This document shows positions 1 through 48,824 of a DNA stretch of 48,824 bases, piece after piece; positions within the stretch are counted from its first letter, which is position 1, and each line of letters starts with the position of its first letter. Under the pieces are notes generated by a model. It was not told the origin of the DNA. It made no database searches and saw only the letters and a list, made by a program, of their open reading frames with translations. The position numbers and the translations under genes are program-made. This DNA comes from a virus, in the IMG/VR virus record IMGVR_UViG_3300020578_000124, positions 1-48,824 of that record. One strand, written 5' to 3'.

Positions 1-482
1 TTAAAGCCTGCTTCATATGGCTGATATTGTGATTGGAAAAGAGTGGCCGGAAAATTAGCATTCGAGCCTGTAACTAAATTACATGGTGTGGTGGTGGTGG
101 AGGTGGTGCTTGTGGTGGTGCCTGATGTTGTGGTGCTTGTGGTGCCTGATGTTGTGGTGCTTGTGGTGCCTGCTTGTGTTGTGGTGCTTGTGGTGGTGCC
201 TGCTTGTGTTGTGGTGCTTGTGGTGGTGCCTGCTTGTGTTGTGGTGCTTGTGGTGGTACCTGCTTGTGTTGTGGTGCTTGTGGTGGTGCCTGCTTGTGTT
301 GTGGTGCTTGTGGTGGGTGTTACACATAAAGTAGCACCATGAAAATTACTAAATGCAATTCTGCCCGATGTGGGCACCGGTGTGTACACACCATAAGGAT
401 ATCCCACAGTACCAGGGGGAACCGGGCCCACCCCTGCATAATAATGGCTTAATCTAAGTGGGTTGGGACAAGGATTAGACAA
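1..482 (-). CDS. Thr-repeat virion protein, partial (runs off left edge)
   Basis: Reading frame is open from 482 to the left edge, so the C-terminus is missing. I place the start at a TTG (480-482): no in-frame ATG exists after the upstream stop, there is a GAGA-type ribosome site before it, and a late-promoter motif lies at 507-514. The N-terminal ~45 residues contain PTSGRIAFSNFHGA, resembling the 'IPTSG-x-IS-x-x-x-F-x-G' motif I know from marine T4-like virion proteins (family knowledge, not searched). Then follow about seven Thr-rich units of the type TTTSTTTQAG, and after them an ordinary-looking sequence (TPCNLVTGSN...). Probably a fibre or decoration protein with a flexible linker; function unknown. 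It is the last visible gene of the minus-strand structural operon. Confidence 0.7.
   Translation of the reverse strand, partial: MSNPCPNPLRLSHYYAGVGPVPPGTVGYPYGVYTPVPTSGRIAFSNFHGATLCVTPTTSTTTQAGTTTSTTTQAGTTTSTTTQAGTTTSTTTQAGTTTSTTTQAGTTSTTTSGTTSTTTSGTTTSTTSTTTTPCNLVTGSNANFPATLFQSQYQPYEAGF
92..318 (-). repeat. In-frame minisatellite encoding TTTSTTTQAG units
   Basis: About five 30-base units (gcctgcttgtgttgtggtgc plus cttgtggtgg on the plus strand) and two shorter variants in tandem. On the minus strand they encode Thr/Ser/Gln/Ala/Gly repeats of the partial gene here. Units differ by one or two bases, so copy number probably changes by slippage or recombination. Confidence 0.9.
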
Positions 483-506
483 AGTGATTTCATCTCGTAT
501 ATGTGT

Positions 507-514
507 TATTTATG
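507..514 (-). promoter_or_regulatory. T4-type late promoter, CATAAATA
   Basis: CATAAATA on the minus strand ends 24 bases before the TTG start at 482, so a transcript would begin near position 500 with a short leader. It matches the NNTAAATA set found in other intergenic gaps here. Confidence 0.5.
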
Positions 515-2624
515 TTTGATCTGCCATAGGGAATCCCACACTCTGTGTGAAATCACCAGGAATACTCACAGAATTACTGTGCCACTCGGTTTGATAATTT
601 TCCAATAACTTGGAAACGGCGAATAAACTTCCTGTATGATCACGATTTTCACAACAAGACTCAAAATAATAATTATTTGTGTAAACTGTTTGAGTCACAG
701 TGATTCTGTACATTGCCCAGGCTCGATCGGACTCATAAAACAAGTGAGCCCTGGGTATGGTGGTGAAACTAAAAATCACATTGGCTATGAGCTTGTATTG
801 GTAAGTGAGCCCGTCTGTGGCATCATACCAGGCCGAATCCCAGAGTGTTTCTTGGCTGAGGGATGGCAGATCATCATACTTGGGCACAGGATAAGTGTTT
901 TTTGCACCCACTCTACCTGTGACAATCACACGAATAATGTCGTCTATGTTTGAAAATTTAAATCCTTTGGTCATACTAGGTAGATTATTGATGACACCGG
1001 AGGTGACAAATCCAAAGTTTAAGACACCCGGGGCATACACAGGTGGTGCTTGTGTGGTTGTGGTTGTGGTGGTTGTGGTGGTGATCACCACCACAGGTGT
1101 AAATTTTGTTAACACTTGTATGTCAAAGGCACAGGTGTCTGCTAGACTTTGAGATTCAAGCCCATTAAAACCCAATGACCCATTTAAAAACCTAAAGTAA
1201 CCGCGATTAATTCTGGCCACAGATACCAACTCTCCGGAGTCGGCCAGTCCAGCATGAATCACTGTTCGAGCCAGATCACTGCTCACAGCATAAGGACCGG
1301 ATCCATAGATAGGGCCTCCGATTTCAGATGCCACCACAGTGATGTTAGACAAGGACTCGCAAACAGGTATTAGTGCGTTGGCCTCAGCCAGAACATTCAT
1401 AGTAATGGTTCTTTGATTTTCAGGTACAAGTATGTTTGGAAAAAAAACGGTTTCTGGGATCACATATCCCAGACTGGAATCAAAAAACACAGAATAGTTG
1501 GCCGAACCTGATACAAATAAAGTACCGGTAGAAAATTTATTTTGCCCAAGATTATCAAAAATCACCTCAGAATTCATCAACAGGTTGGCCGGATACCCCA
1601 CGCCAAAAAAATCTGCTTGCTGAGAAATTCTGCTCAATGTGGCCCGTGCATTTGGCGGTGCATCTCGCATTTCAATATTAGCCCTAGAACCTTGTATGAC
1701 ATTGGCCTCAATGTCCACTAGTTGACCATTTATGAAAAATCGCGGCAAATAATGAGTTGGGCATATGGGTACCGACACCCCAACACCAGGTGTGTTTACA
1801 TTACCCATATTATTTTGAAACACTCCTTCAGGCACGCTCACTCTGTACACAAGATCGCTGGTCACTTGTGTATTTGATGAAAATCCCACGCTTCTATTTG
1901 TGGGTCTAGTGGGAAAATAATAATCTCCTGCTTTGTACACATAAAAATTACCAGGCAAAATACCTGCAATTTTTGTACCTGTGACCATGGAAATTTCACT
2001 GACACTAAACGGATTCATCCTTATTTCGTACACTGTGTCCACAGTTTTGACATCTAAAAATTTTGAACTCACTTGATTGCTCAAAGATATGGCTTCAAAA
2101 TGCATGACAAACTGTTGTTGATTGTTCATGCCCAGATAAAGGTATTTGAGGTTACAAGATAACCCAAAAAACTCCATGCGATTTCTTGTGAACTCATCTG
2201 CCGCAAAATACAAAATTGGCGGAAAGCCATGCTTGTATGTCAATGTTCTAGTGAAACCATAATCATTTAAATTGGTTTTGAAATAAAAGTCAAAAGGAAG
2301 ATCTATAGAGATTGGCGCCATCGAATCTGAAATCAAGAAAAAATTTTTCGTTAAATTTAGATTTAGTCTTGAATCAGTGGTGCCACTGATGTTTGAGACC
2401 ATGTCAAAGCTCACATTGTCCACAATCAGCTCAACTTGCCATAAATTGTCTTCTGGATCACTCAAGTCCATGGATGTCAGAGTCAATCCCGAGTCAGCAA
2501 AACTGTTGGCCAACAAAGACAAATTGGCCACGCTGGCATTGGCGCTCACGGCGATTTCCAAATAAGCGTTGCCTAAAGTGTTTAAACAAGAGCTGGGAAA
2601 TATGTTTATGTTTGCATACAACAT
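510..2624 (-). CDS. Unrecognised structural/fibre-like protein, 704 aa
   Basis: I do not recognise the family. The protein is rich in Ser, Thr, Asn and aromatic residues with few charged stretches, as in beta-structured phage fibres and adhesins, and has no signal peptide or membrane segment. Near residue 515 a run of ten Thr followed by QAPP (DNA around 1030-1095) separates a large N-terminal part from a ~190-residue C-terminal part. The same sort of Thr linker occurs in neighbouring structural genes. It starts seven bases after the upstream gene stops, so the two are co-transcribed. Most likely a virion surface or adsorption protein; inferred from position and composition only. Confidence 0.75.
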   Translation of the reverse strand: MLYANINIFPSSCLNTLGNAYLEIAVSANASVANLSLLANSFADSGLTLTSMDLSDPEDNLWQVELIVDNVSFDMVSNISGTTDSRLNLNLTKNFFLISDSMAPISIDLPFDFYFKTNLNDYGFTRTLTYKHGFPPILYFAADEFTRNRMEFFGLSCNLKYLYLGMNNQQQFVMHFEAISLSNQVSSKFLDVKTVDTVYEIRMNPFSVSEISMVTGTKIAGILPGNFYVYKAGDYYFPTRPTNRSVGFSSNTQVTSDLVYRVSVPEGVFQNNMGNVNTPGVGVSVPICPTHYLPRFFINGQLVDIEANVIQGSRANIEMRDAPPNARATLSRISQQADFFGVGYPANLLMNSEVIFDNLGQNKFSTGTLFVSGSANYSVFFDSSLGYVIPETVFFPNILVPENQRTITMNVLAEANALIPVCESLSNITVVASEIGGPIYGSGPYAVSSDLARTVIHAGLADSGELVSVARINRGYFRFLNGSLGFNGLESQSLADTCAFDIQVLTKFTPVVVITTTTTTTTTTQAPPVYAPGVLNFGFVTSGVINNLPSMTKGFKFSNIDDIIRVIVTGRVGAKNTYPVPKYDDLPSLSQETLWDSAWYDATDGLTYQYKLIANVIFSFTTIPRAHLFYESDRAWAMYRITVTQTVYTNNYYFESCCENRDHTGSLFAVSKLLENYQTEWHSNSVSIPGDFTQSVGFPMADQT

Positions 2625-2630
2625 GAGAAT

Positions 2631-3497
2631 TTAACTTTGACAAGGCAAAGCTTTGAGCACTGATATTCCAGTGATATAAAGACTAGCACCCTTAGTGGCA
2701 GTGGCACAACCATTGACCACCACCAATTTATAATTTCCTATTTCATGTGCCAGTATGGTTCTGGACACAGTTTGCCAGGTGCCAGGTCCTTGACCAAATG
2801 ATTCAGTTATTACCACAGTATTTCCACATCGCTCGCTGACCAAATAAATCACTGCTTCGCATAAAGCATTGTTCGTGCCCGATATTTTATAATTATACCT
2901 GATCTGATCATTTACTAATAAATTTATAGCCTGCTGACTGACCATGTAAGGACCACGATGCATACGTCCCGAAGTCACTTGCACAGAGTCACTGGTCAAG
3001 ACCATGACATTGGCATATTGATCCACTTGACTGTTGATTTGCCAGGTGTGACCAGCAGAACTTTCGGCATCGTCTACCAGTTGAAATTTGTTGTATGTGG
3101 GCCTTGACAAACTAAGTTCAGGTGTGGGCTTGCCAGCAATGATGTCAAGTTCATACATTTTAGTGCCACTGAGATGCACAGTCCATCCCAAAACACTGAC
3201 CTGACTCATGGTGTCATGTGTGAAATTTTGTTTGGCAAAATCGCCATTGATCCATGTACATGCATCATAATCATCATGCTTGATGCTTGCAAGAGTTTTA
3301 TTCACTGAAACAAAGCCTTGTGAATCAGTGTGAGCTTGACCAGTCAAGCTGTGATCTAAAAAATCTTTGGGACTTATTGTGTGTGATGTGTCACGAGTGT
3401 TATTCAAATGCACTATCCTAGATTTGGCCACTACCACACCACGGTCGTTTATGAGATTAACGCGAAATCGTTTTAACACTCCTGAATGTTGACTCAT
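2631..3497 (-). CDS. Unrecognised structural protein, 288 aa
   Basis: No family recognised. The sequence begins MSQHSGVLKRFRVNLINDRG and ends in a stretch rich in Val, Ile and small residues (AHEIGNYKLVVVNGCATATKGASLYITGISV) that looks like a compact beta-sandwich. No signal peptide or membrane helix. It lies in the fibre/adhesin cluster between two Thr-linker genes and is probably translated from the same late transcript. A role in the tail-fibre network or as an accessory adhesin is inferred from position only. Confidence 0.7.
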   Translation of the reverse strand: MSQHSGVLKRFRVNLINDRGVVVAKSRIVHLNNTRDTSHTISPKDFLDHSLTGQAHTDSQGFVSVNKTLASIKHDDYDACTWINGDFAKQNFTHDTMSQVSVLGWTVHLSGTKMYELDIIAGKPTPELSLSRPTYNKFQLVDDAESSAGHTWQINSQVDQYANVMVLTSDSVQVTSGRMHRGPYMVSQQAINLLVNDQIRYNYKISGTNNALCEAVIYLVSERCGNTVVITESFGQGPGTWQTVSRTILAHEIGNYKLVVVNGCATATKGASLYITGISVLKALPCQS

Positions 3498-3539
3498 TTG
3501 TGACTTTCATGACAATAACTGAAGTTTCAACAGTGCATG

Positions 3540-4109
3540 TCAATACACTTGACGATGAGTGTGCATGGGGTTAGTGCCCGTAAATCCCGATTCCACCGCA
3601 GTTAACTGATACTGCCAGGCCGTGCCGGTGTGTGTGGGTGGTGACATGCAGCTGAATGACACCAATTGCTGTTGATTTTGAGACAAACTGAAACTGACTA
3701 TGGACACTGTGACTGTGGAACCTTGAGGTTTTGACACAGCTATTGACACTAATTTTACACTACTGGCCATGTTGGTGACAGTGAAAAATCCCGTGGTCGT
3801 CTGTTGTCCCAAGGCCAAAGTAATGGTTCTTTCTGACATTGTGGGTGTGATATTCAAATTTCCCGGCGGTCCTGTGGTTGTGCTGGTTGTGGTGGTGGTT
3901 ATGGTGATTTCAGAATAAGTCACAATTTCATATTCAAGTGATTCTACAGTACCAGGAGAAGTCACTGTGAACAGGATGGTGTTGCCTATGGTAACAACTG
4001 TGATATTGGCTGTAATACTATAGCCCGAGTAACAACCAAAAGCTCTGGCTATGTCACTGAATGCCAGTGTGGCTGGCGCCGAGGGCAGAACCTGTGTGCA
4101 AGTGGTCAT
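3540..4109 (-). CDS. Thr-linker structural protein, 189 aa (start uncertain)
   Basis: The frame shows two beta-rich halves joined by ITTTTTTSTTTGPPG near residue 70. The C-terminal half resembles an immunoglobulin-like or fibre head fold in composition, but I do not recognise a family. The ATG at 4109 is the first in-frame ATG, yet the frame stays open upstream to 4202 and that extension also reads as a Thr-rich linker (SSITTNTTTAAPITIS). The only upstream ATG (4180) is in another frame, and its short ORF ends in the TGA that overlaps the 4109 ATG. Either the 4109 start is right, or a base is missing or a shift occurs near 4166-4172. Confidence 0.6.
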   Translation of the reverse strand: MTTCTQVLPSAPATLAFSDIARAFGCYSGYSITANITVVTIGNTILFTVTSPGTVESLEYEIVTYSEITITTTTTSTTTGPPGNLNITPTMSERTITLALGQQTTTGFFTVTNMASSVKLVSIAVSKPQGSTVTVSIVSFSLSQNQQQLVSFSCMSPPTHTGTAWQYQLTAVESGFTGTNPMHTHRQVY

Positions 4110-4189
4110 TCTGATTGTTGTTGAAATGGTAATGGGTGCTGCTGTAGTTGTATTTGTAGTAATCGAAGAAACGTAGACATGGTTGTGCT

Positions 4190-4197
4190 TATTTACA
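4190..4197 (-). promoter_or_regulatory. Possible late promoter, TGTAAATA
   Basis: Minus-strand TGTAAATA about 10 bases upstream of the ATG at 4180 and 80 upstream of the annotated start at 4109, inside the AT-rich gap after the S74 fibre gene. It would start a transcript near 4183. Weaker than the TATAAATA sites because two positions differ. Confidence 0.35.
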
Positions 4198-4229
4198 ACT
4201 CAACAATAATAAAAAATTTAAAAACATTA

Positions 4230-5378
4230 TCACACAAGTTTCGCTTGTAGTGCATGAACTTGATGTTGTAATTCTTTGATTGATTCCACCAATAATGGTA
4301 TGATCTGAGTGTAATCTACTCCAAGGAAACCAGATTCTTTGGTTTTCACTGCCTGAGGCAATATTTTTTCCACCTGCTGAGCTATAAGACCCGCAGATCT
4401 CAAGTGTGTGTCTTTGCCAGATTCCGGTGTCCATGAAAAAGTAATTCCATCTAACTGACTTAATTGTGCCAGGGCATGAGTCATGGGTTGTATGTCTGTT
4501 TTCAATGTGATGTCACTGGTGTTGAATGCTATGATGTCTGCTGTGGAAGACAAATCTCCGTTGTGATCTATGATGACCCGCCTGACCGCATCGGTGGTGT
4601 TGTTACTGGTAGTGTGAAACTCGATCCTAGTCCCTCGGGCAGTGGGTTTCCAATCCTGGGAACACACCATGGCCATGCCTGCATTATTCAAGCCGTATTG
4701 ATTCCCATCATGACCTCTTGCCCATATTGTGCCTATATGATCATTTGCCAGTAGGGCCAGTTTACTACCACTGGCTCCTCTACAAGATCTCAAGATCAAG
4801 TCCGAACCAACAGAAACATTTGTTTGTTTGTAGCTGTCTATGGTGATTACAGCACTGATACCATCTTTGCCATGAATGTGTATGGCTTGATTTGTCTGAG
4901 CTGGTCCAGCCAGACCAGCCCTTATCAACGATCCTGCATTAATTTCCAGTAATGACAAAGCTGCTTGATTTAAATTAATGCCAATATTTCCTGTGCTGGG
5001 TTGAATGTTAATGGCTTTATTTTTGGCAATTTTAAACAGTTCACCGCTGGTTTCATTGGCTATGAACATGGGAAAATGCGGATTGGTAGAAGCAATATCC
5101 AGCTGTACCGCTGTGCCCACTCCTCCCCAGGTGCTGCCATTATAAACCTTGATTTGTTTTGTGGCCACATCATACCACAACTGCCCTTCTATGGGTGCAT
5201 CTGGTGAGCTGGCACTGTTGAAATTTTCCAATAGGTGAATAAAATTTTCATTTATGAATTCACCATAACCAGGATAATTTTTACCCACCAAGGCCACACT
5301 GGCACTGTTTATGTCCACTGTGCCATCTTCCACTATGACCAACAGCTCACCATTGGATTTGTTTACGTTATAGGGCAT
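4230..5378 (-). CDS. Tail fibre with C-terminal S74 intramolecular chaperone
   Basis: The N-terminal ~80 residues (GELLVIVEDGTVDINSASVALVGKNYPGYGE continued as two blocks, then IEGQLWYDVATKQIKVYNG) match the shaft-attachment module common in T4-like marine tail fibres. The C-terminal ~100 residues are a peptidase S74 (endosialidase chaperone) domain: SDITLKTDI, where the Ser is the expected self-cleavage site, then AGLIAQQVEKILPQAV and GVDYTQIIPLLVESIKEL ending in a coiled coil. Such chaperones trimerise the fibre and are then cut off. I use the ATG at 5378, which has GGAG nine bases upstream, rather than a TTG at 5393. A perfect TATAAATA lies 24 bases upstream. Probably a short or side tail fibre involved in host binding. 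Confidence 0.88.
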   Translation of the reverse strand: MPYNVNKSNGELLVIVEDGTVDINSASVALVGKNYPGYGEFINENFIHLLENFNSASSPDAPIEGQLWYDVATKQIKVYNGSTWGGVGTAVQLDIASTNPHFPMFIANETSGELFKIAKNKAINIQPSTGNIGINLNQAALSLLEINAGSLIRAGLAGPAQTNQAIHIHGKDGISAVITIDSYKQTNVSVGSDLILRSCRGASGSKLALLANDHIGTIWARGHDGNQYGLNNAGMAMVCSQDWKPTARGTRIEFHTTSNNTTDAVRRVIIDHNGDLSSTADIIAFNTSDITLKTDIQPMTHALAQLSQLDGITFSWTPESGKDTHLRSAGLIAQQVEKILPQAVKTKESGFLGVDYTQIIPLLVESIKELQHQVHALQAKLV

Positions 5379-5402
5379 GAATATAAGCTCCAAATATCTT
5401 GT

Positions 5403-5410
5403 TATTTATA
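5403..5410 (-). promoter_or_regulatory. T4-type late promoter, TATAAATA
   Basis: Exact T4 late consensus on the minus strand, in the gap between the 201-aa gene and the S74 fibre. The transcript would begin near 5396, giving a leader that holds GGAG before the ATG at 5378. Confidence 0.75.
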
Positions 5411-5414
5411 GGCA

Positions 5415-6020
5415 CTATCCTGTGATATTGGTCAAGGTCTGTACTCTTATGGTATAATCAATCTGTATCAACCTATTCAAACTCTTTTGTATGGGGTGAA
5501 ATATCACATGAGTCAATAACTTGCCGGTGCCAGGACCAGCAGAACTCCAGGCCTTGATGCCAATTTCGTCAAACACGAATGGCGATTGCAGTTGTGTGAC
5601 ATTGTCAAATGCATATTGTCCTGCAGGTTCCCCATAATCCAGTAAACAAGTGACCAATAAATCGCTGTAAAATGTGCCAGGCACGTGCCTCACAGTCATG
5701 TTATTGCGCAAGGGGTCGGCGTTGTTGTCATCATATTCATCCACTGTCTTAAAAAACGTGGGATTGTAAAGATCAGTGCTGGCTGCGCCCACGTTGGGTG
5801 GCAAGTAGCTGATGACACCACTGGTGTCTATGGAAGTGCCACCATTACCGAAATGCATTTCCACAGCGTAGTTTTGTTTTTTATTGCCTAAACTCCAGGC
5901 CAAGGCCTCGCTGATATTTTCAAAATGTATGGCATTCAGCTTGTCACAAAAAATCTCATTTGTGGTGGGATCAAAAATAGTTACTCTGCCTTGTAATAGT
6001 AAATGTAAATTATTTTTCAT
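5415..6020 (-). CDS. Conserved-type structural protein, 201 aa, unknown function
   Basis: Soluble protein with no signal peptide, beginning MKNNLHLLLQGRVTIFDPTTNE. The pattern 'VTIFDPTTNEIFCDKLNAIHFENISEALAWSLGNK' recalls a family of hypothetical virion-region proteins in marine T4-like phages, but I cannot name a function. It lies between the giant baseplate-region protein and the tail fibre, so a connector between baseplate and fibre is a reasonable inference. Its ATG overlaps the stop of the upstream 50-aa ORF by 11 bases, suggesting translational coupling. Confidence 0.75.
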   Translation of the reverse strand: MKNNLHLLLQGRVTIFDPTTNEIFCDKLNAIHFENISEALAWSLGNKKQNYAVEMHFGNGGTSIDTSGVISYLPPNVGAASTDLYNPTFFKTVDEYDDNNADPLRNNMTVRHVPGTFYSDLLVTCLLDYGEPAGQYAFDNVTQLQSPFVFDEIGIKAWSSAGPGTGKLLTHVIFHPIQKSLNRLIQIDYTIRVQTLTNITG

Positions 6021-6162
6021 CGTGAACTTGACCTTGTGAAATTATTCTTCCTGTTTCTGGATCAGATATTAGTAAAAAATCTTCAATGACAAGACCGGTG
6101 TTTTCATCCGGTTTTTCCGTCATATCAAGATTCATCTCGGAGTTTCTGTCAGCAGTAATCAT
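6010..6162 (-). CDS. Small ORF, 50 aa, acidic, unknown
   Basis: Reads MITADRNSEMNLDMTEKPDE and ends RIISQGQVHDEK. It fills the gap between the giant protein and the 201-aa protein and overlaps the latter's start, a normal arrangement in this tightly packed operon. No strong Shine-Dalgarno site precedes either the first or the second in-frame ATG, so the exact start is open. Segment DFLLISDPETGRIIS looks protein-like. No function can be assigned. Confidence 0.5.
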   Translation of the reverse strand: MITADRNSEMNLDMTEKPDENTGLVIEDFLLISDPETGRIISQGQVHDEK

Positions 6163-6167
6163 ATAGA

Positions 6168-6175
6168 TATTTATG
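6168..6175 (-). promoter_or_regulatory. Doubtful late-promoter-like site, CATAAATA
   Basis: Minus-strand CATAAATA that overlaps the stop codon of the giant gene. A transcript would begin at about the first base of the 50-aa ORF, which is unusually close, so the match may be chance. Confidence 0.25.
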
Positions 6176-9100
6176 GTGTGTCACAATTGATGCTAGATCT
6201 TGCGGGCACACTGACATCCTCAACTTGAGACCCCGACAAATGTTTATTGGGCGTGCCTGTGCCGCCCACACCACGTCTGATTTGTCCCAACACATTGCCT
6301 GCTTTGGTGTAATAAATCACACGTTCACCATTAATTTCCAACACACCGGGAATCAGTAAACCTGGATTCGGCTCAGATAATCGGCCACCATCTGTGACCA
6401 CAATTGTGGTGTCTGTGTAATTTAAATCAGAGGCCAACGTGGTCACTGTGTTACTGGTAAATGAAGTACAAACTCTGGCATTGCCCATGTCTATGAACAG
6501 TCTATGACCTTGAAAAGGAGACTGACTGGTCACTGTGCGTATGCTGATGGCATCAAATATGATGCCAGGCACTAATTCTTCCGGAGCATGACTGGCTTTT
6601 ACATCTACGAAACTACCACCAATGATAGAAATGTTGCCTGCTGAAACTCCCGCTGTGCTGCCAAACCTGTCTCCAATGAGATTGGTGTCTAAGGGTATGG
6701 TTTTAGTGGTTCCATTGTATCTGGTCCAAGACCCCAAAACTCCTGTGACCAATCTGTCAAGAATTTTGGGTATAAAATCATTGTCTTTGGTGGGCAAATA
6801 AAAAGCCATGATTCTATCATTGGCGTTGTCAAAAAATCCATGCCTGGCATTTCTGCTGGCACTGGGTTGATCTTGACCTATGAGTCGAACAAAAGCAAAA
6901 TTGAATTTTTCTGCAGCAGGCATGTTGGTTTTTGTCACATATGCTTGATTTTGATAGCTCAACACTGTGTTAATTGGGTATCCTGTGTCGGGTAACCAAT
7001 CAACCACTGTGGAAACATACTGTGTCCTGTCAAATCTCATGACTGTGCGAACTTTTCGCAACTGGTGATTTGACAGCCTTGCCACTGCCAATGCTCGTCT
7101 AGATTCCGGACGATTCACAAGATTTGGAGACAATATCTTGGCATTGACCCATTTTGTGCCTGTGAAACGCCAAGATCTATCACCGTAATTGTAAATTTGA
7201 TTCACCACCGGTGTGGCGGGATAACCAAAAGCTGTGCTCAATACCGGTAATCTGGGATGAGATTCAATGGCCGAAAATCTGCCGCGCTGTATTTTGAATC
7301 GCACCGTGGCCCAAGACATGGTGTTGTTCGCTGAACTACCTGAGTAAATTTCTATGCCCTGAGATTGCACAGCTCCAGTCACTCCCAAAAGTATGTAAGC
7401 ACCACCAGGTTGATAGCCAGTGAGGATTACCTCACTGGCGCCTTTTCTATACAGACTCTGTTTTAAATCAGATGAGCTCATGTCAAATGTGCCTGCCACA
7501 GCAACCACCACAAGAAAATCTCTACCCACTTGATTGATGTCTTCATTGAAAAGATTCACACCATTTGAGGTATTTTGGTAAAATTCCGAAAACATGACCC
7601 GGCCATCGACAAATCTAATCACATGTAACACCAACCCCCCAGGGGACGTTCCCGAATTGGTATGAATATCTGTTTGTGTGCGCGAATTTCGCAGTGATGT
7701 GGATCTGGGATCTGTGTTGGCAGTGCCTCTGCTGATGACCTCATACATGACGAATTCATTGTCCACGACACTTGTGCCACCGTTGCCTGCTATTTTCACC
7801 ACTGGTGTGGTCACATAATTGGTGCCGGGCACATCCACCTGAATTTTTTGTATGCTGCCTGTGATGCTGGATACAGAAGCAGTGGCATGCACATTGGTGT
7901 TGGCATGAGAATCTGTGCGAACAATGACCACTTCCGGAGCCGACACTGTCACCTTGTCACAACTGAAATACCCATAACCCGAAGTCACCAAATCAATACC
8001 ACTGATTTGAAATTTATTATTTTCTTTCCATGCAGCAAATTGGAATCTATTCAAAAAAGTTGCATCAATCACAGGATCATCGCCATTTATCACGTGAAAT
8101 TTGCCATTATTGCTGTCACGGACCACAGGCAGATCAAAATCAGTCAAATACACACCAACAGTATCAGTGCGTGTGTATGACAATGTGTATTGACGAATTT
8201 TAGTTCTATAAGGTTTGGCCTCCATCATGAAATTTTCAAAATCCTGCTGCTTGTCTTTGATGAGTGTGGGTCTTTGTGTCAGCCCACCCACACTGTGGAC
8301 CACACTGATGAAACTGGTTTTCATGAACCAATCTATGTATTTTTGTTCGCTTAATATATAATCTATCAAATAAAAAAACATGGAATCATACAGATATCTA
8401 TGTTCTTCTATGAACACATCATCGCGAAGTCCTTGCAGCACATAACGCATTTCTATGGCAGGTTCAAAGTCAAAAAGTTCTGTGTCCAAGGCCGAAGTAT
8501 CATATCCATAAATTTTATAAAAATCAAAATCAATGGCCAAAGTCCCTGATTCTAGCCCTACTCTGCGCATTCGCAATCGATTTGCATCCGAATAAAATTC
8601 AAATAATTCAAATTTACCCTGCACAGTCACTGTGCCTTGAGTCTGAGTGGGATAGGTTTGTAGTGTGTTTTTGACTTTGACCACATCACCATCACTGAGA
8701 TTCAAGCCATAAACATCGCTGAAACGTTCCACTGTGTGATCTGGCACTGTTTGATCGCTAAATCTGGGGTGGTACCAGTTTACAAATTTCCAAAGTTTGG
8801 AGACATCAAATGCCTGTCTACGAAGGAAAATATTTTTTATCACTGAACCTGAGTTGATTTTTTGATACAAAGTCCAATAATTTCCGTTATTTTCATCCTG
8901 TTTTACCAGAATAGTTTTACTGTCGTTAACACCCACAATAGGCACATTGATGTCTGCGTATGTGTCTACAACCATGTCGTAAACACTATTGGGATTCTGC
9001 GAGGGTGTGGTTCTTTTTGGAGGAAAATCATCTTTGGCAAAAAAATTATCACTGATACTGCGATTTTTGTCAAACACTCTGTAAGCCAGGGGCAAAGTGG

Positions 9101-12100
9101 CAAACACATTATTGACCCATTTCACAAGATTTTCTCTGGCTGTTCTCACATGTTTTATCACAGTTTGTCTTGGTGTTATGTCTAGACCAAATTTTCTCGA
9201 TCCCTGCAATTCTGGATCAGGTACTTTTCTATCTGCTAGATCTCTGGCCACTAGACTGTCTATGATTTTGTTTTCTATTCTTGGCGGAATAATGATGTCC
9301 CTAGATCCTTCCTGAATCAATACAAAGTCGGAATGTATGATGTTTTCAGTCATGTGTCGTTTTGATGACACATGTAGTATACTGTCTCTGGCTTTGATGA
9401 ATTGACCTATGTTGTACAGTCCCAAACTGTTTTGTTTGTAGACCACCATGTAAGGAATATTTTGATTTTTAGGCCTAAAAATCATATCTTCCAGCACTAC
9501 CACACTGTGACGTTTGCGAGAATTGGTGATGCTGCGTTTTCCTCTCACCCAGTAAAAATATCTGCTCACAAAAGCATTGGTGCTGGGATCCACATACACT
9601 GATTCACTATAAGCTCTGTTATCGACATACAGCGGCACACCATCTTGATTGTTGGCTTGGTACAATGAGGGCAAGAATTCACTTTCTATCCACTCATAAA
9701 CTTCAATTGTGGAACCGGGAAACAACTCAGCCCAATGATTGGCTCTATAATCTAATTCACCTTGTTCATAATGAATGTATCTGCAACTGTCCATGTTCCA
9801 CCAATAGGTGCCCACTTGTTCTTGTGCCCAATATGACAATTCATCTATGGGCAAATTCATGTCTTGAGTGATATTTCTCACACCGCTGCGATATCTGGCA
9901 GGATCAATGCTGGTGGTGTAATCTAGATCTTGTTGAGCCTGACCCAATATTCTGCCTTTGGCTGGATCTAACATATCCAATTTGGTGAGAAATTTTTGAT
10001 CGGCTTGAGAAAACAAATAGAGATTGTTCACACTGTTTATGTCTACTATGAAATCTTGAGTCCTCACAGGAAAAAAATCATACTCAGGAGATAACACGGG
10101 TTCAATTTTATCGGTATAAACACGCACATTACCAGAAAGATAGATTTTAGTAGAATCATAATTCTGCGGCACTGACACAATTATATATACAAGAGATTCG
10201 TTTTGTTCCACTGAACTCACGCAAAATGTCATGTCATTGCCTGCAGAAAACTCAGTTTCGCCTCTGTCTGCAAAAACCACACAATCTTTTACATCAGTGG
10301 TGGTGCTGAGAAAAGATTTCTCAGCAGTAAGATGCCTTTCGAAACTAGGTCTGTTTTGATCTAGATCAGTGAAGAAAGCTGCTCGTAACTGTGCGTTTGA
10401 CAGAGAAAAATTGTTGACCAAGGCATAATTGGTCCAACGAGCCAATTCAGATGTGTTGGCTGTGCTGTAGAGACCAAATCTCACTAGATTTTTGGTTCCT
10501 TGAGAGTAACTGAATGATCTGTTACTGATGAAAAGATCTATGATGTTTTGAGCCTTTTGTTCAAAGACTGTGGCATTTTTATTGTATATCACACTGTATT
10601 TGGCAGCGAATTCTTGAAAGGTCCAACAAGTCTCGGCATTGCAATCTTTAGATACCACACTGTACACCAAAGACAGACTTTCCTCAGTTGTTTTGATTAA
10701 ATCATAATCCAATCTACGCAACTTGGGCCTGTACACCGACCAAGTTTCACACACAGTGTCACTGGCATCAACATAAAGCAAATCTCTATTATCATCTAGA
10801 TCTTCCCATGTCATGTTGTTTGCAGTGACATAAATCAAAGAATCTTGATCTGTGGGCTGTTCAATGGAATAAATCAACGTTTCTGTCATGCCCTGTGTCA
10901 TCACAGCTAACCTTATGGTGTCCCCTGCTGTTGTGGTTGAAAAAACTGCTGTATTACCAAAATTCCTGTATCTAAACAGTGCGCATCCTTGAATATCTTT
11001 GGTGTAATCATCAAAGAATTTATTATTTGTGAGACTTCTGGTCAAATCAATTGGATCGGTCATGTTGTTGTAAAATTCATTTCTCAAAGACAATGTAGTG
11101 ATGTATCTGTCTGTGCTCAAGGCATGGTCAACCCACATGGCTAGACTATCTGGGTCAACTGTGCGACTTAAACCATATCTTATGGTGTTTGCATTGTCTA
11201 TGACCACATTAAAAGCTCTATTGGATTGATACAGTGGCAATAGATCATGAGCCTTGGCTTGAAAATCAATCACAGTGCGACCATACAAGGGTGCCCAACG
11301 TCTGGCAAAGTCATACACAGACAAACAAGAATCAGCACCATCTAAAGCCAGCACACTATAGAAGTATCGGTCATTCCAGGCTCTTTTGGGTTTGTGTGTG
11401 ATAAGATCAGTATAACGTGTAAACCTCAGCTTGATAAAATCAAACAGTTGTCCTCGAATGCCAGTTAACTTTGCATTGGTCAAATTTTGAATTTGCTGAG
11501 TATCTGCCAACACAGAAAAGGTCTTGTCTGTGGTGTTTACCACCAGATAAAACCCATCAACTCTGGTGTCTATTCCTCGCACAGCCACCAAATCATTTCT
11601 TTTCAACTGGTGCACGTGAGACATGCTGAATCGCATTCTATTGGCAGTGTCTAGATCTACAGCAGTGATAGAGTTTGTGACATATTGAGTTGCGCAATAG
11701 ACCTGCCAACTTTTATTAAAATCCTTGGCAACCCATAATTTGAATCCTGTGTACAAGCTGTTTTGTATGGTCAATGATCTGTAATTTTGTATGTCGAAAA
11801 ATCTAAAATCCACTTCATCAACTCTGGGATAACCCGCAGAGTGCAGATCATCCTCATAGTATCTATGATGACTTTTCACACTGTCCTTGATCACTTGTGA
11901 TACCACTGGGGCCAATACTTTGTCAACTAACGCAGTGTATCCAGCTTGCGTGGGATGAACGCCGTCAATGTCCAAATATGCTTTCCAGTTTTTGATCACA
12001 TCAGCACTGGCCAAGTAATCACCGTATTCATCGGCTACATCACGCATGACATTGACATACTCTTTCAACGTGAATGATGTGGTCAATGCCCAAGTGGCCA

Positions 12101-15100
12101 CTGTGGTATCAACTTCAGTGGGCGTTAACCACACAATCTTTTTGTGCATGGGCAGTCGTTGTCTCAGCAGTGACAAATTTGATCTATAAACTGAAAGAGG
12201 AATATTTGATCTAGCATCATTGTGACCATGATTTATGATCACAATATCGGCTTCAATGTCATCTGGCCAGGTAGCGTTTACCCCATCCGATCCGGTCAAC
12301 AGTTGCCCCGATGTGCTGCCAGTCACAGATCTAGTGGTCACCGTAACATCATATCTGGAGCTCAGAGCCAAATATAACAAATGATCTGGTGGCAACGGCA
12401 CTCGTCCGTCGGTTTTATTAAACCTGCAGGCTAAAACTTGTTCAAGTCCTGATCTGGCATTGGGATTGTCATTATACAACACTTCTTCTATGCTGTAGAT
12501 TAGAGGTTCATCAATGGGCGCCGACACTGAGAAATCACATCTGGTATCAAAAAACACAGAAAATTCTGTGCCGGGACTGGTTAAAATTATACCGTACTCA
12601 AAGACATTCTGTGCTAGTTTGCCGCAAAGAATGCCATCACCAAAAATTTCCACACGCTGTTTGGCGACCACACAGTTAGAACGATTTAAGAAAATTTTTG
12701 AATCATAATCTAAAGTTTTGAAATATAAGTGATTGGGGTTTACGGTGACAAACAATTTATCAGCTGATTTGACTCCAGCAGGTAAAAATACCAAGTTTAT
12801 GGGATTTGTGTTGTACACTGACTCTGAAATTAATAATGACAGTTCGGGATTGGCATCGATGGCGCCATACTCACCAATCCTGGCAGCCCATTCTTCATAA
12901 AGTGTGATGTTTGTGAGTTCGCCATCAAAGATTCCTCTACTCATCACATCAACACTGCGCCTGGTACCTTTGTCCTTGATGAATCCTTGATAAAATTTGC
13001 TTTGTGATGTGAAATCCATACCAAGATTTTCCAAGTACGGTCTACTTCTGTGACCTATGATGGCAGTGCTGAATTTGGCAAATGTCTCATTACTGGGAGG
13101 TTTGTCTATGTCGTATATGTTTTCAAACATTTTAGAACTGAAAGCCAGATTTGGCAACAGTCCTGCCAGTATGGGCCTATCCAATGGACTCCATTTGGAA
13201 AACATAAAGGTGTCTGTGGCAGGCTGAAATTCCAAGGCTGTGTAAACTTTGTCTTTATAACTTACTATTTGACCTCTACGATAGTCTTTACCACTCTTCC
13301 AGAAATCAATTTGTTTTTGTTGCAGCACAAACCCCGAGGGTGTGAGTTCTCCGTCCCAGTCTGCAGTACGTTGACCCATGAGCTTGACACGATATTGTCT
13401 GTTGCCCACTTCAGACTTGTATATCACATCATTAAACACTGTGGTGTTGTCTAAAATCAACACATGTTCAAACTGAATCAAGTTCAAGTCAGCAAAAGCA
13501 ATGGTGGCTCCGGTAATGGTGGAAATTTTTGTTCGGCCATTGTCACGCAAAAACACCAATTCTGTGTTTTTAAATGTGTTAAAATTTACACCCATGACTC
13601 TAGAATCGTATACGGTGCCTGTGTTCCAACCTTGACTATTCACACTGTCCACCACACTGTTTGTGCTGACTATGTCGAGGTCATTTTTCACAGGACTCAA
13701 TATCAAAACACTGTTTTCGGGCCAACCCTGCACATTCCAAGTCAATAATTCTTGTATTGATAATTCCCAATTTAGAGCCTGTGCCAGCTCAGTGTCGTAT
13801 CTGTCAAACTCAAAACCTTGACTGATTAAGAACCTTTGATAACCAATGATGAAATCACTGAGTTGTTGTAAAGTGTTGAATTCAAAACCATAGTTAACTG
13901 TATATTTTTGTAAAAGAAATCCACGATAGATCACCACAGTTTGATCCATCACAGACAAGGTATACACATCACTGGCAGGATCATTGGGTATTATGGTGAA
14001 AAAGGGAAATTTTGGATCGTATCCAGACACCGACCATCCCAAATTGGTTTTTTGTACTATGACCGCACTATAAGTTATTCTAGTAATGGGCACAGAACGA
14101 TGCAAGTGCAATTGGTAATTTTCATCAGGTATGGTGATTGAATTATTTAAACTGCCGGGTGTGAATTGCTGTGCTTGCACTGTGAGAAATTTTTTATCAG
14201 AAAAGCCTGCCATGGCATAACTTAATTTGATGTCGGCCGCTGCCACCTGTGATGATATCACAGTGTTTGGTTCCAGACCCTGATGCACACAGTAATTAAA
14301 AATCCAATTGGTATAACCTAGAGCACTGACATAGTCCGAATCAAGAGACTGTCCATTAAATTTAGTGTCTTTAAATGAAATTCTAGTTTTAGACTCACTG
14401 TTTGTGAATTGTCTAAAATTTGAAAGGCTTTTGAGCACAATATCTATATTATAGCTTGCAGAGTCAGCTTGAATACTGAAATATCTTGCAGGTTTCATCA
14501 AGGCCATGGCTCTTATCAAGGCAAATGGATACTCGCTGCTGCGAAACCAAGCCGATTCCACAGGGCCACCATCACCCACTTTCCAGCTGCGAGCAAATGT
14601 TTCCGAATTGTAATTTCTCACTATCAATGACAAGGGACTGATCAGCTGCCCGCTGCTGTTCACTGGCACGTAAGAATTGAAATTTGATCTAGCATACACT
14701 GTGTCAATCACAGTTGGGGCAGACGGATTAGAAACTAGACCCGACACACAGGCCAAGATCAAAGCTGTTCTTTGAACTGTAACAGTCCAACTGTAGTGAC
14801 TATCCCACCACACAGGCTTGACACTGTGTCCTAGCATTTCCCAAGGATGTGTGTGTGGTCTATCTGTGTCGTAGAAATATCTGTATATGGCTCTCCAGAA
14901 ACCCGGTAAATTTTCTTGATCGGGGCCTAAAGATCTAGAATAATTATAAGTGAATTGATCATTGCTGGCAAAGGCCTGATTAGATATGTAATCTACCTGT
15001 CCCTGACCTGCCCACTTTAAAAAATCATTAGAAAAAATTCTAACAAATTCATCTCTGCTATATTCGGTGTTTCTAAAAAAACCAGGCATGTATCGATGAT

Positions 15101-18100
15101 TATTAAATCTTTGAGAATCGTAATTTACTTTGATATTATTGTATATTCTCAGTTCTAATTCTAAAATGATTTGATCTCTTGCATCATTGTAAGCTGGAAT
15201 TAAACTGCCATCATGTCCTTGGATGACCCAAGTTGGAGTTCTATAAGTGTTGTCCAGATATCTCATGGGCAAAAATTTGGGGAACAAGGCCAACTTGGTG
15301 GGAGTTTCTGGTATGAATGAAGATTTAGTGTTACTGTATTCTTTGATGGTGATCACATCTGAAGGAACCACAGTGGTCAACTGAACACAACTGGGACACT
15401 GAGAATTTGATATGAATTCATAATCTATGCCACGGATCAGCAGTTGATCGTTTTTATAGATCAACACAGCGTGATTACTGGCCAGATAATTTACTTTGTG
15501 CCAATTAGACACAGAAAAAGTGTTACCTGAGGCAATTTTAATTTGTCGTAGAACATGATCAGTACCTGTGGCCACCATGTCAGAATGGTACCATGGAGAT
15601 TGATTATTTTTCACCTGATTGATTTTGGACAATATTCTATCCACAGCCGTGGCTGGATCAAAAAGATTAAGATCTTTAAAAGATTCCATGGTTTCCACAA
15701 ATCTGTTTTTGAATTTAGAATATTCTTTTCTGGCAAAGTCCAGACTGTCCATGAAGGTCAAATTTCTATCGAACAAAAACCACATGGCCAAAGGCAGAGC
15801 ACCGCTGTGTTGTAGCAAAGTACCCGACACAGTGCTGTATTCTAAATCTCTAAGATTATTATTGTATAAAATATCTCCTATGAGACCTTGAACATTTTCG
15901 CCAATTTTTATCACATGATTTCTCAATTGCCCCAGACTGATTTCTGAAATTTGTTTGTTTTCCGGATTGAATTCCAAGTTCACAGGAATTTGATAATGGC
16001 CCGATTTAGACACTTTATCACTGAAAATCAAAACATCTATTTTATCACCTGATTTGATACTGGTTGATGATGACAGTGTTATCTTGGTGCCACTGTCACT
16101 GATGTTGGCAGTGTAGGCCACACTGAGGTCAGCGTTTATTCTGTTGTGAAATTTATTGTTCACGAACACCTTGATGTTGGGAGGATCTGTTAAAGATGAT
16201 TGTGACACCAGAGCCGGCACATCTATGGTCATGAGATTGGCAGTGCCATTATGAATTCCAGTGAACAACTGATATTGTCGTGTGTTTGACCCCACAGTGT
16301 TCCAATTTGTCAAGACATTGCCTAGCATGCTGTTGTCTACCCAACGACTGATATAACCCACCGAAACTGGCAGCTTTACCGAGTTGATGTTATCGGGTTT
16401 GTACATGAATGTGTCTGTGATATAGTTATTTTCAAAATTAATATCACCAATAAAATCGCCAACACCAGTATAGTCAAGTCCAAATCCCAGCACAGAATCC
16501 AGAACAGTGGCATCCACTTTGTAAGAAAAAAGTTTTGAACCGGCAAAATTACTGGCAGAATAAGCTGTGGCCAGACTGATTTCGTTTTTATCGACTATGT
16601 CAAACAATGGAGGTTGATTGAGCTGAGTTTTTCTTTGGCATCGTTGCCACACACCATTGGTGTTATACACGAAAGTATGACCCGAATTATGACCAGACAA
16701 ACACACCACTGTGTTCAATTGTTGCGCAGTGGTGATCTCAACTAATTCTATCACACTGTGTTTGTTTCTCACTCCAGATATACCACTGATCCTTGGCACC
16801 GAATCTGTGAATTCCAGTTCAGTGTCGCCCATGATTCTTAAAACTTTTCCTATGTAGGTATTATCTGATAAAAACAATTGATCGCCCACTTGGACTTCAG
16901 TCTTGAACTTTGTGCCTGTGCCTATGGCAAATTTTTGTCTCACTATGCCGACAGTTCCGGACAATGTGGGGTCATTGACTGTTAATTGCCTAGGAATTAA
17001 ATTTTTAGCTGAAACACTGTAAATTTTGCTGGCAATATTGGGGTCAGCATCACTGGCAAACACCACAGTGTCATTTATGTCTATGTCAATGTTCAGAGTC
17101 TGTTGAATATATCTAAAAGTTTTTGTAAACAAAATTGATATATTGAAATCTTGTATATTTCCTGCTTGTACAACTTTAAAACCTTTTTCAAAAAACTTAT
17201 TCACCGGCGACAAAAACTTTTTACCTGAATTAAACAGTTTGAGATCGGGTTTGAATTCAATAATGGGCCTTTTGGCTGCGTTTTTTTGGTCTATGGTCGG
17301 AGTCACACCATTCAGTGTGGCGGCTTGTTTAATCACATCAATGTGTGTCCAACGATTTATTCTAGCCCAGGCATTGAGATCAATGCCTGCTCGATCACAC
17401 ACTATGTAATCAGGTGTGAGTGATCCGGAAAAAGTCTCATCATAAAGACCTTGATCATAATTAACAAAATCAAAAGGCACACCTGCTTGTGGTGCAATCA
17501 CTTCCGGAGACACCAATTGGCTCCAATCCACTAATTTGATAGCTTTGCCCACACCTTCTATGACAAATGTTCTGTTTCTATACTGTGGAGGATTAATGGT
17601 GTCGTCAAATTTAATTTTCAATCCTGATGTGAATTTGACACCATCAGGACTGGTATAGTTGACTTTGTTAAGAATATCTGTGGTGACATTGGCAGCAATT
17701 GGCACAGAGTCCACTAATTTTATTTTTCCACATATGCCCTGTGTGTCGTTTTGATAATAAAGTGTGGACAAGGGAGCAGTTAATGAGTCTGCTATTTCAA
17801 ATTTACCCTGAGTGTTAACCACATACTCACGTCCGCGTAGATGACCGCGTTGAACTGTAAATCTTGTGCCCGGTGCTATTTTTCTCACAAAATTAAGACG
17901 AGTGCGAACTTGTGCTGTGCTAGGATCGGTGTATAATTTTATTTGCCAAAGACCTCTCCTACGATCACTGGCCACCACTGTACCGGTGCTGTCTGTCCAA
18001 TCTGCAGATAGATCACTGCTTTGCACAAACACCACATAAACATCATTGGGATATAGCACCTGACCAGAAAAAGTTGTGCTGCCCTGCGTGAAAATTCTAT

Positions 18101-18893
18101 TATCTATGTCCGTGAATCTTTCGGTGAGAGCAAGATCCACTGTGCCAATAAAAGGAGATGTCACGATACCATTTTGTTCATGACCTTGGGGCACAGAGAA
18201 GATTATGGTGTTGGTGCCATTGTTTGTGACTCCAAAAATGTTTCTAGTGCTACTGCCCGGTGCATAATCTTTTATTCCATCTGATCCGGGTTCAGTTTGT
18301 ATGAACAGATTTCCAACACCTGTACCTATGTTGAAAGTGTAAGTTTCCCCACGCCGTAATACCAGCTCGGGATTCAGTGTGGTGCCGGTTTGATTGGTAA
18401 CGATATTGGCAGATTGATAGGTGATGTTTATGATATTGCTGAGGAAATTGGTCTTATTGCTGATCAAGACTTCTTGAGGACCAGTGGGTAACCAATAGTA
18501 TTGGCTGTAATTAACAAGTTTATCTAAATTTATTTGTGGATCAAACACATAGTATTCAGATTCAAACAAACGCTGTGCATTGTCTGTGATTCCACCGTGA
18601 TATCTGATTATGTCAAGCAAATTATTGTAATTAGCGTAAGTGGAAACAATGGTGTTTCCCATGATCACAAATGAAGGTTCTAGTTGATAATTTTGTCTAT
18701 TGGCTGTGGGTTCTATGACATAAGTGATGTCCGGATTCACAGTGGGGCCGAACTGACGACCCACATAACCATTTACGTCTCTGAGCCTGGGTTCATTTAC
18801 CAGATTATCCAGAGTGCTGCCGAGAAACTTTTTATTGGTGTCAGTTTGAAATACAGCAGGCAGTAAATCAAAAGTTTTTCTTTGTAGAGCCAT
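6171..18893 (-). CDS. Giant baseplate-region virion protein, 4240 aa
   Basis: One uninterrupted frame of 12.7 kb directly after gp6 (13 bases apart), where T4 has gp7 and gp8, so a baseplate/adsorption role is inferred. Visible modules: residues ~172-255 a cupredoxin-like fold lacking copper ligands; ~1855-1895 a chitin-binding-like stretch (DYRRGQIVSYKDKVYTALE); ~2080-2330 an SGNH/GDSL-hydrolase-like domain with FGDG, SVTGSTSG, NHGHND and DGVHPT; ~2525-2640 and ~2757-2871 two diverged copies of a DUF4214-like module; C-terminus with NGERVIYYT and RRGVGG, as in phage surface domains. The catalytic Ser position of the SGNH domain is Gly, so hydrolysis is doubtful. Far longer than T4 gp7 (1032 aa). 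The start ATG at 18893 fits; the domain borders are estimates. Confidence 0.85.
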   Translation of the reverse strand: MALQRKTFDLLPAVFQTDTNKKFLGSTLDNLVNEPRLRDVNGYVGRQFGPTVNPDITYVIEPTANRQNYQLEPSFVIMGNTIVSTYANYNNLLDIIRYHGGITDNAQRLFESEYYVFDPQINLDKLVNYSQYYWLPTGPQEVLISNKTNFLSNIINITYQSANIVTNQTGTTLNPELVLRRGETYTFNIGTGVGNLFIQTEPGSDGIKDYAPGSSTRNIFGVTNNGTNTIIFSVPQGHEQNGIVTSPFIGTVDLALTERFTDIDNRIFTQGSTTFSGQVLYPNDVYVVFVQSSDLSADWTDSTGTVVASDRRRGLWQIKLYTDPSTAQVRTRLNFVRKIAPGTRFTVQRGHLRGREYVVNTQGKFEIADSLTAPLSTLYYQNDTQGICGKIKLVDSVPIAANVTTDILNKVNYTSPDGVKFTSGLKIKFDDTINPPQYRNRTFVIEGVGKAIKLVDWSQLVSPEVIAPQAGVPFDFVNYDQGLYDETFSGSLTPDYIVCDRAGIDLNAWARINRWTHIDVIKQAATLNGVTPTIDQKNAAKRPIIEFKPDLKLFNSGKKFLSPVNKFFEKGFKVVQAGNIQDFNISILFTKTFRYIQQTLNIDIDINDTVVFASDADPNIASKIYSVSAKNLIPRQLTVNDPTLSGTVGIVRQKFAIGTGTKFKTEVQVGDQLFLSDNTYIGKVLRIMGDTELEFTDSVPRISGISGVRNKHSVIELVEITTAQQLNTVVCLSGHNSGHTFVYNTNGVWQRCQRKTQLNQPPLFDIVDKNEISLATAYSASNFAGSKLFSYKVDATVLDSVLGFGLDYTGVGDFIGDINFENNYITDTFMYKPDNINSVKLPVSVGYISRWVDNSMLGNVLTNWNTVGSNTRQYQLFTGIHNGTANLMTIDVPALVSQSSLTDPPNIKVFVNNKFHNRINADLSVAYTANISDSGTKITLSSSTSIKSGDKIDVLIFSDKVSKSGHYQIPVNLEFNPENKQISEISLGQLRNHVIKIGENVQGLIGDILYNNNLRDLEYSTVSGTLLQHSGALPLAMWFLFDRNLTFMDSLDFARKEYSKFKNRFVETMESFKDLNLFDPATAVDRILSKINQVKNNQSPWYHSDMVATGTDHVLRQIKIASGNTFSVSNWHKVNYLASNHAVLIYKNDQLLIRGIDYEFISNSQCPSCVQLTTVVPSDVITIKEYSNTKSSFIPETPTKLALFPKFLPMRYLDNTYRTPTWVIQGHDGSLIPAYNDARDQIILELELRIYNNIKVNYDSQRFNNHRYMPGFFRNTEYSRDEFVRIFSNDFLKWAGQGQVDYISNQAFASNDQFTYNYSRSLGPDQENLPGFWRAIYRYFYDTDRPHTHPWEMLGHSVKPVWWDSHYSWTVTVQRTALILACVSGLVSNPSAPTVIDTVYARSNFNSYVPVNSSGQLISPLSLIVRNYNSETFARSWKVGDGGPVESAWFRSSEYPFALIRAMALMKPARYFSIQADSASYNIDIVLKSLSNFRQFTNSESKTRISFKDTKFNGQSLDSDYVSALGYTNWIFNYCVHQGLEPNTVISSQVAAADIKLSYAMAGFSDKKFLTVQAQQFTPGSLNNSITIPDENYQLHLHRSVPITRITYSAVIVQKTNLGWSVSGYDPKFPFFTIIPNDPASDVYTLSVMDQTVVIYRGFLLQKYTVNYGFEFNTLQQLSDFIIGYQRFLISQGFEFDRYDTELAQALNWELSIQELLTWNVQGWPENSVLILSPVKNDLDIVSTNSVVDSVNSQGWNTGTVYDSRVMGVNFNTFKNTELVFLRDNGRTKISTITGATIAFADLNLIQFEHVLILDNTTVFNDVIYKSEVGNRQYRVKLMGQRTADWDGELTPSGFVLQQKQIDFWKSGKDYRRGQIVSYKDKVYTALEFQPATDTFMFSKWSPLDRPILAGLLPNLAFSSKMFENIYDIDKPPSNETFAKFSTAIIGHRSRPYLENLGMDFTSQSKFYQGFIKDKGTRRSVDVMSRGIFDGELTNITLYEEWAARIGEYGAIDANPELSLLISESVYNTNPINLVFLPAGVKSADKLFVTVNPNHLYFKTLDYDSKIFLNRSNCVVAKQRVEIFGDGILCGKLAQNVFEYGIILTSPGTEFSVFFDTRCDFSVSAPIDEPLIYSIEEVLYNDNPNARSGLEQVLACRFNKTDGRVPLPPDHLLYLALSSRYDVTVTTRSVTGSTSGQLLTGSDGVNATWPDDIEADIVIINHGHNDARSNIPLSVYRSNLSLLRQRLPMHKKIVWLTPTEVDTTVATWALTTSFTLKEYVNVMRDVADEYGDYLASADVIKNWKAYLDIDGVHPTQAGYTALVDKVLAPVVSQVIKDSVKSHHRYYEDDLHSAGYPRVDEVDFRFFDIQNYRSLTIQNSLYTGFKLWVAKDFNKSWQVYCATQYVTNSITAVDLDTANRMRFSMSHVHQLKRNDLVAVRGIDTRVDGFYLVVNTTDKTFSVLADTQQIQNLTNAKLTGIRGQLFDFIKLRFTRYTDLITHKPKRAWNDRYFYSVLALDGADSCLSVYDFARRWAPLYGRTVIDFQAKAHDLLPLYQSNRAFNVVIDNANTIRYGLSRTVDPDSLAMWVDHALSTDRYITTLSLRNEFYNNMTDPIDLTRSLTNNKFFDDYTKDIQGCALFRYRNFGNTAVFSTTTAGDTIRLAVMTQGMTETLIYSIEQPTDQDSLIYVTANNMTWEDLDDNRDLLYVDASDTVCETWSVYRPKLRRLDYDLIKTTEESLSLVYSVVSKDCNAETCWTFQEFAAKYSVIYNKNATVFEQKAQNIIDLFISNRSFSYSQGTKNLVRFGLYSTANTSELARWTNYALVNNFSLSNAQLRAAFFTDLDQNRPSFERHLTAEKSFLSTTTDVKDCVVFADRGETEFSAGNDMTFCVSSVEQNESLVYIIVSVPQNYDSTKIYLSGNVRVYTDKIEPVLSPEYDFFPVRTQDFIVDINSVNNLYLFSQADQKFLTKLDMLDPAKGRILGQAQQDLDYTTSIDPARYRSGVRNITQDMNLPIDELSYWAQEQVGTYWWNMDSCRYIHYEQGELDYRANHWAELFPGSTIEVYEWIESEFLPSLYQANNQDGVPLYVDNRAYSESVYVDPSTNAFVSRYFYWVRGKRSITNSRKRHSVVVLEDMIFRPKNQNIPYMVVYKQNSLGLYNIGQFIKARDSILHVSSKRHMTENIIHSDFVLIQEGSRDIIIPPRIENKIIDSLVARDLADRKVPDPELQGSRKFGLDITPRQTVIKHVRTARENLVKWVNNVFATLPLAYRVFDKNRSISDNFFAKDDFPPKRTTPSQNPNSVYDMVVDTYADINVPIVGVNDSKTILVKQDENNGNYWTLYQKINSGSVIKNIFLRRQAFDVSKLWKFVNWYHPRFSDQTVPDHTVERFSDVYGLNLSDGDVVKVKNTLQTYPTQTQGTVTVQGKFELFEFYSDANRLRMRRVGLESGTLAIDFDFYKIYGYDTSALDTELFDFEPAIEMRYVLQGLRDDVFIEEHRYLYDSMFFYLIDYILSEQKYIDWFMKTSFISVVHSVGGLTQRPTLIKDKQQDFENFMMEAKPYRTKIRQYTLSYTRTDTVGVYLTDFDLPVVRDSNNGKFHVINGDDPVIDATFLNRFQFAAWKENNKFQISGIDLVTSGYGYFSCDKVTVSAPEVVIVRTDSHANTNVHATASVSSITGSIQKIQVDVPGTNYVTTPVVKIAGNGGTSVVDNEFVMYEVISRGTANTDPRSTSLRNSRTQTDIHTNSGTSPGGLVLHVIRFVDGRVMFSEFYQNTSNGVNLFNEDINQVGRDFLVVVAVAGTFDMSSSDLKQSLYRKGASEVILTGYQPGGAYILLGVTGAVQSQGIEIYSGSSANNTMSWATVRFKIQRGRFSAIESHPRLPVLSTAFGYPATPVVNQIYNYGDRSWRFTGTKWVNAKILSPNLVNRPESRRALAVARLSNHQLRKVRTVMRFDRTQYVSTVVDWLPDTGYPINTVLSYQNQAYVTKTNMPAAEKFNFAFVRLIGQDQPSASRNARHGFFDNANDRIMAFYLPTKDNDFIPKILDRLVTGVLGSWTRYNGTTKTIPLDTNLIGDRFGSTAGVSAGNISIIGGSFVDVKASHAPEELVPGIIFDAISIRTVTSQSPFQGHRLFIDMGNARVCTSFTSNTVTTLASDLNYTDTTIVVTDGGRLSEPNPGLLIPGVLEINGERVIYYTKAGNVLGQIRRGVGGTGTPNKHLSGSQVEDVSVPARSSINCDTP

Positions 18894-18905
18894 TTGTTCA
18901 CTAAC

Positions 18906-21900
18906 TCAATAATAACCGGACTGATACGAACCCGAACCACCCATACCTGATTGGGAATAACTAGACGGGGCAGCTTGCCTATTGCCTCCAAGACCACCTC
19001 CGCTACCACTGATGTACTGACCACCAACAGATCTATTGGCGCGAGCCAAAGCTTGGTTGAGTTGGCTGGCTGTGATGGCTGAAATAATTTCCACATCAGA
19101 CACAGTGGCAGCACTGATTAAGATTTCATTGGCATCTGCATTGATTTGGTAAAAGCTACCAAAGCTCAGCACAGTGTCCTTGGGCACAATGATAACACTG
19201 GCCACTTGGGGTGCCAGCTGTTGATGTAAATAAGCTGCCAATTCGCTGAAATAAAATGTTTCCCCAAAATCCCAATTATCCACTGAGAAAAATTCATTTA
19301 TTTTGCTGATCAATGATGCTTTGATATCACTATCGCTGACATTTAGCCCTGTGTTTTTCACCACCTTGAATGTGGCCTGCAATGCTGTGTCAGCTTTGGC
19401 ACCAAACAAAGGTTTAAATCTTGCTGTGTTAAAAATCAAAGTGTCGCTGATGCATTTGAATTGTTCTAGACCCGAATAATTCATTTGTAATTCTGTGTTC
19501 GTGGGTGCCTCGGGCTCAATGACTTTACCAGTAATGTCATTGAGCCATTGTCTATAATTTTGATCGTAACTGTTGGTCAACACATATAGATCCACAATGT
19601 TGCTGATATTGGGATCTATTCTATTGGTGAGAGGACTGTTGTGCCTGTATTGAAAATACAGATTTTGTTGCCCCACATGAGCTTTGTACCGTGGTTGATT
19701 GGGAGACAATCCATTAATTTCCTGACTTAAAACTTTCTGTGCTTGATTATTCAAAATAACTGAATAAAATCCGCTAGTGCTTTGAATATAAATCAATTGC
19801 CCCACAGGATAATTTCGTAACACTTCTTTAGAAAGTTGCTGGACATTTTTAAAGTTACTGATGACTTTTTTATTGTCCAAAAGTTTCCAAATACCATAAT
19901 TTTCATAGCCTTGCGTGAGTTCAAAAAACACTAAATTATCGTTTATGACAATGCCATTTCTAAAGGCCTGGGATTCAGGACTGTCTGCTATGGTCTGTCT
20001 GACCAAATCCAAGGGATTATTGATGGCCAATGTCACATAGTTGTCTAATTCATTTTGTCTAGGATATCTGCCGGTGTAAATCTTAAACCATCGATTGATC
20101 TGATCACCGTAAGTGTTAGCAGCAAAATATTGCACACTGGTCTGCGATTGAGTGCCCAGCACGATTCTTTCAAATAGATCAGGAAAATCCGGTACACTGT
20201 CATCATTTGTGTCTGCAAAAGTCAAGTAAATGCTTTTATTCTCCACATAGCCATCACTTCTTGTGATGGCTCGGTCCACATACCACACATAATCCTGATT
20301 CAGTGGCGTATTTGTTCTGGGATCTCTGTTGGTGGCAAGAAATTTAACATGATCTCTCACAATGGAATTGTTTTCTACGTCATAGATCTGCAGAGATCGA
20401 TCATGGAAAAAATTAGTGTCATACTCACTGTGCACCACATAATTTATTCCTCTGTAGTACACTGTGTACACTGAAGAAATTTGACTGTATTCAAATTTCA
20501 GCCACCATGACTGAGGAGTGCCTAGGTTGGCCGATGCCACAAATTGCCAGGCCTGGTTCACATAACTGTAGATCAAACCAAAGTTATTGAAAGATTCAAT
20601 TTGCGTGATCATGGTGTTGACCAAACTGTCACTCACAGTGTTATTGAACACAGGAATCACACTTTGTATGATGGCACCTGTGGGTATAGGCACGTTGATA
20701 CTCACAGGACCTATTCCGCTGGTGAAATTACCTAGCCCATTATTGGTGCCATTACCCACAACTTGTGTGATGGCAGCAAATAATGTTTTGGTGTCACTGT
20801 GTGTTATGGGATGACCTCTCATGAGATTATAATTGCTGTTGAAATAATAACCGGGTGGCGCCACACATCTAATCATGGCCCCGGGCCGCATGTATCTGGC
20901 ACGATTACCCGATGTCACTGCTATGGCTGCTGGCACAGTGTTATAACTGAAATATCCTGTGGCAGTACCATCATTGACTGTGGATAAATTCCACTTGAGT
21001 TCCGTTCGCACCAGACCATCGCCATAATCTAACACAGTGATCTTGCCAGACATCGTAGAATGCTCTGCACATGCGTAGTAGTAATCTCCGGGTGTAACGT
21101 TTTGTGTGTCCCAGACCACAGTGCCGTAGTCTGAGCCGTTGCCGGTTATCACACCAGTGGAAACACCAAAATTTGTACCTGTGACTCTCTGTGTTTTGAT
21201 CCAAAAAGGATGACCCTTGGCTGTGATCCTAAATTCCAGTTTGTCACCCACACGCACAGTTATATCGGGATTGGTGCCTTGTGCGTGGCCACTGAACACG
21301 TAACCTCCTGTGATAGCGGTAACAGCATAATCTTTGACCGAGATGCCTGTGTTTTCAGCCTGAAAAATCTCATATAATTGACCGTATTTTGCGCCAAAAC
21401 TGATCCAATCTGTGGATCCTGTGTGTATGATGGTGTATGTTTCTCCATTGATCATACGATCTGAGTTGAGTTCTATGTTTATGGGCATTTCTTCTGCTGC
21501 ATTAGCATAAAACAAATGTCGCATGTCTGTGCCGGCAATGATATTGGGAATGACCTGATTTCTAACCACTCGTCTTATGTCTACGGTGTTTGTGAATTCA
21601 AAAGTCAATAATCGCACATATCTGTCTGCGTATAACACTCCATCTGATCCAAAAACATTGGTGCTGCTGTATTTTCCCGTGGTGTCTAACACATCAAGAT
21701 ATCTGCTCAGTCCCGAGCTGGTTCTGTTAACAGCCTTGACTTTTTTCACAGATGAGTAATTTGTGTAAGGCAAAATATTGTAATCTTCACCTGTGATCAT
21801 ACGATTTTGTGTGTAGTACTGTTGCGGAGCTTTTTGTTTGATGTCAGCAATGCTGTCTCTGCTGAGTGCATTAGACACAGTGTATTGTAGACTGGCACTG

Positions 21901-23084
21901 ATCAACAGAGTTTCGCTGCTGTTTTTGCGACTTTGATAGTCTATGCTGATCAACACACCCTGTAGCTCATCTGGAGTGATTTTGTATGACAATCCATTGC
22001 ATATTCTATAATAAAGTCTAAATCTGCCCTGAGGCATGGTGGCAAATGCACCATCACCAAAAACCAAGGTGATTTGATCATTCACTCTGCTGTTGACTTG
22101 AAAAAGATTTCTTTCTTTTTCTGTGTTATAAATTATGTTTATGCCAGTGACACTGGGCACCCGACGCCATTGCTCACTGACTTGTCCGGCTGCATCCAAT
22201 TTATACAACCATATGTCTGTGTTGTTGACGTTCACAGTGTCCACATCCACTGTTTGATTGGGGATCATCTCATTAAACACAAAATCTAAATTCAAAAGTT
22301 GACCTTGTTTGAACAGGAGAAAAAAACCCGTGTCTTCACTGTCATTGCCGCCGTTGTCTGATCGGTACAAGATCTGTAGTGTTTTTCCTGTGTCCGGTGG
22401 CAATTCATAAACATAGGGTTGAGCCATACTGCTGGCACTGACTATTTCAAATCCATAATCCTGACCATCTACAGAAGATGTGAATTTATATATGGGTAAA
22501 GTTGTGGGATTAATGTTAATTGAATATTCATCATGTCTCACACCACCAATTTTTTGACTGTTTCTAGGACGTCCGACCATCTGAGACGACACCATGGCAG
22601 CATTTAATATGGCAGTGAACTGTTCGGACCAATTTTCATTGGTGATGTCGTTCCAGTCCACAGTGGTGTCGCTGAGATCTTGACCATCACTGTCATATAC
22701 AGATTCTGTGGTTCTCACACTGAGAATTTTTAAAAAACCCGAAGCACTGGTGGATCTTTTTGGTGTGTAACTCACAAGCCTGGCCAATTTTAACACACTG
22801 TCCCTTCGTTCGGCTGTGTCAATGAAATTTTCTCTGGCATTGAGATCGGTTCTAAAGGCCAGGCTTTGACCAAGAAAAGCCATGACATCAATCAAGGCTA
22901 TGAATTCTGAGCTTTCAATGAAATCATTATAATCTTCGGCATAGTTGATTTTGATATAATCAATCATGCTCTTGCGTAAAGTTTCAAAGTCGTAGGCAGT
23001 GAAGTCGGCATCACGAAAAGTCTGGTATATTTTTTTCCAGTTTTCAGCCGACAATAAACCGGTTTGTCTAGAAACTATGGCCAT
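18906..23084 (-). CDS. 6: Baseplate wedge subunit gp6-like, 1392 aa, with cupredoxin-like insertion
   Basis: The N-terminus shows the gp6 signature (SEFIALIDVMAFLGQSLAFR, then ENFIDTAERRDSVLKLARLV and YTPKR). In T4, gp6 dimers form the ring of the baseplate wedge that drives dome-to-star change. This version is about twice the T4 length (660 aa). Around residues 600-690 there is an inserted cupredoxin-like domain: PDITVRVGDKLEF, GHPFWIKT (His ~625), then YYYACAEHSTMSG (Cys ~672, His ~675, Met ~678), the ligand set of a type 1 copper site. Near residue 1010-1070 a DUF4214-like stretch (WFKIYTGRYPRQNELDNYV) follows. The C-terminus is Gly/Ser/Tyr-rich. gp25 lies just upstream, as in T4. Confidence 0.92.
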   Translation of the reverse strand: MAIVSRQTGLLSAENWKKIYQTFRDADFTAYDFETLRKSMIDYIKINYAEDYNDFIESSEFIALIDVMAFLGQSLAFRTDLNARENFIDTAERRDSVLKLARLVSYTPKRSTSASGFLKILSVRTTESVYDSDGQDLSDTTVDWNDITNENWSEQFTAILNAAMVSSQMVGRPRNSQKIGGVRHDEYSININPTTLPIYKFTSSVDGQDYGFEIVSASSMAQPYVYELPPDTGKTLQILYRSDNGGNDSEDTGFFLLFKQGQLLNLDFVFNEMIPNQTVDVDTVNVNNTDIWLYKLDAAGQVSEQWRRVPSVTGINIIYNTEKERNLFQVNSRVNDQITLVFGDGAFATMPQGRFRLYYRICNGLSYKITPDELQGVLISIDYQSRKNSSETLLISASLQYTVSNALSRDSIADIKQKAPQQYYTQNRMITGEDYNILPYTNYSSVKKVKAVNRTSSGLSRYLDVLDTTGKYSSTNVFGSDGVLYADRYVRLLTFEFTNTVDIRRVVRNQVIPNIIAGTDMRHLFYANAAEEMPINIELNSDRMINGETYTIIHTGSTDWISFGAKYGQLYEIFQAENTGISVKDYAVTAITGGYVFSGHAQGTNPDITVRVGDKLEFRITAKGHPFWIKTQRVTGTNFGVSTGVITGNGSDYGTVVWDTQNVTPGDYYYACAEHSTMSGKITVLDYGDGLVRTELKWNLSTVNDGTATGYFSYNTVPAAIAVTSGNRARYMRPGAMIRCVAPPGYYFNSNYNLMRGHPITHSDTKTLFAAITQVVGNGTNNGLGNFTSGIGPVSINVPIPTGAIIQSVIPVFNNTVSDSLVNTMITQIESFNNFGLIYSYVNQAWQFVASANLGTPQSWWLKFEYSQISSVYTVYYRGINYVVHSEYDTNFFHDRSLQIYDVENNSIVRDHVKFLATNRDPRTNTPLNQDYVWYVDRAITRSDGYVENKSIYLTFADTNDDSVPDFPDLFERIVLGTQSQTSVQYFAANTYGDQINRWFKIYTGRYPRQNELDNYVTLAINNPLDLVRQTIADSPESQAFRNGIVINDNLVFFELTQGYENYGIWKLLDNKKVISNFKNVQQLSKEVLRNYPVGQLIYIQSTSGFYSVILNNQAQKVLSQEINGLSPNQPRYKAHVGQQNLYFQYRHNSPLTNRIDPNISNIVDLYVLTNSYDQNYRQWLNDITGKVIEPEAPTNTELQMNYSGLEQFKCISDTLIFNTARFKPLFGAKADTALQATFKVVKNTGLNVSDSDIKASLISKINEFFSVDNWDFGETFYFSELAAYLHQQLAPQVASVIIVPKDTVLSFGSFYQINADANEILISAATVSDVEIISAITASQLNQALARANRSVGGQYISGSGGGLGGNRQAAPSSYSQSGMGGSGSYQSGYY

Positions 23085-23102
23085 TTGCGTTCACACAGTA
23101 AA

Positions 23103-23110
23103 TATTTATT
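23103..23110 (-). promoter_or_regulatory. T4-type late promoter, AATAAATA
   Basis: Minus-strand AATAAATA in the 46-base gap between gp25 and gp6, ending 18 bases before the gp6 ATG. It would allow separate late transcription of gp6 and the genes beyond. Confidence 0.55.
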
Positions 23111-23130
23111 GAATTTCGTAATGTAAGCAC

Positions 23131-23505
23131 TTAACTCACTTGTGACAAACCAAGTTCTCTATCAAATTGCACAGTCATTACACTGACTTGATTGGTCAAC
23201 ACATAATTGACATTGATTTCTAACATGATGCCTGTTTCAAATTCTGTGACAATGATGTCAGATACCTGTATTCTAGGATCATATGAAGCTATGCGTTTGA
23301 CATCATCGGCAATGGCGTCTCTGATGGTTTGAGTGAAAGGTTCAAACAGCAAGTCCCAGATTATGGTTCCAAAATCTGGATTCATGAGTTTTTCGCCGCG
23401 ACGAATATGAAAATGATTGTAAAGATCTTGTTTGACTAAATTCAAATCAGTGACACGAAATTTTCTTCGTCTGTCCACTGTGCTAAATCCCTGATAAGTC
23501 GGCAT
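23131..23505 (-). CDS. 25: Baseplate wedge subunit gp25-like
   Basis: 124 residues, the normal size for the GPW/gp25 family (T4 gp25 is 132 aa). Typical features: a DLNLVKQDLYNHFHIRRGEKLMNP-type N-terminal half, then PDFGTIIWDLLFEP, TIRDAIADDVKRIASYDPRI, and a closing beta segment. gp25 is the wedge protein that joins gp6 and nucleates sheath contact in contractile tails. It sits between the gp5-like spike and gp6, 12 bases after the spike gene stops. The start ATG at 23505 is unambiguous. Confidence 0.95.
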   Translation of the reverse strand: MPTYQGFSTVDRRRKFRVTDLNLVKQDLYNHFHIRRGEKLMNPDFGTIIWDLLFEPFTQTIRDAIADDVKRIASYDPRIQVSDIIVTEFETGIMLEINVNYVLTNQVSVMTVQFDRELGLSQVS

Positions 23506-23516
23506 ATACTATTTAC

Positions 23517-26243
23517 TCAATTCCAACTGGCCTTAATTGTATGGTACACACTGGTGGCCCATGATTTCACCGATTCGGCTGTGGCTCGGTCAGTGGTACT
23601 GATCAGTGCCAGTGATTGCATGGTGGCAATCAAGGTATTGAGTGTGGCATCTTTGAAAACAATGGTGATAGAACCATCACTATTGATTCTTGTGGCTGTG
23701 TACAATACCTCATTCATGGCCTGAGCAGTAAATGCTGCAACTTTGAGACTGAATCTTGAAAATTCAAATGTCATGTTTACAGAATCTAATGCTGTGGGCA
23801 CGGAAGCAGATGATGAAGTTGAGACATTTAGAGCATCTGCCAACAGCACAGCAGCATGCGAATTTGCTGTAATTTGTGCTAAAGACAAGCCATCTGATGA
23901 CTGCCCACTACCTCTGGTAAAAAAACGTTGAGCTAGATCGGGGGATCCTGCAACATGAGCACAGGATAATACCCCTGCCACTGTGGCAGCGGGATCACTA
24001 GACCGAATAATGCCTTGCCTAGTAAGAATATTATAATTTGACTCAGCGATTGTGGAAAAACATTGATCTTGAGCATTGGTACTGGCTAAAAAATCGTTTT
24101 GGTTTTTGCACCCCAGTAGCCCTGTCCAGGCTCTAGGATCGTTAAACGCTTGATTATTGCCTTTATATTGTTCTATGCCAGATCTTTTTATGAAACCAGA
24201 TATGGCTGCTTGAGTGGCATTCACGGCATATTTGCCTAAATTACCAGATTTAGACACAAAATCATTAATTCCACCACTCACTTGCTTGATCACACTGCCA
24301 GCAAAACCACGTGCCTGATCAGCGGCCAAACGTCCGGCAGCCAAACCGTTGGTGAATTGAGGTATGGGTATTCCTCCTCGTAGATCCTGCTCAGTGAGAC
24401 CATTTAATATGGACGCACGAGCAGCAGCATTTATTCCCGGCATTCTCGCCAAAATATATGGATCTGTTCTGTCAGCATCACCCAACCATTTTTCTTGTTC
24501 TGCTGTGAAAGCACCGCCACCATAACCAAAATTTTCAGGGTTGACTGCGTCTTGAGTGACACTGCCACCTTGAGTATCCAATCCGTTCCCACCAAAACTT
24601 GTGTCATATCCTATATCACGTACTTGATCAGGATCGGCCTTAGGGGGATCATTTGATGTTTTGACGCTATCGGTGGCTGCCCTAGCCACAGGTGCTGTCC
24701 CCTCCCCAGTCTCTGCCCCCGCCCCAGCCTCTGCCTCCACCACAGGTGCTGTCCCCGCCCCAGCCTCTGCCCTCGCCCCAGCCTCTGCCCCGCTGATATC
24801 TTGCTCGTTTATGTCCGATCCTTGAGCGTCATCACCGCTGACAGTTGAAGATGCTGCGCTGTCCTGACCCGTTTTTCTTTTCCAAGGTTCGTGCGTGGGT
24901 ACTACGGACACAATACTTTTAATTTTATTTGGTTTTATGGTCCACTGTGAACTTTCTTTTTCTGTGTCATCGTGATTTTTCACAGGTAAATCTCTGGGTT
25001 TACTCACACGATTAGCTGAACCTGAGTTGAGATTAATGGGTTTTCCCACAATATTACAAGAACTGGTGGCATTAATACCCACTGATACTCCGCTCAAACT
25101 TAAACTTCCTGATGCTCCAACATTAGTGGAAGCACCAAATAGTGTGGTGCTTTGTTTACCGCGTATGTTTATAGATTGGGCCTCTATAGACACAGTTTTT
25201 TTCGCACACATGTTTAAATTTCCATCAGCTTGCACATTGATGTCTTGATCACAATGTATGTTCAGAGTTTTTTTGCTACGAATATTCACACCACCAGAAC
25301 TGTACACATTGATTGTGCCCGAACTGGTCATTTCCACATAAGCATTGCCGTTGCTGTTACATATGTATAAAATATTATCTGTGTCATCAAATAATATTTG
25401 ATGACCGCCGCTGCTGCGCCATCTGCACAAGTTATTTTTACCTTTGTTGTCACCGTCATCCATGACAAATGTATGCCCGCCAAGTCTGGTTTTTACTATT
25501 CTTTGTGGCGGAGGTATTGTGTCATCGGGATATTTGCCTTTGGGTCGTCCGGGAGTGGCCACACCGAATACTCCAGATGGAGTTTCTCTTTGTGCACTGC
25601 TGGTCACACGCCCACGATTTCCTGTGTACTTGGGGCGGTCAAGACCTTGTTCTATCAGTATCTTCACCTGTGGTTCATGTAAAGGTCTGCGTATTTTTGG
25701 AAATGTTCCAATTTTAGAATTGGGTTCAACAAATTCCGCCACTGGTAATTCTGGACCAATTTTTCCCGATTGGTACAGCGAACGCACAGTGGAATCACTG
25801 ATTTTTTTAGAATCAACTTGATCACTGCTGCCCATGGCCGGTAGCATGTGAAGACCAAACTGACTGGGAAGGCAGGCAAAATAATAGCTTCGGTCCGGAT
25901 CCCCGTGAGCACTGACAAACAACACCAGATTTCCTATGTCAGGTCCTGTGAACCACATCCCATAAGTGTGTCTGACTTGATCAAAGCTGTTCTCACTATT
26001 AGGTTTTTTAACAGGATCTTGATAAGTGTGACCTATAAAAGGACCTGCATATAACACAGTTTTCCACTGATTCTCATCATTTTGATCACCTCCTTGTGAT
26101 GGTACCCAGACTCTTAATCGACCAGATCTTGTGGGATCTCTATTGTCCTTTACCAATCCCACATAGATTTTAAAATCTAAATTGAAAAAATCGTGACCGA
26201 AATTGGCTGAGTCAGGCTGGAAGTATGTGCTGTCTGTGGTCAT
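23517..26243 (-). CDS. 5: Baseplate spike protein, gp5/VgrG-like, 908 aa
   Basis: Residues ~25-160 look like the gp5 OB-fold (LDFKIYVGLVKDNRDPTRSGRLRVWVP, PDIGNLVLFV, DPDRSYYFAC). Residues ~300-400 (TINVYSSGGVNIRSKK, LNIHCDQDINVQADGN, SIEAQSINIRGK) form the triple-stranded beta-helix spike. There is no T4-type lysozyme domain between them. After the spike follow a ~60-residue Ala/Gly/Glu linker and a ~350-residue C-terminal region including CFSTIAESNYNILTRQGII and AGVLSCAHVAGSPDLAQRFF, a helical pattern I have seen in phage tail-associated cell-wall proteins but cannot name. Punctures the outer membrane during infection. The muralytic activity may instead come from the M23 domain encoded next upstream. 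Confidence 0.88.
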   Translation of the reverse strand: MTTDSTYFQPDSANFGHDFFNLDFKIYVGLVKDNRDPTRSGRLRVWVPSQGGDQNDENQWKTVLYAGPFIGHTYQDPVKKPNSENSFDQVRHTYGMWFTGPDIGNLVLFVSAHGDPDRSYYFACLPSQFGLHMLPAMGSSDQVDSKKISDSTVRSLYQSGKIGPELPVAEFVEPNSKIGTFPKIRRPLHEPQVKILIEQGLDRPKYTGNRGRVTSSAQRETPSGVFGVATPGRPKGKYPDDTIPPPQRIVKTRLGGHTFVMDDGDNKGKNNLCRWRSSGGHQILFDDTDNILYICNSNGNAYVEMTSSGTINVYSSGGVNIRSKKTLNIHCDQDINVQADGNLNMCAKKTVSIEAQSINIRGKQSTTLFGASTNVGASGSLSLSGVSVGINATSSCNIVGKPINLNSGSANRVSKPRDLPVKNHDDTEKESSQWTIKPNKIKSIVSVVPTHEPWKRKTGQDSAASSTVSGDDAQGSDINEQDISGAEAGARAEAGAGTAPVVEAEAGAGAETGEGTAPVARAATDSVKTSNDPPKADPDQVRDIGYDTSFGGNGLDTQGGSVTQDAVNPENFGYGGGAFTAEQEKWLGDADRTDPYILARMPGINAAARASILNGLTEQDLRGGIPIPQFTNGLAAGRLAADQARGFAGSVIKQVSGGINDFVSKSGNLGKYAVNATQAAISGFIKRSGIEQYKGNNQAFNDPRAWTGLLGCKNQNDFLASTNAQDQCFSTIAESNYNILTRQGIIRSSDPAATVAGVLSCAHVAGSPDLAQRFFTRGSGQSSDGLSLAQITANSHAAVLLADALNVSTSSSASVPTALDSVNMTFEFSRFSLKVAAFTAQAMNEVLYTATRINSDGSITIVFKDATLNTLIATMQSLALISTTDRATAESVKSWATSVYHTIKASWN
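24685..24795 (-). repeat. Low-complexity Ala/Gly/Glu linker repeats
   Basis: GC-rich tandem DNA (plus strand cccagcctctgccc variants) encoding EAGARAEAGAGTAP and similar units in the spike gene. Composition differs sharply from the AT-rich surroundings. It joins the beta-helix spike region to the C-terminal domain. Confidence 0.8.
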
Positions 26244-26246
26244 TTA

Positions 26247-29015
26247 TTAATCATTTTCGCCAAGTGGAACTGGTGGTAAATCTTTTAATTTAGGGTCACT
26301 TAAAGGTGAGGGATTAGGTTCATACTCTTCGCCGTATTCATTTATTATCCTGCCGTACTCATCGCCCTGGCCTAAAGCATTTCCGTGTCTATCAACACCC
26401 TTGGTGGGATAAGGGTACCTGTTTGCCGGTTTCACTGTTTCATCATTTTCTGTTTGACTGGGCGGCCCGTAAAAGCCACCTGCTTGTTGTTCAACATCAC
26501 CGGCGTTGTCATTGATCACATCTTGCGATCTGGCATACAAATCATTTACAGCAGATTGAGAAGGTGTTGTTGGTTGTTCGGGTAAACGTATACAATCTAA
26601 GATTTGAGTGAACTGGCCTCTTTCAAAAATATTTTTCACAGTGACAATGCTGTATTTTCCAGAAAATACGCTGGTTTTTCCTCCTTTGTACAATCCAGAG
26701 TCTTGATCTATGTCATCATAAAATCTAAAATTCAGAGTGCAAAAAATTTGACCTTGATCTGTGGGAATACTTGTACTGGATTGTTTAGGAGAAAATAATT
26801 CATCTTGTTTGATTAGATCAGGATCGCCAGCTATGGTGATCTGAATATTAAGCATGTCCCCCCTGCTGTTTTGCATGAGACTTCTAAAAAAATCACTGCT
26901 TTCTATAGATTTTCTATTACCTTGATCTAATGCTGTGTGGCGATCCGCCCCCGGTGAGTACAACGCTCTATTGGGAGTAAGTGGATCTTTGCTGTCTCTA
27001 TCTGAATCATTGTCAAGTTTTTCTCTCTTTGCTTGTATTCGTGTCAATTCTTGATTTTGTTCAAATGCAGTGACCACTGTGTAAAACATGGTATTAAAAT
27101 CAATTTTTAGATCCAGTATCTGTTGATTTTTGCCTGTGTACACATAGTTATATTCTTTATCCACAAGCCTGGGAAAACCTTTTGCTGCCTCGGGATATTT
27201 TTGATTAAAATATTCATATTTATTCACTTTGTAAGTTATGGTCTTCTGATATAAATTGGTTTTCTTATCAAATTCGCCATATTTTACTGTGTGAGTGATT
27301 TTATGAACAGTGATGGCTTTTTCGTCACTGACGTTTTCGTTATCTATGTTGTCTTTATAAAAATCACTGGCGGCTATAATTTGATTTATGACTTCTTTGA
27401 TATTGGTGCCAGCCGTGATTTTGTGCGCACCTCTTTGTAATTCTAGATTTGAATTTTCTTTATTTGCAGAAGGCACTGTTACTGTGGCATTGGAAGAGGC
27501 ATCAAAAATTTTAGCCTGAGCAATTTCAGAATCAATTTCAAAAACATATGTGTCGGCATGATCTTTTTTCTTATTTGTTTGCAAAAACTTTTGATACGCA
27601 TTCAGCGCCGCAGGTAAACTTCTGGCCTTGACCTGTGTCTGAGAATTTGGAGTGGTATCTGATCTTGGATTGACTTCATCACTGGTTCGTTTCGAATCAA
27701 AATATTCACCCACAGTTTGAGCCGTGATTTCAATATTCAAAGGAATGGTGGAAACGGTTTGTAACTGTGCAACATGAGCTTGAGGCAAGGCAGTTATTCG
27801 GTATTCTGCACCCCGGCCGCTCAGTGTGATTTGTATGTCTATGATTTTGACCACTATTCTTTTGGTGAGATCTGGTATCAAGTTCAGCACATCACCTGAA
27901 TCTGTGTTGGCAAAAAAATCAATCTGTATCACAAAAGGCATTAAATCCCATTGTTTAATTTGTTTTTCTTGTGCCACCAGTAGTATTCTATCTAGCAACG
28001 ACACTCCCACAGGCTCATGCACCGTGAAAGAAATGTCCACAACGTTGCTGGCACGTGTTTGAGCATTTAGTCCAATGAAACAGTCCATTTTGAAATTTTC
28101 AAAATACATGTCATTTTCAAAATACTGATTTCTAGAAAAATCATTGGATCTACGACCTCCACTGGCTATCAACACCGAGTTGTCATTGGTGGTGTACGAG
28201 GTACCATCCACACACACTTGATTGTATTTTTGTATGGTCATGGCATGTAAACTTATGCCATAGCTGTAATTTGAATATTGTTCTAATGGATTTGGTTTGA
28301 CTTGGCGTTGTCTTTTGGCTGTGACAATCACACGCGGGCCAGTGGCCCCACTGGCTCTGTCATCAACTGATCTCGATGCTGATGGTGCTTGAGTTGTGGT
28401 GGTGGTGTTTCTGTCAAATAAAATACGACGCTGTTCATCTGTGAGTCCTGTGGCCCCTGTGGCCCCTGTGGCCCCTGTGTCTTTTGTGACTCTCGTGGCT
28501 CCTGTGGCTCCTACATTGTTAGTGACATCGGGTCGTGTGCGACGAAGTTGATCATTGTCCCGCAGAGTCAATGCACCATTGCGAAGAGGCTGACCTGGTG
28601 TGAAACCTGCTGCATTCTGATATGGTTGTTGTGTCCTTGGATTAATGGCTTTGGGATCAAAAAACTTATTATTTGCATCACGCACATCATAGTGAAGATG
28701 AGGTCCAGTGGATTGTCCGGCACCGGCCTGCCCTCTACCACCACCTGTGTAAGCAATGAGTTGGAAGGCTTCCACTGTGTCTCCAGGCTTGACCACGATT
28801 TGGGAAAGATGTCCAAAGGTGTGAATTAATCCATCAGAGTCCCGGAGCTGTAATGTGTTACCATAGCCAGTCATTTCCCTAGCCGTCACCACTGTCATGG
28901 GTTTATTGATATATACATTTGTGCCCACTGGCACAGCATAATCTATACCATTGTGTTGTGTTCTCCCAAACAAATTTCTACGGCCAAACCCACTTGTTTC
29001 CCTAGCTACGGTCAT
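26247..29015 (-). CDS. Baseplate hub-like protein with N-terminal M23 peptidase, 922 aa
   Basis: Residues 1-115 are an M23 (lysostaphin-type) metallopeptidase: HNGID (zinc ligands H21, D25), FGHLS (H69) and GPHLHYDV (H106, H108), all present, so cleavage of peptidoglycan cross-links is likely. Next come GATGATG collagen-like repeats, a short Thr linker (NTTTTTQAPS) and a ~680-residue part (TVHEPVGVSLLDRILLVAQ, WDLMPFVIQIDFFANTDSGD, RIVVKIIDIQI) that I take for a baseplate hub protein filling the gp27-like place beside the spike. It lies 1 base from the gp53 stop and 3 bases from the spike start codon region, so the genes are translated together. Hub role is inferred from neighbours; the M23 assignment is firm. 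Confidence 0.85.
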   Translation of the reverse strand: MTVARETSGFGRRNLFGRTQHNGIDYAVPVGTNVYINKPMTVVTAREMTGYGNTLQLRDSDGLIHTFGHLSQIVVKPGDTVEAFQLIAYTGGGRGQAGAGQSTGPHLHYDVRDANNKFFDPKAINPRTQQPYQNAAGFTPGQPLRNGALTLRDNDQLRRTRPDVTNNVGATGATRVTKDTGATGATGATGLTDEQRRILFDRNTTTTTQAPSASRSVDDRASGATGPRVIVTAKRQRQVKPNPLEQYSNYSYGISLHAMTIQKYNQVCVDGTSYTTNDNSVLIASGGRRSNDFSRNQYFENDMYFENFKMDCFIGLNAQTRASNVVDISFTVHEPVGVSLLDRILLVAQEKQIKQWDLMPFVIQIDFFANTDSGDVLNLIPDLTKRIVVKIIDIQITLSGRGAEYRITALPQAHVAQLQTVSTIPLNIEITAQTVGEYFDSKRTSDEVNPRSDTTPNSQTQVKARSLPAALNAYQKFLQTNKKKDHADTYVFEIDSEIAQAKIFDASSNATVTVPSANKENSNLELQRGAHKITAGTNIKEVINQIIAASDFYKDNIDNENVSDEKAITVHKITHTVKYGEFDKKTNLYQKTITYKVNKYEYFNQKYPEAAKGFPRLVDKEYNYVYTGKNQQILDLKIDFNTMFYTVVTAFEQNQELTRIQAKREKLDNDSDRDSKDPLTPNRALYSPGADRHTALDQGNRKSIESSDFFRSLMQNSRGDMLNIQITIAGDPDLIKQDELFSPKQSSTSIPTDQGQIFCTLNFRFYDDIDQDSGLYKGGKTSVFSGKYSIVTVKNIFERGQFTQILDCIRLPEQPTTPSQSAVNDLYARSQDVINDNAGDVEQQAGGFYGPPSQTENDETVKPANRYPYPTKGVDRHGNALGQGDEYGRIINEYGEEYEPNPSPLSDPKLKDLPPVPLGEND
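28440..28515 (-). repeat. Collagen-like Gly-Ala-Thr repeat
   Basis: Tandem 9-base units (plus strand gtggcccct) encoding GAT triplets (Gly-x-y) in the hub protein between the M23 domain and the hub part. Probably a flexible or triple-helical spacer. Confidence 0.8.
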
Positions 29016-29318
29016 TTATATCCCCAAAGCTGAGTGTATTGAATCTATGTTTGGAATGAAAATTGTGCGTCCTTTGACAAAATCATAGATGGGATCTTTT
29101 ATGGAATTTGGATTTCTCACAGCAAACACCCACCAAAGCTGAGACCTTTTATAAAGATCGTGAGCCAAAAGGTCTGGTCTTTGATGATATATGGCATTGA
29201 TGGTGAATTCCACATCAGTGCTGCTGCGAGGTATTGGTCGAAAATTTAAAACGTCTAAAAAAATGCCAAACTGTGCAGTTTCATAATAGGCACTGGTTTT
29301 ACCATACACACTGGCCAT
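29016..29318 (-). CDS. 53: Baseplate wedge subunit gp53-like, 100 aa
   Basis: Short form of gp53 (T4: 196 aa). The recognisable part is LAHDLYKRSQLWWVFAVRNPNSIKDPIYDFVKGRTIFIPN, the LysM-like core of gp53, which clamps the inner baseplate against gp25 and gp6. The ATG at 29318 shares its last base region with the stop of the upstream tube-junction gene, as expected in an operon. No odd features beyond the short N-terminus, which is usual in marine relatives. Confidence 0.88.
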   Translation of the reverse strand: MASVYGKTSAYYETAQFGIFLDVLNFRPIPRSSTDVEFTINAIYHQRPDLLAHDLYKRSQLWWVFAVRNPNSIKDPIYDFVKGRTIFIPNIDSIHSALGI

Positions 29319-30124
29319 TAAATGTGGCCTTGTCGAAGTAAATCACCTTTGGCAAATTTTTCTAAATCAAATTTGGCAAGATTTTGTTTGCTGTAAACCG
29401 GCACAAGACCCACTTGAAAATTACTCACAGTGGGGATTCTGGTGAGAGATTTGGTGATGTATAAAGAAGAGTCATAAATATAACCATCTGACTTTGAATT
29501 ACTTGTTGTTGATATGTAATCTGCATCGGGAGGCATAGTGTGTGTGAAACTTGTTATCACACAAGGCACGTTGGGAAAATAATGATGACCATATCCATTT
29601 AAAAAAACCAAAGGAGGAGGATTACCAGCATAATTACTTTCCCCAAAAAACATCTTGGTGATTGAGCGAAAGAAATAAATACATGCAAGCACGTAATCTG
29701 CTTCTTGACAATTTTGAGCAGTGAAGTCTGTTTGAATTTGTATTTGTTGAATTTCACTGGTTTCATAAAACATGTGAGCATAATTACTGTGTGTGAAGCG
29801 TTGAGGTATATAGTTGGCCATATGGCTCACAGAAATCTGTGGTGTGTAAGGAAAAATCACACCATTTGTGGCTTGTAGAGGTTCAAGAATTCCCTGAGAA
29901 AAAAAACTTTTGAGTGTCGGACTCATGTTAATTCTAACTCTCCAATCTTTGATTTCACGTTGACTGTTGCCTTCTATGAAATGCACACTCTGCTTGATAT
30001 TTGAGGCGTAAATCTGGCCACCTGGCTTAACACCACTGCTTTCCAGTCTTCTGGCTGCGGCATCAATTGTACCAGTCAATGTTCTACTGATAACAGCACC
30101 TGTTAAATCTTTAAGAAATGACAT
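29318..30124 (-). CDS. Baseplate tail-tube junction protein (gp48/gp54-like)
   Basis: 268 residues from the ATG at 30124, which has AAGG upstream; a TTG at 30130 is the alternative. Characteristic stretches: DWRVRINMSP, GVIFPYTPQISVSHMANY, FTHSNYAHMFYETSEIQQIQIQ, EADYVLACIYFFRS, GNPPPLVFLNGYGHHYFPNVPC and ITSFTHTMPPDADYI. These match a family usually placed at the tube-to-baseplate junction in marine T4-like phages (gp48/gp54; remembered, not searched). The protein would cap the hub and start tail-tube polymerisation. It is the first gene of the long minus-strand baseplate operon. Confidence 0.7.
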   Translation of the reverse strand: MSFLKDLTGAVISRTLTGTIDAAARRLESSGVKPGGQIYASNIKQSVHFIEGNSQREIKDWRVRINMSPTLKSFFSQGILEPLQATNGVIFPYTPQISVSHMANYIPQRFTHSNYAHMFYETSEIQQIQIQTDFTAQNCQEADYVLACIYFFRSITKMFFGESNYAGNPPPLVFLNGYGHHYFPNVPCVITSFTHTMPPDADYISTTSNSKSDGYIYDSSLYITKSLTRIPTVSNFQVGLVPVYSKQNLAKFDLEKFAKGDLLRQGHI

Positions 30125-30142
30125 TTTCAAGGCCTTTTTTAG

Positions 30143-30150
30143 TATTTAGC
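30143..30150 (-). promoter_or_regulatory. Late promoter-like site, GCTAAATA
   Basis: Minus-strand GCTAAATA 18 bases before the ATG at 30124, heading the baseplate operon in the divergent gap with gp55. The same octamer precedes the lipoprotein gene (45489-45496). Confidence 0.5.
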
Positions 30151-30165
30151 CATGTTCAATACCGG

Positions 30166-30194
30166 TTGATCACTTTGTTAAAAACAATTATAAT
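30166..30194 (+). promoter_or_regulatory. Sigma70-like promoter for gp55 operon
   Basis: TTGATC (30166-30171), a 17-base spacer, then perfect TATAAT (30189-30194), followed by AAAGGA and the gp55 ATG at 30210. This is a host-type promoter, fitting early or middle expression of the late sigma factor and recombination genes, before late promoters can be used. Confidence 0.7.
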
Positions 30195-30209
30195 ATCTTA
30201 AAGGATCAT

Positions 30210-31061
30210 ATGAGACTAAATTATCTTAACAACAAAGACATACTCAAAGAAATACACAAGAGTAAAAACACTTATTGCAGTTATGTCACTGCAGACGTGG
30301 CTGACTATGACATAATCATCACAGACTTCAAAAATCTAACAGCAGAACGTATCCAAGTGGCCATAAATAATCGCAATGAAAGACTACACAAAGCCGCAGC
30401 AGAGTCATCAGAAAAAACCACTCGTCGTTCTGAATCATTACACACAACATCTGTGTCCAGTTGTGAAACAGACATAGTGATCAGATTCATGACTTTTGAT
30501 CATGTGCCTTTGATTTCCCCGGCAGAGACACCATTGCACAACGAAGAAGACGGCATTTGTGTGATCACACAATATGACAGCCCCGAACCTGTCACAGCTC
30601 AGCGTCACGAAAAGTGTAATTTTCCTCCATTCCAACACTATAAAATCAACGACCAAGGCCAAACTTATTGTGTGGGCAAAAGCCATTGGAAAGGTAATAT
30701 AGAATCAGGATCCTGGAGTCGGAATCATGGTTTCATGACACCAAAATTGGCATTGATGTTCATCAAACTTTGTGAACGTTATGCCACACGAAGTAACTGG
30801 AGAAATTACACTTACGTGGATGAAATGCGCAGTCAGGCCTTGCTGCAATTAAGTCAGATTGGATTGCAATTTGATGAATCAAAAAGTTCAAATCCTTTTG
30901 CCTATTATACCGCGGCCATTACCAACAGCTTTACTCGAGTGTTAAACATAGAAAAAAGAAGTCAAAACATCAGAGACGATATCTTAGAACTCAATGGCTA
31001 TACCCCCAGTTACACCAGACAAGGCAGCGGTTCCGGCCACAGTGATTATGATTCAGACTAG
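30210..31061 (+). CDS. 55: Late transcription sigma factor gp55-like
   Basis: The C-terminal ~110 residues match gp55, the phage sigma factor that binds host RNA polymerase and reads TATAAATA promoters: KLALMFIKLCERYATRSNWRNYTYVDEMRSQALLQL (region 2-like) and NPFAYYTAAITNSFTRVLNIEKRSQNIRDDI. It is 283 residues against about 185 in T4; the extra ~100-150 N-terminal residues are not recognisable. The C-terminus ends in an acidic tail (GSGSGHSDYDSD); I do not see an obvious clamp-binding motif. A clear AAAGGA precedes the ATG. First gene of the 55-47-46-nuclease operon. Its target promoters are abundant in this window. Confidence 0.88.
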   Translation: MRLNYLNNKDILKEIHKSKNTYCSYVTADVADYDIIITDFKNLTAERIQVAINNRNERLHKAAAESSEKTTRRSESLHTTSVSSCETDIVIRFMTFDHVPLISPAETPLHNEEDGICVITQYDSPEPVTAQRHEKCNFPPFQHYKINDQGQTYCVGKSHWKGNIESGSWSRNHGFMTPKLALMFIKLCERYATRSNWRNYTYVDEMRSQALLQLSQIGLQFDESKSSNPFAYYTAAITNSFTRVLNIEKRSQNIRDDILELNGYTPSYTRQGSGSGHSDYDSD

Positions 31062-31092
31062 ACATCATGTTTAAAAACAGTTATTATACACA

Positions 31093-32106
31093 GTGACCAA
31101 TTTATTTAAACGAGCTGTGGCATACACAGATCTTCACCTGGGATTAAAATCAAACAGCACACAACACAATCAAGATTGCTTGAATTTTGTGGAATGGATG
31201 ATTGATCAAGCACGAGCTGAAAATTGTGACACTTGTTTGTTTTTGGGTGATTATCACAATAATCGTGCCAACATAGACATCAGAACTCTGCAATACAGTG
31301 TTCGTGCCTTGGAAATGGTCAATGACAACTTTGAACAGGTGTTTTTTATTCCCGGCAATCATGATCTCTATTATCGAGATCGCAGAGACATACAGTCGGT
31401 GGAATGGGCCAGACATTTGCCCAATATCACCATAGTCAACGACTGGTTGATTCGAGATAACACAGTGTTTGCTCCTTGGTTGGTGGGGGATGACTACAAA
31501 CGCATAGCAAAACTGTCAGCACAATACTGTTTTGGGCATTTTGAATTGCCCAGTTTTTACATGAACAGCCTGGTGCAGATGCCAGATCATGGACAAATTC
31601 GTAGAGAGCATTTTGCTGGTTTTGATCATGTGTTCACTGGACATTTTCACAAACGTCAGACTCAGAACAATATCACTTACATGGGCAACTGTTTTCCGCA
31701 TAATTATGCCGATGCAGGCGATGATCTTCGTGGCATAATGATCTTGGAATGGGGTCAACCAGCCAAATACATGGCCTGGCCCGATCAACCTGTGTACAGA
31801 GTGTATGATCTCAGCACAGTGCTGAACCATACACAATCACTGCTGCGGCCCAACACTCATGCCAGAATCAACATAGACATAGCCATAAGCTACGAAGAAG
31901 CAGGTTTTCTCAGAGAAACGTTTTTGCGAGATTATCACTGCAGGGAAATCAAGTTAATCAGTCACACTCAAGAAGACCTAGAACAACACGGTCACGCAGA
32001 TCTAAAATTCCAAAGCGTGGATCAAATAGTGCATGAATCCCTGGCTGTGATAGAAAGCACACAGTATGATCCCAAATTATTGTTAGACATATATCGCAAC
32101 CTATGA
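31093..32106 (+). CDS. 47: Recombination endonuclease subunit gp47-like (SbcD/Mre11)
   Basis: 337 residues, near the T4 gp47 length. All metallophosphoesterase motifs are visible: YTDLHLG (D13, H15), FLGDYHNN (52-57), IPGNHD (88-91), CFGHF (146-150) and FTGHFHK (GHFH 183-186). With gp46 it forms the Mre11/Rad50-type nuclease that resects DNA ends for phage recombination-dependent replication. Start is GTG at 31093. Its stop overlaps the gp46 start by four bases (ATGA), so the two subunits are coupled. Confidence 0.95.
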   Translation: MTNLFKRAVAYTDLHLGLKSNSTQHNQDCLNFVEWMIDQARAENCDTCLFLGDYHNNRANIDIRTLQYSVRALEMVNDNFEQVFFIPGNHDLYYRDRRDIQSVEWARHLPNITIVNDWLIRDNTVFAPWLVGDDYKRIAKLSAQYCFGHFELPSFYMNSLVQMPDHGQIRREHFAGFDHVFTGHFHKRQTQNNITYMGNCFPHNYADAGDDLRGIMILEWGQPAKYMAWPDQPVYRVYDLSTVLNHTQSLLRPNTHARINIDIAISYEEAGFLRETFLRDYHCREIKLISHTQEDLEQHGHADLKFQSVDQIVHESLAVIESTQYDPKLLLDIYRNL

Positions 32107-33869
32107 TCAAAATACTGTCAGTGACTGCTAGAAATTTTCTCAGTATAGGCAATGTCACACAAAGTGTGAACTTGGATCGACAAGATTTGACTTTGATCTT
32201 GGGAGAAAATCTGGACTTGGGCGGCGACGATGCTGGTGCCAGAAATGGCACAGGTAAATCTGCACTGTTAAACATTGCGAGTTTCGCTTTGTATGGCCAG
32301 GCCTTGACCAACATAAAAAAAGACAATCTCATCAACAGAACTAATGATCGCAACATGTTGGTCACAGTGGAATTCCAATGTCGTGACCAACTCTATCGCA
32401 TAGAGCGTGGTCGTAGACCCAACATATTGAAATTTTACATTGGTGGCCACGAACAGCAGAGTCAAGACGAAAGCCAAGGAGACAGCAGAGAAACACAACA
32501 GGCCATACAACGAATCATCCACATGTCGCCGAGCGTGTTTCAACACATAGTGGCATTGAACACTTACACTCAACCATTTCTCAGTCTCAGAAGTCAAGAA
32601 CAGAGAGAAATCATAGAAGAACTACTGGGCATAACTGTGCTCAGTGAAAAAGCAGAACTGTTAAAAGAAAAAATCAAAATCACCAAGGATCTTGTGATTC
32701 AAGCAGAAGCAGAGATTCGTGCCAGAATAGATTCAAACAAACACATGATGGAACAAATCCAAGCTCTACAGCGTAGACAACAGATATGGCAAACACAGCA
32801 ACAAAAAGATCTCCATCAGCTCAACACAGCTTTGGCCAATTTGACCACTGTGGACATTGATCAAGAAATACAAGCACACAGAGATCTAGTGCAATATAAT
32901 CAACTGCAACAAGCACACAGACTGTTAGACACGGACATTCGTCGTGGTCAGATAGAGCTGCAAAAACAACAGCGTGCCAGTGCAAAATTAGAGTCTGAAA
33001 TTGCTGCATTATTGGATCATCGCTGTCCTGCTTGTGGACAAGCTGTACATGATCACGGTCATCAGCAGTTGTTGTCCCAACGAGCCACTGACATGGCAGA
33101 ACTAGAATCAGAAATTTCCATGCTGATTCAACAACTCGACGATGCCACACTGAAAAAATCACTGTTGGCCGATCCGGGACCACAACCACGAGTGTTTTAT
33201 GATCATGAAAGCCAAGCCATAGAACATAGAGCCAGTGTGTCAAACATTCAACAACAGATCATTAGAAAAAATCAAGAATCAGATCCTTATCAGGAACAAA
33301 TCACAGACATGCAAAATTCTGCTGTGTTAGATATCAATTACCAACAGCTGAACACATTGGCTGCTCAACGCGATCATCAGGAATTTTTACTGAAATTGCT
33401 GACAAACAAAGACAGTTTCATACGCAAAAAAATCATTGATCAAAATCTCAATTACTTGAACTCCAGACTGAGTTGGTATCTGGAACGCACGGGATTGCCC
33501 CATCAAGTGCGATTTCTCAGTGATCTCAATGTGGAAATCACTGAACTGGGTCGAGATTTGAATTTTGACAATCTCAGTCGCGGAGAGCGCAACAGATTGA
33601 TTTTGAGTCTCAGTTGGGCTTTTCGTGATGTCTGGGAAAATCTCTATGACAAAATGAACATCATGTTTGTGGATGAACTCTTGGATTCGGGTCTTGACAG
33701 CATGGGCATGGAAAACAGTTTGGCCATATTAAAAAAGATCAGCAGAGACACTCACAAGAGTGTTTGGTTGGTCAGTCACAGGGACGAATTGGTCAGCAGA
33801 GTAAATAACATACTCAGGGTGACCAAACAAAACGGTTTTACAACCTACAGCACTGACATAGAGATTTGA
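32103..33869 (+). CDS. 46: Recombination endonuclease subunit gp46-like (SbcC/Rad50)
   Basis: 588 residues. Walker A GARNGTGKS at residues 45-53; long Gln-rich coiled-coil arms; a zinc hook CPAC at 308-311 (HRCPACGQ); ABC signature-like LSRGERNR and Walker B IMFVDELLDSGLD near 520-530; then a D-loop/His region (SVWLVSHRDEL). It is the ATPase partner of gp47, holding and unwinding DNA ends. It overlaps gp47 upstream and the nuclease gene downstream by four bases each (ATGA, TTGA), so stoichiometric coupled translation is likely. Confidence 0.96.
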   Translation: MIKILSVTARNFLSIGNVTQSVNLDRQDLTLILGENLDLGGDDAGARNGTGKSALLNIASFALYGQALTNIKKDNLINRTNDRNMLVTVEFQCRDQLYRIERGRRPNILKFYIGGHEQQSQDESQGDSRETQQAIQRIIHMSPSVFQHIVALNTYTQPFLSLRSQEQREIIEELLGITVLSEKAELLKEKIKITKDLVIQAEAEIRARIDSNKHMMEQIQALQRRQQIWQTQQQKDLHQLNTALANLTTVDIDQEIQAHRDLVQYNQLQQAHRLLDTDIRRGQIELQKQQRASAKLESEIAALLDHRCPACGQAVHDHGHQQLLSQRATDMAELESEISMLIQQLDDATLKKSLLADPGPQPRVFYDHESQAIEHRASVSNIQQQIIRKNQESDPYQEQITDMQNSAVLDINYQQLNTLAAQRDHQEFLLKLLTNKDSFIRKKIIDQNLNYLNSRLSWYLERTGLPHQVRFLSDLNVEITELGRDLNFDNLSRGERNRLILSLSWAFRDVWENLYDKMNIMFVDELLDSGLDSMGMENSLAILKKISRDTHKSVWLVSHRDELVSRVNNILRVTKQNGFTTYSTDIEI

Positions 33870-34429
33870 CTGGGACGAACATAAAAAAACAAAAAACACT
33901 AGAAAACACCCAATACTCTATGCCCAGTGCTGCCAAAAACAAAGGATCGCAATTTGAACGACACGTGGCCAAACAGCTCACAGACTTGTTTGGTGAAAGT
34001 TTCATCAGAGTAATAAATTCTGGCGCATACATCGGCGGTATAAATACACAAAGAAAAAATCAACTATCAGAGGCACAAATCAGGCACAACAAAGGCGACA
34101 TCACACCAGGCCCCAGTTTTCCAAAAATGAACGCAGAAGCAAAAAGCTATAAAGATTTTCCATTTCATCAATTATTCACAAGCAACAGCAAAATTTTAGA
34201 CACTTGGATTGAACAAATGCTCACTGTGGCTGACCCAGGCGATTTCAACATCTTGTTTATGAAATTTAACAGAAAAGGCCAATTTGTTTTAGTACCACAT
34301 GACACTCACTGGGACCCTACCCCTAGCTCATTTACATATAAGTCCCAAAGACACCAAGTCTGGCAAATGTTTGAACTCACAGAATTTCTGATAAAAAATC
34401 AAGCTCGTATAAGACAATTGTGTAGTTGA
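33866..34429 (+). CDS. PD-(D/E)XK-like nuclease, possible Holliday-junction resolvase
   Basis: 187 residues. The pattern GSQFERHVAKQLTDLFG (E31), INSGAYIGG, GDITPGPSF (D78) and NAEAKSY (E91-x-K93) follows the E...D...ExK order of Hjc-like and other PD-(D/E)XK nucleases; the fold assignment is by motif only. It could cut recombination intermediates or trim ends with gp46/47. Start is a TTG that overlaps the gp46 stop; an in-frame ATG at 33920 (MPSAAKNKG) is the alternative and would keep all motifs. Last gene of the operon, converging on minus-strand sequence. Confidence 0.6.
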   Translation: MTGTNIKKQKTLENTQYSMPSAAKNKGSQFERHVAKQLTDLFGESFIRVINSGAYIGGINTQRKNQLSEAQIRHNKGDITPGPSFPKMNAEAKSYKDFPFHQLFTSNSKILDTWIEQMLTVADPGDFNILFMKFNRKGQFVLVPHDTHWDPTPSSFTYKSQRHQVWQMFELTEFLIKNQARIRQLCS

Positions 34430-34539
34430 TCATGCAATAAGGTTTGGTCGAGGCAGCTCGACTCCCATTGAGACTGTATTCATTTACCGTCAGATCTTGG
34501 GCATTGCGGGGTAATAAGCTAACCTTAGGTTTAAAATGA
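34430..34539. other. Intergenic stretch with a short hairpin, no convincing gene
   Basis: Holds the palindrome GTCGAG-gcag-CTCGAC (around 34447-34462), without a U-run on either side. A minus-strand ORF from a GTG at 34562 to 34377 runs through it but overlaps the end of the nuclease gene by 53 bases, so I do not call it. No tRNA could be folded. Confidence 0.5.
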
Positions 34540-34875
34540 TTACGGCTCTGTGAAAAAGACACAACCGTAGACTTTGTTCGGGCCGCTGATCAGTCCAAAC
34601 AAGGTTCCGTTGACAGCAAAGGCCAGAGCATGGGGGTACAGGTCAACCGCCTCCGACTGATACATATCAGCACACTCTACCAGATCAGTGACGAAGGGCA
34701 CTCGGATGAAGACCCAGTCATGATTTTGCTCTTTTGGGCAAATTATGACTTGTGCATCTGGATGAATACCTCGGGAAAAACAGTTCTGGATTCTAAAAAA
34801 AGAAGAGAGAAAAGGATTTCGAGCGACAGCGAAGAAATAGATTTGCGTAGCAAATCTCCCAATGATGACACTCAA
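34540..34875 (-). CDS. Doubtful small protein, 111 aa, unusual composition
   Basis: Starts at a TTG that overlaps the stop of the gp26 frameshift extension. The C-terminal ~75 residues (HPDAQVIICPKEQNHDWVFIRV, TDLVECADMYQSEAVDLYPHALAFAVNG) read like a real soluble protein, but the first ~35 (RFATQIYFFAVARNPFLSSFF) do not, and no better start exists. GC content looks higher than in neighbouring genes. An overlapping plus-strand ORF (34630-34977) competes for the same DNA. It may be a truncated immigrant gene. Function unknown. Confidence 0.35.
   Translation of the reverse strand: MSVIIGRFATQIYFFAVARNPFLSSFFRIQNCFSRGIHPDAQVIICPKEQNHDWVFIRVPFVTDLVECADMYQSEAVDLYPHALAFAVNGTLFGLISGPNKVYGCVFFTEP
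34839..34857. other. Inverted repeat AGATTTGC-gta-GCAAATCT
   Basis: Perfect 8-base arms with a 3-base loop, 15 bases past the stop of the gp26 frameshift extension. No U-run follows on the minus strand, so it is a weak terminator candidate or an RNA-stabilising hairpin. Confidence 0.4.

Positions 34876-48824: not shown

Follow-up and report, generated by a model that had tools for sequence, protein, structure and literature searches.

Does a baseplate protein of an aquatic phage carry a copper site, and, if so, would this site take part in the working of the baseplate? This question is raised by a locus within the gp6-like gene of the IMG/VR record IMGVR_UViG_3300020578_000124, whose full stretch of 48,824 nucleotides was analyzed (hereafter, the window) and which probably comes from a large aquatic myovirus. 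Within this gene, the original prediction had recognized a cupredoxin-like domain with a full set of copper ligands and had suggested that a metal-binding or redox-sensitive element might be lodged in the ring that controls baseplate switching. Here, we describe the predicted fold of this domain, its distribution in gp6 relatives and other proteins, and the behavior of its ligands, from which we derive the role that we consider most probable.

Fold and ligand set of a domain within gp6

The assignment of the gene product to the baseplate, on which the question depends, was borne out by two observations: the baseplate wedge profile phrog_10646 covers residues 1–532, that is, the N-terminal core of the protein, and a gp25-like gene adjoins gp6 (table 1). 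On these grounds we regard the 1,392-residue ORF as a gp6 baseplate wedge protein of the T4-like type; the gp6 model of Pfam scores 13 bits on this ORF, its cut-off being 27. The three peptides from which the domain had been deduced are all found in gp6, and the order His, Cys, His, Met that was read from them corresponds to H625, C672, H675, and M678. The domain had been placed at 21020–21290, where the modeled domain does lie, but it extends about 18 residues further toward the N-terminus (residues 581–687). As to its surroundings, gp6 precedes a 4,240-residue virion protein, and it harbors a second insertion, at residues about 980–1050, which is found in the window, L004, L005, and L037 and not in the other aligned relatives; by eye this insert resembles the DUF4214 type, yet a Pfam search of these residues returned no match.

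Table 1. Location of the features of the window that are discussed in the text
Feature	Position	Strand	Basis
gp6-like baseplate wedge protein, 1392 aa	18906..23084	-	ORF; phrog_10646 baseplate wedge subunit, E 2.7e-282
gp25-like gene	23131-23505		PF04965, E 7e-11
Variable gp6 slot, residues 529-691	21012..21500	-	Block missing in relatives such as L011 and L012; Ig-like He_PIG in L008 and L031
Predicted cupredoxin domain, gp6 residues 581-687	21024..21344	-	AlphaFold2; Foldseek and VIA-align matches; PDB profile search
Peptide NPDITVRVGDKLEF, gp6 residues 605-618	21231-21272	-	
Peptide GHPFWIKT, gp6 residues 624-631	21192-21215	-	
Peptide YYYACAEHSTMSG, gp6 residues 668-680	21045-21083	-	
H625, first histidine ligand candidate (GHPF motif)	21210..21212	-	ORF translation and alignments
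C672, cysteine ligand candidate	21069..21071	-	ORF translation and alignments
H675, second histidine ligand candidate	21060..21062	-	ORF translation and alignments
M678, axial methionine candidate	21051..21053	-	ORF translation and alignments
Second gp6 insertion, residues about 980-1050	19935-20147	-	
Third, ligand-less partial relative near N-terminus of 4240-aa virion protein	18186..18407	-	HMM matches
GDSL-like lipase/acylhydrolase domain in 4240-aa virion protein	11934-12371	-	PF13472, E 6e-14
M23 peptidase domain, N-terminus of 922-aa protein	26247-29015	-	PF01551, E 5.7e-21
Major head protein	43470-44645	+	
Subtilisin-like (Peptidase_S8) protein, 860 aa, continues past window end	46244..48823	+	ORF; PF00082, E 3e-20
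Second ligand-bearing copy (GHPFFIKT ... YYVCQFHSNM)	47183..47473	+	Between His and Ser motifs of the subtilisin-like protease

Cupredoxins are a well-known fold, and both structure prediction and structural comparison place the gp6 domain among them, in agreement with what had been proposed. The AlphaFold2 model, computed from an alignment of 36 related domains, has a mean pLDDT of 97.1, a pTM of 0.89, and nine strands; in its numbering, H45 (H625) stands directly ahead of one strand and C92 (C672) closes another, with H95 (H675) and M98 (M678) in the loop following the C92 strand. Foldseek retrieved 168 PDB chains at E ≤ 1e-3 with this model, the top ones being AcoP (E 5e-6) and rusticyanin (about 1e-5), and VIA-align yielded Z scores of 11.2 to copper nitrite reductase and 10.6 to rusticyanin (2.1 Å over 93 residues). 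When the PDB was searched with a profile of 16 domain sequences instead, all 35 matches up to E 0.1 were cupredoxins (amicyanin, plastocyanin, pseudoazurin, azurin, rusticyanin, auracyanin, nitrite reductase, and cytochrome oxidase subunit 2), and the C..H..M residues were in register in the four displayed alignments, the plastocyanin loop being two residues longer. The model is a Greek-key beta-sandwich of the cupredoxin kind, with His, Cys, His, and an axial Met in register with those of amicyanin, plastocyanin, and nitrite reductase; as judged from sequence and model together, residues 581–687 are a cupredoxin in which none of the type-1 ligands is missing.

The likeness to amicyanin, plastocyanin, rusticyanin, and AcoP lies in the fold and in the ligand order (His ... 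Cys-x2-His-x2-Met), identity to type 1 copper cupredoxins being about 11–28% in the listed structural matches. The C-x2-H-x2-M spacing is indeed tighter than in plastocyanin, as had been pointed out, but it does not set the domain apart from copper proteins at large, the alignments showing the very same spacing in amicyanin and in certain copper nitrite reductases. A difference from amicyanin is that the first His is followed by Asn in the latter and by a nearly invariant Pro in the phage family, so that the outer shell of the putative site is non-canonical. The Copper-bind model PF00127 scores 15.5 bits on the whole of gp6 and 18.3 bits on the domain piece, below its cut-off of 21.2, and Pfam alone would therefore miss the domain; the Ig-like He_PIG profile gave no match to the domain of the window.

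These four known cupredoxins are free exported carriers, whereas the gp6 domain is a segment of a phage structural protein with a putative metal site. This contrast bears on the idea that the domain works as an electron carrier in the infected host, after the manner of phage-borne plastocyanin (petE). The fold and ligands do match those of electron carriers, but the domain is internal to a baseplate protein rather than free, and many of the proteins that carry it are structural tail proteins, so that we hold this role to be most improbable and reject the reading as a host electron-carrier gene. In cyanophages, petE is present as a separate gene (PMC2984593), and the viral nitrite reductase of another study is a separate metabolic gene and not a domain of the gp6 type (PMC8115048).

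An optional insert in gp6

To what extent the domain belongs to gp6 as such can be seen from 35 gp6 relatives surveyed in viral contigs. The domain is present in six of them (L003–L007 and L037), an Ig-like He_PIG domain (PF05345) is found instead in two (L008 and L031, in the matching slot after residue about 530; E 9e-8 and 1e-10), and the remaining 27 have neither, their alignments skipping either from ~565–585 to 687–696 or from ~528–540 to 692–698. He_PIG domains, known from phage structural proteins, are thus comparable in that they occupy the same slot and are likewise optional, although they belong to another family and are devoid of the ligand set. The named relatives that best match the gp6 of the window are jumbo myoviruses rather than cyanophages, and the domain is missing from the gp6 of the three isolate jumbo phages that were checked (RaK2, Atu_ph07, and Phosso). 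The intact gp6 copies come down to about three independent lineages (the window with L003 and L004; L005; L006 with L007), since L003 and the window are one virus (99.96% over 10,598 bases), to which L004 is closely related, and a single gp6 is shared by L006 and L007. In these last two contigs (L006 4967-9868 and L007 4646-9547), gp6 is ~590 residues longer, including Thr/Ala/Pro repeats, with a frame break before the C-terminal part. The sixth carrier, L037, has Q, S, and L at three ligand sites, which indicates that gp6 can use the domain without metal.

The cupredoxin domain is, on these observations, inserted into gp6 as an optional and exchangeable element, at a slot whose content varies. 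Exchange is also apparent between close relatives: when the window is compared with L004, 40 of 348 bases differ within the domain and 46 of 3831 elsewhere in the gp6 gene (Fisher p about 1e-21), and differences at silent sites are raised in the domain too, such a joint rise of silent and other differences being expected under allele exchange. Residues 1277–1334 of gp6 are also more divergent than average between these two viruses (15 base differences, with 13 silent codons and one that is not), in which they depart from the cupredoxin stretch.

The optional nature of the insert tells against the suggestion that it would be a redox- or copper-sensitive element taking part in baseplate switching. 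Such a part could be imagined for a domain that sits within gp6, a ring protein, with its ligand set intact. However, most gp6 relatives do without the domain, two have an Ig-like domain in its stead, and one keeps it ligand-less, while the same module also occurs in fibers and proteases; the idea is thereby weakened to the point that we consider it very unlikely, and a conserved switch element was rejected, as presence of the domain varies across the 35 relatives. The part of the original prediction that tied the domain to the control of switching is accordingly not upheld.

A family shared with tail fibers, proteases, and bacterial proteins

Where else does this module occur? A tblastn search with the domain returned 77 places in 65 of 50,697 phage records, mainly of Synechococcus and Prochlorococcus phages. 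The annotations of the proteins in question are baseplate wedge tail fiber connector, tail fiber, subtilisin-like protease, or hypothetical (10 regions were taken from these 77 places). A scan of viral contigs gave at least 587 confirmed matches. Among 33 diverse phage carriers, hand-picked out of 55 candidates, 18 contain collagen repeats according to Pfam and 18 match tail-fiber PHROGs (e.g., phrog_5073 and phrog_6320). The tail or S8-protease proteins of Synechococcus phages ACG-2014e, S-H9-1, and S-H34 and of Prochlorococcus phage P-SSM2 include members of the same domain family, the copies of S-H9-1, S-H34, and P-SSM2 having the ligand set of the gp6 domain; these cyanophage copies differ from that of gp6 in the protein that hosts them and in their position. 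Two PHROG models already contain the domain in their C-terminal part, namely PHROG 9158 (unknown function; E 6e-23) and PHROG 677 (baseplate wedge tail fiber protein connector; E 1e-11), with matches to gp6 that are confined to the domain and descriptions that mention neither cupredoxin nor metal. When the collection was queried with the single domain, near copies and two short matches were all that came back.

The occurrence of the same domain in tail fibers, proteases, and connectors of many phages means that it is not specific to gp6. The size of the family, with the above phage and viral matches and a further 30 loci in bacterial and archaeal genomes, led us to reject a chance motif, and the occurrence of the domain in phage tail proteins is common in our data. 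In the titles and abstract openings of the open-license PubMed Central papers searched, no phage structural protein was described as having a cupredoxin domain.

The window itself offers two further members of the family. One is the ligand-bearing copy within the subtilisin-like protease, a protein that also has long Thr/Pro repeats at its end. The other, near the N-terminus of the 4,240-residue virion protein, is partial and ligand-less; its structure model stays at a pLDDT of 51.7, too low to support a fold, its position is retained in most related contigs, and a tblastn search of phage records with the corresponding region of L009 gave no match. The same virion protein includes a GDSL-like lipase/acylhydrolase domain, and an M23 peptidase domain begins another protein of the window. 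The major head protein is about 67% identical to those of jumbo phages (e.g., Vibrio phage 2.275.O, Pseudomonas phage PA5oct), whereas the tail modules recall cyanophages.

Among these 30 loci are exported single-domain proteins of Acidobacteria and Methylotenera that have kept the ligands, and longer, mostly lipoprotein-like proteins of Flavobacteriaceae (signal peptides were judged from the sequence in both cases). These relatives matter for the nature of the metal, as the site could also be one for zinc, which would enter it in the cytoplasm while the virion is being assembled and act as a structural staple, copper playing no part in life. Free copper is scarce in the cytoplasm, the compartment in which phage proteins fold, a His-Cys-His pattern could hold zinc, and cupredoxins made in Escherichia coli pick up zinc, all of which speaks for such a staple. 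On the other side, fold and ligand register agree with copper proteins, and the family has its exported bacterial relatives, copper being the usual cofactor of the cupredoxin fold in exported bacterial proteins; on balance, we judge a site devoted to zinc to be quite unlikely.

Behavior of the ligands and possible role of the module

Does selection treat the ligands as a set? A profile over 352 sequences gave 378 matches, of which 224 are unique, and H, C, H, and M are all present in 180 of these. Because some of the earlier scan patterns touched the ligands, two scans that exclude them were run, the probe being taken from the N-terminal strand in one and from mid-domain in the other, and all of the best 80 loci of each scan turned out to match the domain; this ranking by likeness to intact-domain probes favors relatives of intact lineages. 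Among the 85 complete, dereplicated domains obtained from these best 80 loci per scan, 80 are intact, with His, Cys, His, and Met all present, five lack all of His-Cys-His (replaced by N/S/D twice, Q/S/S, Y/A/Q, and Y/S/Q), and none is partial for these three. Of the 147 dereplicated domains in a wider set, 139 have the ligands intact, counting one in which Gln replaces the axial Met, and eight are without all three; a tree of these domains with the ligand columns blanked implies a minimum of five changes between the intact and the lost state, with 80 of its 144 inner branches left open. Of 15 further positions that are highly conserved, 11–15 are retained in each of the eight ligand-less rows, six of which also retain the Met.

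Both sets comprise matches that cover at least 90 of the 108 model columns, with rows at least 90% identical and of the same ligand state merged; the coverage filter thereby set aside, among others, short class-B matches, ligand-less matches that are split (L258 and L307), and L151, a copy from a bacterial MAG. Some of these speak against a strict all-or-none loss: L151, outside the counts, has lost the Cys alone, and the class-B copies of L013 and L023 retain the first His only. The Gln in the position of the axial Met belongs to an Acidobacteria MAG (L140 4854-5333), and such a substitution is seen in stellacyanins. With L151 and L140 as exceptions, the ligands appear to be maintained by selection as a set. 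A joint gain or loss of His-Cys-His is the pattern to be expected, at the level of sequence, from a metal site that is either used or released from selection, and the 80 intact, five fully lost, and zero partial domains, the chief new finding here, point to a selected metal site, the identity of copper being putative. The homologs surveyed show residues that, rather than varying freely, are retained or lost together.

The same counts weigh on another explanation, according to which the domain is a structural beta-sandwich with ancestral ligands, holding no metal in the virion, where these residues would matter for folding only. Ligand-less domains with the rest conserved do persist, in the gp6 of L037 and in fibers or other proteins (L265, L270, L299, L323, L339, L168, and L169), and a ligand-less partial relative is retained in the neighboring 4,240-residue virion protein. 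Residues needed for folding should nonetheless drift singly, which none of the 85 domains of the ligand-blind scans bears out, and between the window and L004 all four ligands are the same when their immediate neighbors (residues 671, 673, 674, and 677) have changed. We therefore regard a purely structural use of the ligands as rather unlikely.

Our preferred reading, to which we lend somewhat more belief than doubt, is that the gp6 insert is a module of a widespread phage-tail cupredoxin family and serves most likely as an adhesion or decoration knob with a metal site like that of type-1 copper proteins. In this scenario, a cupredoxin inserted as an optional module in the variable slot of a T4-like gp6 would be exposed as a knob at the baseplate periphery, where it would do the work of the Ig-like domain seen in related phages; surface exposure and adhesion are here what we infer from where the module occurs. 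A mononuclear metal site of the type-1 kind would stabilize the knob and shape the contact surface around it, the site presumably sitting beneath a loop surface that varies between close relatives. As virions are assembled in a copper-poor cytoplasm, copper would most plausibly fill the site after lysis.

It is tempting to extend this reading and to suppose that copper is at work in the tails of many aquatic phages, whose type-1 copper modules, on baseplates and collagen-like fibers, would be built empty and filled on release, thereby sensing inside from outside or forming the adsorption surface. We deem this extension improbable, but, if it were true, phage particles would be an unnoticed copper-binding pool in lakes and oceans.

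More generally, the sequences suggest that some phage tails bind a metal that nobody has looked for: a phage-tail module that keeps or loses blue-copper ligands as a set predicts metal in virions. If metal does bind, a new cofactor would be added to the known parts of the phage adsorption machinery, and phages might interact with trace copper in the water. If it does not, the module would plainly illustrate how a copper fold can be turned into an inert building block. Either outcome puts a name on a domain that is missed by Pfam and present in many uncharacterized tail proteins.
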